Below are positions 1 through 56,399 of a stretch of DNA of 56,399 bases, one piece after another. This DNA comes from Candidatus Methanomethylophilaceae archaeon (GTDB lineage Archaea; Thermoplasmatota; Thermoplasmata; Methanomassiliicoccales; Methanomethylophilaceae): the NCBI GenBank assembly GCA_017540825.1, contig JAFYAH010000048.1:1-56399 (forward strand), given 5' to 3'. Position numbers and translations under genes: made by a program. Numbering within the stretch: position 1 is the stretch's first letter; each line of letters starts with the position of its first letter. Below the pieces are notes generated by a model. That model saw only the letters and a program-made list of their open reading frames with translations. It was not told the origin of the DNA and made no database searches.

Positions 1-120
1 ACGTTACATGCGATCCATGCATGCATCCCCGAAATTGAGGCCGCATACCCCTGTAGAGGCCTTGTCATATGGTGGCGAATCAATCTCACGCGTGCACACG
101 CGCGCAATATAATAGAACCC

Positions 121-177
121 TCATTTCATGTCGAGGTTAGGGTAGATGTATCCGCAGAGGCCGCATCTGTACTTCAT
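121..177 (-). pseudogene. 18-codon rubredoxin-like mini-ORF
   Basis: Seven codons beyond the TAA of the transglutaminase-like gene, in the same frame, an ATG opens an 18-residue reading frame starting MKYRCGLCGYIYPN and ending in TGA. The CxxCGYIY signature is that of the first metal-binding knuckle of rubredoxin-type domains. The second CxxC knuckle is missing, so it cannot form a rubredoxin alone. It may be a remnant of a C-terminal metal-binding tail of the upstream protein or a fragment of a lost rubredoxin. Expression is unknown. Confidence 0.3.
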
Positions 178-195
178 GTCCTGCTGTACGCCTTC

Positions 196-1557
196 TTAGT
201 AGATATCGTTATCATCGCCCAGGACCAGGATGGTGGCCTCGTCGTACTCGTCCCAGTCCTCTCCCACGTGCATCGTGTCGCTGGTGGTCTCGCAGTAGTA
301 GAACTTCAGCCCGTTCTTGGTGTAGTAGCTGCCTCCCTTCACGTAGTCGAGGGCTACCGATCCGGCCATGTGCCCCCCTTCGTCCGGGTAGTCGTAGCCT
401 TCGTAGACCAGCAGGGCGGCGTCGAACCCCATGGCCTTCACGAGGGAGCAGAACAGGATGGACGTGTCCTCGCAGTCTCCCCCTCTCTGAACGAGGGTCT
501 CGATGGGGTATTTCCAGTACTCCCCGGATCTGGACAGCGGCTCGTCGCTCTCGTACGCGGTGGACTTCTGGACGAACTTCAGAACGTATTCGGCGCGATC
601 GAGCTTCGTCATGCCCTCGGTCTTCGCGGCCAGCGTGGACGCTAAGGACCTGATGCTGTCCGACCTGTAGTCGACGAAGCCCATCCTCTCGTCCTCGTCA
701 GGGAACCTGTCGGCCGTGGACTCCCTGCATCTGGCGTAGTCCTGCGCCTCGACGGTCCACTCGAGGGACTGGGGGTCGTCTCCGAGCATCCAGCAGTATC
801 TGCGGTGGATGTCTCCGGCTATCTCGTAGGTCCTGGTCTCCGAACCTTGCGTCCCGTCCTTAAGCGTACCTTTCGCCGTCACCGAGTACTCGCCGGGTAT
901 GAGCCAGAGGGTCCCTTCGGTCTCTCCCACCACCCGGTCGATGTAGTATCTCGAGTACCTGTCGGTAATGGTGACCGCGACGTCCTCGCCGAAGTCCTCG
1001 GACAGGCTCCAGCGCATCTCTCCTTCGCCGTCGAAGAACGTGCTGTCCGACTTCGCGATCAGGCTTATGTCCTCGTTCGCGACGAACGTGTACTCGTCCT
1101 TGTCGGTGAACAGCTTCCCGTCCGGGGTGTACCATCCCAGGAATCTGCTTCCGCTCTCTACCGCCTGCAGCGTCACCGTATCTCCGATGGGGACAGTCCT
1201 GCTCACGGACGCCAGGATGCCGTCCATGCGCAGGAGGTCCAGCATGACGCCCCTCTCGGTCTTGGCGTAAATCGGCGAGTTGTAGGCGAAGAAACTGTAA
1301 GTCTCGGACATCTCGAGCAGGTAGCCGCTCTCGTCGTACCATCCTGTGAAGAGGTAGCCGTCCTTGACGTGGGCTGTGAGCCTGACGTAGTCGTCCGTGC
1401 AGTAGTGGCCCGCCCCGTCGATGCGCTCTATGCCCTCGTCGGCGACCGGCTGGAGCTCGAACCCTATGAAGTAGTCCGGGTCCTCGGCTATCATGTAGCT
1501 GCCCATCGCTCCGCAGAACAGTATGAAGATGCATAGCGCCATCAGAGACTTGGACAT
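196..1557 (-). CDS. membrane-anchored transglutaminase-like protein with InlB-type repeats
   Basis: 453 residues if the start is the ATG at 1557, which places a hydrophobic signal or anchor (LMALCIFILFCGAMGSYMI) at residues 5-23; the frame stays open further upstream but reads as low-complexity Arg-rich shadow. Residues about 50-180 hold two repeats of the extracellular 'GWYD..G' type (TGWYDESGYLL and LGWYTPDGKLF), like Listeria-Bacteroides/InlB B-repeats. The C-terminal third is a transglutaminase-like fold with candidate catalytic Cys in RGGDCEDTS and His in EGGHMAGS. This suggests a secreted, cell-surface cysteine peptidase or cross-linking enzyme; the substrate is unknown. It stands alone downstream of the Cys-rich FeoB-associated gene with a 182-nt gap. 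Confidence 0.7.
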   Translation of the reverse strand: MSKSLMALCIFILFCGAMGSYMIAEDPDYFIGFELQPVADEGIERIDGAGHYCTDDYVRLTAHVKDGYLFTGWYDESGYLLEMSETYSFFAYNSPIYAKTERGVMLDLLRMDGILASVSRTVPIGDTVTLQAVESGSRFLGWYTPDGKLFTDKDEYTFVANEDISLIAKSDSTFFDGEGEMRWSLSEDFGEDVAVTITDRYSRYYIDRVVGETEGTLWLIPGEYSVTAKGTLKDGTQGSETRTYEIAGDIHRRYCWMLGDDPQSLEWTVEAQDYARCRESTADRFPDEDERMGFVDYRSDSIRSLASTLAAKTEGMTKLDRAEYVLKFVQKSTAYESDEPLSRSGEYWKYPIETLVQRGGDCEDTSILFCSLVKAMGFDAALLVYEGYDYPDEGGHMAGSVALDYVKGGSYYTKNGLKFYYCETTSDTMHVGEDWDEYDEATILVLGDDNDIY

Positions 1558-1739
1558 GCTCGCGTACCCTTCTGGAATATGGGCTCGTTTCTTTAATAGG
1601 GTTGCGGGCCACAGCGATCTGGCCTTTCGGGGATCTTCTAAAGCTGGAATATGTCGAGAGGGGTGGCGGCGGCACGCTTTCCGACACAAGCGCACCGTCG
1701 CCGGCAAAAAGGTTTGGCAGAGGTCGCAGTCTGCAGGTC

Positions 1740-1934
1740 TCACGCTGGCCCGCTTCGGTCGTCCTTCCTGCAGCAGTCCTCGATGTCCACGTTGGGGCCC
1801 GAGCATCTGCTGCATTTCGTGCATCCGCATCCGCAGTCGTTCTTGCCCTTGCGCCTGTTGTTGACGAGATGGGCGATCGCCGCGGCGACCATCAGGACGA
1901 TGATCGCCAGCACGATCAGGCTCCCGGTGCTCAT
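1740..1934 (-). CDS. FeoB-associated Cys-rich membrane protein
   Basis: 64 residues: one N-terminal transmembrane helix (about residues 5-25), then a short basic stretch (NNRRKGK) and a Cys-rich tail with CGCGCTKCSRC and DCCRK. This layout matches the small FeoB-associated Cys-rich membrane proteins that end many feo operons and are thought to assist ferrous-iron transport or its control. The ATG overlaps the feoB stop as ATGA, so translation is probably coupled. The longer upstream frame is only an overlap with feoB. The cysteines may bind iron or a cluster; that is inference. Confidence 0.8.
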   Translation of the reverse strand: MSTGSLIVLAIIVLMVAAAIAHLVNNRRKGKNDCGCGCTKCSRCSGPNVDIEDCCRKDDRSGPA

Positions 1935-4075
1935 TCCGTCTTCACCTCTTCGGAATCGTTCAGCTGTCTGAACGGGTCCTTTGCCCATACCAGGTATGCG
2001 ATGATGGCTATGTTGACTATGCACAGCACGTACGACAGCGTTCCGACCTCCTGCCCGACGATGGTCCCGTACACGGCGAAGACTATCACCGACACGAGGT
2101 AGGCGATGAAGCACTGCCAGAGGACGGCGAATCCAGTGCTCTTCCAGGTTCTGAGCTCCCTGTGCATCGCCCCTATGGCCGCGAAGCAGGGCGCGCAGAG
2201 CAGGTTGAAGGTCAGGAACGACAAGGCTCCAGCCTTTCCGAGCAGATACGCCAGCACCTCCCAGATCTCCTCCCCTTCTTCGCTGATCTCCTCGACGCTG
2301 AACAGGGTGCCCATGGTAGCGATGAGGTTCTCCTTAGCCACAAGGCCGGTGATCGCGGCCACCGAGAACTCCCAGTTGTCTCCCCATCCGAGCGGCATGA
2401 AGACGTACTTGAGGCCTTCGCCGCACCAGGCGAGTATGGAGTCTCCGATGTCGACCATGTTGAGCCCGAAGTCGTAGCTGCAGAGGAACCATATGAGGAT
2501 GGACGAGAGCAGGATTATCGTCGCCGCCTTCTTCACGAACGCCCAGGCTCTGTCGAACACGGACTTGGCCACGTTGAACAGCCTAGGCGAATGGTAGGGC
2601 GGCAGCTCCATGATGAACGGCGCCGGGGTGCCTGAGAACTTCTTCAGCTTCTTCATCACGACTCCTGTCAGGATGACCACCGCTATCCCGAGGATGTACG
2701 AGTACAGCCCTACCAGGACGCTGCCGCCGAAAAGGGCTCCGGCGATCATGGCGATGACGGGAAGCTTGGCTCCGCACGGCATGAACGTGACGGACATCGC
2801 GGTGATGCGGCGGTCGCTCTCGCTCTCGATGGTCCTGGAGGCCATGACGCCGGGGACCCCGCAGCCGATTCCGACCAGGAGCGGGATGAACGACTTCCCG
2901 GAGAGGCCGAAGTACCTGAACAGGCGGTCCATGACGAACGCGACGCGGGCCATGTAGCCGATCTCCTCGAGGATGACCAGGCACAGGAACAGGATTATCA
3001 TCTGAGGCAGGAATCCGAGCACGGCTCCGACTCCGCCGATGATGCCGTCGACCAGGAGGCCGGAGAGCCAGGGCTCGACGTTGTTCTCCTCGCACCATCC
3101 GGCCACGTCCTCGCCGAATCCCTCGAACCAGTCGTTGAGCCATCCGGTCGCCCAGGCTCCAGGCGAAGTCCCCCATGTGCTGTCGTACATGGCGATGAAG
3201 TAGATCAGCGCCATGATGCCTATGAAGATGGGTATGCCCAGCCACCTGTTCGTGACTATGCGGTCCACCCTGTCGGACAGCGTCCCTTGCTCGTCGCGAG
3301 GGGCGCGCTTTACGTTCTTTCCGACGATCTCCGCGATCTTGTTGTACCTGCTGTCGGCGACGATCGAGTCCGCGCTGTCGTCGAACTCGTCCTCGAAGGC
3401 GTCGATCGCGGACTTTATCCCGTTCCTGGCGCCCGGCGCCTTCTCGACGACGTCGTCATCCCCCTCGAGCAGCTTGATGGCGTAGAACCTTATGCTGTCG
3501 TCGGGGACCTTGCCCTCCAAGGCTTTCTCGGCGGCGGACACAGCGCTCTCGAAGGAGCTCCCGTATCTGATCGGGACAGGCCTGGACTTGGATCCGGCCA
3601 CCTGTTCGATTTTGGTCACGAGCTCGTCTATCCCGGTCTTCTTGGCCGCTGATATCGGTATCACGGGGACGCCCAGGTCCTTCGAGAGGCCGTCCACGTC
3701 GATCTTGTCCCCGGAGCTCTGTACCATGTCCATCATGTTCAGCGCCACGACCATGGGGGTTCCCATGTCGATCAGCTGCAGGGTCAGGAACAGGTTCCTT
3801 TCGAGGTTGGTGGCGTCGACGATGTTGATCAGGGCGTCGGGCTTGTCGTTCACAATGAAGTTCCTGCTGACGATCTCCTCGGGCGAATAAGGCGACATGG
3901 AGTAGATCCCGGGAAGGTCCACCAGCTCCGAGCTGGTTCCGCGGATCTTTCCGACTTTCTTATCGATCGTCACCCCAGGCCAGTTGCCGACGCGCTGGGA
4001 TGCGCCGGTCAGAGCGTTGAACAGGGTCGTCTTGCCGCAGTTAGGGTTGCCTGCCAATGCTATAGTGTAGCTCAT
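1931..4075 (-). CDS. feoB: ferrous iron transporter FeoB
   Basis: 714 residues, normal for FeoB. The N-terminal GTPase domain shows G1 GNPNCGKTT (residues 9-17), G3 VDLPGIY and G4 NMMD. It is followed by a helical GDI-like linker and a polytopic membrane domain with the two Gate motifs (GIGCGVPGVMASRTIES and a later LLCAPCFAAIGAMHREL). It imports Fe2+ across the cytoplasmic membrane, driven or gated by GTP. It follows the two feoA genes, 48 nt after the stop of the second, and its stop overlaps the start of the Cys-rich membrane protein. Control is probably through the palindrome at 4644-4657. Confidence 0.97.
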   Translation of the reverse strand: MSYTIALAGNPNCGKTTLFNALTGASQRVGNWPGVTIDKKVGKIRGTSSELVDLPGIYSMSPYSPEEIVSRNFIVNDKPDALINIVDATNLERNLFLTLQLIDMGTPMVVALNMMDMVQSSGDKIDVDGLSKDLGVPVIPISAAKKTGIDELVTKIEQVAGSKSRPVPIRYGSSFESAVSAAEKALEGKVPDDSIRFYAIKLLEGDDDVVEKAPGARNGIKSAIDAFEDEFDDSADSIVADSRYNKIAEIVGKNVKRAPRDEQGTLSDRVDRIVTNRWLGIPIFIGIMALIYFIAMYDSTWGTSPGAWATGWLNDWFEGFGEDVAGWCEENNVEPWLSGLLVDGIIGGVGAVLGFLPQMIILFLCLVILEEIGYMARVAFVMDRLFRYFGLSGKSFIPLLVGIGCGVPGVMASRTIESESDRRITAMSVTFMPCGAKLPVIAMIAGALFGGSVLVGLYSYILGIAVVILTGVVMKKLKKFSGTPAPFIMELPPYHSPRLFNVAKSVFDRAWAFVKKAATIILLSSILIWFLCSYDFGLNMVDIGDSILAWCGEGLKYVFMPLGWGDNWEFSVAAITGLVAKENLIATMGTLFSVEEISEEGEEIWEVLAYLLGKAGALSFLTFNLLCAPCFAAIGAMHRELRTWKSTGFAVLWQCFIAYLVSVIVFAVYGTIVGQEVGTLSYVLCIVNIAIIAYLVWAKDPFRQLNDSEEVKTE

Positions 4076-4123
4076 TTCATGCTCCTGCTTTGCGGAACGA
4101 AGCGTCCGAAAGCCTTTGTAAGG

Positions 4124-4345
4124 TCATTCGACCTCTACCATCTCCGCGTATTCTTTCCTGAGGCTCAGCTCGTATCCCCTGACCGTGATCTCGACAGGGT
4201 CTCCAAGCGGCGCCACCTTCCGCACGAAAATCGAGCATCCTTTGGTGATGCCCATGTCCATGATGTGCCTCTTCACAGCCCCTTCGCCATGTATCTTGAC
4301 GACCTTGACCGTGGAGCCGATAGAAGCCTCCTTAAGCGTCATCAT
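4124..4345 (-). CDS. feoA: FeoA domain protein (second copy)
   Basis: 73 residues forming one SH3-like FeoA domain (MTLKEASIGSTVKVVKIHGE, then MDMGITKGCSIFVRKVAPLG). FeoA is a small cytosolic partner that binds FeoB and is needed for efficient ferrous-iron uptake. Its start overlaps the end of the first feoA by 14 nt, showing tight co-translation, and feoB follows. Two adjacent feoA genes are common in archaeal and clostridial feo operons. Two alternative ATG codons begin the frame. Confidence 0.93.
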   Translation of the reverse strand: MMTLKEASIGSTVKVVKIHGEGAVKRHIMDMGITKGCSIFVRKVAPLGDPVEITVRGYELSLRKEYAEMVEVE

Positions 4346-4640
4346 AGGAACCAGCTCGCTGCGCGACTATGATCTTGGAGGCCATCGCGGCGTCTATGGC
4401 GACTCTCGATCCCTTGACGTCGACGATGATGTTGCCCTTCACCGTGTTTATCACTCTGACTGCAGTGCCTGGGAGGAACCCTAGCTCGGAGAGGTACTTC
4501 TTCACCTCGTCCTTTCCGGAGATCCTCACGATCTCGCCGTTCTCGGCGTTCCGGAGAAAGGACAGCGGCATCTGGGGCCCGGTGCTCTCGCGGAGGCCGG
4601 CTCCAGCCACCATGATGTTCATTGCAGAGATGGAACTCAT
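4332..4640 (-). CDS. feoA: FeoA domain protein (first gene of feo operon)
   Basis: 102 residues if the ATG at 4640 is used. The FeoA core starts near residue 24 (MPLSFLRNAENGEIVRISG) and contains LGFLPGTAVRVINTVKG. The TATA-like sequence at 4664-4674 predicts transcription starting about 4644, only a few bases before this ATG, so a leaderless mRNA from 4640 is likely; otherwise MPLSF would be the start and the first 23 residues would not be translated. It leads the operon feoA-feoA-feoB-Cys-rich protein. Role: FeoB partner in Fe2+ uptake. Confidence 0.9.
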   Translation of the reverse strand: MSSISAMNIMVAGAGLRESTGPQMPLSFLRNAENGEIVRISGKDEVKKYLSELGFLPGTAVRVINTVKGNIIVDVKGSRVAIDAAMASKIIVAQRAGSYDDA

Positions 4641-4643
4641 GAA

Positions 4644-4657
4644 TTAGGTATTCCTAA
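4644..4657. promoter_or_regulatory. DtxR/IdeR-like operator of the feo operon
   Basis: A perfect 5-bp inverted repeat TTAGG-TATT-CCTAA, with AA/AA flanks extending the symmetry. This is the core of DtxR/IdeR/MntR-family iron boxes. It lies between the TATA-like element (4664-4674, minus strand) and the feoA ATG (4640), covering the expected transcription start, where an iron-loaded repressor would block initiation. No dtxR gene is visible in the window, so the regulator is inferred. Confidence 0.6.
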
Positions 4658-4662
4658 AATTG

Positions 4663-4675
4663 TTATTTATAATTT
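4663..4675 (-). promoter_or_regulatory. TATA box of the feo operon
   Basis: On the minus strand an AAATTATAAATAA stretch is centred about 29 nt upstream of the feoA ATG, the spacing of archaeal TATA boxes serving leaderless transcripts. It abuts the DtxR-like palindrome. Confidence 0.5.
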
Positions 4676-4824
4676 AGTCTCTCCAAAATATTTTTCGCCT
4701 AGTTTAACATCAATTATTTCCGTTCATCCGAATCCATCTCGGCTAGCAGCCTAAGGTCGCGGGCTCCACGTCCAGCAGGCGCTCGCATGAAGCTTGAAGT
4801 CCCAGAGCGTCTTCTGTAGGAGGC

Positions 4825-4835
4825 TTTATTAAAAT
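4825..4835 (+). promoter_or_regulatory. TATA box of fhs
   Basis: TTTATTAAAAT is centred 24 nt before the fhs ATG at 4854, implying initiation at or next to the start codon (leaderless mRNA). No Shine-Dalgarno-like sequence precedes the ATG. Confidence 0.5.
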
Positions 4836-4853
4836 CTACTGACTGGCACGGTC

Positions 4854-6527
4854 ATGCAGGCTGACATAGACATCGCCCAGTCGGCGAAGGTCAAACCCAT
4901 CAAAGAGATAGCTGCGAAGATAGGGCTGTCAGAGGACGAGATCGTTCCCTACGGGAAATACATCGCGAAGGTGCCTCTGAACGTCATCGACAAATACAAG
5001 GACCGCAAGAACGGGAAGCTGGTCATGGTCACCGCGATCACGCCTACGCCCGCGGGAGAAGGCAAGACCGTGACGACGATCAGCCTAATCCAGGGCCTCG
5101 GCCGCCTGGGCAAGAACGTCGTGGGGGCGCTGAGGGAGCCCTCCATAGGCCCGACCTTCGGAGTAAAAGGCGGAGCGACCGGGGGCGGGTACGCCCAAGT
5201 CTATCCGATGTGGGACATCGATCTGCATTTCACCGGGGACATCCACGCGGTCACAGCCGCCCACAACCTGCTCTCGTCGATAATCGACAACCAGCTGGTG
5301 AGGGACAATCCTCTGGGCATAGACCCCACGAAGATCGTCCTCAAGAAGGCCATGGACATCAACGCGAGGGAGCTCAGGAACATAGTGGTGGGGCTCGGCA
5401 ACGACAGGACCCTGGGAGGCGTGCCCCACGAGGCCGGATTCCTCATAACGTCCGCCTCCGAGATATCCGCCATCCTCGCCCTGTCCGTTTCCCGCGAGGA
5501 CCTGAGGCGCAGGCTGGAGAGCATGGTCGTCGCGTACACCCAGGACAACAAGCAGATCACGGTGAAGGACCTGGGATGCGTCGGGGCTCTGATGGTGCTC
5601 CTCAAGGACGCCATAAACCCCAATCTCGTCCAGACCCTGGAGGGGCAGCCCGTGTTCGTCCACGGGTTCCCGTTCGCCAACATAGCCCACGGGACCAACA
5701 GCCTCATAGCCACGAAGACGGCGCTGAAGCTCGGGGACTACGTCATAACCGAGGCGGGCTTCGCTTCCGACCTGGGCGGGGAGAAGTTCATGGACATAGT
5801 CTGCAGGCAGGGCGGCATGTCGCCCGACTGCGTCGTGATCGTCGCTTCCATCAAGGCCCTCATGACGCACGGCGGAGGGGTTCTGGAGGACGAGTCCACC
5901 CTGACCTTGGAGAACCTCCGCAAAGGCATGTGCAACCTGGACAAGCACATAGAGAACATGTCCTACTACGGCGTGCCCATAGTCGTGGCCATCAACCACT
6001 TCGCTCAGGACAAGCCCGAGGAGATAGAGCTCATCCGCCAGCACTGCAAGGACATGGGCGTCAGCGTGGCGTTCTCCGACGGGTTCATCGAAGGAGGCAA
6101 GGGCGCCGAGGAGATAGCGAAGGCGGTCATCGAAGCCGTCGAGAAGCCCAAGGACTTCAAGCTGCTCTACGACCTGGACTCCTCGGTAAAGGACAAGATC
6201 GACACCGTCGCCAGGAAGATCTACGGGGCGGACGGGGTCGTGTACTCCGCTGCGGCCGAGAAGGCGATCGCCAACATCGTCGCCAACGGATACGGAGGGC
6301 TTCCGGTATGCATAGCCAAGACCCAGGCCTCCCTTACTGACGACTCCAAGGTCAAGGGCGCTCCGAAGGGATGGAAGCTCAACGTGAGAGAGGTCTGGCT
6401 CTCAGCCGGAGCAGGGTTCATCGTGCCCGTCTGCGGCACCCTGACGCTGATGCCGGGTCTTCCGAAGGTCCCTGCGGCTATGAGGATGGACCTCAATCCG
6501 GATGGGACCATAGTGGGCCTGAAGTGA
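4854..6527 (+). CDS. fhs: formate-tetrahydrofolate ligase
   Basis: 557 residues, the usual length. It catalyses ATP-dependent formation of 10-formyl-tetrahydrofolate from formate. The P-loop TPTPAGEGKTVTT is near residue 65, followed by REPSIGPTFGVKGGATGGGY, GIDPTKIVLKKAMDINAR and PVFVHGFPFANIAHGTNS, all hallmarks of the family. The C-terminus has the LMPGLPKVPAAMRMDL signature. The gene stands alone with its own promoter and shares a terminator with the convergent Sel1 gene. Methanogens normally use tetrahydromethanopterin, so this enzyme points to a folate-based one-carbon supply for biosynthesis and probably an origin by transfer from bacteria (inference). Confidence 0.97.
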   Translation: MQADIDIAQSAKVKPIKEIAAKIGLSEDEIVPYGKYIAKVPLNVIDKYKDRKNGKLVMVTAITPTPAGEGKTVTTISLIQGLGRLGKNVVGALREPSIGPTFGVKGGATGGGYAQVYPMWDIDLHFTGDIHAVTAAHNLLSSIIDNQLVRDNPLGIDPTKIVLKKAMDINARELRNIVVGLGNDRTLGGVPHEAGFLITSASEISAILALSVSREDLRRRLESMVVAYTQDNKQITVKDLGCVGALMVLLKDAINPNLVQTLEGQPVFVHGFPFANIAHGTNSLIATKTALKLGDYVITEAGFASDLGGEKFMDIVCRQGGMSPDCVVIVASIKALMTHGGGVLEDESTLTLENLRKGMCNLDKHIENMSYYGVPIVVAINHFAQDKPEEIELIRQHCKDMGVSVAFSDGFIEGGKGAEEIAKAVIEAVEKPKDFKLLYDLDSSVKDKIDTVARKIYGADGVVYSAAAEKAIANIVANGYGGLPVCIAKTQASLTDDSKVKGAPKGWKLNVREVWLSAGAGFIVPVCGTLTLMPGLPKVPAAMRMDLNPDGTIVGLK

Positions 6528-6534
6528 GAACAAC

Positions 6535-6557
6535 GAGGAGGGGGTCTCCCTCTCCTC
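6535..6557. terminator. hairpin between convergent fhs and Sel1 genes
   Basis: A 10-bp stem (GAGGAGGGGG with CCCTCTCCTC, one G-U pair) and TCT loop, placed directly between the two convergent stop codons. It can act in both directions. Confidence 0.5.
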
Positions 6558-6559
6558 TC

Positions 6560-7495
6560 TTAAAGCATATCGGAAAGCGGAGTCTTGCCGTCGGCGACGC
6601 TGTACCAGCGGTCGGCCATGGCTCTGTTGGTGCGTACCCCCTCTCCTTTTAGGTACATGTTCCCAAGGAGCACCTGGGCGCCTCTGTGGCCTTTCCTGGC
6701 GGCAGACTCGAGGAACCTGAACGCAGAGGCGGTGTCCTTCTCGCATCCGCATCCTGACCTGTACATCTGCCCCAGTATGAACATGGCTTCGACGTTGTAG
6801 TTCAAGGCCGCCTTCTCTATCCATCTGAACGCTGTGGTGGCGTTGGGGGACATCACTCCCTCTCCTTTGAGGTACATGAGGCCCACCCGGATCTGCGCGC
6901 GGGTATCCCCCAGTGCGTTGGCCGAGTCCTTCAAGCACTTTATGGCCTAGTTCGGCGTCTGCTTTACGCCGTGGCCATCGAGGTACATCACTCCCAGGTA
7001 GTAAAGGGCGTTTAGGTCTCCCCCTTCGTAGGACGCGCTCATATGCTTGAATGCCTTCTCGTAGTCCTTCGCGACCCCGAGGCCGTGATAGTAGATCATC
7101 CCCAGGAAGTACTGAGCCACAGGGGTGTTGACCTGCTCGCGGTCGCTGAGTATGTCTAAGGCTTCCTTGTAGCGGCTGCTGTCTTTGTTGAGGATAAAGA
7201 GTCTCGCCCTCTCCAGCGGATCCTTCTTTTCCAGGGGCGACTCCATGCGTTCTCTTATCGTTCCTACAGATAAAACGTTTATGTTGTCATGGTCCAGGCC
7301 ATAGTTTTGATGATAACGAGGCATGGGAACAGCGTTCGAAAGGCTTTCCGGGAGCAGCCGGGACTTGCTTATGCTAACGTCTGCCATCGCTTCTGCTGAC
7401 GCAGCCAAAGAGCACCTAGACGAGACGGCGCAAGTTGTCGGCAGGGCGCAGCTCTCTGCGATTTTTCCGATACGACCTGTCATAGCGATTGCCAT
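6560..7495 (-). CDS. Sel1-repeat protein with in-frame TAG
   Basis: 311 residues if the TAG at 6947-6949 (codon 183) is read through. Both sides are the same frame and the repeat register continues without loss: GHGVKQTPN, TAG, AIKCLKDSA. The TAG falls where Sel1 repeats usually have the Lys of a D..KA motif. Sel1 units include FLGMIYYHGLGVAKDYEKAF, YLGVMYLDGHGVKQTPN, VGLMYLKGEGV, LGQMYRSGCG and LGNMYLKGEGVRTN. Such solenoids mediate protein-protein contacts; a role is not predictable. A TATA box at 7518-7526 supports a leaderless start at ATG 7495, though the first 57 residues are not repeat-like and ATG 7324 is an alternative. Either a pyrrolysine or amber read-through protein, or a nonsense-mutated pseudogene. 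Confidence 0.7.
6947..6949 (-). other. in-frame amber codon in Sel1 gene
   Basis: TAG on the minus strand inside an otherwise continuous Sel1-repeat frame. No start codon with a plausible ribosome site follows at once, so the downstream half would be untranslated unless the amber codon is decoded. Confidence 0.75.
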
Positions 7496-7517
7496 GTTAC
7501 GATACTAGGCACGGTCA

Positions 7518-7526
7518 GTATATAAT
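7518..7526 (-). promoter_or_regulatory. TATA box of the minus-strand Sel1 gene
   Basis: ATTATATAC on the minus strand, about 27 nt upstream of the ATG at 7495, consistent with a leaderless transcript. Confidence 0.45.
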
Positions 7527-7660
7527 GCTGAGAAGGGGAGGGGTGGCCGAAAGTGGCAGGATGCCGCCGGTCTCCGAAGACCTCTGGGGGCCATGACAGA
7601 GACTCGTACCTGTATAACCGTAAGTCAGAGTTCTAATATCTGTTTCAATATGCGCGATTC

Positions 7661-9136
7661 ATGTCCCAACGCACGATTTCCCAAGACGGCCAATACATGC
7701 CGTCCCGCGTTCTTATGGATAGCTGTTCCGTAGAGTACGACCTCAAAGGGGCCGCTGCAGAATCGGAGCGCGGCTCGGGGGAATCGATTCCCGACGCGCA
7801 GTACCTGTACGCCCTGTTCCTTTATACAGGGTCAGCGGGCGTCGCCAAGGACAAGAAGACTGCGGAGGAGCTGTTCAAGCTGGCTTCTGCCGGAGGATCC
7901 AAGGAGGCAGCGATCGTGGCGTCCGAGCTCTCCAGGAGCCCGGAGGACGTCATGGACGGTCTGCTGGCGCTCAGATTCAAAGGCGAGCAGAGGGACTTGG
8001 AAGCATGCGCGAAGCTGTTCTCCATGTACGACAACGGGACTTCGGAAGTCAGCAAGAGCCATGCCGAGGCTGTAAGATGGTACACCGTATGCGCCGAAGA
8101 GGACGACGCCCAGGCTCAGAACACGATAGGGTACATGTACCTAAAGGGCAAAGGGATCCCCAAGGACGAGGAGAAGGCGCTTTACTGGCTTCAGAAGGCC
8201 GCGGAGAACGGAAACGCGACCGCCATGTACAGGCTAGGGGAAGTCTATCAACAGGGGACCTTGGACATCGAGCCGAACATGGAGCGGGCCATGGGATGGT
8301 ATTCCCGCGCCTCCGACGCCGGGAGCATGGACGCGCAGTTCACCTTGGGATGCCTGTGCTCTGTTCCAAGGACCAAGGGATTCGACATGAGAAAGGCCAA
8401 CGCCTATTTCGAGAAGGCCGCCGAGCAGGGGCATGCGGAGGCGCAGTACCAGATCGGCATGTCCTACGCCAACGGAGACGGGATTAAAAGGGACCCCGCC
8501 AAGGCCCTGGAATGGCTCGAGAAGTCCTGCGAGAACGGATACCAGCAGGCCATGGTGGATCTGGCCAACATGCTGTACGAGGGACAGGTCCTGCCCAGGG
8601 ATGTGGCCAAGGCTGCGCACTGGTTCACGGTCGCGGCCGAGAAGTGCAACGGATACGCCCAGTACGCGCTGGCCTGCATGTACGCCAACGGATTGTACTT
8701 CGAGAAGAGCGACGAGATGGCCTTCAAGTGGTTCAAGGAAGCGGCCGAGGCCAGCGAGGTCAACTCCCAATACTGCCTGGGGCTGTTCTACCGGGACGGG
8801 CGCGCCGTCGAGAGGAACGAGGAGATGGCGGCCGTCTGGTTCGACCAGGCGGCAGACCAGGGGCATCCTTACGCGATGGCCGACCTGGGGATAATGAAGA
8901 TCATGGGCCGCGGGGTCGAGCAGGACGTGGAGGAGGGAATCGGGCTCCTGAACATGTCTGCCGAGCGCGGGAACCCCGAGGCGGAGTTCTATCTAGGGAA
9001 GATCTACTACGACGGGGAATATGTGGACAAGGACCTGAACCGCTCCAAGAAGCACTTCGCCAAGGCTGCGAAGATGGGGGATCCGGACGCCGCCGCCATG
9101 CTTGAGGTCATCAAGAAGAACAGGTGGCGCAGATGA
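7661..9136 (+). CDS. Sel1-repeat protein
   Basis: 491 residues built almost wholly of Sel1 (TPR-like) repeats, for example IGYMYLKGKGIPKDEEKALY, YQIGMSYANGDGIKRDPAKA and FYLGKIYYDGEYVDKDLNRS. No signal peptide or membrane helix is visible, so it is a cytosolic scaffold-type protein of unknown partner. A TATA-like TTCTAATATC at 7631-7640 lies 25 nt before the ATG, supporting this start. It is the first gene of an apparent operon: its TGA overlaps the next Sel1 ATG (ATGA), and the run continues into the CoA-ligase-like gene. It is divergent from the Sel1 gene at 6560-7495. Confidence 0.88.
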   Translation: MSQRTISQDGQYMPSRVLMDSCSVEYDLKGAAAESERGSGESIPDAQYLYALFLYTGSAGVAKDKKTAEELFKLASAGGSKEAAIVASELSRSPEDVMDGLLALRFKGEQRDLEACAKLFSMYDNGTSEVSKSHAEAVRWYTVCAEEDDAQAQNTIGYMYLKGKGIPKDEEKALYWLQKAAENGNATAMYRLGEVYQQGTLDIEPNMERAMGWYSRASDAGSMDAQFTLGCLCSVPRTKGFDMRKANAYFEKAAEQGHAEAQYQIGMSYANGDGIKRDPAKALEWLEKSCENGYQQAMVDLANMLYEGQVLPRDVAKAAHWFTVAAEKCNGYAQYALACMYANGLYFEKSDEMAFKWFKEAAEASEVNSQYCLGLFYRDGRAVERNEEMAAVWFDQAADQGHPYAMADLGIMKIMGRGVEQDVEEGIGLLNMSAERGNPEAEFYLGKIYYDGEYVDKDLNRSKKHFAKAAKMGDPDAAAMLEVIKKNRWRR

Positions 9137-10957
9137 AGGACCCCATATTCCGCGCCGCCGACTCCGGGGACCCTTATGCCTGTCTCGGGGTCGCTTACTA
9201 CTACCATCAGGGAAAGGAGGTCGACTTCGACATAGGCTCCGCGATGACCTGGTACGAGCGCGCTGCCGCCAGGGGATGCCCGAGGGCCCACTGGGAGCTA
9301 GCGAAGCTGTACATAGGCGGGGAAGAGGTCCCCAGGAGCGAGTCGCTCTACATAGACCACCTGGTCTCGGCATCGGACATGGGCAACATGGACGCCCAGT
9401 ACGCCCTCGCGTGCGAGTACCTCTGGGGAAGGCTTCTCGAGAAGAACGAGGAAAAGGCCCTGGCCCTCTACAAGAAGGCTGCGGAGGTGGGGCATGTTCG
9501 TTCCAAGTTCATGGTCGGATACATGATCCAGCAAGGACTATCGGACGAAGGGACGAAAGGGGACGCCGAGATGTGGTTCTCGTCCGTCGGGGTATCGGGA
9601 GACGCAGACACCTTTCTGGAGATAGGCATGGACTACGAGTACGGCCTGGACGGCGTCCAGCCCAACCTGATGGAGGCCATCCGCTGGTACCAGTACGGGG
9701 CGGACATGGGGCATCAGAAGTGCATGATATGCTACAGCTCGGCTGTCTCCGCTCTTGCGGGAAAAGGCCAGGAGGGGTACGGGGAGCGCATGAAGAAGCT
9801 CAGGAACACGGACGTCCAGAGGGAGACCGACATGAGGGAGCGCCTTCTGCACATGGCGAACGAGTTCCTCTCGGAAGGGGACGAGAAGGCCGCCTACGAG
9901 CATTACATGGAGTCTGCGAAGCTGGGGGACGCCGACGGCATGTTCGCGGTGGCGATGATGTACCACCAGGGCATATACGTGAGGCGCAACGACAGGAAAG
10001 CCGTCGAGGTCCTCATGCGCGCCGCCTCGGCGGGCTCGTGCGACGCCCAGTTCTTCCTCGGGAGGCTATACGACAGCGACGAGTACCCCCGCGACGAGAC
10101 CCAGGCGATAAAGTACTACGCCCAGGCGGCCGCCAACGGGTTCCTTGCCGCGTTCTACTATCTCGAGCGCTTCGTGGACCATCCTGAAGTGTACGTCCGC
10201 AGGGTAAGGGGGCATCGAGACGTCCTTCGAGACCGTCATGAAGGCCGCACGCGAGGGGGATCCTGACGCGCAGGTCGCGATGGGGTACATGTTCTTCAAG
10301 GGCGACGGCGTGGGCCAGGACCGCAGGGAGGCGGCCAGGTGGTTCGGGCTGGCGGCAGACCAAGGGAACGCCGAGGCGCTGTGCAACCTGGGCCATATGA
10401 GGGCTCACGGCGAAGGCATCCGCATGGACCTGGACAAGGCCCTGGAGCTGTACAGGAAGTCCGCAGAGCTGGGCTATCCGAGGGCGATGTTCAACCTGGG
10501 CTTCATGTACACCGACGTGGTCGGGGTGGAGCAGGACTGGGCGGAGGGGTACAGGTGGTATTCCAAAGCCGCAGAGGCGGGGAACCTCCTGGCCCTCTAC
10601 CGCGTGGCGGTGATGGACGAGGAGGGCCGCGGGGTGCCAGCAGACCTCGGCAAGGCCGCCGCGGGGTACCGCGAATGCCTCGATCACGGGCACCCCAAGG
10701 CTGGATACCGCTTGGGGATGATGCATCTGGAAGGCCGCGGCGTGCCGAAGAACCCGGGCAAGGCGGTCAGCTGCTTCTCGAAGGCCGCCGGCCTCGGCTC
10801 TGACGAAGCGATGCTGATGCTGGGGAGGCTGTCCCTGACGGGAGAGGGGATGGTCCTCAGCAGGCGCAACGCCGAGAAATGGCTCAGGATGGCCGCAGGG
10901 CGCGGGAACAAGGAAGCATCAGAGGTACTGGAGAGCATGAGGAGCGGGTCAGCATGA
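9133..10957 (+). pseudogene. Sel1-repeat gene interrupted by one frameshift
   Basis: Two overlapping Sel1 frames form one protein of about 607 residues. Frame one runs from ATG 9133 (overlapping the previous TGA) through FLGRLYDSDEYPRDETQA to about 10210. The second is open from 10208 and continues IETSFETVMKAAREGDPDAQ, VAMGYMFFKGDGVGQD and further repeats to TGA 10957. The switch is in AAGGGGGC at 10206-10213; removing one G restores a single frame, and a TAA at 10205 marks the upstream limit of the second frame. Explanations: an assembly error in the G5 run, a real indel, or +1 programmed frameshifting. The next gene starts inside its stop (ATGA). Confidence 0.75.
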
Positions 10958-12246
10958 GGATGAACGGATACCAGAAGGAGAACATTTTCAGGCTCCTGTC
11001 GACCATAAAGGACAGGAGCCCTTTCTACGCCAGGAAGTTCGAAGGCATCGACGTGGCCTCCATGTCCACGCAGGAGGAGTTCGAGACGCTGCCGTTCACG
11101 GACAAGGGGGACCTCAGGGAGGCATACCCCCTGGGCCTCGCCGCCGTTCCAGAGAGGGACATCGTGAGGATACACTCCTCTTCCGGTACCACCGGCACGC
11201 CCGTGGTCATCCCGTACACCAGGAGGGACGTCGAGGACTGGGCGGTGATGTTCGAGCGCTGCTTCAGGATGGCCGGCATAACGGAGGAGGACCGCATACA
11301 GATCACCCCCGGGTACGGGCTGTGGACAGCAGGGATAGGGTTCCAGGCGGGCTGCGAGAGGCTAGGGGCTATGGCCATCCCGATGGGCCCTGGCAACACG
11401 GAGAAGCAGCTGCGCATGATGCAGGACATGAAGACCACTGTGATCACCGGGACGTCGTCCTACGCCCTGCTCCTCGCCGAGGAGATAGAGAGGCGCGGGC
11501 TGAAGGACAGCCTGCATCTGAAGAAGGGCGTGATAGGCTCCGAGCGCTGGGGCGACAAGATGCGCCAGCACATAGCCGACAGCATGGGGGTCGACTTCTA
11601 CGACATATACGGCCTGACGGAGATTTACGGCCCGGGGATAGGGATAAGCTGCGACTACCGCAACGGCATCCACATGTGGGACGACTACGTCTACTTCGAG
11701 ATTATCGACCCGGCTACGGGCGAGATACTGCCGGACGGCGAGATGGGCGAGCTGGTAATCACCGCCTTCAGGAAGGAGGGCGCGCCGCTCATAAGGTACA
11801 GGACCCACGACCTGACCAGGATAATCGAGGGCGGCTGCCCCTGCGGATCCCGCTTCCCGCGCATCGACATAATCCGCGGAAGGACGGACGACATGGTCAA
11901 GGTGAAAGGGGTCAACATGTTCCCTGCGCAGTTCGACGAGTCAATATCAGCGCTGGAAGGGGCCACGGGGGAGTACCAGGTCATGATAGACCATCTCGAG
12001 GGCAGGGACATCATCACGCTGTACTTCGAGACCGACGTTCCTGACAGCGGCCGCGCCTCGCTGGAGAAGGAGATGACGGCCCTGATCAAGTCCCGCATAG
12101 GCGTTACAGTCGTATCCAAGGCCGTTGATGTCGGGTACCTCCCTCGCAGCGAGAAGAAGACCAACAGGTTCTTCGACAACAGGTATCGACGGCCTCTCAG
12201 CTGCCAAGGCTTCGGCTCTTCCTGGGCAGCGTTACCCAAGTGGTGA
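10954..12246 (+). CDS. paaK: phenylacetate-CoA ligase family enzyme
   Basis: 430 residues of the AMP-forming acyl/aryl-CoA ligase family (PaaK-like). The P-loop-like SSSGTTGTPVVIPYT lies near residue 75, the adenylate motif DIYGLTEIYGPG near 215, and RYRTHDLTRI and GRTDDMVKVKGVNMFP follow. It activates a carboxylic acid, perhaps an aryl acetate such as phenylacetate or indoleacetate, to its CoA thioester via an adenylate; the substrate is inferred. Archaeal PaaK proteins are usually about this long, and the last 20 residues after RFFDNRY look unlike the family. The ATG overlaps the Sel1 stop, and its own TGA overlaps the GTG of the next gene. Confidence 0.85.
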   Translation: MRMNGYQKENIFRLLSTIKDRSPFYARKFEGIDVASMSTQEEFETLPFTDKGDLREAYPLGLAAVPERDIVRIHSSSGTTGTPVVIPYTRRDVEDWAVMFERCFRMAGITEEDRIQITPGYGLWTAGIGFQAGCERLGAMAIPMGPGNTEKQLRMMQDMKTTVITGTSSYALLLAEEIERRGLKDSLHLKKGVIGSERWGDKMRQHIADSMGVDFYDIYGLTEIYGPGIGISCDYRNGIHMWDDYVYFEIIDPATGEILPDGEMGELVITAFRKEGAPLIRYRTHDLTRIIEGGCPCGSRFPRIDIIRGRTDDMVKVKGVNMFPAQFDESISALEGATGEYQVMIDHLEGRDIITLYFETDVPDSGRASLEKEMTALIKSRIGVTVVSKAVDVGYLPRSEKKTNRFFDNRYRRPLSCQGFGSSWAALPKW

Positions 12247-12728
12247 TCCATACGAAGGACGAAAAGATTGTTCTGACCGCCTTTCTCGTGGTGATGCTCT
12301 CCGTCGCCATGGCCGCGGGCGGCTTTCTGATGATCGAATACACGCAGAAGTTCGGATAGTCCGATCCGCTGAAGGCGCCCCACACGTATGCAGGCGAAGG
12401 ATACGTCATAGAGGACGGCGGCGTAGTCCAGTGCACCGGAGACGGCTCTTCGAGGTACGTGTCGGAGACCGAGGGGGACCTGACGTACCTTTTCGAGCTG
12501 AGGTACACCAGCCAGAGCGGGTCCTCCGCGTCCGCATCCACGGTTCTGCTGTGCAGCTCGGACGGGGTTCCGGTGCCGGAGTTCTATTCCAGCACAGGCG
12601 CGAAGGGCCAGTGGGAGTACCATGACGGCGATCGCACTTTCTTTTTCACTTTATCGGACGACCATGTCGTCACAGGAATCGTCATGAAATCGAAGATGGC
12701 TGAGATAACTTATTCATTGGTGTCATAA
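12243..12728 (+). CDS. small membrane-anchored protein with in-frame TAG
   Basis: 161 residues if TAG 12357-12359 (codon 39) is decoded. It starts at GTG 12243, overlapping the CoA-ligase stop by 4 nt. Residues 9-30 form a transmembrane or signal segment (VLTAFLVVMLSVAMAAGGFL), then EYTQKFG, TAG, SDPLKAPHTY and a soluble domain rich in beta-like segments and Ser, ending VTGIVMKSKM, EITYSLVS and TAA. Without read-through only a 38-residue membrane peptide would be made and the exported domain would lack its signal. A GTG at 12459 in the same frame would give just 89 residues with no export signal. I do not recognise the family. Confidence 0.6.
12357..12359 (+). other. in-frame amber codon in membrane protein
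   Basis: TAG between the membrane anchor and the exported domain of the small protein at 12243-12728; both sides share one frame. Confidence 0.7.
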
Positions 12729-12782
12729 TTTTTTATTGATATGCGGTGTAGGTATAACTATATGATATTGATAATATGAAGT

Positions 12783-12808
12783 GTTAATAATTCAAAATTA
12801 TTATTAAC
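12783..12808. promoter_or_regulatory. AT-rich inverted repeat upstream of importer operon
   Basis: Perfect 9-bp arms GTTAATAAT / ATTATTAAC separated by 8 nt, about 70 nt before the binding-protein start at 12875 and inside an AT-rich promoter region. Its symmetry suggests a dimeric-regulator operator for the importer. The regulator is unknown; it does not match the DtxR-like box of feo. Confidence 0.45.
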
Positions 12809-12874
12809 AACGTATGCCGTTGTCCGCCCTAGCAAGAATCATAGCCTAAGAGCTGAGCGCTAGGAGTTGGATTA

Positions 12875-14320
12875 ATGGAGAAATCTCATCTGATCGCCAT
12901 CGTTGCGGCAATCATTGTAATCGTCGTCATCGCTGCCGCGGCCATCATGCTTACAAACGGCGGCAACGACGACAAGAAGGACAACGGCGGAAACACGCCG
13001 CCCGCCACGCCGACAACCATCAACAGCCCTTCGGAATACACCGAAGCCAGACTCTGGGTCATCGGAAACGCCGACGGCAACGAGCTCCTGGATGAGAACG
13101 ACGTCGAGGTCATCCAGAGCATCATCGACGCGAAGGGCTCTGCCGCCAAGTACCCCATGGCCGACGCCAACATCGACGGGGCCATCGACAGCAAGGACAT
13201 CGACCACGTCCGGGGCCTGATAAACGGTTCTCAGAAGACCATCAACTACTACAACGCGGACGGTGACAAGTCCACATACCATTACACCGAGAAGGTGAAC
13301 GCGATCTCCCTCCACAGATGCGTCAGCAGGTCCATAATCCTCGTCACCAACGCCGATTCCGACAGGTACAAGCTCGTCGGCTCGGACCCGCATATCAGAG
13401 AGGCGGAGTTCAACGCCGCCAACGACTATCCAGACCTTGTGGATGTAGGCGCGGCCGGAAACCCCGAGATAGAGCAGATAAGGAACCTGGAGAACAGGTA
13501 CGGTTCCGTGGTGGTGAACCTCGGGAACGTCGCCACATACACCAACACCGCCGGCCTGGAGACGATCTTCGCCTCCGATCCCAACGTCCAGATCGTTCGC
13601 CTCGAGACCTGGGAAGGGCACTCCACCGAAGGCATACTCACCTGGGGATTCCTTTTCGGAGGGGTAGGATACAAGTCCCCCGCCCAGGGAGGGAACGGCC
13701 TCTCCTCATGGGACCAGGCCTTGAAGTATGTCAAGTACGTCGATAAGTACGAAGGCGTCATAGTAGACGAGGTCGCCAAGGTCAAAGAGTCCGACAAGCC
13801 CAAGGTCCTGGCCCTGTACTGCGAGGGGGCTTGGCCCAACAACAGCTCCAACAAGACCCGCGGAGAGGGAAGCGGAGACATGGAGATGAGCGTGCTGTGT
13901 GGAGCCAACAACATCTACCAGAGGTTCGGAAACGGCAGCGTCAGCTACACTCCCGAGGATCTGGCCGCCCATGCGAGAGACGCCGACTACATCTTCAGCA
14001 TGAGCGGAGGCATGTTCGACGGGGACTCTACGCTCGCCAAGAGGGCCGTGGACGTCTTCGTGGACAAAGCCAACGGCTACATCACGCCCAAGACGACCAT
14101 CTATTCGGTCAGCTGGCAGCTCAACGGCGCGCCCCACCCGGTCCAGGCTGTGGTGTTCGGCAAGATCATCAACCCCGACAGCGCGCCGATCCAGAAGCTC
14201 AGCGTCGAGCAGTGCTGGGAGGAGTACAGAGGGCTCATGGGATGGTCGGATCGTCCGGAGATGGCTTACAGCAACCTTGCCATCTGGTACGGGCCTTCCC
14301 ATACGACCTCCTCGGCCTGA
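12875..14320 (+). CDS. ABC importer substrate-binding protein with dockerin-like repeats
   Basis: 481 residues. An N-terminal hydrophobic anchor (residues 6-26) is followed by an Asp/Asn/Pro-rich linker. Two dockerin-type calcium-binding repeats come next, GNADGNELLDENDVEVI (residues 64-80) and DANIDGAIDSKDIDHV (97-112), then a FecB/BtuF-type periplasmic-binding fold from about residue 135. The following genes encode a FecCD permease and a FecE ATPase, so it captures an iron-chelate, corrinoid or related metal complex outside the membrane. Dockerin modules normally bind cohesins; here they may serve as a calcium-stabilised spacer. RBS GGAG at 12863-12866. A 7-bp GC hairpin separates it from the permease gene. 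Confidence 0.85.
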   Translation: MEKSHLIAIVAAIIVIVVIAAAAIMLTNGGNDDKKDNGGNTPPATPTTINSPSEYTEARLWVIGNADGNELLDENDVEVIQSIIDAKGSAAKYPMADANIDGAIDSKDIDHVRGLINGSQKTINYYNADGDKSTYHYTEKVNAISLHRCVSRSIILVTNADSDRYKLVGSDPHIREAEFNAANDYPDLVDVGAAGNPEIEQIRNLENRYGSVVVNLGNVATYTNTAGLETIFASDPNVQIVRLETWEGHSTEGILTWGFLFGGVGYKSPAQGGNGLSSWDQALKYVKYVDKYEGVIVDEVAKVKESDKPKVLALYCEGAWPNNSSNKTRGEGSGDMEMSVLCGANNIYQRFGNGSVSYTPEDLAAHARDADYIFSMSGGMFDGDSTLAKRAVDVFVDKANGYITPKTTIYSVSWQLNGAPHPVQAVVFGKIINPDSAPIQKLSVEQCWEEYRGLMGWSDRPEMAYSNLAIWYGPSHTTSSA

Positions 14321-14327
14321 TCCTGAA

Positions 14328-14345
14328 GAGGGGGTCCGCCCCCTC
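14328..14345 (+). terminator. intra-operon hairpin after binding-protein gene
   Basis: Perfect 7-bp stem GAGGGGG-TCCG-CCCCCTC just after the binding-protein stop and before the permease. There is no T-run, so it more likely stabilises or processes the mRNA, or attenuates, raising binding-protein dose over the permease (inference). Confidence 0.4.
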
Positions 14346-14359
14346 ACCGAGGTGTTTCG

Positions 14360-15466
14360 ATGGGGCTTCGCTCGATCAAAGGAAAGGGCATCCAAGTTGC
14401 GCAGGGTGCTGACGTAGAGACCATAGTCGGCACATACCGCAGCTCTTCCCGCAGGAAGGTCTTCGGGATGCTCTTCTTCCTCTTACTTATCATGCTGGCA
14501 TCAGGCATCGCGATGGGGATAGGGTCCTACGAGATATCGTTCACAGGTGTCTATTCGATGATCTGGGAGCATCTGACCCATTGGTCTGACGGATTCACGT
14601 CGGTCGACATGCGCGTAGTCTGGGAGCAGCGTCTTCCTCGTCTCCTGTTCGCGATAATATCCGGTGCCGGGCTCGCTGCAACAGGCGCGGCGATGCAGAG
14701 CATGCTGAAGAACCCGCTCGCGGACTCGTACACCACCGGCATCTCGTCGGGAGCCTCTTTCGGAGCCACTCTGGCCATCACCATGGGGATAACAGTCGGC
14801 GGATTCGTCGGCAACGTGGGCATAGTCACAAATGCGTTCTTGTTCTCCCTGATACCTTCGGCGGTCATCCTCGGGCTGTCCGTCATGAAGAAGGCGTCTC
14901 CTTCCACAATGATTCTCGCAGGTATCTCGGTGATGTACATCTTCAACGCTTTGACCTCGTACATGATGCTGGTCGCAGACGAGCAGTCCATGTCTGCGGC
15001 GTACGAGTGGACCATGGGCTCGCTGAACAAGGCCAGCTGGAACACCATGCCTATAATGTTCGGCGTCACCGCTGTCGGTTCCGCTCTGATATTCTACATG
15101 TCCAGGTACCTGAATGCCATGAACGCCGGAGACGACTTCGCCAAGACATTGGGAGTCAACGTCCAGCGCATAAGGGTCGTACTCCTTGCGATCATATCCA
15201 TAGTCGCTGCGTCCATAGTGAGCTTCACCGGAATAATAGGGTTCGTGGGGCTTGTCGGCCCTCATATGGCCCGCATAGTCATAGGGTCCGACAACAAGTA
15301 TCTGGTACCTGCATCGATGCTGACGGGAGCCACGATAATGGTGGTGTGCGACATAATAGCCAAGGCGTTCACGCACGTCGCGATCCCGATAGGAATAGTG
15401 ACGTCCCTGATAGGCGGTCCGGTGTTCCTGATCCTCATCCTGAGGCAGAGGAAGGAGGTGTGGTGA
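14360..15466 (+). CDS. FecCD/BtuC-type ABC transporter permease
   Basis: 368 residues with about ten predicted membrane helices and the family signatures LPRLLFAIISGAGLAATGAA, MQSMLKNPLADSYTTGISSG and GFVGLVGPHMARIVIGSDN. It forms the membrane channel for iron-siderophore, haem or cobalamin-type substrates. The N-terminus has about 35 extra hydrophilic residues, so a later start is possible. Its TGA is directly followed by the ATG of the ATPase gene. It is paralogous to the permease at 52253-53317. Confidence 0.93.
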   Translation: MGLRSIKGKGIQVAQGADVETIVGTYRSSSRRKVFGMLFFLLLIMLASGIAMGIGSYEISFTGVYSMIWEHLTHWSDGFTSVDMRVVWEQRLPRLLFAIISGAGLAATGAAMQSMLKNPLADSYTTGISSGASFGATLAITMGITVGGFVGNVGIVTNAFLFSLIPSAVILGLSVMKKASPSTMILAGISVMYIFNALTSYMMLVADEQSMSAAYEWTMGSLNKASWNTMPIMFGVTAVGSALIFYMSRYLNAMNAGDDFAKTLGVNVQRIRVVLLAIISIVAASIVSFTGIIGFVGLVGPHMARIVIGSDNKYLVPASMLTGATIMVVCDIIAKAFTHVAIPIGIVTSLIGGPVFLILILRQRKEVW

Positions 15467-16297
15467 ATGGACCTGGAGATAAAGGACATGTGCTTCGGGT
15501 ATGGCGACCAGCTGGTGCTAAACAACATCAACCTCAGGGTGGCTCCCGGCAGGCTGACATGTGTCCTCGGGCCGAACGGCGTAGGCAAGTCCACGCTCAT
15601 GTACTGCATCAACAAGCTGCAGAAGCCGAGGTCCGGCCAGATACTGCTCGACGGGAGGGAATTATCGACGATCAGCCTCAAGGAGCTCGCCAAGATGATG
15701 AGCTTCGTGCCGCACGACGAGGACGACACCTTCTCCATGAGCGTAATGGACACGGTCCTGATGGGGCGTCATCCCCATTCCGGCTTCAACCATACCAAGA
15801 AGGACTATGAGATCGCAGCGCAGAACATCAAGCTGCTGGGCGTGGAGGACCTTACCATGAGGAATTTCGACGAGCTCTCCGCAGGGCAGCACCAGAGGGT
15901 CCTGATAGCCAGAGGCCTCACGCAGGAGCCCCAGATATTGATGCTGGACGAGCCGACTGCCAATCTGGACGTCAAGTACCAGATGCTGGTCATGAGGATG
16001 TTGAAGGACATCGCTCGCGTCAAGGGCATAACCGTTCTGGTCATATGCCATGACCTCAATGTGACAGCGATCTTCGCCGATGACATCGTGCTTCTGAGCA
16101 AGGGCGGCGTGTACGCCCACGGCTCTCCGAAGGAAGTCCTGACGGAAGAGAACATTAGCACGGTCTACGGGGTGGAATGCGAGGTCACCGAGGTGGAAGG
16201 CGTGCCTCATGTGCGCCTCAAAGACGGGGACTATCTGGACTCTCACATCGAAGATACGGTCAAAGCCTTCGAGAGCGAGATGGATCCTGGCCAGTAA
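15467..16297 (+). CDS. FecE/BtuD-type ABC transporter ATPase
   Basis: 276 residues. Walker A GPNGVGKST (near residue 37), signature LSAGQHQRVLIARGL, Walker B ILMLDEPTANLD and the switch His in VICHDLN are all intact. It powers the permease encoded immediately before it. The last 30 residues are acidic and extend past the core. It is paralogous to the ATPase at 53322-54143. Probable last gene of the operon, followed by a GC hairpin. Confidence 0.95.
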   Translation: MDLEIKDMCFGYGDQLVLNNINLRVAPGRLTCVLGPNGVGKSTLMYCINKLQKPRSGQILLDGRELSTISLKELAKMMSFVPHDEDDTFSMSVMDTVLMGRHPHSGFNHTKKDYEIAAQNIKLLGVEDLTMRNFDELSAGQHQRVLIARGLTQEPQILMLDEPTANLDVKYQMLVMRMLKDIARVKGITVLVICHDLNVTAIFADDIVLLSKGGVYAHGSPKEVLTEENISTVYGVECEVTEVEGVPHVRLKDGDYLDSHIEDTVKAFESEMDPGQ

Positions 16298-16305
16298 TCA
16301 CCAAA

Positions 16306-16329
16306 CAGGGGGAGGGAACCTTCCTCCTG
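16306..16329 (+). terminator. terminator hairpin after first importer operon
   Basis: An 11-bp stem (CAGGGGGAGGG with CCTTCCTCCTG, two G-U pairs) begins 9 nt after the ATPase stop. Confidence 0.45.
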
Positions 16330-16602
16330 CCATTCATCCTACGGGTTCTGCGCCATTCATCTCGTTCATACTATCCAGGCGATGCTGTACCCGGACGCTT
16401 CCCATGCAACGCTTTCGGCTAGGGTGCATCGTCAGAATCGGCTCCGTCCGCAAGATTGCCCCTTCTTCGACATGATGCCGGCTTGCGTCGCTTGTCCAAA
16501 TCGCCAACTGGGAAGGCATACGAACCAGGCTGATTCAAAGCGCCCGACGGCCCATACCTTTCCGATGGAAAACGACTTGATAGCGGACGTCCATGGCCTT
16601 TC
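16330..16602. other. intergenic stretch with no recognised feature
   Basis: About 270 bases between the importer operon and the inositol-phosphatase-like gene. Short frames on both strands lack family resemblance. I see no convincing RNA structure or repeat; the promoter of the following gene must lie here but no clear TATA box is visible. Confidence 0.4.
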
Positions 16603-17421
16603 ATGCGCGAGCTGGACGTGATGACGGAGGCCATCAGGAACGCATACGGGGCCGTCGCCCAATGCAGCAGGGATGCGAGAGTCAAAGGCAACGCCGAGGG
16701 CGTCTATGACGTGGTGACGGATGCTGACTTTGCCTCCGAGAAGACCATAGTCGACGCTATACGCGCCGCATTCCCTGACGATGCCGTCATCTCGGAAGAG
16801 TCCAGTCCCGACGCGGACCTGGAGAAGCGCTCTTGGGTCCTGGACCCCATAGACGGGACGATGAACTTCAGCCGCGGGATACCGCTATACGGCATACAGG
16901 CCGCGTTCCTTGAGTGTGGCGTGCCGAAAGCCGCCGCGATATACCTTCCGGCATACGACGAGATGTTCATGGCCACCGAGGACGGAGCCTTCCTCGACGG
17001 ATCGCCCATCAGGACGGCCGCTCCTCGCCCACTGAAGGAGTGCCTGATGTCCACTGGCGATTTCAGCAGGAAGTCCGAGGCCTTCCGGAAAGCCCAGGCG
17101 GCCGTGTTCTCAGAATGCTACAGCGCCATCGGCAGGTTCAAGGTGCTCGGGGCGGCATGCACCGACTTCGCGTTCCTGGCCTGCGGGCGCACCGATGCGC
17201 ATCTCCGCTTCACCAACAAGATCTGGGACTTCCTGCCGGGACTCTACATCGCGGAGAAGGCCGGAGCCGTATACGACAAGTCCCTGCAGAGGGAGAGGAA
17301 CGTCCTCCTCCTGTGCTCTTCGAAGGAGGTCCTGTCGGAGGCGGAGGACAAGGTCCTGCCGGCGGTGCTGTCGGCGCTGGGACGATCTCATCTCTTGCTG
17401 CCGCCGATCATGACCAGATAA
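16603..17421 (+). CDS. inositol monophosphatase / fructose-1,6-bisphosphatase family
   Basis: 272 residues with the family's metal and substrate motifs: ISEESS (metal Glu), WVLDPIDGTMNFSRGIPLYG and a C-terminal KIWDFLPGLYIAEKAGA (the WD signature). In archaea such enzymes dephosphorylate inositol-1-phosphate and often fructose-1,6-bisphosphate, with Mg2+. The start could also be ATG 16621. It converges with the RFC gene, the two coding ends overlapping by about 34 nt. Confidence 0.88.
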   Translation: MRELDVMTEAIRNAYGAVAQCSRDARVKGNAEGVYDVVTDADFASEKTIVDAIRAAFPDDAVISEESSPDADLEKRSWVLDPIDGTMNFSRGIPLYGIQAAFLECGVPKAAAIYLPAYDEMFMATEDGAFLDGSPIRTAAPRPLKECLMSTGDFSRKSEAFRKAQAAVFSECYSAIGRFKVLGAACTDFAFLACGRTDAHLRFTNKIWDFLPGLYIAEKAGAVYDKSLQRERNVLLLCSSKEVLSEAEDKVLPAVLSALGRSHLLLPPIMTR

Positions 17422-18347
17422 GCGAGGAGTGCCTCCAGCTGGATCTTCTCGTTGCTCCCTTCGACTATGCGGAACTCGATCTCGCCGGTCTTGTCGATGA
17501 GCCTGACCTTCTCCATGTCGGTCAGGCTGAGGTCGAAGTAGGTGGCATGGATCTGCTTTATGATGTCCTGGCCGGACAGGCCGAAGTCGATCATGGTCCT
17601 TTCCAACAGGTCGCGGGCCTTTATGAAGTCCCCTCCCAGCGCGGACTCCAGGATCTTCCTCACCTCCTCCGGATTGGCCATCCCGGTGGTCTGGTAGACG
17701 AGGTCCAGGTCGATCCTCCTGCCCAGCGACGCGGCGACCTGAAGGGAGTTCACAGCGCGCCTCATGTCGCCTCTCGCCACGACCACCAGGCCCTTGACGG
17801 CGTCGTCGTCGATCTCCACCCCTTCCTTCTCCACTATCTTCCTGAGGAATCCTCCCACGTCCTCTGCGGTCAGCGGCTTGAACCTGAAAACGGCGCACCT
17901 CGACTGTATGGGGTCGATGATCTTCGACGAATAGTTGCACGAGAGTATGAAGCGGCATATGCCCGAGTACTTCTCCATCGTCCTCCTGAGGGCGGCCTGG
18001 GCATCGGACGTCAGGGCGTCGGCCTCGTCCATGAATATGATCTTGAACTCCGCTCCGCCGAGGGGCGAGGTCCTGGCGAACTCCTTTATCTTGCCGCGGA
18101 CAACCTCTATCCCCCTCTCGTCGGAGGCGTTGAGCTCCATGAAGTTGCCTTTCCACTCGTCTCCGAACATCTCTCTGGCCAGAGCGAGGGAGCAGGTGGT
18201 CTTCCCGGTCCCGGCCGGGCCTGTGAACATGAGGTGCGGCATGTTCCTGGACGCGACGTATGCCTTGAGCCTGTCCGATACGTGCTTCTGCCCTACGACC
18301 TCGTCCAAGGTCTTCGGCCTGTATTTCTCCGTCCATATCTCGTTCAT
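17388..18347 (-). CDS. rfcS: replication factor C small subunit
   Basis: 319 residues, typical of archaeal RFC small subunits. Walker A GPAGTGKTTCSLALAREMF, Walker B IIFMDEADAL and the SRC arginine-finger motif (PIQSRCAVFRF) are intact. With the large subunit it loads the PCNA clamp at primer-template junctions. It starts MNEIWTEKYRPKTLDEVVGQ, the conserved family start. A TATA-like sequence lies at 18361-18370. It overlaps the convergent phosphatase gene at its 3' end. Confidence 0.96.
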   Translation of the reverse strand: MNEIWTEKYRPKTLDEVVGQKHVSDRLKAYVASRNMPHLMFTGPAGTGKTTCSLALAREMFGDEWKGNFMELNASDERGIEVVRGKIKEFARTSPLGGAEFKIIFMDEADALTSDAQAALRRTMEKYSGICRFILSCNYSSKIIDPIQSRCAVFRFKPLTAEDVGGFLRKIVEKEGVEIDDDAVKGLVVVARGDMRRAVNSLQVAASLGRRIDLDLVYQTTGMANPEEVRKILESALGGDFIKARDLLERTMIDFGLSGQDIIKQIHATYFDLSLTDMEKVRLIDKTGEIEFRIVEGSNEKIQLEALLAYLVMIGGSKR

Positions 18348-18465
18348 GTCGACCGCGTATCCATATATCTAACCTGTTTTAACGGTTGTCGTTCGTACCA
18401 TGGGCCACGGAGGCCTTCGCGGCATCAGGCAATATAATAATAAAGCGTCGCATCTAGCCTGACCT

Positions 18466-19485
18466 ATGGGAGGTCTCGCGGCGAACGTTGCAGGACGCAG
18501 ATGGACGGATGCGATCATCGTCAGTCTCACGCTTTTACTGGGGATTTTCATGCTGATCTATGGCGTAGCCGGCGAGATCAGGGGCATTGACGAGAACCCG
18601 GATCCCGCCCACCTCGCCTCGTTCGTTCCGATGGTAGTCTGCGGATCCCTGGTCGTGTTGGACAGGCATCGCAGCATACAGTTCGCCACAGGGATGTACG
18701 CGATCGGCCTCGGACTGTCCAGGATATTAGAGAACCTGCTCAAGACCTTCTTCATCTCTAGCAACCTCGGGTTCCTGATCTGCCTGGCGACGACGATCAT
18801 AGGGGTGAACATGGTGTACTCCGGCTCCGAATACCTGAAGGGGAACACCAGGACCATCGCGCTGATCGTCCTAGGGACCGTGATGCTGATCTTCATGTCC
18901 TTGGCGTCGCTCTTCGTGGATTTCGCCGGCACCAAAGACCTGTATGCGATCATCAGGGCAGGCGTGAGCGACCTGTCCATCATCGGCCTGTGTCTCATGT
19001 ACCTGTCCCTCGTCTGCACGAAGATCGTGCGCGACGGGACCAGCATCTCGCAGTTCAACCTTGCTCTTTCAGGATACAGGGTCGCACAGGGGACCGTCTC
19101 CAGCGCTTCGGTGAGCCCTGAATCCTGCAGCGACATAGTTAGGTTCTGCAGCGGAGGATCCGAGTTCGTGAAGAAGGGCTCCGACGGCGGGCCGGTCCAT
19201 GCGGAGTACGAGTTCGTCTGCAGGGAAGGCCCGTTCGACATCTTCGGCGTCTTGCAGAGGTGGCACGGACCGGAAGGCGAGGTCTACCTGTCCTTGTCGC
19301 CTTTCAAGGGAGGGTCGTCCTTCGGCGTTAAGTCGTTCAGGGTAATGTCGGCGGAGGTGCGCGACGGCCGTCTTGTGATCGACTGCGATGACAGACTCAG
19401 GAAGGTGTTCAGGATAAGGGAGGCCGACGAGGACGACGGCCCGGTCTCCAGTCGCAAGGACTTCAAGAGGGGGGCATCCCCATGA
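18466..19485 (+). CDS. polytopic membrane protein with cytosolic C-terminal domain
   Basis: 339 residues, not recognised. Residues 1-190 hold about six hydrophobic segments (for example SLTLLLGIFMLIYGVAG, LGFLICLATTIIGVNMVY, IALIVLGTVMLIFMSLASLF). Residues 195-339 are soluble and end in a charged tail (EADEDDGPVSSRKDFKRG). A TATA-like TATAATAATAAAG precedes the start by about 25 nt. Its stop overlaps the next gene (ATGA), which has the same overall design, so the two probably act together. Function unknown. Confidence 0.75.
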   Translation: MGGLAANVAGRRWTDAIIVSLTLLLGIFMLIYGVAGEIRGIDENPDPAHLASFVPMVVCGSLVVLDRHRSIQFATGMYAIGLGLSRILENLLKTFFISSNLGFLICLATTIIGVNMVYSGSEYLKGNTRTIALIVLGTVMLIFMSLASLFVDFAGTKDLYAIIRAGVSDLSIIGLCLMYLSLVCTKIVRDGTSISQFNLALSGYRVAQGTVSSASVSPESCSDIVRFCSGGSEFVKKGSDGGPVHAEYEFVCREGPFDIFGVLQRWHGPEGEVYLSLSPFKGGSSFGVKSFRVMSAEVRDGRLVIDCDDRLRKVFRIREADEDDGPVSSRKDFKRGASP

Positions 19486-20462
19486 AGGTCTCGCGCTTTG
19501 CCAAGGCGACGGCCGTCATGGCGACGATGGCCGCTTGCGGGATCCTATGCCTGTATTTCACGGTGTTCGTGCAAGCGGCAGGCCTTCGCCTGGTCGTTCC
19601 AGCGGTCGTCGCTTTCATAGGGGCGGCAGCGTGCGGGTACGAGACGAGGAACAGCCTGAAGGGCGTTATCGCCGCCGCCTGCTTCTTTGCAGGCCTGTTC
19701 CTGATTTTGGCGTCCTTCTTCGGCTATGCAGTCATCAACGATGTCGTGCTGTCCGCTGCGGGGGTGTTCACGGGGCTCGTGTATGTGATCCTCGGATTCA
19801 GCGTATGGTGCGGATACGATTTCGGAATGATAGGGATACGCTACGTCTACGCGTTCTTCATTGCTTTCCAGATCATCGGATTCTGGACGTATGCTCGTTT
19901 AATCCATATGATCGTCGATGCTAGGCTCATGTCCGTCATCGTCTTCACGGTCGCGATGGAGGCCGCCATCCTGCTGCTTGCCTTAGACAAGTCCCTGGGC
20001 GACAGAAGCGAGGCTGCTATGTCCAAGCACAACCTCAGGACTCACGATTCCAGCCTTGCCAACACGGAGGACGGATACATCCTGAGGAGGTACGGCGAAG
20101 GCATCCAGAGGGTCCTCCATTCTGACGGCATGGGCAGGGTGGCCACGCGCATGTTCAGCAGCAGGCACGGGGACAAGTGGCTTGAGCTCGTCAAGGACGC
20201 AAGCGGCAGGTCCTTGCTGACGATAAGCGAGGCGGTCGGCGGTTCCACTCTCATGTCGATGGACGTAGCGGATTCCAGCATGGACGAGGGATCGCTGACC
20301 TTGTACGGGAGCGGCGGGCAATGGACCAGGCTTCTTGTATACGACACGGTCCAGGAGGACATGGCCAAGCCGAAGCTGTTCGGAAGGGAGCTGGGGCGCA
20401 GGCCTCTGAAGGCGATCGAGGAGGAGCTGGAGAAGGAGTCGTCGGTCGAGATCGAAGGCTGA
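19482..20462 (+). CDS. polytopic membrane protein with cytosolic C-terminal domain
   Basis: 326 residues, not recognised. About six membrane segments (residues 10-170), then a soluble domain of about 150 residues beginning near YILRRYGEGIQRVLHSDGMG and ending in an acidic Glu-rich tail. It overlaps the upstream gene by 4 nt and mirrors its architecture, although sequence similarity is weak to my eye. A pair of partner membrane proteins is the simplest reading; function unknown. Confidence 0.72.
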   Translation: MKVSRFAKATAVMATMAACGILCLYFTVFVQAAGLRLVVPAVVAFIGAAACGYETRNSLKGVIAAACFFAGLFLILASFFGYAVINDVVLSAAGVFTGLVYVILGFSVWCGYDFGMIGIRYVYAFFIAFQIIGFWTYARLIHMIVDARLMSVIVFTVAMEAAILLLALDKSLGDRSEAAMSKHNLRTHDSSLANTEDGYILRRYGEGIQRVLHSDGMGRVATRMFSSRHGDKWLELVKDASGRSLLTISEAVGGSTLMSMDVADSSMDEGSLTLYGSGGQWTRLLVYDTVQEDMAKPKLFGRELGRRPLKAIEEELEKESSVEIEG

Positions 20463-20491
20463 CAGGCTCCGTCGGCGTTCACGGCCAATCC

Positions 20492-20498
20492 TTTAAAT
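20492..20498 (+). promoter_or_regulatory. TATA box of isochorismatase-like gene
   Basis: TTTAAAT is centred 25 nt before ATG 20520, indicating a leaderless transcript separate from the upstream membrane genes. Confidence 0.5.
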
Positions 20499-20519
20499 CC
20501 CGAGCCCGATTCTTTTGCC

Positions 20520-21041
20520 ATGCAGGTCACTGTAGACGGCAGGAAGGCGGCCCTGGTGGCCATCGACATCCAGAACAAGTTCTACACGGTCACCGAGGGC
20601 CTGCGCAGGTCGGTGGACGCCCACATGGACATGATGAACCGCGCCCTGGACCTGTTCCACGACACGGGTTCCCCCGTTATTCTCGTCTTCTACGACGCCA
20701 TGAACTCCTGCACGTCCGACGCCATGGACGATCCAGAGGCTTTGGTGGAAGGATTGAGGGCGCATGAATCGGATGCGAGGGTCCACAAGGAGTCCATGAA
20801 CTCGTTCCACGGCACAGATCTTCTGGACAGGATCCGCGAGTCCGGGGCCGAGTGCGTCGTCCTCATGGGCCTCGTGGCTCATATGTGCGTCCTGTCGACG
20901 TATTTCGCCGCCTACGACGCCGGCCTCTCGGCCTTCATGCTAGAAGGGGCCCTCTCCGCAACGGACGAGGAGAACGTGGCGCACGTGGAAGCGATATGCA
21001 GGACCGTGGACATCGACTCCCTCAGGGAATCGGCGGAATAA
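20520..21041 (+). CDS. isochorismatase-family cysteine hydrolase
   Basis: 173 residues. The catalytic triad can be placed: Asp in ALVAIDIQNKF, Lys in ARVHKESMNSF and Cys in GLVAHMCVLSTYFAAYDAG. The family includes isochorismatases, nicotinamidases and N-carbamoyl-amidohydrolases; the sequence alone does not decide which. It has its own promoter and a GC terminator, and converges with nrdJ. Confidence 0.85.
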   Translation: MQVTVDGRKAALVAIDIQNKFYTVTEGLRRSVDAHMDMMNRALDLFHDTGSPVILVFYDAMNSCTSDAMDDPEALVEGLRAHESDARVHKESMNSFHGTDLLDRIRESGAECVVLMGLVAHMCVLSTYFAAYDAGLSAFMLEGALSATDEENVAHVEAICRTVDIDSLRESAE

Positions 21042-21060
21042 GAACAAATAAAGGGTTTTG

Positions 21061-21075
21061 GGGGCCCGAGGCCCC
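21061..21075. terminator. hairpin between convergent genes
   Basis: GGGGCC-CGA-GGCCCC, a perfect 6-bp stem located between the isochorismatase-like stop and the nrdJ stop. Confidence 0.45.
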
Positions 21076-21077
21076 GT

Positions 21078-23318
21078 TCAGTCGCACTTGGACCAGCCGC
21101 AGGACTTGCAGGTGTTGCATCCGCCCTGGAACTCGAGCTCGGCCCCGCACTTGGGGCATGGGTTCTTTATCGTCCTCGAAGGCGCCTCGGGCTCCTTGGC
21201 TTCGGGGATTCCCTTGAGCTGGCTCTGCATCTCGTCGTACATGTCCCTGAGGGCCCATCCTACCGCCATGGGGCAGCAGGACCCGATGCTCGTGTCCCTC
21301 TTGGTGTGCGTGCGCACGACGTACGACGGGCAGGAGCCGCAGGACTTGAGCTGGTCGATGATCGCGTCGACCCCGCATCCGGACCTGGCGGCCAGGGATA
21401 TCATCCTCGACAGCCCGACCATGAAGTTGTTGCATCCGCCCGTGGAGCCTTTGTTGAGGTAGGCCTCCACCAGCTCTCCGGTCTCCGGGTCGAAGAACGC
21501 GGTGCAGTGCAGGCTGCCGCAGCCGGTCATCAGCTTGCGCTTCTTGCCTATCAGGTTGTCCGCAGCCGCCCTGACGACGACCTTCTTCTTCGGCTCCTCC
21601 ACGGCCTTGTCAGGGTCCTCCTGCTTCTCGGAGCTCTTGGTCGAGAGGATCCCCAGCCTCTTGCATCCGTCGCGGAACACCGTGACGCCCTTGCATCCGG
21701 ACTCCCATGCGCTCATGTAGATGTCGTACACGTTCTCCATGGGGAAGTCTTCTGGAAGGTTCACCGTGGAGCTGATGGAGGCGTCGATGTGCTTCTGCCA
21801 AGTCGCCTGCATCTCTATCCTCTCGTTGTAGTCCAGGTTCTGGGCGGTGACGAACATCTCCGGGAGGTCCTCGTCCTTCTGGATCTCGGGATGGACGCTC
21901 ATGTACTCCTGGACCACGGGGGTGTAGACCTTGTAGTACTCGTCGTGGTCGGACAGCGAGGTGGTCCTCCTCTCGTACGAGAGGGCGAATATGGGCTCTA
22001 TCCCTCCGGATATCCCTATCATGGTGGACAGGGTCCCGGTGGGGGCTATTGTGAGGAGCTGGGAGTTCCTGAGGCCGTATTCCAGGACCAGCGCCCTCGT
22101 CTCCTCGGAGGCGTTCTCCTTGAAGTAGGGGGAGTCGACGATCTGCTGGGGCACGCACTTGGGGAACATGCCAGACTCCTTGGCCATGACGGCGGACTCG
22201 TTCATCGCTGTGTCGGCCATCATCTTGCCCAGCTTGTTGCAGAAGTCTATGGCTTCGGGGGACCCGTATCTGAATCCGAGGCGGATGAGCATGTCTGCCA
22301 GCCCCATTATGCCCAGGCCGATCTGCCTCCAGTTCCTGACGGACTCCTTCTGCTCTTCGAGGGGGTGCAGCGGGAGCCCTTCGTCCAGCACGTCGTTGAG
22401 GCCGCGCACGCATATCCTGACCGCATCCTTGAAGTCCTCCATCTTGAACTTGCCGTCCTCGACGAATGCGGCGAGGTTGATGCTACCGAGAAGGCAGCTT
22501 CCGCCGGCGGGGAGGGGCTCTTCGGCGCAGGGGTTGGTCGATTCGTAGGAGTAGTCCGGGAACTCGCTCAGCAGGTTCCAGGAGGAGATCCTGTCCCAGT
22601 AGAGGCATCCGGGCTCTCCGTAGTCCCAGTTGGCCTCGCACATCTTGCTGAAGAACTCCGCCGCGTTGATGTCTTTGGTTATGTGCTCTCCGCTCTCGGG
22701 GCGGTAGAACTTCTGTGTGAACGTCTTCCTGTCGCGGACGGCCCTCATGAACTCGTCGGTCATGCGGATGGACATGTTGGCCTTGGTGACCCTTTCGAGG
22801 TTGGTCTTCACCATCATGAACTCCTCCAGGTCGGGATGCTCGCACGAGATCGTGAGCATGAGCGCCCCTCTGCGCCCGTGCTGCCCGATGAGGCCGGTGA
22901 CCATGGAGTAGAGGTCCGTGAAAGAGACGGCTCCCGATGTCTGGGACGCCGTGTTGTTGATCTTCGCGCCGCGGGGGGCCAGCTTGGAGATGTCGATGCC
23001 TGCCCCTCCACCGTAGCTGAACGTGCGTGCGAGCTTTCCAGCGGTCTCGAAGATGGATTCGATGGAGTCTTCCGGGGACGACAGCACGTAGCAGTTGGAA
23101 AGGGTCACCTTGAGCCCGCTGTTCTGGAGTCCCCTGTTCGCCAGGATCCTCCCTCCGAACAGGAACTTCTTCGAGCGGATGAGCCCTTTCACCTTTTCGT
23201 CTCCTGCGCTTATGCGGTCCAGCCAATGCTCGAAGCTCTCGCCTGCGTGGCGGTATTTCCTCTCCCATATGTCTATCCCGAGCTGATTGTCCTCTCCCAG
23301 CCATTCTTTTATTTCCAT
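21078..23318 (-). CDS. nrdJ: adenosylcobalamin-dependent ribonucleotide reductase (class II)
   Basis: 746 residues. It reduces ribonucleotides to deoxyribonucleotides using adenosylcobalamin as radical source, without oxygen. Signatures: NCYVLSSPEDSIESIFETAG, FSYGGGAGIDISKLAPRGAK, the active-site STNPCAEEPLPAGGSCLLGS and APTGTLSTMIGISGGIEPIF. The C-terminal part has paired-Cys motifs (TGCGSLHC, GSCPSY) and a zinc-ribbon-like tail CPKCGAELEFQGGCNTCKSC typical of this family. Dependence on B12 fits an organism with corrinoid uptake. RBS-like GAGGGG lies 8-10 nt before the start. Confidence 0.97.
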   Translation of the reverse strand: MEIKEWLGEDNQLGIDIWERKYRHAGESFEHWLDRISAGDEKVKGLIRSKKFLFGGRILANRGLQNSGLKVTLSNCYVLSSPEDSIESIFETAGKLARTFSYGGGAGIDISKLAPRGAKINNTASQTSGAVSFTDLYSMVTGLIGQHGRRGALMLTISCEHPDLEEFMMVKTNLERVTKANMSIRMTDEFMRAVRDRKTFTQKFYRPESGEHITKDINAAEFFSKMCEANWDYGEPGCLYWDRISSWNLLSEFPDYSYESTNPCAEEPLPAGGSCLLGSINLAAFVEDGKFKMEDFKDAVRICVRGLNDVLDEGLPLHPLEEQKESVRNWRQIGLGIMGLADMLIRLGFRYGSPEAIDFCNKLGKMMADTAMNESAVMAKESGMFPKCVPQQIVDSPYFKENASEETRALVLEYGLRNSQLLTIAPTGTLSTMIGISGGIEPIFALSYERRTTSLSDHDEYYKVYTPVVQEYMSVHPEIQKDEDLPEMFVTAQNLDYNERIEMQATWQKHIDASISSTVNLPEDFPMENVYDIYMSAWESGCKGVTVFRDGCKRLGILSTKSSEKQEDPDKAVEEPKKKVVVRAAADNLIGKKRKLMTGCGSLHCTAFFDPETGELVEAYLNKGSTGGCNNFMVGLSRMISLAARSGCGVDAIIDQLKSCGSCPSYVVRTHTKRDTSIGSCCPMAVGWALRDMYDEMQSQLKGIPEAKEPEAPSRTIKNPCPKCGAELEFQGGCNTCKSCGWSKCD

Positions 23319-23796
23319 CTCGATTTCCCCTCGAACCGCAAGTCGCGGTGCGCGGCCCGCTCTCCTTCCGGCGGTCGGCCGTAGGTGGTTAGGATACTTA
23401 ACCCATTCAGTAGGCGCCGCAGCAGCCGTCGGACCGTCTTACTTGGCATATACATCCCTCTATTTATCGATATGATGTGGAGTCGCTTTTTGTTGTTGGA
23501 TTATAGTTTAGCTCGATACAATCGCGAGTTTATCGCCAGATTTCCATTGGAGATGAGAAATGAATGCTTCCATGCAAAGGTCCAGCGTCACTGTGTTGTA
23601 TACAGTTTTTATTGTAGATATTGTTAAAGGTGACGTCTGTTTCCACTGCATGGGCAAGCGTCGTAATCGACCGGTCCGAACGATGGGCCCCTGTCGAGCC
23701 GCGCCGGATCGTCATTCACGCCGGCCCAGCGCGCCTGATAGATGATATTTAATAGAACCTCATCGTTGGGAGTACTGACTTAAAGATAGCACGGTC
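23319..23796. other. AT-rich intergenic region
   Basis: Nearly 500 bases between the divergent nrdJ and psmB. The nrdJ-proximal part is GC-rich; about 23440-23640 is markedly AT-rich and has only short frames without resemblance to known proteins. A TATA-like GATATTTAATAG at 23744-23755 probably serves psmB. I see no tRNA or clear RNA hairpin; an unannotated small RNA is possible but not supported. Confidence 0.4.
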
Positions 23797-23835
23797 ATGG
23801 ACGGTGCCTTTTCTCGCGTTAAGGTGTTAATATGA
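23797..23835 (+). other. 12-codon upstream ORF coupled to psmB
   Basis: ATG 23797 opens a 12-residue frame (MDGAFSRVKVLI) whose TGA overlaps the psmB ATG as ATGA. It contains the psmB ribosome-binding-like AAGGTG at 23821-23826. It could be a leader peptide coupling translation to psmB, or chance. Confidence 0.3.
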
Positions 23836-24467
23836 CGGATGAGGATACTCTTAAAACCGGTACTACGACAATCGGAATCAAGCTCAAGGAGGGCGTCATT
23901 CTCGCGACTGACCAGAGGGCTACCATGGGAAACCTCATTGCCCACAGCCATGTCCAGAAGCTCTACCCCCTCTCCGACAACCTCGGAATGACCATAGCAG
24001 GAGTGGTGGGCGACGCCCAGCTCATGGTACGCTTCATGCAGAGCGAGATATCCATATACAACATGAAGAAAGGCGCCCCCATGTCGGTGAGCACAGCAGC
24101 GACCCTCGTCGCCAGCGTCATCCGCCAGGGGTTCTACCTCGGGCTCATAGTCGGAGGATACGACAAGACCGGCGGCCATGTGTTCAGCATCGACGGCGCC
24201 GGAGGCTACATCGAGGACGACTACATGTCGGTAGGATCAGGTTCCGTGTTCGCCCTCGGGGCGCTCGAAGCGAAGTACAAGCCCGGAATGACCAGGGACG
24301 AGGGGATCGACGTCGCCGTCACCGCTCTCAACTCCGCCAGGAGGAGGGACAACTGCACCGGCGACGGCATGCTCATAGCATACATAGGCCCCAACGGGTA
24401 TGAGGAGATCTCCAACGAGGAGATCAGGGCCCGCTGCTCCGACCTTGGCTTCCAGTTCCCCAACTGA
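23832..24467 (+). CDS. psmB: proteasome beta subunit
   Basis: 211 residues. The sequence MTDEDTLKTG precedes the catalytic threonine (TTTIGIKLKEGVILATDQRA), so a 10-residue propeptide is cleaved to expose Thr. Family residues such as the Lys of DQRATMGN-proximal strands, GGYDKTGGHVFSIDGAGG and SVGSGSVFALGALEA are intact. It forms the inner proteolytic rings of the archaeal 20S proteasome. RBS-like AAGGTG lies 5-10 nt before the ATG. The alpha subunit gene is not in the window. Confidence 0.97.
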   Translation: MTDEDTLKTGTTTIGIKLKEGVILATDQRATMGNLIAHSHVQKLYPLSDNLGMTIAGVVGDAQLMVRFMQSEISIYNMKKGAPMSVSTAATLVASVIRQGFYLGLIVGGYDKTGGHVFSIDGAGGYIEDDYMSVGSGSVFALGALEAKYKPGMTRDEGIDVAVTALNSARRRDNCTGDGMLIAYIGPNGYEEISNEEIRARCSDLGFQFPN

Positions 24468-24533
24468 TCGTCGCTTCCAAACCTCTTTCAAACACCTTCC
24501 TCGACTTATCCAAAGGCTAAAGCTGGATTCAAT

Positions 24534-26435
24534 ATGAATGTAGACAAACTGTTCGAAAACCTGACAAAAGAGGTCCGGAGGCTGGTGCCGCCCGACATGA
24601 AGATAACCTCTATTGAGTTCGAAGGCCCGCTCGTGGTGGTCTATACCAGCGAGTACGAGAAGTTCTCTTCCAACGACTCCCTCGCCCGCATGCTGGCCCA
24701 GAACATCCACCGCAGGGTGGACATCAGGCCGGACAGATCCACGCTGGCGGATTCGTCCGAAGTCGAGGAGATGATACGCTCCAAGATCCCCGAGTCGGCG
24801 GAGATTTTCGACATCAACTTCATGGAGGAGACGGGGGAGGCCATCATAGAGGCCATCAACCCCAGCGAGGTCCTCGGCAAAGAGGGCCAGCGCCTTGGAG
24901 ACCTGAGGACCCAGACCGGATGGAACGTCAAGGTCATCAGGGCTCCGCCCATACCTTCCAAGACCGTCTCAGACGTCAGGGGATACCTGAGGGCCAACCA
25001 TGACGAGCGTCTCGGCATGCTCAAAAGCGTCGCCAGGAACATCTCCAGGGAGACGCTGCCTGGGGAGCAGTGGGTCAGGATGACCACGATGGGCGGGTTC
25101 AGGCAGGTCGGGAGGTCCGCATCCCTGCTCATGACCAGGGAGAGCAGGATCCTCATCGACTGCGGCCTCGATCCCGGCTCCGACGCCACCCCTTATTTCG
25201 CCATCCCCGAGTTCGACATCAGCAAGATAGACGCCATCGTCGTCACGCACGCCCATCTGGACCACTGCGGGACGCTCCCTGCCCTTTTCAAATACGGATA
25301 CAAGGGGCCGGTGTACTGCACCCCTCCCACGAGGGACCTCATGGCCCTTCTGCAGCTGGACAACATAAAGCTCGGCTTCGGCGAGAACAAGAAGAACTAC
25401 TACGAGGCGAAGGACGTCAGGACGGAGATACTGCACACCATAACCCTCAAGTACAACGAGACCACGGACATCGCTCCGGACGTCAGGCTGACGTTCCACA
25501 ACGCGGGGCACATCCTCGGATCGGCCATCGCCCATTTCCACATAGGGGACGGGCTGCACAACATAGCGTTCTCCGGAGACACCAAGTACGAGAAGACCTG
25601 GCTGTTCAACCCGGCGACCAACAGGTTCCCGCGCCTGGAGACCCTGGTCATAGAGTCGACCTACGGAGGCCAGAAGGACGTCCAGCCGTCTAGGGTGGAT
25701 GCGTCCGAGGAGATGGGGAGGCTGCTCCAGTCCGCCACGGAGCATGGAGGCAAGGTGCTCATCCCCGTATTCGCCGTCGGAAGGTCCCAGGAGGTCATGC
25801 TGGTCATCGAGGAGCTTATGCGCGGCGGCCGCATACCGGCCTGCCCGGTGTACCTGGACGGCATGATCTGGGAGGCCACCGCCATCCACACGGCTTATCC
25901 CGAGTACCTCAACAACCAGCTCAGGACGCAGATATTCCAGCAGAACGAGAACCCGTTCCTGTCGCCCATCTTCAAGAGGGTCGAGACCGCGTCCATGAGG
26001 GAGGAGATCTGCCATTCGCCCGACCCCTGCATAGTCCTCGCCACGAGCGGGATGATGTCGGGAGGGCCGGTGATGGAGTACTTCCGGGAATGGGCCGACG
26101 ACGAGAAGAACTGGCTCCTGTTCGTGGGGTACCAGTCCGAAGGAAGCATAGGGAGGACCATCCAGAGGGGCAGGAACGAGATAACCCTGAACTCCAAGGG
26201 AAAGTCCATCGAGCTGACCATCCGCATGCAGAGGGCCACCGTAGACGGATTCTCCGGTCACTCCGACAGGAAGCAGCTCATGCGCTACATAAGCTCCCTC
26301 GAGCCCAAGCCGGACAAGATAGTCATAGGCCACGGAGAGGACAGGAAGTGCACGGACCTGGCGTCGTCCATCTACAAGAAGTTCGGGATAGAGACCAAGG
26401 CCCCGCAGAACCTGGAGACCATACGCCTCAAGTGA
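24534..26435 (+). CDS. aCPSF1-type beta-CASP ribonuclease with KH domains
   Basis: 633 residues, matching archaeal CPSF1. About 180 N-terminal residues form KH-type RNA-binding modules, followed by a metallo-beta-lactamase domain (THAHLDHCGTLPALFKYGY; GHILGSAIAHFHIGDG; AFSGDTKYE) and a beta-CASP insert (ESTYGGQKDV; VFAVGRSQEVMLVIEELM; ATSGMMSGGP). The final GHGEDRKCTDLASSI completes the metal site region. It is an endo/exonuclease that acts in 3'-end formation and general transcription termination in archaea. It follows psmB by 66 nt and is probably expressed on its own. Confidence 0.95.
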   Translation: MNVDKLFENLTKEVRRLVPPDMKITSIEFEGPLVVVYTSEYEKFSSNDSLARMLAQNIHRRVDIRPDRSTLADSSEVEEMIRSKIPESAEIFDINFMEETGEAIIEAINPSEVLGKEGQRLGDLRTQTGWNVKVIRAPPIPSKTVSDVRGYLRANHDERLGMLKSVARNISRETLPGEQWVRMTTMGGFRQVGRSASLLMTRESRILIDCGLDPGSDATPYFAIPEFDISKIDAIVVTHAHLDHCGTLPALFKYGYKGPVYCTPPTRDLMALLQLDNIKLGFGENKKNYYEAKDVRTEILHTITLKYNETTDIAPDVRLTFHNAGHILGSAIAHFHIGDGLHNIAFSGDTKYEKTWLFNPATNRFPRLETLVIESTYGGQKDVQPSRVDASEEMGRLLQSATEHGGKVLIPVFAVGRSQEVMLVIEELMRGGRIPACPVYLDGMIWEATAIHTAYPEYLNNQLRTQIFQQNENPFLSPIFKRVETASMREEICHSPDPCIVLATSGMMSGGPVMEYFREWADDEKNWLLFVGYQSEGSIGRTIQRGRNEITLNSKGKSIELTIRMQRATVDGFSGHSDRKQLMRYISSLEPKPDKIVIGHGEDRKCTDLASSIYKKFGIETKAPQNLETIRLK

Positions 26436-26463
26436 GCATCAAAAAGCAGGGAAGATAAGGGTT

Positions 26464-26489
26464 CCGCCCTCCCAGCGGAGGGAAGGCGG
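26464..26489. terminator. hairpin between convergent aCPSF1 and rubrerythrin genes
   Basis: CCGCC pairs with GGCGG, and inside it CTCC pairs with GGAG, with a 4-nt loop, located between the two stops. Confidence 0.4.
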
Positions 26490-26496
26490 TTTCAGG

Positions 26497-27036
26497 TCAC
26501 CAGTTGGTGGCCCTGACTTCGAAGAAGGACTGCGGGTGCTTGCACACGGGGCAGACCTTGGGAGCCTCGGTCCCGATGTGTATGTATCCGCAGTTGCGGC
26601 ACTTCCACATCACGACCTTGTCCTTCTTGAATACGACGCCTTCCTCGATGTTCTTCAGGAGCGCGCGGTACCTCTCCTCGTGCTCCTTCTCGATCTTTCC
26701 AACAGCCTCGAAGAGGTCGGCGATCTCGGTGAAGCCCTCCTCCCTGGCCTCTTTCGCGAACTCGGCGTACATGACGTTGAACTCGTAGTTCTCGCCTTCC
26801 GCGGCGTCCTTGAGGTTCTCCACGGTCTTGGGGACAGACCCTCCATGGAGCTTCTTGAACCAGATCTTGGCGTGCTCCTTCTCGTTTCCAGCGGTCTCGA
26901 GGAAGATGTCGGCAATCTGCTCGTACCCCTCTTTCTGCGCCTGGGACGCGTAGTAGGTGTATTTGTTCCTGGCCTGGCTCTCTCCGGCGAAGGCAGCCTG
27001 GAGGTTCTTCTCTGTTTTGGATCCTTTGAGTTCCAT
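26497..27036 (-). CDS. rbr: rubrerythrin
   Basis: 179 residues. The ferritin-like four-helix part carries the diiron ligands in [20 protein letters not shown] and later GEDNYE-like and [13 protein letters not shown] segments; the C-terminus is a rubredoxin domain ([20 protein letters not shown] then VCKH). It reduces hydrogen peroxide with electrons from rubredoxin-type donors, protecting an anaerobe. TATA-like AATTTATACGG at 27068-27078 and an RBS-like GAGGGA precede the start. Confidence 0.96.
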
Positions 27037-27109
27037 TGGGTTCCCTCGGTACGACCATGCCGTCAGCCGTATAAATTCGTTGTCAAAACATCTGGAATTT
27101 AGATGTTCC

Positions 27110-27736
27110 TTAACGGCGGATCCCGAACAGGGGCTTCTTCAGGTTCCCGTTCTTGTCGAACTTCTGCTTCATGAGGCGCTCGTAGTTCTTCTTCAGATTG
27201 GCGTCGTTGGGCTTGATCTGCAGGAGGTATTCCAGCTCTCTCCTGGCCTTCTCGTAGTCCCTCAGGTCGTTGAGGAGCAGGACGGCGTAGTTCTGATGGA
27301 TGTCGTAGTCGTCGGGCTTCAGGGCGAGGGCCTTCTCGTAGTATTCCCCAGCCTTCTTGAAGTCGCCTACCTGGCGCCTGAGGAACTTGGCGTAGAGGTT
27401 GTACAGGTCTGCGGAGGGCTCCGTCGACAGCAGCCTCTCGAACAGCTCCTCGGTCCTCTTGTTATATTTCTTGTCCTTGGACATCACCGTCACGGCGGCC
27501 TTCATGGCGTCCGTGTTGTCGGGCTCCAGGTCCATGACGATGTCCAGCTGCATCAGGCCGTACTTCAGGTCCTTGAGCTCGTATATGGCGATCCTCGCCA
27601 GCTCCATCCGGGGCTTGGTGTTGTGAGGGTCTGTGGCGAGATACTCCTCGAGAGTGTTCACTGCGCCGTTGGCGTTGTTCCCGTTCACCTGTCTCCTGGC
27701 TTTGCTGATGGCGTCGAACGCCGGGTCTGAGGACAT
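27110..27736 (-). CDS. TPR-repeat protein
   Basis: 208 residues from ATG 27736 (GTG 27742 would add two). Tetratricopeptide-like helical pairs occupy most of the sequence, for example [20 protein letters not shown] and [20 protein letters not shown], ending in a basic tail ([19 protein letters not shown]). It probably mediates protein contacts in the cytosol; partner unknown. It sits 26 nt downstream of the membrane-protein gene, likely in one operon. Confidence 0.8.
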
Positions 27737-27762
27737 CGCCACAGCGAGACGTTAGTCGGTAT

Positions 27763-28944
27763 TTAATGAGTGGCCGTGTCGGCCTCCTTTTCCTCCAGCA
27801 TCTTCTGGCGTTTGCTGTAGAATCTGTAGCAGACGATGTCGCGCAGGTTCCTGGCGAAGCAGTTGGCGTACAGGAGCCCGGAGACGACCGCGATCGCGCC
27901 CAGGGGGACCAGGTACTGCATGTAGTAGCCCAGTATGGTCTCTATGCTCTTGCCGTAGTATACGGAGATGACGAAGGTCAGGAAGAACACCCCGAGCATA
28001 GCGTACCAGGTGAACAGGCGCTTCTTGGCTCCTGTCCAGAGGTAGTAGGGCCTCGGGGCGGAGGACAGGACCCTTGCGCCCGTGCTCTTCACGGCCTGCC
28101 AGGGGATCACCAAGGCGGGAAGGAACACCGACAGCAGGACCATTATCCTTATGGTGTTGTACTGGGGGACCGCGTCGAGGACGATCGGGTTCAGGAACAG
28201 CGCAGAGCACACCATCACGCCCATGGAGAAGGCGTAGACCGTGAGCTCTATGAACGAGCGGAGGTCGAAGACATGGCTGTCCGGGACAGGGTCCATTTCC
28301 ACCTCCTTGACGTCCAGCACGTCCGGGACCATGAAGAACGAGGCGGCAGGCCCTCTTTCCCCCTCTGCGGCGCTCCTCTCTATCGACAGGATGGCCCCTG
28401 GGAGGTACTTGCGGATCATGGCCGATATGGTGGTCAGGACCCCCACGGACGACAGCAGGAGGACCAGTATCGTCAGCAGCATGTCGCTGAAGAGCACGAT
28501 CTCGTCCACGTCCCCGGGTATGAACGGCTTCAGCGAGGACGCTCCCCTCAGAAGCACCATGGCTCCGGCCCCTGTGACGTAGAACCACATGACCGCTCCG
28601 GCGAATATCACGAACCCGACCAGGAACCACAGGGGGAAGGGCCCGGAGTCGAGGCGATAGAGCGCCCACGTGCCCAGGAGGGCGAAGGCGGTCACGAACA
28701 CGATGCAGATGTCGTCCAGTATCTTCCAAGGCAGGAAGTCGCCTCTGGATATGACGAGCAAGGCCGAGACGACGACGCAGCAGGCGACGAACCAGGGGAA
28801 CGCGCGGACTATTGCCCTGTCCCTGTCCTCGGACCGCGGGTTGATCCTCGAGGCCCCGCCGAACACGGTGGCCGCATGGTCCAGCTTGTCGTTTATGGAT
28901 TCGATGTCGACTTTTTTAAGAACGGCATCCCTCGGCATGAGCAT
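27763..28944 (-). CDS. polytopic membrane protein
   Basis: 393 residues, not recognised. About eight hydrophobic segments are spread through it (AFPWFVACCVVVSALLVI, ICIVFVTAFALLGTWALY, PLWFLVGFVIFAGAVMWFYV, MLLTILVLLLSSVGVLTTI and three or four near the C-terminus). A central loop of about 50 residues is charged. TATA-like sequence at about 28960-28970 supports a leaderless start at ATG 28944. A TPR gene follows. Function unknown. Confidence 0.72.
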   Translation of the reverse strand: MLMPRDAVLKKVDIESINDKLDHAATVFGGASRINPRSEDRDRAIVRAFPWFVACCVVVSALLVISRGDFLPWKILDDICIVFVTAFALLGTWALYRLDSGPFPLWFLVGFVIFAGAVMWFYVTGAGAMVLLRGASSLKPFIPGDVDEIVLFSDMLLTILVLLLSSVGVLTTISAMIRKYLPGAILSIERSAAEGERGPAASFFMVPDVLDVKEVEMDPVPDSHVFDLRSFIELTVYAFSMGVMVCSALFLNPIVLDAVPQYNTIRIMVLLSVFLPALVIPWQAVKSTGARVLSSAPRPYYLWTGAKKRLFTWYAMLGVFFLTFVISVYYGKSIETILGYYMQYLVPLGAIAVVSGLLYANCFARNLRDIVCYRFYSKRQKMLEEKEADTATH

Positions 28945-29001
28945 CTAATCGCGAGTGCGGATATAATCGTAACTGGGACCGGAGGTCTTTCGCATCATCA
29001 A

Positions 29002-29009
29002 TTTATAAC
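29002..29009 (+). promoter_or_regulatory. TATA box of HMG-CoA reductase gene
   Basis: TTTATAAC is centred 24 nt before ATG 29029, which fixes that start over the much longer open frame upstream and implies a leaderless mRNA. Confidence 0.55.
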
Positions 29010-29028
29010 AGCGGTCTCATTGACTATC

Positions 29029-30183
29029 ATGGGAGAGCGGAAGGGTCTGAAGAACCGGGGCTATTCGGAAGAGGATGCGGAGGACCGCAGGGCCGCTGTC
29101 GAGGAGTTCGCCGGCGTCCGTTTCGAGCACATCGGAAGATGCGGCATGGACTATGGCTGCGCCTCGAAGAACATCGAGAACATGATCGGCGTGACCCAGG
29201 TCCCTCTCGGATTCGCAGGCCCGGTAAAGATACTGGGCGAGCACGCGGACGGCGACTTCCTCGTGCCTCTGGCCACCACGGAAGGGGCGCTGGTGGCCTC
29301 CGTGTCCCGCGGCATGTCCGTCATAACCAGATCCGGAGGGGCGACCGTCCGCGTATTCGGCGACGCAATGACGCGCGCCCCCGTGTTCAGGGTCCGCGAC
29401 CTGGCGCACTGCGTCGAGGTCATGGAGTGGATAGACAGAAACCATCCCGCCATCGAGGAAGCAGTGAGTTCCACCACCTCACACGGGAGGCTGGTCCGCA
29501 TAGAGAAGTTCCCTGACGGCAGGAACCTCTTCGTCAGGCTGTCGTTCTCGACCGGCGACGCTATGGGGATGAACATGGCCACTATCGCGTCCGAAGCCGT
29601 CTGCAGGCTCATAGAGTCCAACACAGGCGCCGTGATGGTCTCCGTTTCCGGGAACATGTGCTCTGACAAGAAGCCGGCCGCCATCAACGTGATAGAGGGA
29701 CGCGGGAAGACCGTCGTCGCAGAGGTTAAGGTGCCTCGGGACCTCGTGTCCAGCGCCTTGCATGCGACCGCAGAGTCCATCGCAGAGACCAATACGAGGA
29801 AGAACCTGGTCGGAGGCAGCATGTCGGGCATGCTAGGCGCCAACGCCCACGCAGCCAACATGGCCGCCGCGCTCTACATAGCGACCGGCCAGGATCCCGC
29901 CCAGGTGGTAGGCTGCAGCATGACGCTGACGACCTGCGAGAGCCTCGACGGGGACCTCTACATGTGCGTCAGGGTCCCCGCGGTGGAGGTGGGAACCGTC
30001 GGAGGCGGTACGCGCCTTCCGTTCCAGAAGGAGGCCCTGGAGATGATGGGCTGCTACGGCGAGGGCAAGGCCAGGAAGCTCGCCGAGATAGTCGCGGTGA
30101 CGATACTGGCGGGAGAGCTGTCCACGCTCGCGGCGCAGGCGGCAGGCCAGCTCGGGAACGCCCACGAGAGGCTTGCGCGCTGA
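29029..30183 (+). CDS. hmgA: HMG-CoA reductase
   Basis: 384 residues. It makes mevalonate for archaeal isoprenoid lipids from HMG-CoA and NADPH. Class I motifs: ENMIGVTQVPLGFAGPVKI, catalytic Glu in ATTEGALVASVSRGM, catalytic Lys in CSDKKPAAIN, NADP-site GDAMGMNMA, GTVGGGTRLP and the C-terminal catalytic His in GNAHERLAR. The long open frame upstream of 29029 is an antisense shadow of the neighbouring membrane-protein gene. It is followed by the DUF6270-like/Sel1 gene 33 nt away. Confidence 0.97.
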   Translation: MGERKGLKNRGYSEEDAEDRRAAVEEFAGVRFEHIGRCGMDYGCASKNIENMIGVTQVPLGFAGPVKILGEHADGDFLVPLATTEGALVASVSRGMSVITRSGGATVRVFGDAMTRAPVFRVRDLAHCVEVMEWIDRNHPAIEEAVSSTTSHGRLVRIEKFPDGRNLFVRLSFSTGDAMGMNMATIASEAVCRLIESNTGAVMVSVSGNMCSDKKPAAINVIEGRGKTVVAEVKVPRDLVSSALHATAESIAETNTRKNLVGGSMSGMLGANAHAANMAAALYIATGQDPAQVVGCSMTLTTCESLDGDLYMCVRVPAVEVGTVGGGTRLPFQKEALEMMGCYGEGKARKLAEIVAVTILAGELSTLAAQAAGQLGNAHERLAR

Positions 30184-30216
30184 TGCGGCGTCGCTCGGAC
30201 AAGCGAGGTGAGATGA

Positions 30217-32493
30217 GTGCCGGTCAGAAAAGAGGAGAAGGAATCGCAGGAGGATCTGCTTGTGGGCGCCGAAAGCTCTGCTGTCGGCATCGACATATGG
30301 GGCGTGTGCGTGGACCGCGACGTCTTCAGGGTGATGGACGACTTCCGCGGCTCGGAAGGACGCCTGAAGATCAACAACTACTTCAAGGCCTGCTCCTTCG
30401 TATCGCAGTTCTCGAAGCGCAACGGCCCGACGATCAGCGTGTCGGACATGCCTCTCCTGAGATCGGAGAAGATGTCCTTCAACACCGGGATAACCAAGAA
30501 GACCGCCTTGGCAGATTACAACAAGACCATAATCAGGCAGCTTCGCCATTCGGGGTCCGAGTGGCTGCTGATAGACGGCAGGGCGGACGCCTACGGGATA
30601 AGCAGGATCCAGTACTCAGACGGGTCGTGCGACTACCTTTCCAGCAAGACGCAGCACAGGTTCGGGATCAGCGAGATCCTATGGAGCAAGGGCATCGAGA
30701 ACACCACGGAAGACATAGGGCTGGACTATCCCGAGGAGGAGTACCAGAGATGCTTCAAGAGGCTGGTCAAGTTCGTGAAGGAGAGGTACGGGAACAACAT
30801 CATACTCAACTGCGCCTTCGACTCGACCTTCTTCCTGGACATGGACGGGCTGATCCACGAGACGTCCAACGAGAGGATAGTCGCCCGCAACGCGTTCCTG
30901 GCGAGGTTCAACCTCGAGTTCGTCCGCGCCACCGGGTGCTACTGCATCAAATGCCCCATGTACCAGATGGCCGACGCGTACCACAGGTGGGGGCTCTACA
31001 CGGTCCACTACATAGAGGAGCACTACATGTACATAGACCGCTGCATCCAGGCGATAATCGACGGCGGAGACGGCGTCAGGGACCGTCTGGAGGACCTGTT
31101 CCTGGAGTACAGCGCGCTTTTCGCCTCCGTCAGGTCCGGCGAGGTCCTCAGCGTGCGCAACGGCATCGAAAGGTTCCAGAATCTCAAAGAAGAAGAGAGG
31201 CGCGACGAAGCCATGGAGATCCTCGACCAGATGATCCGCCAGGGCCTGCCCCAGGCCAAGGTGGAGCTGGCCAAGCTATACGGCTACGGGGTGTTCGTGG
31301 AGAAGGACCTGTCCAGAGCGGAGAGCCTGATCAACGAGGCCATCGAGGACGGCATGAGGTCTTCCGCCAGCGCGCTTTTCGACATCTATTGGAACGACGG
31401 CGATCCCGGAAACTACGAGAAGATGATAAAGGCCGTGGAGCCCGGCGTCGAAGAGGGCGACAGGGGCGCCATCCTGCGCATGGGCAGGGCCTGCTGCTAG
31501 GGAGTGGGCGTGGAGAAGGACCTGGGGAAGGCGCTGGAATACATGCGGCAGGTGGCCAGGTCGAACCGCGAGGCCGACATCCGCGACCAGCTCTTCGACC
31601 TCCTGCTCGAGATCGACGACCCCGACCTGTACCAGGAGATGGTGGATTCGGTCTACAGGCTGGCCATGAACAAGAGCCCCAACCCCCAGGCCCGCTACGG
31701 CCTCGCCTAGGTCCTCGGCAAGGGGCTGGAGAAGGACGTCGACGGAGGCATAGGGTGCATGCTAGAGGCCATGGGCAACGGGTCTTCCGACGCCGCCTGC
31801 CTCCTCTACGACCTGCTGTCCGACAAAGGGCCCTCCTCGACGATGTCGCTGGTCATGGAGGGGCTGGAGCGGTTCTCTGAAGAAGGGTCGACTGCGGCCA
31901 TGGTTCGTCTGGGAGACGCCTTGAGCCGCGGGGCCTTGGCGGAGAAGGACCTGGAGAGGGCCCGCCAGCTGGTCGAAGCCGCCTACGAGTCGAAGGCTCC
32001 GGATTCCGGCCGCTGCCTGATGAGGATACTGTGGGCCGTCGGCACCGATGACGCGCTCTCGGAGCTGGCTGCCGTGGCCGAGGAGGGCGCATCGAAAGGG
32101 GATGCCGTGTCGTCGCTCTGGCTCGGCAGGGTGCTCATGAGGGGAAAGGGCGTCCCGATGGACCTGGAGAGGGCGGAAGCGCATCTGAGGCAGGCGTTCG
32201 ACGCCAGAGTCCCAGGCGCGAGGCTGCAGCTGATGAACCTGCTCTGGAAGATAAGGACCAGGTCTTCCTGCTCGGAGATGGTCAGGATATCCGCGCCCTT
32301 GATAAGCAAGGAGAACGACCGCGCCCTGTTCCTCGTCGGGAACGCATATTACTACGGAATAGGAGTGAGGAAGGACGTCAAGAAGGCCGTCGCGCTGTTC
32401 AGGAAGGCCGAGAGCAGGAATCCCGAGCTGGGCGCGAAGCTCAAGCCGCTCTACGGCAAAGCGGGCGTCTCCAAAGGCAAGCTCCCCATGTAA
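30217..32493 (+). CDS. DUF6270-like / Sel1-repeat fusion with two in-frame TAGs
   Basis: 758 residues if TAG codons 428 (31498-31500) and 498 (31708-31710) are decoded; all three segments share one frame. GTG start with GAGGTGA at 30205-30211. The N-terminal ~300 residues look like the DUF6270 family (opening DIWGVCVDRDVFRVMDDF, then SQFSKRNGPTISV and LLIDGRADAYGI; later NIILNCAFDSTFFLD), an SGNH-hydrolase-like domain seen in surface-polysaccharide loci. Residues ~350-758 are Sel1 repeats. The first TAG lies in MGRACC-TAG-GVGVEKDLGKA, the second in YGLA-TAG-VLGKGLEKD where the repeat normally has Tyr. No other damage is visible in 2.3 kb, favouring a functional amber-containing gene over a pseudogene. 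Confidence 0.72.
31498..31500 (+). other. first in-frame amber codon of DUF6270-like/Sel1 gene
   Basis: TAG immediately before the GVGVEKD turn of a Sel1 repeat, with the frame continuing. Confidence 0.8.
31708..31710 (+). other. second in-frame amber codon of DUF6270-like/Sel1 gene
   Basis: TAG at the usually aromatic position of a Sel1 repeat (YGLA before, VLGKGLEKD after); the same frame runs on to TAA 32491-32493. Confidence 0.8.
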
Positions 32494-32526
32494 GAATCAT
32501 ATACTAAACAGAGGATTGCTGGCTCC

Positions 32527-34185
32527 ATGCCAGTCATCAACTTCAAGTACAGCGACCTGTGCTCGCTCATAGGCCAGGACGTCCCCCAGGACGTGCTCGT
32601 CGAGAGGATCCCGATGATAGGGGCGGACATGCACGACACCGAGAGCGGGAGCGAGGACATGTCCGTAGAGTTCTTCCCCGACCGCCCGGACCTGTACAGC
32701 GTGGAGGGGCTCGCCAGGGGCATGAGGGCCTTCCTCGACATCCAGCCAGGCCTGAAGTCCTACGACGTCGGGAAGTCGGACATCGAGGTCACCGTAGACC
32801 CCAGCGTCAAGTCCGCAAGGCCGTACTTCCTCTGCGGCGCTGTGATGGGCGTCGACATAGACGACGAGATGCTAAGATCCATGATGGAGCTCCAGGAGAA
32901 GCTACACGTGACCATCGGCAGGAAGAGGAGCAAGCTCGCGATAGGCATCCACGACCTGGACAAGGTGGAGCCCCCCTTCACTTACAGGCTGGCCGACCCG
33001 CATTCCGTGAGGTTCGTCCCGCTGGCCAAGACCGAGGAGATGGACATGGAGGAGATCCTCTCCAAGCACGAGAAAGGCGTCGGATACGCCCACCTCCTCG
33101 CCGGCATGGACAGGTACCCGGTCATACAGGACAGGCAGGGCAGGGTCCTCTCCTTCCCTCCTATCATCAACGGCGCGCTCACCACCGTCACGGTAGGGAG
33201 GCGCAACCTCTTCGTGGACGTCACTGGCAACGACCTGAAGGCGGTCAAGGGCGCCCTGGACATCGTCTGCACCGCATTGGCGGAGCGCGGAGGGAGGATA
33301 ATGGCCGTCACCATGCACGACGGGGGCGACACGTTCCTCTCCCCAGACCTGTCCACCCGCTCCATGGACATCTCGGCATCCGAGTGCGACAGGTTCCTCG
33401 GAATCTCGATCGGAGCCGACGGGGCCTGCGAATGCCTCCGCAGGATGGGGATGGACGCCGTCGCGGACGGGGACACGGTCCATGTGCGCTATTCCCCCGT
33501 GAGGCTGGACATCATGCACAAGGTGGACATGTTCGAAGAGGTCGCCACCGGATACGGGTTCGAGAACTTCGGGGGCCCCTACAGGCTCGACCAGACTGCC
33601 GGCGGCTCGGAGCCGATAACCGCGTTCTCGGACGGCATCAGGGACGTCGCCATCGGCATGGGATACACCGAGGTCTGCACCCTCACCCTCAGCAGCCACA
33701 AGGAGGAGTTCGAGCTGTCCAGGCTGCCAGAGATGGACAACGTTCGCGTCCTGAACCCAATAACCGAGGACCACACCTGCCTCAGGTCGTACCTCATGCC
33801 CAGCCTGATCAGGATCCTCAAGCACAACAAGCACCGCGACCTTCCCCAGAAGATATTCGAGATCGGATACGTGATAAGGGAGGGCAAGACCGTCCCGCAC
33901 CTGTGCGTCATGGCCACAGCCTCCAGGACCCCGTTCGCGGAGATCAAGGGAGTGGCGGAAGGTATCCTCAGGGAGATGAGGTGCGATCACGAGATAGCGC
34001 CCTGCGGCTACGAGACGTTCATAGAGGGGAGAGGCGCCAGCATAGTCAAGGACGGTAAGGAGATAGGGTTCTTCGGGGAGATGGCTCCGGCCGTGGTGGT
34101 CGGATACGAGATAACCCACCCGATAATGTTCCTCGAGATGGACCTCGGGCCCATCATAGGAGAGAGGAAGGACACTTTGTTCTGA
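32527..34185 (+). CDS. pheT: phenylalanyl-tRNA synthetase beta subunit (archaeal type)
   Basis: 552 residues, the archaeal/eukaryotic length. It contains B3/B4 editing-type and B5 domains (SVEFFPDRPDLYSVEGLARG near residue 40; VRYSPVRLDIMHKVDMFEEV for the metal-binding B5) and a C-terminal catalytic-like core (LNPITEDHTCLRSYLMPSLI; GFFGEMAPAVV). With PheS it charges tRNA-Phe. TATA-like CATATACTAAAC at 32498-32509 lies 24 nt before the ATG. pheS is not adjacent. A peroxiredoxin gene follows 9 nt after the stop. Confidence 0.95.
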   Translation: MPVINFKYSDLCSLIGQDVPQDVLVERIPMIGADMHDTESGSEDMSVEFFPDRPDLYSVEGLARGMRAFLDIQPGLKSYDVGKSDIEVTVDPSVKSARPYFLCGAVMGVDIDDEMLRSMMELQEKLHVTIGRKRSKLAIGIHDLDKVEPPFTYRLADPHSVRFVPLAKTEEMDMEEILSKHEKGVGYAHLLAGMDRYPVIQDRQGRVLSFPPIINGALTTVTVGRRNLFVDVTGNDLKAVKGALDIVCTALAERGGRIMAVTMHDGGDTFLSPDLSTRSMDISASECDRFLGISIGADGACECLRRMGMDAVADGDTVHVRYSPVRLDIMHKVDMFEEVATGYGFENFGGPYRLDQTAGGSEPITAFSDGIRDVAIGMGYTEVCTLTLSSHKEEFELSRLPEMDNVRVLNPITEDHTCLRSYLMPSLIRILKHNKHRDLPQKIFEIGYVIREGKTVPHLCVMATASRTPFAEIKGVAEGILREMRCDHEIAPCGYETFIEGRGASIVKDGKEIGFFGEMAPAVVVGYEITHPIMFLEMDLGPIIGERKDTLF

Positions 34186-34194
34186 GGCGATGAT

Positions 34195-34662
34195 ATGGAA
34201 GCAGGTGAGAAGTTCCCCACATTCAGGCTGAAAGACGAGAACGGAGAGGAGTTCGACAGCGTGTCCCTCGCAGGGTCCCGTTACGTCGTATACTTCTACT
34301 CCAAGGACAACACTCCCGGATGCACCAAGGAGGCTATGGAGTTCACCGGGCTCATCCAGGAGTTCATGGACATGGAAATCCCCGTGATAGGCGTCAGCAA
34401 GGACTCGCCGGCCTCCCACAGGAAGTTCATAGACGGGAAGGAGCTCAAGGTCAAGCTGCTGAGCGATCCCGAGCACGAGCTCATGGAGAAGGCCGGAGCC
34501 TGGGGGAAGAAGGTCAGCTACGGGAAGGAGACGGTCGGGACGATACGCTCCACGTTCATCGTCGGGAAGGACGGGGTCGTGGAGGCCGCATGGCGCAACG
34601 TCAAGGCAGGCGGCCATGCCGCGAAGGTCCTCGACAAGGCGAAGGCCATCTATCAGCAGTGA
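34195..34662 (+). CDS. peroxiredoxin (BCP/PrxQ type)
   Basis: 155 residues. The peroxidatic Cys is C43 in KDNTPGCTKEAMEF. The second Cys usually found five residues later in two-Cys BCP proteins is absent (Ala there), so this is probably a one-Cys enzyme. It reduces peroxides with thiol donors. The start follows pheT closely with an RBS-like GAGGCGATG, suggesting co-transcription. Confidence 0.93.
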   Translation: MEAGEKFPTFRLKDENGEEFDSVSLAGSRYVVYFYSKDNTPGCTKEAMEFTGLIQEFMDMEIPVIGVSKDSPASHRKFIDGKELKVKLLSDPEHELMEKAGAWGKKVSYGKETVGTIRSTFIVGKDGVVEAAWRNVKAGGHAAKVLDKAKAIYQQ

Positions 34663-34677
34663 AGCCGCGGGCCTGCC

Positions 34678-35748
34678 TCAGATCAGCCTCGCCAGCTCTC
34701 TGAGGGCAGGCTCCGCGTCAGAGATTATGCTCAGGTCGGCGTAGCCGTGTATGGGGGCCTTCTCGTCCGTGTTCACGGCCACCACCCTATTGGCGCCCGA
34801 CATCCCGGTTATGTGCTGCACCGCGCCGGAGATGCCGACTGCTATGTAAAGCTCCGGCCTGACGGTCCTTCCGGTCATCCCGACCTGGCGGGACTGGGGC
34901 ATCCACCCTCTTTCCACCAGCGCCCTGGAGCAGCACACCATCGCTCCATCCACGGACGAGGCGACCTCTTCCGCCAGGTCCACGATCGTTCTGTCGCGTA
35001 TCCCTGCGCCCAGGGCTATCAGCACCCGTGCGTCGCTTATGTCCGAGGCCTTCTCCGAGCGCCTGCTCACGGAGAGGACCTTCTTCCGGCTCTCACCCGA
35101 ATACTGCCAGTATATGGCGGTGCCCTGCCCCTCGCGCCTCTCCGGCGTCGGGAACACCCCTTGGCGTATCGTCGCCATCTGGGGGAACCCGACGCATTCA
35201 ATGTCGGCCGTCAGCACCCCTCCGAACGCCGGCCTGGTGACCACGATCCTCCTTCCGTCGGCGGCGATCCCGGTGCAGTCGGCCGTGAGGCCCGAGCCGA
35301 GCATGGCGGCGAGCCTGGGGGCGGTCTCCCTGCCGCGGGGGCTGGCCCCAATGAGCACCGATGCGGGGTTCACCCGCTCCGCCACCTGCGCCAGGGCCTC
35401 GGCGTAGACCTCGGGGCTGTAGGATTCCGTCGCCTTCCCGCGTACGTGATATATCGTGTCGGCTCCGTATCCGAATATCTCGGGATAGAGGGACTTCGCC
35501 TCAGGGCCCCCGAACAGGGCGACGAACACCCTGCCGTCGGATATCCTGGAGGATTCAGCGATGATCTCCGCGCTGTTCCTCGTGACCTTCCCGTCCTCGG
35601 TCTCTGCCCAGACCAGCGTCCCGTCCGCGGTGGACTCGTTGAGATCGTACCTCTTGAGCATCCCCGGAGGAAGCCTGTCGGGGTTGTCGGAGCAGGATCC
35701 GCCTGTGCAGGAGCCGCTAGAGCACGAGCCGTCGGAGCATCCGCTCAA
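34678..35748 (-). CDS. etfA: electron transfer flavoprotein alpha subunit with Cys-rich N-terminus
   Basis: 356 residues. The C-terminal FAD domain is standard (GMTGRTVRPELYIAVGISGA, then QHITGMSGANRVVAVNTDEK). The N-terminus is unusual: Cys at 4, 9, 14 and 19, each separated by four Ser/Gly/Asp/Thr residues, before the ordinary EtfA fold begins near residue 28. This could bind a metal or cluster; it is unlike the ferredoxin domain of some bifurcating EtfA proteins. Its ATG overlaps the etfB stop. Together with etfB and the FAD dehydrogenase upstream it forms a dehydrogenase-Etf unit. Confidence 0.93.
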   Translation of the reverse strand: MSGCSDGSCSSGSCTGGSCSDNPDRLPPGMLKRYDLNESTADGTLVWAETEDGKVTRNSAEIIAESSRISDGRVFVALFGGPEAKSLYPEIFGYGADTIYHVRGKATESYSPEVYAEALAQVAERVNPASVLIGASPRGRETAPRLAAMLGSGLTADCTGIAADGRRIVVTRPAFGGVLTADIECVGFPQMATIRQGVFPTPERREGQGTAIYWQYSGESRKKVLSVSRRSEKASDISDARVLIALGAGIRDRTIVDLAEEVASSVDGAMVCCSRALVERGWMPQSRQVGMTGRTVRPELYIAVGISGAVQHITGMSGANRVVAVNTDEKAPIHGYADLSIISDAEPALRELARLI

Positions 35749-36521
35749 GGCCTCGCCCCCATCTCTTCCAGGAGGAGCTCGGCGACCCTACTCGGATTAC
35801 CCACTACGGCCTTCCTGTTCTTCCTGCGCACGTCGTTGGTGCCCGTCCTCACGATCCTCGTCCGCGAGCCCTTCAGCCCTACGCTGTACAGCCCCAGACC
35901 CAGGCCGACCCTGTCTATGGTCTCAAGAGGCTTCTGAGCGCCCCTGAGGCGGTCCGAGATTGACATCAGGGTCCCGCAGGGGTCGACGTCCGAGAACGCC
36001 ACGACGGAGCCTGCTGGGGCCTCGCATTCGACTTCGGAGTCCCCGTAGTCCTGGGCAACGACGAACGAGCCGCCGGACCTCCTCATGTCCTTGACGTAGG
36101 CGAACTGCTGCACCGAAAGCATCTGGGCGACCTCGAACGGGACCTGCCCGGTCTCTCCGTCCGAAGCCTTCTGGCCGAAGACCACGAGGTCGGCGTCGCT
36201 TCCGTATCTCTGCACGAAGGCGGCGACAGCCCTGGAGGTGGCCCACGTGTCGGCACCTGCGAAGGCGCGGTCGCTGAGCAGGAAGGCCTTGTCCGCGCCG
36301 AGGCACAGGCAGCGCCTGAGGGCCTCCGAGGCCTGGGGCGGCCCCATGGTGAAGGCCACGACCTCGTCCCCTTCCTCTTTAATCGAAAGCACCTTCGTCA
36401 GGGCATGCTCGCAGTACGGGTCCAGTATCGAGGGCACCCCGGCCCTCACCAGCGACCCGTTCTCGTCCACGGATACCTCGGAGGTGTCCGGCACCTGCTT
36501 TATCGCTATCAGATATCTCAT
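35745..36521 (-). CDS. etfB: electron transfer flavoprotein beta subunit
   Basis: 258 residues. It starts MRYLIAIKQVPDTSEV and has the family's FGQKASDGETGQVPFEVAQM motif that holds the second flavin or AMP; the preserved DGETGQV resembles bifurcating EtfB proteins. Its reading frame begins inside the end of the upstream dehydrogenase frame (143-nt overlap as assembled) and overlaps etfA by 4 nt. It passes electrons between the dehydrogenase and the EtfA FAD. Confidence 0.94.
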   Translation of the reverse strand: MRYLIAIKQVPDTSEVSVDENGSLVRAGVPSILDPYCEHALTKVLSIKEEGDEVVAFTMGPPQASEALRRCLCLGADKAFLLSDRAFAGADTWATSRAVAAFVQRYGSDADLVVFGQKASDGETGQVPFEVAQMLSVQQFAYVKDMRRSGGSFVVAQDYGDSEVECEAPAGSVVAFSDVDPCGTLMSISDRLRGAQKPLETIDRVGLGLGLYSVGLKGSRTRIVRTGTNDVRRKNRKAVVGNPSRVAELLLEEMGARP

Positions 36522-38070
36522 TCGATCGCCCCACCAGATTCCCCGGGCACAGTATCCAGTTCGGGTCCAGGACGCTCTTCACCTTGCGGAGCTCCTCGAC
36601 GCCTTTCCTGCCGTACAGCAGCTCCATGTACCTGGTCTTGATCTTTCCGATGCCGTGCTCGGCGCTGGGAGAGCCTCCGAGCTCCACGGCCTTGGCGGCG
36701 AACTCCTCGTATATCGCCTTCGCGCGCTCGAACTCGTCCATCGACTTCAGGACGATCTCCACATGCGGGTGGTTGTCGCCGATGTGCCCGAACATGCAGT
36801 ACTCCAGCCCGGCCTCCTCGAGCTTCATCCTGTAGAAGGCCATCATCTCGTCGGCGGCCTCGTCCGGGACGGACATGTCGCTCCCGAGCTTGTGGATCTT
36901 CGGCATCTCCCCTTTCAAGGACGCCACGTACTCGAATATCGTCTCCGGGATGGAGTGCCTCAGCTCCCTCATCCTCTCCCTGTCGGAGTCCTCGTGGCCG
37001 CACCACGACGCCTCCAGAGAGCTTCCGTGCCTCTTCGCGACCTCCTCGAGGGCGGCGTAGCGCGCGTCCAGGGAACCGTCGTCCGGGAGGTCGAAGAACA
37101 GAGCCGATCCCGCCTCGTCCGGCAGGTCCGGTATGCGTATGGACAGGGGGTCCGCCTTTTTGCGCGACCTGACGAGCTCTATCGACCTGGCGTCCATGAA
37201 CTCCAGGAACTCTGGGTCTATCCTGCTGTCGGAGCGGATCTCCTTGACCGCTGCCAGCGCGGACCCGTCGTCGGGGAAGAACAGGACGTTGGACACCAGG
37301 GGATGCCTGGGCGCCAGGTATATGTCAGCCTCAGACACCACTCCGAATATCCCTTCCGACCCTATGAACAGGTCCAGGAGGTCCATGTCCTCGCTTATCC
37401 TAGGTCCGGCGGCGTTCTTGACGGAGGAGTTGAAATCGTAGCCCGGGAGATCGAACGAGTAGTAGTTCCTGCCCGCCGCGAAGCCCATGCGCCTGCCTTC
37501 GGCCTTCTGCTCCCCGCGCACGACCTCGGCGAGGGCCCCGTCGGCCATCACCACCTTTATCCTCCTTATCCAGTCGCGTGTGGGGCCGTACCTGTAAGTC
37601 CTGGGGCCGGACGCGTTGGTTGCGATGTTCCCGCCGATGGAGCCTTCCATCTCGGTAGGATCGACGGGATAGAAGTAGGCCTCAGGCTCGTTGGCCAGAG
37701 ACTCGCATGCGCCCTCGGTCACGTCTTCCAGGGACGAGAAGCTCCTGCGGGCCAGGGTCTCGTCTATCTCCCTCAGGGTCGTGCACGGCAGCACGCGGAG
37801 GAAGTACCCCCTCTCGTCCTTTCCGACGCCCAGGACGCCCTTCATATGCTCCAGCGACAGGACGTCGCCGCCTTTAGGGACGCTCCCTCCGGAGACCCCG
37901 GTGCGCATGGCGGCGACCGTGACGGGCGTCCCCTTGGAGTTGTACACCCTGAGTATCTCGCGGAGCTCCTGCTCGCTGTACGGCAGAAGCACGTTGTCCG
38001 CATGGCCGGTCATCTTGGACTCGTCGGTCAGGTATCCTGTGCTGTGTCCTATCCTCTGTCTCTGGAACAT
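36379..38070 (-). CDS. FAD-linked D-lactate/glycolate dehydrogenase-like subunit
   Basis: 563 residues as assembled. FAD-binding type-4 (PCMH) domain, with RTGVSGGSVPKGGDVLSLEH and DPTEMEGSIGGNIATNASGP, then an FAD-oxidase C domain (FGHIGDNHPHVEI; LGGSPSAEHGIGK; VLDPNWILCPGNLVG). The natural end is expected just after CPGNLV; the frame instead runs 50 residues into etfB. Adding one G to the GGGG at the junction would give a TGA overlapping the etfB ATG, the pattern of its neighbours, so an indel is likely. With EtfBA it resembles the lactate dehydrogenase-Etf electron-confurcating complexes of acetogens. True substrate unknown. Confidence 0.88.
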   Translation of the reverse strand: MFQRQRIGHSTGYLTDESKMTGHADNVLLPYSEQELREILRVYNSKGTPVTVAAMRTGVSGGSVPKGGDVLSLEHMKGVLGVGKDERGYFLRVLPCTTLREIDETLARRSFSSLEDVTEGACESLANEPEAYFYPVDPTEMEGSIGGNIATNASGPRTYRYGPTRDWIRRIKVVMADGALAEVVRGEQKAEGRRMGFAAGRNYYSFDLPGYDFNSSVKNAAGPRISEDMDLLDLFIGSEGIFGVVSEADIYLAPRHPLVSNVLFFPDDGSALAAVKEIRSDSRIDPEFLEFMDARSIELVRSRKKADPLSIRIPDLPDEAGSALFFDLPDDGSLDARYAALEEVAKRHGSSLEASWCGHEDSDRERMRELRHSIPETIFEYVASLKGEMPKIHKLGSDMSVPDEAADEMMAFYRMKLEEAGLEYCMFGHIGDNHPHVEIVLKSMDEFERAKAIYEEFAAKAVELGGSPSAEHGIGKIKTRYMELLYGRKGVEELRKVKSVLDPNWILCPGNLVGRSNEISDSDKAGAGHLRGIRGRERVAGEGRGALDTGPVLRACPDEGAFD

Positions 38071-39020
38071 CGTCGCTCATCCCATAGGCGCGGAACCATG
38101 GCCGCGATCACGGCCTGCTCCGTAAGCTTCTCGCGGTCTATCAGGCCTTTGCTCAGCAGACCTATCGCGCCCTGGCTCCTTCCGATCCCGGCGCTCCCGT
38201 ACACCTCGTGGACGGCGTCGCCGACGGTCTTCCCTCCGCGGACCAGCGCCGCGATCTTGTCCGGATAGCGGAACCCGGAGCCCTGGCCGTAGGTCTCCCT
38301 GCCGTCCCTGTCGACGATCGTGCAGTGCTGGATGTCGTATAGCCCGTCGAGCATCTCGAAGACGCCCGCCTCGATGCCCACGGAGAGCTCGTGGCTTCCC
38401 AGAGCGGCCCTCGCCCTGTTGACCGAGCCCTGGTGGGTCTGCTGCTCGAAGGGCTGCGGGGGGACGCCGCTGTCCACCTCCACCGCGGTGAGGCGCACGT
38501 CGCCGTAGACCCTCTCCAGCACGGAGCGCACGGCCGCCACCTTCACCATGTTGGCCGACCCGACGGCGACATCCTTCGCATCGCTCCTTCCGTGGCGGCC
38601 GTATTCTCCGCGGAGTATGGACGAGGCGGATATCTTCTCGCCGGCGTCGGACATCACGAGAGGCACCACCGACAGCTCCATGGGCCTCAGCCCCCTGGAC
38701 CTCCTCCTGTCGTTGACCTTCCTCCCGTTATCCAGCGTCTCCTCGGAGACCACCAGGACGTCGACGCGGTCCATGATCTCGTCAGGGCCGTACATGTCGT
38801 TTATCTCGAAGACGAGAGCGCCCCCGAGCTCGTCCGCGAACGCCACCAGCTCCTTCCTGCGGACCGCCATGGGCATGTGCGCCGGGCGGCTCTCGGAGGC
38901 CATGCGGTCGGACGTGATGCCTATGACCACCTCGTCGGAGACCTCGAAGGCGCGGCGGATGAGGGCCTTGTGGCCGTCGTGCAGGACGTCGAAGGTCCCT
39001 GCTACCGCGGCGACGGTCAT
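38049..39020 (-). CDS. fusion: phosphopantetheine adenylyltransferase + DUF84 NTP phosphatase
   Basis: 323 residues in two domains. Residues 1-150 are a nucleotidyltransferase (VAGTFDVLHDGHKALIRRA, the HxGH-type signature as DGHKA) like archaeal CoaD, the fourth step of coenzyme A synthesis. Residues 155-305 are a DUF84/YjjX-like inosine/xanthosine triphosphatase (AVGSANMVKVAAVRSVLERV; VEVDSGVPPQPFEQQTHQGS; GSAGIGRSQGAIGLLSKGLI), which removes damaged purine nucleotides. The frame ends in TAG at 38049-38051, with an in-frame TGA seven codons later. Its start overlaps trmY (ATGA), and its end overlaps the dehydrogenase start by 22 nt. Confidence 0.88.
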   Translation of the reverse strand: MTVAAVAGTFDVLHDGHKALIRRAFEVSDEVVIGITSDRMASESRPAHMPMAVRRKELVAFADELGGALVFEINDMYGPDEIMDRVDVLVVSEETLDNGRKVNDRRRSRGLRPMELSVVPLVMSDAGEKISASSILRGEYGRHGRSDAKDVAVGSANMVKVAAVRSVLERVYGDVRLTAVEVDSGVPPQPFEQQTHQGSVNRARAALGSHELSVGIEAGVFEMLDGLYDIQHCTIVDRDGRETYGQGSGFRYPDKIAALVRGGKTVGDAVHEVYGSAGIGRSQGAIGLLSKGLIDREKLTEQAVIAAMVPRLWDERRCSRDRG

Positions 39021-39616
39021 TCTCCGGCCTGCCTGCGGTCCATCTCGTTATGGACCACTATCATGCAGTGGTCGGCATGCAGGCTCAGGGGCCCGATGCA
39101 AATCTTGTCGGGATCGTACGAGAGCAGGGCCTCCTCCTCTTCCGGGGTAGGGTCCTGGTTGTCCCCCAGGACGAACACCGGGTCTTCGGGGAACTCGTAC
39201 TCCCTGCAGTCGGTCCCGTCCTCCTTCAGGTACACGAGCCTGCCTTTTTCCGACAGCTTCCTCAGGACGTCACCGAACGACATGCGTGTGACGTAGACCC
39301 CGGGGGACGACCTGACCTCCTCGTCCTTCCCCACGGGCTTCAGGAGCGCGTTGCGTATGAGCGACGAAGTGCTCCTCTCGTCGGGGTTGAGGTACCTGAG
39401 CTCCTCTCCCTTGAACACCACGGTCTTCGGCGCGTCCTCCCCTCCTTGGCAAACGAGGTACGCCTCCACGTCCTTGCGCAGGTTATGGCTCAGGAAAAAG
39501 GCGGAGTTCACGCACCTGACCAGTATGTCCAGCCTCCCGGCTCCTCCGGCTATGTCGTCCAGCTTGAAGCTGCCGGTGGTGGCCGCCTTGTGGCCGATGA
39601 TCACGAAGTACCTCAT
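39017..39616 (-). CDS. trmY: tRNA pseudouridine(54) N1-methyltransferase
   Basis: 199 residues. It matches TrmY of the SPOUT class: MRYFVIIGHKAATTGSFKLDDIAGGAGR-type start, LRKDVEAYLVCQGG, the EEEEALLSYDPDKICIGPLSL knot region and a conserved terminal Cys/His stretch (ADHCMIVVHNEMDRR). It methylates pseudouridine 54 of tRNA. It lies 4 nt after srp54 and overlaps the next gene. Confidence 0.9.
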   Translation of the reverse strand: MRYFVIIGHKAATTGSFKLDDIAGGAGRLDILVRCVNSAFFLSHNLRKDVEAYLVCQGGEDAPKTVVFKGEELRYLNPDERSTSSLIRNALLKPVGKDEEVRSSPGVYVTRMSFGDVLRKLSEKGRLVYLKEDGTDCREYEFPEDPVFVLGDNQDPTPEEEEALLSYDPDKICIGPLSLHADHCMIVVHNEMDRRQAGE

Positions 39617-39620
39617 CGGA

Positions 39621-40976
39621 TCACGTCTGGAGGTTCTTGAGGGCTTCCAGATCCACTCCGCCGAGCTGCTTCATCATCTGCTTGCGCATCTTGCGGTTCT
39701 TTCCGACGGCGGCCATGGTCTTCTTCGTCTGGTTGTACTGCTTCAGCAGCTCCCTGACGTCGTGCGGGGACACGCCGGCGCCTGCGGATATCCTCTCGAT
39801 GCGCTTGGACTTGATGATGGACGGGTCTTCCTTCTCCTCTTTGGTCATGGAGTCCATTATGACGCGGAACACCTGCAGCTTCTTCTGCGAGGCCTCGTAG
39901 TCTATCTTGTCCTCCATGGCGCTGAATCCGGGGAGCATGCTCATGACCTTCTGGAGAGGCCCCATCTTCCCGACGGCCGCCATCTGGTAGTACATGTCGT
40001 TCAGGGTGAACTTCCCGCTCATCATGGACTCCGTGATCTTCGCCATGGCGTCCGGGTCGTCCACGTTCTCGTTGACCGTCTGAATAAGCGAGGAGATGTC
40101 TCCCATCCCCAGCAGCCTGGATATGAACTTGCTGGCGTCGAAGGCCTCGAGGTCGCGTATGTGCTCTCCGGTTCCGAGGAACACTATCCTGGCGTTGGTC
40201 TTGGATATGGCGGAGATCGCTCCTCCTCCCTTCGCGGTTCCGTCCATCTTGGTGAGGATGACCCCGGTGACCCCGACGGCGTTGTGGAACGCCTCCGCCT
40301 GCGGGCCTGCCTGCTGTCCGACCTGCGAGTCCAGGACGAGCACCCTCTCCTCTGGCTTGGCCACTTCGGCGATCTTCCTCACCTCCTCGATGAGGTCGTC
40401 CTCCAGGGCGTGGCGTCCGGACGTGTCGATGATCACGATCTTCTTGTCTTTGAACTTCTCGATCCCCCTCTTGACGATGCCGGGGGCGTCGGACTCGCCG
40501 GGCTCGCCGTACACCTCGACCCCTACCTTCTCGCCGAGCTGCTTGAGCTGATCCAGGGCCGCAGGCCTGTACACGTCCGCGCCGATGAGGCCGACGGAGA
40601 ACCCTTTCTTGGAGAAATAGAGCGCCAGCTTGCCTGTGGTCGTGGTCTTTCCCTGTCCATACAGGCCGACCATCATTATCTTCTGGGGCTTGAGGGCTAT
40701 CCCCTCCCCGTTGTCGACCAGATTCACGAGCTCCTGGTAGATGATCTTGGTGAGGTGGTCCTTCATGCTGCTGCCTGCAGGAGGCGGCTCGCTGACGGCG
40801 CGCTCCTTGACCTTGTTGGTGAGATCCAGCACCAGCCTGACGTTGACATCAGCCTCCAGCAGGGCGCGCTGAAGGTCCTTGCATACTTCGTTGATCAGGC
40901 CCTCGTCGACAGAGGTGGCGCTGCCTATACGTCCGAGAATGTTCCTAAGCGATTTTCCCAATCCTTCCAAGGCCAT
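39621..40976 (-). CDS. srp54: signal recognition particle protein SRP54
   Basis: 451 residues. N domain, then the GTPase G domain with G1 GLYGQGKTTTTGKLA, DTSGRHALEDDL and TKMDGTAKGGG, and a Met-rich M domain (residues ~300-450) with the RNA-binding helix-turn-helix and MRKQMMKQLGG near the end. It binds 7S RNA and signal sequences for co-translational export. It is the first gene of a six-gene operon; TATA-like TTTTATACTGG lies at about 41003-41013. Confidence 0.97.
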   Translation of the reverse strand: MALEGLGKSLRNILGRIGSATSVDEGLINEVCKDLQRALLEADVNVRLVLDLTNKVKERAVSEPPPAGSSMKDHLTKIIYQELVNLVDNGEGIALKPQKIMMVGLYGQGKTTTTGKLALYFSKKGFSVGLIGADVYRPAALDQLKQLGEKVGVEVYGEPGESDAPGIVKRGIEKFKDKKIVIIDTSGRHALEDDLIEEVRKIAEVAKPEERVLVLDSQVGQQAGPQAEAFHNAVGVTGVILTKMDGTAKGGGAISAISKTNARIVFLGTGEHIRDLEAFDASKFISRLLGMGDISSLIQTVNENVDDPDAMAKITESMMSGKFTLNDMYYQMAAVGKMGPLQKVMSMLPGFSAMEDKIDYEASQKKLQVFRVIMDSMTKEEKEDPSIIKSKRIERISAGAGVSPHDVRELLKQYNQTKKTMAAVGKNRKMRKQMMKQLGGVDLEALKNLQT

Positions 40977-41461
40977 GCAATCGACACTCTATGTTTGACC
41001 AGTATAAAATAATCTGCGCCTGTGGTTAAGGCGGGGTTCCGGGCGAGCAATAAGAAGGGATGGGATGCACTCTACCCGTCCGGTTCCCTTATGACCTAAT
41101 AAAACTCTTTTGTATATGAATGTATCCATATTTTCTGTATACAACAATGAACCACTTGTTTATATTATATATATTCATATAATTCATATTCTATTATTCA
41201 GTTTCATCTGTTATTATATGATTCAGTTGAGATTTATGATATACTATCATTATGTTAACAGGCGAACAGATGGATGGATGGGAGTAGAAATCGTCTGGAG
41301 GTTCGCATCTCCGCGTCTGCGGACGTTTAGGTTAGTCATCCGGACGATAATAGCCATACCAGACGGGGAGGGCCATGCGCTCGGCAACAGCTGAACGCGA
41401 TTAGTGGAAAAAAAGGAAAATGTTTGTCGGGAGGGCCACTGGGCCGCTCCCTGGAATGCTA
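40977..41461. other. intergenic region with AT-rich island
   Basis: 485 bases between srp54 and the coiled-coil gene, both on the minus strand. It holds the srp54 promoter. A block at about 41098-41262 is extremely AT-rich, with stacked TATA/ATTCATA words, in strong contrast to the roughly 60% GC surroundings. No protein-like frame or clear RNA structure is seen. A T-run on the minus strand near 41406-41417 probably ends the coiled-coil transcript. Confidence 0.4.
41406..41417 (-). terminator. T-rich terminator of coiled-coil gene
   Basis: On the minus strand a run of mostly T, about 45-55 nt after the TGA of the coiled-coil gene, with no strong stem. Archaeal transcription commonly ends in such T-runs. 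Confidence 0.35.
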
Positions 41462-42472
41462 TCAGAGGTACCCAGACTTCTGAAGAGCCATGAGGTCCTC
41501 GGTGGAGAGCTTGTCTCCAGCCTTGAAGCGCTCGAAGATCTCCTTGGCTTCCTTCTTGTTGTCGAAGTCCCTCTTCTTGGTGCGGTTGCCGCCCTTGTCC
41601 CTGTTCTTTCCGGCGGTGTCGCGGTCCATCTGGTGGACGGTCTTGATCTGCTCGATGTGCTTCTTGTGCTCCTCGTCGGCAGCCTGCTTGCACTCGATGA
41701 ACTTAGCCTGGGCAGCGTCGGCTTCCTTCCTGAGCTTGTCAGCCTGCTCGTAGAACCCGATCATCTTGTCGTGCGCCGCCTGGGCCTTCTCAGCGTACTC
41801 GGAAACCTGGCGGTGGTAAGTCTCCGCCTGGGCCTTGGCTTCCCTGAGCTGTCCGACAAGCCCCTTGACCTCGTCGTTCTGCTCGTAGCTCTTCTCCCTC
41901 TCGGCGATCTCTTTGGCGAGAACGGAGATCTGCTTGATGATCTCGTTCTCCTTGTCCTTTCCAAGAGGTTTGGTCTGCTGAGTGTACTCGAGATCCTGGA
42001 GTTGTTTCTTCAGCTGTTTGACGGGAACCTCGTTCTTCTCGTCGTTTCTCTCGGTGTTCCTGAACGGAGCGAGCTGCTCCTTGAGGGCGGTCACTTTCTG
42101 ATTCCACTCGTCCCTGAGCTCCTTGGTCTCCCTGACCTTCTGGTTCAGCGAGTCGCGCTCCTCTCTGCACTTTCCTGCCTCGTCAACAAGCTCCCTGACC
42201 TGGCCGTTGAGGGCGTCCCTCTTGGCTTTCCATTCCTTGGTCTGGTTGTTGAGCTCGTCCCTGAGCCTCCTGTGCTTTTCTGCATCCTCGTTGACGATGC
42301 CGCGCTTCTCTTCGAGCTCTACGAGTTCGCCCTCGGATTCGACGGCCGTCTTCTCTACTGCTGACTCCTCGGTCTCGCAGGGGGCGTTTTCCGTCTTTTC
42401 CTCGGTCGCCATAGAAACCTGCTCCTCTACCTGAGAATCTTGCTGCTGAACTTCCTCCACAAAATCTTCCAT
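41462..42472 (-). CDS. coiled-coil protein (COG1340-like)
   Basis: 336 residues. An acidic, Glu/Gln-rich N-terminus (residues 1-60) precedes a long coiled coil (about 60-250; for example RLRDELNNQTKEWKAKRDAL and QVRELVDEAGKCREERDSLN). A basic segment and a short C-terminal region KSGYL with the KAGDKLSTEDLMALQ motif follow. This matches the conserved archaeal coiled-coil family of unknown function. About 60 nt upstream is an inverted repeat GCCTAT-A-ATAGGC within the promoter. Confidence 0.8.
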   Translation of the reverse strand: MEDFVEEVQQQDSQVEEQVSMATEEKTENAPCETEESAVEKTAVESEGELVELEEKRGIVNEDAEKHRRLRDELNNQTKEWKAKRDALNGQVRELVDEAGKCREERDSLNQKVRETKELRDEWNQKVTALKEQLAPFRNTERNDEKNEVPVKQLKKQLQDLEYTQQTKPLGKDKENEIIKQISVLAKEIAEREKSYEQNDEVKGLVGQLREAKAQAETYHRQVSEYAEKAQAAHDKMIGFYEQADKLRKEADAAQAKFIECKQAADEEHKKHIEQIKTVHQMDRDTAGKNRDKGGNRTKKRDFDNKKEAKEIFERFKAGDKLSTEDLMALQKSGYL

Positions 42473-42532
42473 ACTTCATCACTCAATATTCGACTCGGCC
42501 ATGAGCAGAAGCATGGCCCACTTCTATTTTGG

Positions 42533-42545
42533 CCTATAATAGGCT
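42533..42545. promoter_or_regulatory. palindrome in promoter of coiled-coil gene
   Basis: GCCTAT-A-ATAGGC, perfect 6-bp arms, followed by further CTATAATA and CTATAGCC words up to about 42575. It may combine a TATA box and an operator. Confidence 0.35.
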
Positions 42546-42712
42546 ATAATATAAGGCTTTCTACTATAGCCGAGGCGGATGCGAGTCTGATTCGTCGGGC
42601 GCCGTAGTGTTTCCTGTTCCGGCCGCGGAGGAAGCGGTCCCGATCGCAACCGATTGCGTGCTGCCGCGCAGGGACGAATCTAAAAGGGCAACTTATTATA
42701 ACTACTTGGCCG

Positions 42713-44098
42713 ATGGCCGATGCGATTCAAATGAGCAACGTCTGTCCCCTTGACTACAGATACGGCCGCGAGGGAATGAAAGCGGTTTTCAGCGAGGAGA
42801 GCCGCATTCAGTACCAGATGAACGTAGAGGCGGCCTTGGCCAGGGCGCATGCTTCTCTCGGCACCATCTCCAAGGCGGATGCAGACGAGATCACTCGCGT
42901 CGCCAGCCTCGATGTCGTCAGCATCGACAGGATCAAGGAGATCGAGAAGGAGACCAGGCACGACCTGATGGCCATGGTCAAGGCGATGACCGAGAAGTGC
43001 GGCGGGGACGCAGGGAAGTACGTCCATCTGGGCGCGACCTCCAACGACATCGTCGACACGGCGACAGCGCTTCAGTTCAAAGCCGCGATGGGCATAGTCC
43101 TGGACGACGTGGACGCGCTCATCTACACCCTCGCCTCGCTCGCCAAGAGGGAGAGGGACACCCTGGAGATCGGGAGGACCCACGCGCAGTTCGCCATCCC
43201 GATAACGTTCGGCTTCAAGATCGCCGGATACGTGGCCGAGATGCTCAGGCACAGGGAGCGCATCGTCCAGGCCATGCCGAGGGTCTGCGCAGGGAAGATG
43301 GCGGGCGCTGTCGGGACGGGCGCCGCTCTCGGGAAGAACTTTTTCAAGATACAGTCGCTGGTGATGGAAGACCTCGGGCTCTCCTACGAGCCTGCGGCAA
43401 CCCAGGTCGTCGGCCGCGACAGGTACAGCGAGGCCATCTGCCTCATGGCGAACATCGCCACCTCGCTGGAGAGGTACGGGACCGAGGTCAGGAACCTCCA
43501 GAGGTCCGAGATCGGCGAGGCTTCCGAGTTCTTCGACGTGAAGAAGCAGGTGGGCAGCTCCACTATGGCTCAGAAGAGGAACCCCATGAACTCCGAGAAC
43601 GTGTGCGGGCTTGCCAGGGTGGTCAGGAGCTTCGTGACCCCCACGTTCGAGAGCCAGGTCCTATGGCACGAGAGGGACCTTTCCAACTCATCCACGGAGA
43701 GGTTCACGCTGCCCCACGTGTTCATCCTGATGGACGAGATTCTGAAGAAGATGAACTGGATCTTCGAGGGCCTGGAGGTCCACAGGGAGAAGATGCTCGC
43801 GAACATCGAGTCCTCCAAGGGCCTGGTGATGGCGGAGCCGCTCATGATGAAGCTGACCCAGAAGGGAATCGGAAGGCAGGACGCCCACGAGATAATACGC
43901 GAGTCGTCCATGGTCGCCGAGGACACCGGGAGGCATCTCAGGGACGTCCTGATGGAGAGGGAGGATCTCAAAGGGGTGCTGACCCGCGACGAGATCGTCG
44001 ACACAATGGACGCCGCTAATTACGTGGGCGGCGCCAGGGAGATAGTCGACAGCATGGTCGCCGAGGCGGAGAAGGCCTTGGGAAGGAAGGTCGAGTGA
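42713..44098 (+). CDS. purB: adenylosuccinate lyase
   Basis: 461 residues. It splits adenylosuccinate and SAICAR in purine synthesis. Signatures: LGATSNDIVDTATALQ, GRTHAQFAIPITFGFKIAGY and the fumarase-superfamily signature GSSTMAQKRNPMNSENVCGL. The start could be ATG 42731 (MSNVCPLDYRYG), which places the conserved region nearer the N-terminus and suits the TATA-like CTTATTATAA at 42692-42701. A 56-residue membrane protein gene follows at once. Confidence 0.95.
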   Translation: MADAIQMSNVCPLDYRYGREGMKAVFSEESRIQYQMNVEAALARAHASLGTISKADADEITRVASLDVVSIDRIKEIEKETRHDLMAMVKAMTEKCGGDAGKYVHLGATSNDIVDTATALQFKAAMGIVLDDVDALIYTLASLAKRERDTLEIGRTHAQFAIPITFGFKIAGYVAEMLRHRERIVQAMPRVCAGKMAGAVGTGAALGKNFFKIQSLVMEDLGLSYEPAATQVVGRDRYSEAICLMANIATSLERYGTEVRNLQRSEIGEASEFFDVKKQVGSSTMAQKRNPMNSENVCGLARVVRSFVTPTFESQVLWHERDLSNSSTERFTLPHVFILMDEILKKMNWIFEGLEVHREKMLANIESSKGLVMAEPLMMKLTQKGIGRQDAHEIIRESSMVAEDTGRHLRDVLMEREDLKGVLTRDEIVDTMDAANYVGGAREIVDSMVAEAEKALGRKVE

Positions 44099-44269
44099 AT
44101 GGACGCCAAGGCCAAGCAGGGGCTCATCTTCGGGGCAATCGCCGGAGCGGTGATAGGGATCCCGTTCACGATAATGACCCACAACTGGTTCTGCCTGCTG
44201 CTGATCCCCGTCGCAGCCGTCATGGGCATGGCGCCCCAGCTGCTCAAGCCCGTGGAAGACGACGACTGA
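44099..44269 (+). CDS. small two-helix membrane protein
   Basis: 56 residues: MDAKAKQGLIFGAIAGAVIG begins a first hydrophobic helix (residues 8-26), a second covers about 31-46, and the tail is acidic (VEDDD). The ATG abuts the purB TGA, so it is probably translated with purB. Not recognised; the Gly-rich first helix suggests helix packing. A terminator follows 12 nt after the stop. Confidence 0.6.
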   Translation: MDAKAKQGLIFGAIAGAVIGIPFTIMTHNWFCLLLIPVAAVMGMAPQLLKPVEDDD

Positions 44270-44283
44270 GCAGGAAAGAGGGG

Positions 44284-44319
44284 CTCGGGCTCTCGGCAAG
44301 GAGGGCCCGGGTTTTTTTT
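44284..44319. terminator. terminator with T8 tract
   Basis: A 9-bp stem (44284-44292 with 44303-44311, two G-U pairs) followed by eight T, after the small membrane gene and at the end of the convergent phosphatase gene. Confidence 0.6.
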
Positions 44320-46442
44320 CATCCGCTGGAACAGCGAATCATATCTATTATCGCCGAAATGTCGGGCCTCTTCGCAGGGTCCGCATCGAGCATAGGGTCT
44401 ATCAGGTCCATTATCCACCTGCGGGCGGTGCCTTTCCTGTAGATGTTCACATCGGTCGCAATGGCCTCGTCGGAGATGTTGCTGCGGATGTAGATCTTGT
44501 AAAAGAGCAGCCCGAGGCAGTAGACGTCGTACCAGGGCCCCCTCTCGGCAGGGGCGATCCTCTCCAGCTTCTCCGCGTCCCTCATCAGGAACATGTCGCA
44601 GAAGTTGCATATCGCCGGCCTGAGGTGTCCGTTCGCGGTGCGGAACACGGTCAGGGACTCGGCGGACAGCGATCCGTGCACCAGGCCCGCCTCATGGATG
44701 GCCTTGACGGTGCGGCAGAGCTCCAGCAGGAGGAAGTTCTTGTCCGCGCTGTCGTATTTGTTGATGCGGCCGAGGTCCTCCCTCCCGCTCTGATTGGACA
44801 TGAAAGTCTGGATGTACATGCCGTTGGACAGGAAGCTTTCCGAGGGTAGCATGAATCTTCCGTCCAGGTTCATCCTCTGGATCATGCCGATTATGGTGTC
44901 GTTGCGGACCAGGTCGTATTCCTCGCGTCTCTTCACGAAGATCTTCCTGGCGTCGCGCGCGCTCTTCCCTTTGACGCATAGGGCGGACAGTACGTCCCCG
45001 CTGCGCAGCCAATTGTTGGCCACGCGGTAGCCGTACATATTGTCGCACCTGCGGACTTCCGTCTCGAACTCCTTGTCGAGGGCGTACGGCATGACGTAGG
45101 CGACTCCACAGTCCTTGAGGTCCCGCCTGGGGATGGTCCATCCCTCCCCATACACTACTCCGGGGACCGGGGTCGCAGTGGGGCGGCTCTCCCTGTATGT
45201 GGGCCAGTCCTTCTCCCTGGGGAACTTCTTGGGCTTCTCGGCCGTCTCCTTCTTCTCGGGCGGCTCCTCCTCAGGCTTGCTGGCTTCCTTATCCGCTGCC
45301 GGTTCCTCCTCAGGCTTAGGGGCTTCTGCCGCGACGGCTTCCGGCTCCTCCGCCTTAGGCGGCTCCTTCACGACCACCGGGTCCTGCTCGGGCTCGAGGG
45401 GGACGAGCAGGTAGCCCGCGGAATATCTTTTCCAGAGGGACCTCATGAGCTCCTCGTTCTGCTTCCTGAGGCTCTTCAGCTCGGCTTTGACCTCGTCGTA
45501 TTCCGTCTTCTCCTCCGGCGACAGCTCCCTGGAGCCCATCTCGTTGCGCTTGGCCCTGAGCTCGTCTATCCTGGGGGTGAGGACCATCTTCGACATGTAG
45601 TCCGAATCGAGGGCGTCCCCTCTGGGGCAGAACGCCTCGCGGTACTCCTCCTCGGACCCTATGCCGAACATGTGCCCTGCCAGAGTGCGGTCGTCGTTCA
45701 CGTGGGCCTCCAGCGAGGCCGTTATGGACTGCTCCAGGTCGAACTCCCTGTCGGCCCTAGGCAGGAACACGGACTCGAAGCTCATCGGGGAGTCCAGATA
45801 GGCGAAGCATCCGTCGGAGGCGGCGAAGACGAAGCAGGGCTTCGGGATCCTGTACGCCTTCCAGTTGATGCGGAAGTCGTGGTCCAGGCAGATGACGTTG
45901 TTCATGACGGCGTCCTGGATTATGCACTCCATGGCGTCGACGTACCCTCTGGCGTCGTCGTCGGTGAGCTGGTGTAGCCCGTCCTTCCCCAGGGCGTAGC
46001 ATCTGGAGTCCCCCGCCCAGAAGCAGATCACGTCCACGCTGTCCTCGCTCTCCTTGTAGACGCACGATGCCAGCGTGGTGGGCAGGAGCTTGACCATGGA
46101 GCCTCCGGACTTCCTTCCTTTGAAATTTATCCCCGTCTCGTCCGAGTATTTCTGGAGGCCCTCCTTGATGGCGGCCCTGAGGTCTTCGGCCATCTGGTCC
46201 AGATGGCGCATGTCGTCGGAGAACGCGGCCTCGTGATTCTCTTCCAGGAACTTCACGGCTATGGACAGCACGGCGCGCGACGCGTAGTAGGCGCAGGTGT
46301 GGACCTCGCCGTTGACCTTGAACTCGACTCCTCCCGCTCCTCCGAGCCCGTCGCAGACGATTGCCACCCTCTCGTTGGAGACGGGCGGCGCATCCTCCTC
46401 GTGGCCCGGGAAAGGCAGGTCGAACGTGTAATCTGTCTTCAT
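44319..46442 (-). CDS. PP2C-type phosphatase fused to a pseudokinase
   Basis: 707 residues. The N-terminal ~270 residues are PP2C-like (VAIVCDGLGGAGG near 30; FWAGDSRCYALG; FAASDGCFAYL), the metal Asp residues being present. A short coiled segment and a Pro/Glu/Lys-rich linker (about 350-410) follow. The C-terminal ~300 residues have a protein-kinase fold, but the catalytic loop reads HGSLSAESLTVF (from residue 589; the HRD-type Asp replaced by Ser) and the DFG position reads NFC (~613), so it should be inactive. It may bind the kinase substrate or nucleotide. Its ATG overlaps the kinase stop. Last gene of the VWA-kinase-phosphatase operon. Confidence 0.85.
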   Translation of the reverse strand: MKTDYTFDLPFPGHEEDAPPVSNERVAIVCDGLGGAGGVEFKVNGEVHTCAYYASRAVLSIAVKFLEENHEAAFSDDMRHLDQMAEDLRAAIKEGLQKYSDETGINFKGRKSGGSMVKLLPTTLASCVYKESEDSVDVICFWAGDSRCYALGKDGLHQLTDDDARGYVDAMECIIQDAVMNNVICLDHDFRINWKAYRIPKPCFVFAASDGCFAYLDSPMSFESVFLPRADREFDLEQSITASLEAHVNDDRTLAGHMFGIGSEEEYREAFCPRGDALDSDYMSKMVLTPRIDELRAKRNEMGSRELSPEEKTEYDEVKAELKSLRKQNEELMRSLWKRYSAGYLLVPLEPEQDPVVVKEPPKAEEPEAVAAEAPKPEEEPAADKEASKPEEEPPEKKETAEKPKKFPREKDWPTYRESRPTATPVPGVVYGEGWTIPRRDLKDCGVAYVMPYALDKEFETEVRRCDNMYGYRVANNWLRSGDVLSALCVKGKSARDARKIFVKRREEYDLVRNDTIIGMIQRMNLDGRFMLPSESFLSNGMYIQTFMSNQSGREDLGRINKYDSADKNFLLLELCRTVKAIHEAGLVHGSLSAESLTVFRTANGHLRPAICNFCDMFLMRDAEKLERIAPAERGPWYDVYCLGLLFYKIYIRSNISDEAIATDVNIYRKGTARRWIMDLIDPMLDADPAKRPDISAIIDMIRCSSG

Positions 46443-47638
46443 GGCTTGTCACCCAGCAGCGTATCGTAGATCTTCTTTGCCAGCTTGCTTATGGTCCCGT
46501 CGGGCTTCTTCACCCATACGTACTTCTCGTCCTTCTTGACGACCTCCTCCTTGGCAGGGGGCTTGGCCATCTTCTCCTCGCCCACTATGGGTATCCCTTT
46601 GTCCTCTGCGATGCCCTTCGCGACCGCCGGAGGGAGCATCCTCTGGGTCCCGTCGGCCATGATGTACGTCCACTTGGGGCTTCCAGGGATCATCCTCTCC
46701 CCTGTGGCGGGATCCGGACGCTTGGCGGGCTCTGCCTTGGGGGAGGGGGTCTTGGAGAAGAGGGGCTTGGGCGTCGAGGGGATCGGCGCCTCTCCGCATA
46801 TCTCCTTCATCCCGTTCAGGACCGCGCCGGCGTCCGCCCTCCTCCCGGCGTCGATCTCCATCATCGACTGGATGAGGTCCTTGATCTTCCCGGAGGGGAC
46901 GGCCATTATCATGTCCTTGGAGGAGTCTATCTGGAATGGGTACTTCCCGTGCTTCTGGAGCATCCGCTTGCCGGCGTAGTAGTCGTGGAACATTATCGCG
47001 GACGCGAAGACGTCCGACTTGCACGTGACTATGCCTTTGAGCTCCGGGTCGTCGGACATTATGTACCTTCCCAGCTCAGGGGAGTAGAACTCGGGGGATC
47101 CTATCGTGGACTCCGGATCAGGCGGGTCTCCGGAGAAGTAGCTGTCGTCGAAGTCGATGAACCTGGGCTCGTACCCTCTGGCGGCGCTGACGACGAACAC
47201 GTTGCTGTGCTTTATGTCCCCGTGGACCACGTCGTTGTCGGCCAGGGCCTTCAGCGCATAGGCGTACTTCTTGATGACGTCCAGCCTGACCTCCTTGTCG
47301 AGCTTGGAGACCTCTTCGGGCGTGAGCTTCTTCTCCTTCACCCTGGGGGAGACGATGTAGTACGAGTTCCCTTCCAAGAAGTACTCCGTGGGGGCGACGA
47401 TGAACGCGCATGTGGAGGAGGCCTTCTGGAGCGCGGCGATCAGCCTTCTGCGCTTCTCCTCCCATTTTTCGCACGCCTCCTTCTTGCGCCTGAACGTGTC
47501 CCCCGTGAGCATCTTGGGGTTAGGATACTTCGGCTGGGGGAGCTTCTTGAGGAAGAACTCCTTGGACCCCTTTCTCCCGAAGGCGTAGCTTCCGTTCGCG
47601 GTCGTCGTCCATTCGCCGAGCAGCTCGTACCCGTGCAT
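46439..47638 (-). CDS. Ser/Thr protein kinase
   Basis: 399 residues from ATG 47638; a TTG at 47647 would add three. The kinase domain is complete: ATP Lys in FFLKKL, catalytic loop VVHGDIKHSNVFVV (residues ~138-151) and metal-binding DFD in RFIDFDDSYF. The loop HGDIKHSN resembles the PknB/RIO-like prokaryotic kinases found with VWA proteins. After a Pro-rich linker the C-terminus repeats short WTYIMADG / YVWVKKPDGT units, perhaps a small beta module. It probably phosphorylates the VWA partner or a target bound by it, opposed by the adjacent PP2C. Confidence 0.9.
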   Translation of the reverse strand: MHGYELLGEWTTTANGSYAFGRKGSKEFFLKKLPQPKYPNPKMLTGDTFRRKKEACEKWEEKRRRLIAALQKASSTCAFIVAPTEYFLEGNSYYIVSPRVKEKKLTPEEVSKLDKEVRLDVIKKYAYALKALADNDVVHGDIKHSNVFVVSAARGYEPRFIDFDDSYFSGDPPDPESTIGSPEFYSPELGRYIMSDDPELKGIVTCKSDVFASAIMFHDYYAGKRMLQKHGKYPFQIDSSKDMIMAVPSGKIKDLIQSMMEIDAGRRADAGAVLNGMKEICGEAPIPSTPKPLFSKTPSPKAEPAKRPDPATGERMIPGSPKWTYIMADGTQRMLPPAVAKGIAEDKGIPIVGEEKMAKPPAKEEVVKKDEKYVWVKKPDGTISKLAKKIYDTLLGDKP

Positions 47639-47673
47639 CGTCTCCAAAAGAACACCTCAGCAGAAGAGCGGGA

Positions 47674-47693
47674 CGAGGGGGGAGTCCCCCTCG
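47674..47693 (-). terminator. intra-operon GC hairpin
   Basis: CGAGGGGG-GAGT-CCCCCTCG, a perfect 8-bp stem in the 63-nt gap between the VWA and kinase genes, without a T-run. Same design as the hairpin at 14328-14345; may adjust expression between genes. Confidence 0.35.
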
Positions 47694-47701
47694 AAGATCG
47701 G

Positions 47702-48442
47702 TCAGAGGCTGGCGGAAAGGGTCCTGAGCACGGCTTCGAGGTCGAACTCCTCCAGCCCGCCGTTGAGGTTGCTCTTAGCCCAGTACGTGTTCTCGAGGTC
47801 GTCGACGAAAGCCCAGGACGGGTCGTCGGGAGCGAACACTATAAGCCTCTTGGCGTTGGCGTTCATGCCTATCTGGGGGTCGTCCCAGAGGGAGAAGAGC
47901 TCCGCGTTGGACTTGGGAAGGTCGAAGTTGGTGCCTCCTCCGTATATGTCCTTGGTCGGCGCGTCCGTCCAGACCATGATGGCATGGCGCCTCTTGGCCC
48001 CGGTCTTCACCCAGTCGGACTTCATGGCGAGGGCGATGGCGTCCAGGGCGGTCTCAGGAGCGTCCCCTCCGCCCGTGGCCTCGATCCTCATGACGAAATT
48101 CTTGAAGCTCTCCACATCCTGGGGGAGCTTGAAGAACGGCGACTCTATCAGCCCGTCGTCGCCGTCGCAGGTCAGGTCCCTGAACACTATCACCTTGATG
48201 CGGAGCTCGTCGACCTCCCTGTTGAACGATTTCAGGGATTCCTTGAGGCGCTCGTGGAAGGTCATGACGTTGTCTTTGACCATCCCGATGACGTGGCCCA
48301 TGCTTCCGGTGCCGTCTACGCACATAACAAGGTCCACGTTGATGTCGAAAATATCGTCGGACGGCATTTCAATCGGACGGTAATCAAGATGGCAGGATTT
48401 AACGATATCCGCACGTATCAGGTCAGATGGATGGCCGGTCAT
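47702..48442 (-). CDS. VWA-domain protein of a TerY-like triad
   Basis: 246 residues from ATG 48442, which overlaps the methyltransferase stop (ATGA). The MIDAS metal site reads DLVMCVDGTGSMG (D43-x-T45-x-S47). It continues through IKVIVFRDL (second Asp), ATGGGDAPETALDAI (MIDAS Thr/Gly loop) and AIMVWTDAPT. Such cytosolic VWA proteins accompany a kinase and a PP2C phosphatase in the TerY-P stress-response modules. It may be the substrate or scaffold of the kinase encoded next. Confidence 0.88.
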   Translation of the reverse strand: MTGHPSDLIRADIVKSCHLDYRPIEMPSDDIFDINVDLVMCVDGTGSMGHVIGMVKDNVMTFHERLKESLKSFNREVDELRIKVIVFRDLTCDGDDGLIESPFFKLPQDVESFKNFVMRIEATGGGDAPETALDAIALAMKSDWVKTGAKRRHAIMVWTDAPTKDIYGGGTNFDLPKSNAELFSLWDDPQIGMNANAKRLIVFAPDDPSWAFVDDLENTYWAKSNLNGGLEEFDLEAVLRTLSASL

Positions 48443-49632
48443 CCGTCGTCCGTCCTCGATCCGCTCCTCTCCAGGAGTATCTCGCACATCTCGATGACGA
48501 TCTGGATCCTGTACGGGTCCGCCAGGTGGTACAGGACCTCCCTCCCTGACCTCTCCATCCTAACCAGCCCGGCTTTGCGAAGGGTGTTGAGGTTGTGGGA
48601 CGTCAGCGACTGGGAGCTCCCTGTGATGTAGGATATTTGCTGGACGTTCATGCGGCCCGAGAGCAGGGCGGCGACGATCTTCATGCGGTTGCTGTCCCCC
48701 AGCGCCTTGAAGACGGTCGCGACGTCGGCGTATTTCCCGCTGGCCGACTCCGCTATGCGCACGAGGCTCTCGTTGTCTATCATGGGGTAGTTGACGGCGT
48801 CCATGTACGGCGACTCGTCGATCGGCATCTTGGCGCACACCACGAACATCGACGGAAGCTCCGTGATGCCGTTCTCCGTCAGGACGCAGTACGGTTCCCT
48901 GTCCAGCGACTTCACGTGGATGTTGGTCATACCCACGCTCATGAGCGCCGCCACGTCCCAGGCGGGCCTGCGCTCGCGGCTCAGCGGAAGGTCGTATGCG
49001 ATGTCGCGTATTATGTCGAAGTCCACGTTGTCGACGTTGGTCTGGGCGTGGAGGCCGCTGTCCCTGTCCTCCTTCAGCTTCCTCAGGTAGTCCATGCGCC
49101 TGCGGTAGTCGTCGTCGTAGAGGTCGAGGTAGTAGTTCCCGTCTATGATGGCCATCTCGCCGTCCGGCTTCAGGAGCTCCTTCCATGCGGAGTAGGCCTT
49201 CTTCGGGTTGGGGAGCCCCCACACCGTGCTCCTGGACACGACCAGGTCGAAGGTCTTCTTGGCGAGGGGAGGGTCCTCTATGTCCCCGAGCACGAAGTCT
49301 ATCTTCACCCCCGCCTCCTCGGCGCTCTCCTTCGCGACCTCCAGCATGCGCTCGCAGTTGTCCATGGCGGTGACTTCGTGGCCCTGCTGCGCCAGGGTGA
49401 TGGCCATGAGCCCGGCGCCGGTGCCCATGTCGGCCACCTTGAGCTGGCGGTTCAGGTTTATGAAGCGGCCGATGATGCGGAGGGCGTCGGCTCCGCCCCT
49501 CTCCATCGTGACGCGCGTGGCTTCCTTGTAGCCTCTCGCGCGGATGGTCCAGTAGTCTATCGTCCTTTTCTTGATGTCGGAGCCCGAGGCCGGGTCCTGC
49601 TTGTGGACGACTCCGCTCGAAGATGGTTTCAT
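48439..49632 (-). CDS. SAM-dependent methyltransferase with C-terminal ArsR-type HTH
   Basis: 397 residues from ATG 49632, supported by the TATA-like sequence 25-35 nt upstream. A class I methyltransferase domain (VADMGTGAGLMAITLAQQGH; DLVVSRSTVWGLPNPKKAY; IIDGNYYLDLYDDDYRRR) is followed from about residue 300 by a winged helix of ArsR type (VFKALGDSNRMKIVAALL; ITGSSQSLTSHNLNTLRKAG; REVLYHLAD). It may sense or modify a small molecule and control the divergent importer or its own operon. The same DGNYYLxLxDxxYRR motif occurs in the methyltransferase at 51498-52256. Confidence 0.88.
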   Translation of the reverse strand: MKPSSSGVVHKQDPASGSDIKKRTIDYWTIRARGYKEATRVTMERGGADALRIIGRFINLNRQLKVADMGTGAGLMAITLAQQGHEVTAMDNCERMLEVAKESAEEAGVKIDFVLGDIEDPPLAKKTFDLVVSRSTVWGLPNPKKAYSAWKELLKPDGEMAIIDGNYYLDLYDDDYRRRMDYLRKLKEDRDSGLHAQTNVDNVDFDIIRDIAYDLPLSRERRPAWDVAALMSVGMTNIHVKSLDREPYCVLTENGITELPSMFVVCAKMPIDESPYMDAVNYPMIDNESLVRIAESASGKYADVATVFKALGDSNRMKIVAALLSGRMNVQQISYITGSSQSLTSHNLNTLRKAGLVRMERSGREVLYHLADPYRIQIVIEMCEILLERSGSRTDDG

Positions 49633-49656
49633 GATTCTGCAATCAGCCAAACGTAT

Positions 49657-49667
49657 GAATATTTTTT
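49657..49667 (-). promoter_or_regulatory. TATA box of methyltransferase-VWA-kinase operon
   Basis: AAAAAATATTC on the minus strand, centred about 30 nt before ATG 49632. Confidence 0.45.
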
Positions 49668-49766
49668 CATGTATTGATGGAAAAATGAGTTAAGTTTATA
49701 AGCAAAGTCATTCGTAATTCCCATGGAGTAAGCATCCAATCTGATGTAGTATCTCTAACTCAGTAT

Positions 49767-49779
49767 GGAATATATTTCC
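49767..49779. promoter_or_regulatory. inverted repeat before second importer
   Basis: GGAA-TATAT-TTCC, symmetric, ending 13 nt before the binding-protein ATG (49793). It lies in the intergenic region shared with the ArsR-tailed methyltransferase operon, so it is a candidate operator, perhaps for that HTH protein. Confidence 0.4.
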
Positions 49780-49792
49780 AAAGGTGTATAAT

Positions 49793-51457
49793 ATGGAAAA
49801 ATCAACAATGATCGCAATCATCGCCGCGATCGTCGTCATCGCCGTCGCTGCGGCCGCTGCGTTTGTTCTCACCAACAACAACGGCAACAGCAGCAACAAC
49901 GGCGGCGGGAACGGCGGGGACAGCGGCGACACCCCCTGGCAGCCTAAAGACTACGGCTCCTGGGAGCCTGCCAGCAAGGACGTCGGGCTTCTGACCGTCT
50001 TCGGGAACGCCAACGGCGACTCCGTCATAAACAACGATGACCTCGCCCTGATCAAGAGGGCCATCCCCCTCTATTCCGCCCTGACTGCCGCCCAGTCCGA
50101 GAAGAGCACAGCCGACAAGGGCACCGACGAGTCCGCCAAGGCCGCCGCGGCAGCCAAGGTCAACTCGGCCAAGGCCGCCCTCGACTCGTGCCTCCCCACC
50201 ACCATGGAAGCCTCCTGGGTCTACAAAGGGAACACCTCCACCTACTACCTCGCCGACGCCAACTGCGACGGGAAGATCGACGCCCTCGACTCCTCCCTCG
50301 TCGAGAAGATCATCAAGGTCCAGGGAGCCGTCCACAACTACAACAAGGGTGACAACACCAAGGCCATCTCCTCCAGCCAGCTCATCTCCCTCGGGATCGA
50401 GAGGGTCAACGTCTACTTCTACGATGTCGATTCCGTCCTCGCCTCCTTCCAGTACCCCCTGACCGGCGACATGGCCATCGGATACAAGTCCAACTACGAG
50501 TCGGTCCTGATCTGCGGAGCCAACTCCAGGTGCACCTACGCATGCAACCAGGTCAGCGACTCCAGCAGCAGCTACTACAAGTGGTACCACCCCTACTACG
50601 CCCAGGCGAAGTCCATCGGGTCCAGGTTCACCCCCGACTACGAGGTCTTCATCAACAGCGGCGCCCCTCAGATGTTCCTCTCCGGGACCCGCGCCTGGTT
50701 CGACGAGAACATGGAGACCACCCTCGCCCCTCTGAACGTCAGCGTCGTCCGCCTGCCGTTCTGGGAGGACAACACCTGCGAGTCCTCTGTCGTAACCCTC
50801 GGGTTCCTCATCTGCTGCCAGGAGGCCGCCAACGGCTACGCCTCGAAGGTCAGCGACGTCCTCGACAAGATCGAGAGCGCCGTCTCCTCCATCCCGATGT
50901 CCGACAGGCCTCTCGTGTTCCAGTCCTACAACGGGACCAGCATCTCCACCATGCACAACGGGATCCACGAGGCCGTCTACGCCGCCGGAGGGAAGACCCC
51001 CTGGGACGTCGGATACAAGAACGGGAGCATAAGCATAGAGGAGGTCAACCTCAACATGGACCCCGACTACATCGGCCTCGACCAGTACTACGGTTTCCTC
51101 GAGACCTGGGACGTCGCCGACAAGAAGGCGTCCTTCGACAAGATGGTCGACCAGCTCAAGAACACCGACCTGAAGTACATCCAGGCCATCAACCAGTCCC
51201 AGGCCTACAAGGACGGGGACGTGTTCGGGTTCAACCAGGGTACCTACATGGGGCCCGCGTCCTACATCACGATCGCGTACATGTTCAACAAGATCTACGA
51301 GGACAACAGCTCCATAACCCTGAAGTTCGACGTCGACGCCCTTTTCGCCGACTACCTGAAGTGCTACCACCCGGAGTACAAGGTCAGCGACTTCGTCGTG
51401 AACGGCATCAACGCGCAGTACTACAACCTGCAGGACCTAGAGACTGCAACCGCCTGA
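49793..51457 (+). CDS. ABC importer substrate-binding protein with split dockerin-like repeats
   Basis: 554 residues. A hydrophobic N-terminal anchor (about 6-26) and Asn/Gly-rich linker precede two dockerin-type repeats: GNANGDSVINNDDLALI (71-87) and DANCDGKIDALDSSLVEKI (155-173). These are separated by an Ala/Lys-rich helix (about 98-131). From about residue 195 a FecB/BtuF-like binding fold follows. Same design as the protein at 12875-14320 but longer and diverged. RBS-like GGTG at 49782-49785. The next genes encode a methyltransferase, FecCD permease and ATPase. Ligand: an iron, corrinoid or other metal complex, not decided by the sequence. Confidence 0.83.
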   Translation: MEKSTMIAIIAAIVVIAVAAAAAFVLTNNNGNSSNNGGGNGGDSGDTPWQPKDYGSWEPASKDVGLLTVFGNANGDSVINNDDLALIKRAIPLYSALTAAQSEKSTADKGTDESAKAAAAAKVNSAKAALDSCLPTTMEASWVYKGNTSTYYLADANCDGKIDALDSSLVEKIIKVQGAVHNYNKGDNTKAISSSQLISLGIERVNVYFYDVDSVLASFQYPLTGDMAIGYKSNYESVLICGANSRCTYACNQVSDSSSSYYKWYHPYYAQAKSIGSRFTPDYEVFINSGAPQMFLSGTRAWFDENMETTLAPLNVSVVRLPFWEDNTCESSVVTLGFLICCQEAANGYASKVSDVLDKIESAVSSIPMSDRPLVFQSYNGTSISTMHNGIHEAVYAAGGKTPWDVGYKNGSISIEEVNLNMDPDYIGLDQYYGFLETWDVADKKASFDKMVDQLKNTDLKYIQAINQSQAYKDGDVFGFNQGTYMGPASYITIAYMFNKIYEDNSSITLKFDVDALFADYLKCYHPEYKVSDFVVNGINAQYYNLQDLETATA

Positions 51458-51464
51458 AACCTTT

Positions 51465-51490
51465 CCGGGGCCATCGCCCCGGCTTTTCTT
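51465..51490 (+). terminator. terminator/attenuator after binding-protein gene
   Basis: CCGGGG-CCATCG-CCCCGG stem followed by CTTTTCTT, 8 nt after the stop and before the methyltransferase gene. Partial read-through would give more binding protein than permease. Confidence 0.55.
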
Positions 51491-51497
51491 CGAAGGC

Positions 51498-52256
51498 ATG
51501 CTTATGGAGCTCAAGGATCAGGTGGCGGACTATTGGAACAGGCGCAGCTCCGGGTTCTCGGACGCCGTCATGGACGAGATCCGCAACGGGACCAACCCGT
51601 CCCGCGACGTGATACTGGAGGGGCTCGGCATAGGGCCGGGCTCGAAGGTCCTCGACGTCGGCTGCGGCCCCGGCTACTACGAGATGCTCCTCGGCGACGT
51701 CGGGGCGGAGATGCACGCCATAGACTACTCCGAGGACATGGTCGAGAAGGCGCGCGCAAACGTCCTCAAGTCCGGCTTCGCCGCCGACGTCCGCCAGATG
51801 GACGCGCAGAGCCTGGACTACCCCGACGGCTGCTTCGACGCCGTGCTGTCCAGAAACGTGTTATGGAGTCTTCCGGATCCCGAAACCGCTTACAGAGAGA
51901 TGCTCAGGGTGATGAAGCCCGGGGCCAGAGGGTACGTCTGCGACGGTAACTACTACCTCCATCTCCACGACGAGGCCTACCGCCGCAAGCGCCCTCGCGC
52001 TGCCGAGCCGGCCGAGAAGGCTGTCGGCTCGCACTACAGGTTCAACGACGACAAGGTCGACTTCAGGGAGATGGACGCCATCGCCTCCAGCCTGCCGGCA
52101 AGCGCGCGCAGGCGCCCCCAGTGGGACTGCGAGATCCTCATGTCCCTCCCCTGCTCGGAGATTCGGACGAGGCTCCGCCGCTTCGTGTCCGTCGACGACG
52201 AGTCCCTGGTCGGGTCGTTCGAGATCATTTTCACAAAGGAGGATTCGCAAGCATGA
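51498..52256 (+). CDS. class I SAM-dependent methyltransferase in importer operon
   Basis: 252 residues. Motif I VLDVGCGPGYYEMLLGDVGA (near residue 50), acidic loop HAIDYSEDM, and SRNVLWSLPDPETAYREML. Then comes CDGNYYLHLHDEAYRRK, the same motif as in the ArsR-tailed methyltransferase 2 kb away. It lacks the HTH domain. It sits between the binding protein and the permease and overlaps the permease start (ATGA), so it probably acts on the imported compound or on its release; the substrate is unknown. ATG 51504 is an alternative start. Confidence 0.87.
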   Translation: MLMELKDQVADYWNRRSSGFSDAVMDEIRNGTNPSRDVILEGLGIGPGSKVLDVGCGPGYYEMLLGDVGAEMHAIDYSEDMVEKARANVLKSGFAADVRQMDAQSLDYPDGCFDAVLSRNVLWSLPDPETAYREMLRVMKPGARGYVCDGNYYLHLHDEAYRRKRPRAAEPAEKAVGSHYRFNDDKVDFREMDAIASSLPASARRRPQWDCEILMSLPCSEIRTRLRRFVSVDDESLVGSFEIIFTKEDSQA

Positions 52257-53317
52257 CAGCAATGGAATCCGACCAGATGGCGGCGAGCTACCAGAAGTAC
52301 GTCGCGAAGAAGATCCTCTTCATAGTCATCTGCGTCGTGGGGGTCGTCCTGGTCATAGGCTACGCCGCTACAATCGGCTCGGCCAACCTGACGGCCTTCC
52401 AAGTCTACGAGACGATATACAACCACTTCTTCTGCCACGAGAACATAGACGTGACGAACGACTGGGTGGTGTTCACCATACGCCTCCCCCGCATACTCAC
52501 CGGCATGGTCGCGGGAGCGTCCCTGGGAGTCGCCGGCGCGGCCATGCAGAGCATGATGAAGAACCCGCTCGCGGACCCGTACACCACGGGGATATCCTCC
52601 GGGGCGTCGTTCGGAGCCACCCTTGCCCTCGGGCTCGGGATAACGTTCGGGTTCGCCGGGTCGATGGGGACCATAATGATGGCCTTCATCTTCTCGCTGA
52701 TACCCGCGGCAGTGATCATCCTGGTCTCGTCCATGAGGCACACCTCCGCGGCGACGATGATCCTCGCAGGGATAGCCGTGATGTACCTGTTCAACGCGTG
52801 CACCACGATAATCAAGCTGAGCCTGTCGGAGCAGTCCCTCTCCGCAGTGTTCCAGTGGTCCATAGGGGACCTGAGCGGGTCCACGTGGGAGTCGTTCGAG
52901 GTCATAGCGGTGTTCTGCGTCATCGGCGGGGCCATCCTCATGGCGATGTCGAAGAAGCTGAACATCCTGATCACCGGCGACAAGAACGCCAAGGCGCTGG
53001 GCCTGGACGCCCACAAGCTGAGGATACTCCTGCTGATAGTGATCTCCCTGATGGCGGCCTCCGTGGTCTGCTTCACCGGGATCATAGGGTTCGTCGGGCT
53101 GGTCGCCCCGCACATAGTCAGGATATTCCTGGGCTCGGACAACAGGTACCTGATCCCGGCCTCCGCCGCCTTCGGGGCGGTGCTCCTGATGGTCTCGGAC
53201 CTGATCTCCAGGGTGATAATCGCGCCCACGTTCCTCCCGGTCGGAGTGATAACCGCCTTCATCGGATGCCCGCTGTTCATGTGGCTCCTGATTAGGGCGA
53301 GGAAGAGCATGTGGTGA
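52253..53317 (+). CDS. FecCD/BtuC-type ABC transporter permease
   Basis: 354 residues, about ten membrane helices. Signatures IRLPRILTGMVAGASLGVAG, MQSMMKNPLADPYTTGISSG and GFVGLVAPHIVRIFLGSDN. Paralogue of the permease at 14360-15466. Its start overlaps the methyltransferase stop by 4 nt, and the ATPase begins 4 nt after its stop. Confidence 0.94.
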   Translation: MTAMESDQMAASYQKYVAKKILFIVICVVGVVLVIGYAATIGSANLTAFQVYETIYNHFFCHENIDVTNDWVVFTIRLPRILTGMVAGASLGVAGAAMQSMMKNPLADPYTTGISSGASFGATLALGLGITFGFAGSMGTIMMAFIFSLIPAAVIILVSSMRHTSAATMILAGIAVMYLFNACTTIIKLSLSEQSLSAVFQWSIGDLSGSTWESFEVIAVFCVIGGAILMAMSKKLNILITGDKNAKALGLDAHKLRILLLIVISLMAASVVCFTGIIGFVGLVAPHIVRIFLGSDNRYLIPASAAFGAVLLMVSDLISRVIIAPTFLPVGVITAFIGCPLFMWLLIRARKSMW

Positions 53318-53321
53318 TAGT

Positions 53322-54143
53322 ATGGACGGAACAGACAGCGACTACGACGCGAAGGGGAGGGCGGTCATCGAGCTAAAGGAGCTCGAGTTCGGATACAACC
53401 CCAGCAGCCCCGTCCTGAAGGACATAACCCACATATTCGACAAGCCGGAGTTCGTGTGCATAATGGGCCCGAACGGGGTGGGGAAGTCCACGCTGATACA
53501 CTGCATCAACAAGATCCTGAAGCCCACGGGAGGCATCGTCCTGATAAACGGCCGCGACGCCAACGACATGAAGCTGAAGGAGGTCGCGAACGAGATCGGA
53601 TACGTCCCGGCGTCGTCCGAGGACTCCTTCCCGCTGACCGTGGTGGACACCGTCATGGTCGGGATGCAGAACGACTACAAGTTCGGGGTCAGGAAGGAGG
53701 ACCTGGAGCAGGTCTACGACATACTGAAGCTCCTGAACATCGACCATCTGGCGATGCGCGACTTCAACGAGCTGTCCGCCGGGCAGCACCAGAAGGTCAT
53801 GCTGGCCCGCGGGCTGGTCAGGTCGCCGCCGGTGGTCCTGCTGGACGAGCCGACGTCGAACCTGGACATACGCCATCAGATCGAGGTAACCAAGATCCTC
53901 TCGGAGATGCCCAGGAAGAAGAACAGCATCGTCATCATGATCAGCCACGACATCAACATCACCGCGAAGTACGCGGACAAGATCCTGATGATAGCGAACG
54001 GGGGCATCTACGCGTACGGCACGCCCAAGGAGGTGCTCACCAAGGAGTCCCTGCGCGACGTGTACGGGGTGGACGCGGACATAATAGACGTCAACGGGCG
54101 CCCGCACGTGATACTGAACGACTCGATCCCGAGGGACGACTGA
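53322..54143 (+). CDS. FecE/BtuD-type ABC transporter ATPase
   Basis: 273 residues. Walker A GPNGVGKST, signature LSAGQHQKVMLARGL, Walker B VVLLDEPTSNLD and switch His in ISHDINI are intact. The first 18 residues are charged and may be untranslated. It energises the permease encoded just upstream; paralogue of the ATPase at 15467-16297. Confidence 0.95.
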   Translation: MDGTDSDYDAKGRAVIELKELEFGYNPSSPVLKDITHIFDKPEFVCIMGPNGVGKSTLIHCINKILKPTGGIVLINGRDANDMKLKEVANEIGYVPASSEDSFPLTVVDTVMVGMQNDYKFGVRKEDLEQVYDILKLLNIDHLAMRDFNELSAGQHQKVMLARGLVRSPPVVLLDEPTSNLDIRHQIEVTKILSEMPRKKNSIVIMISHDINITAKYADKILMIANGGIYAYGTPKEVLTKESLRDVYGVDADIIDVNGRPHVILNDSIPRDD

Positions 54144-54162
54144 CAAAGGCCTAAACGGTTTA

Positions 54163-54183
54163 GCGGGGGGCCGCGCCCCCTGC
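54163..54183. terminator. hairpin between convergent ATPase and PPOX genes
   Basis: An 8-bp stem of a G-run with a C-run (one G-U pair) and CCGCG loop, between the two convergent stop codons. Confidence 0.5.
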
Positions 54184-54187
54184 ATAT

Positions 54188-54592
54188 TCATTCGACGATG
54201 TTCCCGGCGTGCGGCCCGGGGGTGGTGTAGTACACCTCTGCGGGCTCGATCTTGACCAGGTTCTTCGCCGGAAGGGTCTCCTTCTTGGAGTGGGCGAACG
54301 CCACGGCCTTCTCGTAGTCGGGCCCGGAGCTGACGATGGTCGCCTTCCCCTTGACCTGGTACGACTCCTTGGCCTCCGGGTTCCAGACGTAGAACGATGC
54401 CACGGGGTTCTCCTGGAGGTTCTTTAGCGTCTTCTTCAGGAAGTTGTCCACGAGCCAGACCATACCGTCCTCTCCGACGAACAGCATGCCGACGGGAACG
54501 ACGTTGGGGATCCCTTCCTTGGATGCGGTAGCGAGGGCGAACACGCCCTGTTTCTTCATCTCAGCCACTATCTCAGGCGAAAGCTTGACCAT
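54188..54592 (-). CDS. pyridoxamine 5'-phosphate oxidase-like flavin-binding protein
   Basis: 134 residues with the split-barrel pattern of this family: FALATASKEGIPNVVPVGML, then WLVDNFLKKTLKNLQENPVA and SFYVWNPEAKESYQVKGKAT. Members bind FMN, F420 or haem and reduce varied substrates; the sequence does not decide. TATA-like CCTTTTTATCG (minus, 54612-54622) is about 25 nt before the ATG, suggesting a leaderless mRNA. Confidence 0.85.
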   Translation of the reverse strand: MVKLSPEIVAEMKKQGVFALATASKEGIPNVVPVGMLFVGEDGMVWLVDNFLKKTLKNLQENPVASFYVWNPEAKESYQVKGKATIVSSGPDYEKAVAFAHSKKETLPAKNLVKIEPAEVYYTTPGPHAGNIVE

Positions 54593-54611
54593 GATTCCAG
54601 AGCGAGGGCGG

Positions 54612-54622
54612 ACGATAAAAAG
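54612..54622 (-). promoter_or_regulatory. TATA box of PPOX-like gene
   Basis: CCTTTTTATCG on the minus strand at leaderless spacing from ATG 54592. Confidence 0.45.
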
Positions 54623-54710
54623 GTTGACACGGGCTTCCGCGGGAGGAAGCAGCGCTTGGTTGCAGAAATGGGCCCATATTCTTCTGGGATGTTCGAAGGC
54701 GACATAACCC

Positions 54711-54719
54711 TTTTATATC
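54711..54719 (+). promoter_or_regulatory. TATA box of tRNA-Ala
   Basis: TTTTATATC about 40 nt before the mature 5' end, leaving a short leader for RNase P to remove. Confidence 0.5.
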
Positions 54720-54755
54720 GATTAGTCATGCGCTGTCTTACCGGAGTTATCTCAT

Positions 54756-54832
54756 GGGCAAGTAGATCAGCCCGGTAGATCGCTGCCTTCGCAAGGCAGA
54801 AGTCGCGAGTTCGAATCTCGCCTTGTCCACCA
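54756..54832 (+). tRNA. tRNA-Ala (anticodon CGC)
   Basis: A full cloverleaf. The acceptor stem GGGCAAG/CTTGTCC contains the G3-U70 wobble that marks alanine tRNAs. The anticodon stem CTGCC/GGCAG encloses the loop TTCGCAA with anticodon CGC (54790-54792). T arm GCGAG-TTCGAAT-CTCGC. CCA is encoded (54830-54832). No intron is visible. Confidence 0.97.
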
Positions 54833-55177
54833 CTCTCATCTCAGCCAGACATGTGAAAAACTCTGTTGGGATTCATTGTCCGCACCCTCATTTTGTATAA
54901 TTCAGCAATCCTTTTTCCTGCTCGGATCCTCGCCCTTCGAGGGCTTGTCCTCCGACCAGGAGCCGCGGGTCTTACGCACGACGTCGTCGAGCCTCCTGCG
55001 GCTGTAGAAGCTCTCGGTGGTCTTGGTGCTCGAGGGTTACGACGGACAACGCAGCCTCTGCAGGACCGATGTGGAGGCCACATTAGAGTCGACGAAAGCG
55101 ATTCTCACGGGAAGGGCATGTGGCTGAGGTGCATATAGATAGACTAGGCTGCCACGTACAACTCCTGGTGCAGGGGA
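54833..55177. other. degraded region downstream of tRNA-Ala
   Basis: No intact gene. On the minus strand, frame fragments such as ESFYSRRRLDDVVRKTRGSW followed by a charged tail and TGA near 54911 read like the C-terminal end of a lost protein, cut by a TAA near 55037. Being next to a tRNA, it may be the scar of an integrated element. Confidence 0.35.
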
Positions 55178-55705
55178 TGGAGCGCTAGGATATGGTGGCA
55201 GAACGGGGTTGGTCTGGAAAAGCTCGTGGGCTACGACGGGAATGCGAAGGACTTCATAGGGCCTTTACCCGCTAAGACACAACTACAGTAACGGGAGGCA
55301 GTTCCACCCCTGGAGCACCAGAAGGTCAAGGGCGCGAGGATTGAGGGCGATGTCCTCGTCCTGGACCTGCCGTCCGGGGATTGGGCGGCGGAAATCCGCG
55401 GTGATGAGGAGGTTCGCGAGTACGACCACCACTCGTACGACTTGTCCTTTGACCTGGAGCACCTGGCGATTGGGTGCTACCGCCGGAGGCTCTCGGAGGA
55501 GATGTTCACCCAGGCATACGAGTGCGCCGAGGCCCGGGGACCATCTGAGGCGGGGTTACGACGTATCGGTCCTCGAGAACCTCTCGGTGCGCCCAAACTA
55601 GAGGACGTTCAGGTCCAACCTGAGGAGGTGTTGTTCCAACTGAATGGAGACGAGCTCTGCTGGGAGAGGGACCGTTGCGGAGGATGCTTCGGCGGATATG
55701 TGTAG
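55178..55705 (+). pseudogene. decayed coding remnant
   Basis: One frame carries protein-like sequence (GLEKLVGYDGNAKDFIGPLP; VLVLDLPSGDWAAEIRG; YDLSFDLEHLAIGCYRRRLS) but is cut by a TAA at 55291-55293 and has no start codon. Near 55537 the protein-like reading moves to another frame (DHLRRGYDVSVLENLSVRPN) and ends in TAG at 55599. Family not recognised. At least one nonsense change and one frameshift indicate decay. Confidence 0.4.
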
Positions 55706-55946
55706 GAAAGGAGGACTCCGTCGAAGCCTTGAGAATCCCGCTGGGACCTTCTGATGGTGCTGAGGAGAACCTGGCTTTGTGTTCATCGCAGGTTCATCCT
55801 TAGTTCAGGCCGGGGTCCCGGCCGCACACTGGACACTTCACATTCCAGACGAAGGCGACGGGGTATTTGACCGGTCAGGCGGCTCGCCGAAAGTGTGGAA
55901 GTTAGAGCCTTCCCTCGAGCCCGCGGTCTCGTAAAGCCGGGCATCC
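55706..55946. other. non-coding stretch
   Basis: No convincing gene, repeat or RNA structure seen; short frames on both strands look random. Confidence 0.35.
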
Positions 55947-56234
55947 TCATTCCGACATGCGACAGCCAGGAGGCCGTCGGCTATGGTCTCCCTCAGATTT
56001 GAATGACTCGATGCGGGCGACCGTCTCGGGAGGCAGCGGATGGGAGTCCATGTACTCACTGGATGACTTCCTGAAATCCTCGATCGGAACTTCGTCGAGG
56101 GCCCCCCTCCTAGCCAGGGTGTAGTCCCCCGCATTCCTGTTCATGGAGACTATGAAGCGCTCTGCGTCCACCGGGTCCAGGCGATCGGTGAGGCATTTCA
56201 TGCCGATCATGCGCAGCTCTGACTCCGTATACAT
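55947..56234 (-). CDS. small antitoxin-like protein
   Basis: 95 residues. The start MYTESELRMIGMKCLTDRLD is followed by PVDAERFIVSMNRNAGDYTL and a helical segment. This resembles a widespread family of small proteins with an 'IGMK.L...LGPVDAERFI' core, often near toxin-like genes, though I cannot name a partner here. The last ~15 residues (after ESFKSE) look like read-on into non-coding DNA and may reflect a lost stop. RBS GAGGTGA at 56239-56245 supports the start. Confidence 0.5.
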   Translation of the reverse strand: MYTESELRMIGMKCLTDRLDPVDAERFIVSMNRNAGDYTLARRGALDEVPIEDFRKSSSEYMDSHPLPPETVARIESFKSEGDHSRRPPGCRMSE

Positions 56235-56286
56235 CGTCTCACCTCGATCTCCGTCAGGAACCTAAAGTCTGGTGTGGTAGGTAAAT

Positions 56287-56399
56287 TCACTCGGGCTGCA
56301 GCATCGACTCGAGGTCCTCCGGACTGCAGATCCCCATGTTCTCCCTGACCTCTACGGGGACGGGGACCTTCAGGGCCTCGCAGATCGTCCTGCACCTCT
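56287..56399 (-). CDS. C-terminal part of a gene cut by the window edge
   Basis: The last 36 codons of a frame entering from beyond 56399: CRTICEALKVPVPVEVRENM, then GICSPEDLESMLQPE and TGA. It precedes the antitoxin-like gene by 52 nt on the same strand. Not identifiable from this fragment. Confidence 0.45.
   Translation of the reverse strand, partial: RCRTICEALKVPVPVEVRENMGICSPEDLESMLQPE

Follow-up and report, generated by a model that had tools for sequence, protein, structure and literature searches.

The locus

The window, that is, the whole stretch of 56,399 nucleotides that was analysed, is one entire contig of a 2.37-Mb assembly of a Candidatus Methanomethylophilaceae archaeon (73 contigs), a methane producer of gut type in the order Methanomassiliicoccales. 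Between an HMG-CoA reductase gene on one side and pheT on the other, it carries a gene for a protein with a DUF6270 domain followed by Sel1 repeats (Table 1). The gene begins with a GTG codon immediately 3' of an in-frame TGA, with GAGGTGAG close upstream, and ends with a TAA codon. The sole breaks in its frame are two TAG codons, at codons 428 and 498, and there is no frameshift over its entire length, just as the initial annotation had described. Chance does not account for the open frame, since relatives are full length through both TAG sites.

The 400-residue N-terminal extension that the HMG-CoA reductase would have in its longest reading is probably spurious, lying opposite a minus-strand ORF (27763-28944); searches of the extension against Pfam and NCBIfam returned no match. 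A row of neighbouring Sel1-repeat frames lies elsewhere in the window (7661-10957, plus strand), and at least 150 Sel1 repeat matches were counted in the source genome.

Table 1. Features of the DUF6270-Sel1 gene in window coordinates
Feature	Position	Strand	Basis
Whole DUF6270-Sel1 gene, 758 codons and TAA, two in-frame TAG	30217..32493	+	Frame, Pfam, full-length relatives
DUF6270 domain, residues 27-265, weakly SGNH-hydrolase-like fold	30295..31011	+	Pfam, AlphaFold, Foldseek
Sel1-type helical solenoid, about residues 287-754	31075..32478	+	Pfam, AlphaFold, Foldseek
TAG codon 428, private to the source genome	31498..31500	+	Codon comparison with relatives
TAG codon 498, TAG in 4/4 close family members	31708..31710	+	Codon comparison with relatives

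Domains and predicted structure

Both domains score above their gathering cut-offs, DUF6270 (PF19786) with 55.2 against 27.5 bits (E=1.2e-14, profile positions 1-222 of 222) and Sel1 (PF08238) with 69.1 against 30.7 bits (E=3e-19); what sets the protein apart from the two Pfam families is its UAG-encoded residues. The pairing of the two domains, which had been called unusual, turns out not to be so, as the family has it in several genera and genomes.

In the AlphaFold model, for which both TAGs were entered as lysine (mean pLDDT 88), an alpha/beta domain is followed by a long helical solenoid, and this solenoid matches Sel1 proteins in Foldseek. Residue 428 is the last of helix 416-428; residue 498 lies within helix 488-500, at a position where the Sel1 consensus in the alignment is tyrosine. 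The initial annotation had placed both TAGs at loop or variable positions. This is correct only insofar as residue 428 is variable, but even this residue ends a helix, and residue 498 is inside one and is encoded by TAG in all four genes.

Searched alone, the N-terminal domain finds mostly SGNH-type lipases, esterases and acylhydrolases as its top Foldseek matches, which are weak (best E 3e-3, TM 0.3-0.5, probability up to 0.99). The catalytic serine of SGNH/GDSL enzymes would sit in a GDS-like motif that follows strand 1, where no conserved serine is present. Instead, an invariant cysteine (Cys31, motif G-x-C) directly follows strand 1, at the position of the SGNH nucleophilic serine. In the DUF6270 motif GxCxSRD, the serine is replaced by aspartate in the window protein and by asparagine in the copy from genome G018 (see below). 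The domain may be a Cys-dependent esterase or acyltransferase, and we do not claim it as a member of the SGNH/GDSL group. All matches from a sequence search against solved structures were to Sel1 or other helical-repeat proteins, with none for the DUF6270 part, and a viral structure library yielded no useful match.

Pyrrolysine machinery and UAG as a sense codon

PylS exceeds its curated cut-off in the source genome (G000:C68), and ARAGORN places a tRNA-Pyl with CUA anticodon beside pylS. By their order and sequence, we take the surrounding frames to be pylB, pylC, pylD and mtmC-mtmB, the last with an in-frame TAG; contig C59 has a partial trimethylamine methyltransferase gene, also with one TAG. 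The genome thus encodes the synthetase, the tRNA and pyrrolysine biosynthesis, and the presence of tRNA-Pyl(CUA), pylSBCD and a TAG-containing mtmB argues that UAG is decoded as pyrrolysine. The 450 kb sampled out of the 2.37-Mb genome revealed no second tRNA that reads amber. PylS is also found in the genomes of the three relatives described below. G006, a genome of the same genus that is 82% complete, has no PylS above the cut-off, yet one of its DUF6270-Sel1 genes contains an in-frame TAG; the contig with PylS is probably absent from that assembly.

A hexamer coding model, applied to the 450-kb sample, shows open coding sequence downstream of 19 of the 30 TAGs that have coding sequence upstream, compared with 3/32 for TAA and 18/253 for TGA (together 21/285; Fisher P=2e-12). 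Some of the few TAA and TGA cases arise where the next gene happens to lie in the same frame, as with the TAA of the DUF6270-Sel1 gene, which pheT follows. When stretches fetched for Sel1 or synthetase matches are left aside, the proportions are 13/22 for TAG and 17/212 for TAA and TGA. Among terminal-like stops, about 4% are TAG (8/192), and the sample holds about 20 in-frame TAG sites. From this difference in continuation, the two ambers of the DUF6270-Sel1 gene are very probably sense codons within a genome-wide pattern.

Relatives and selection

Among 102 genomes of the family that were searched, three hold a close relative of the gene, each full length and with 45-55% protein identity to that of the window. 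The G018 copy lies in the same gene order as the window copy (HMG-CoA reductase, DUF6270-Sel1 gene, pheT), and the G029 and G026 copies share a location that is different from this one; the four close family members are effectively two pairs. A scan of genome contigs with a single query sequence found no copy, and a scan with the alignment found two, both already known from the family search. The source genome itself has DUF6270-Sel1 paralogues at L034 5790-7601 and L083 3093-5156, each interrupted by two or three in-frame TAGs at positions different from those of the window gene.

The gene evolves fast, with 55% identity to the G018 copy compared with 65-97% for most neighbouring genes. Downstream of TAG498, the G029-G026 pair has a dN/dS of 0.21 and the window-G018 pair one of 0.47; for the remaining pairs dS is nearly saturated and the ratio less reliable. 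The frame is thus conserved and under purifying selection across the UAG sites, the outcome that the initial annotation had named as a check on its proposal that the TAGs are read through rather than products of neutral decay. That proposal, which did not name pyrrolysine, is strongly supported by the Pyl cassette, the genome-wide excess of TAG, the purifying selection and the conservation of TAG498. On these sequence grounds, we are highly confident that the gene is not a pseudogene and that its UAG codons are decoded as pyrrolysine.

The two sites differ in their history. Lysine, tyrosine or TAG had been anticipated at both in orthologues. Codon 428 is TAC, TAC and TTC in the relatives (Tyr, Tyr, Phe) and TAG in none, whereas codon 498 is TAG in the window gene and in all three relatives, with synonymous sites near saturation. 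Of 101 fourfold-degenerate sites, just 13 are the same in all four genes, from which the chance that an unconstrained codon retains all three bases is roughly 0.002. On the other hand, 229 of 738 residues (31% of columns) are invariant across the four proteins, so that ordinary protein constraint could keep codon 498 if pyrrolysine counts as a normal residue.

Other in-frame TAGs of the genome provide a baseline, with protein names that stem from our reading of the sequences and not from database assignment. In mtmB and its homologues, TAG is kept in 8/8. Elsewhere the TAG corresponds to lysine in all four relatives of an RPA-like protein, again to lysine for an integrase, to Tyr, His, His and Cys in a nucleotidyltransferase, and to Gln in the best match, with other residues elsewhere, in another Sel1 protein. 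The window has a further Sel1 gene (6563-7624, minus strand) with a TAG, at codon 226 of the stop-to-stop frame; as four of four relatives have lysine there, this TAG looks private and neutral. A NADAR-like protein (L082 8642-9124, minus strand) has an in-frame TAG in common with two G018 copies at 90-95% identity, and is another candidate for a conserved pyrrolysine site outside the methyltransferases. Retention at codon 498 (3/3) compared with private sites (0/17) gives P=0.0009, or P=0.006 with NADAR counted, values that are indicative only, since the sequences are related and the baseline sites were hand-picked. In this small survey, site 498 resembles the mtmB site and is unlike the private TAGs; only the NADAR-like site, with one close relative, behaves similarly.

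Sel1 genes have in-frame TAGs more often than others (4 of about 8 compared with about 7 of roughly 290, P=6e-5, in the less biased sample and from rough gene counts). The reason may be that a rapidly evolving repeat family tolerates them, or else that pyrrolysine is put to use.

Discussion

To our knowledge, nearly all pyrrolysine of known role sits in methylamine methyltransferases, and other cases are thought to be neutral. Kivenson et al. (Science, 2025) reportedly argue that all TAG codons of some archaea serve for pyrrolysine. For Ca. Methanomethylophilus alvus, in which TAG makes up 1.6% of stops, 16 non-methyltransferase pyrrolysine proteins have been predicted, one of them a Sel-1 protein (AGI86303.1), and half of the 16 have homologues without TAG (Borrel 2014, PMC4153887). 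Genome-wide in-frame ambers and a Sel1 candidate have thus been published, and the kind of finding is known. AGI86303.1 and the window protein come from the same archaeal order, and share a Sel1 assignment, an in-frame TAG, a full Pyl cassette and rare TAG stops. However, AGI86303.1 has 389 residues, the likeness is one of description, and no cross-species conservation of its TAG is given (Borrel 2014). Conservation of a single in-frame TAG across species is a property of MtmB, MtbB and MttB (8/8 for mtmB), but the role of pyrrolysine is known in those enzymes, to which the window protein is unrelated. What is new is that one amber codon of a non-methyltransferase family is conserved across species, and that codons 428 and 498 contrast with each other.

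Together, our data suggest a model that we strongly favour. Ribosomes would read both UAGs with tRNA-Pyl(CUA) and produce a single DUF6270-Sel1 protein of 758 residues. Codon 428 would be a recent and probably neutral Tyr-to-Pyl change, of a kind that an organism able to read UAG tolerates. The TAG at codon 498 would be older and kept by selection, in which case Pyl498 probably contributes to the solenoid, as a packing, binding or reactive residue.

We give about an even chance to the idea that both pyrrolysines are neutral passengers, with Tyr-to-UAG changes tolerated in a cell whose decoding of UAG is constitutive, and codon 498 arising in the ancestor of the family and persisting by ordinary constraint or chance. 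It fits the clearly private codon 428, the private nature of the majority of the other in-frame TAGs tested and the 31% of columns that are invariant anyway, as well as the proposal that efficient UAG suppression lets in-frame ambers become stable in M. alvus (Borrel 2014, PMC4153887). However, tyrosine, the Sel1 consensus at 498, is one base away and has been taken in none of four lineages, with neutral retention at about 0.002.

It is unlikely that UAG498 serves as a regulated stop, such that a shortage of charged tRNA-Pyl would yield a product of 427 or 497 residues and an ample supply of methylamines the long form. The conservation of TAG498 would agree with such a role, and the few terminal-like stops that are UAG suggest that termination there may be possible. 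However, the additional UAG at codon 428 occurs in one species only, and no RNA structure or recoding element beyond shuffles, nor any other signal, was found near the TAGs in the window or the relatives, although sequence cannot separate regulated from constitutive reading.

A decaying pseudogene or an assembly error, with translation stopping at residue 427, might be suspected from the fast evolution of the gene and the fragmented assembly, but is hardly credible and already contradicted by the data: TAG alone interrupts a frame without frameshift, the genome has an overall excess of TAGs followed by coding sequence, TAG498 is identical in separately assembled genomes, and the downstream part is under purifying selection.

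Returning to the favoured model of two decoded ambers, codon 498 makes a good candidate for a pyrrolysine kept in place by selection in a protein other than the methylamine methyltransferases. The further claim that Pyl498 is functionally required in this family, and hence that selection maintains a use of pyrrolysine beyond methylamine metabolism, we would advance only tentatively. Standard annotation would split the DUF6270-Sel1 gene, and probably many others of the lineage, into fragments. With its conserved UAG, the fast-evolving Sel1 protein offers a concrete test case for other cellular uses of pyrrolysine.
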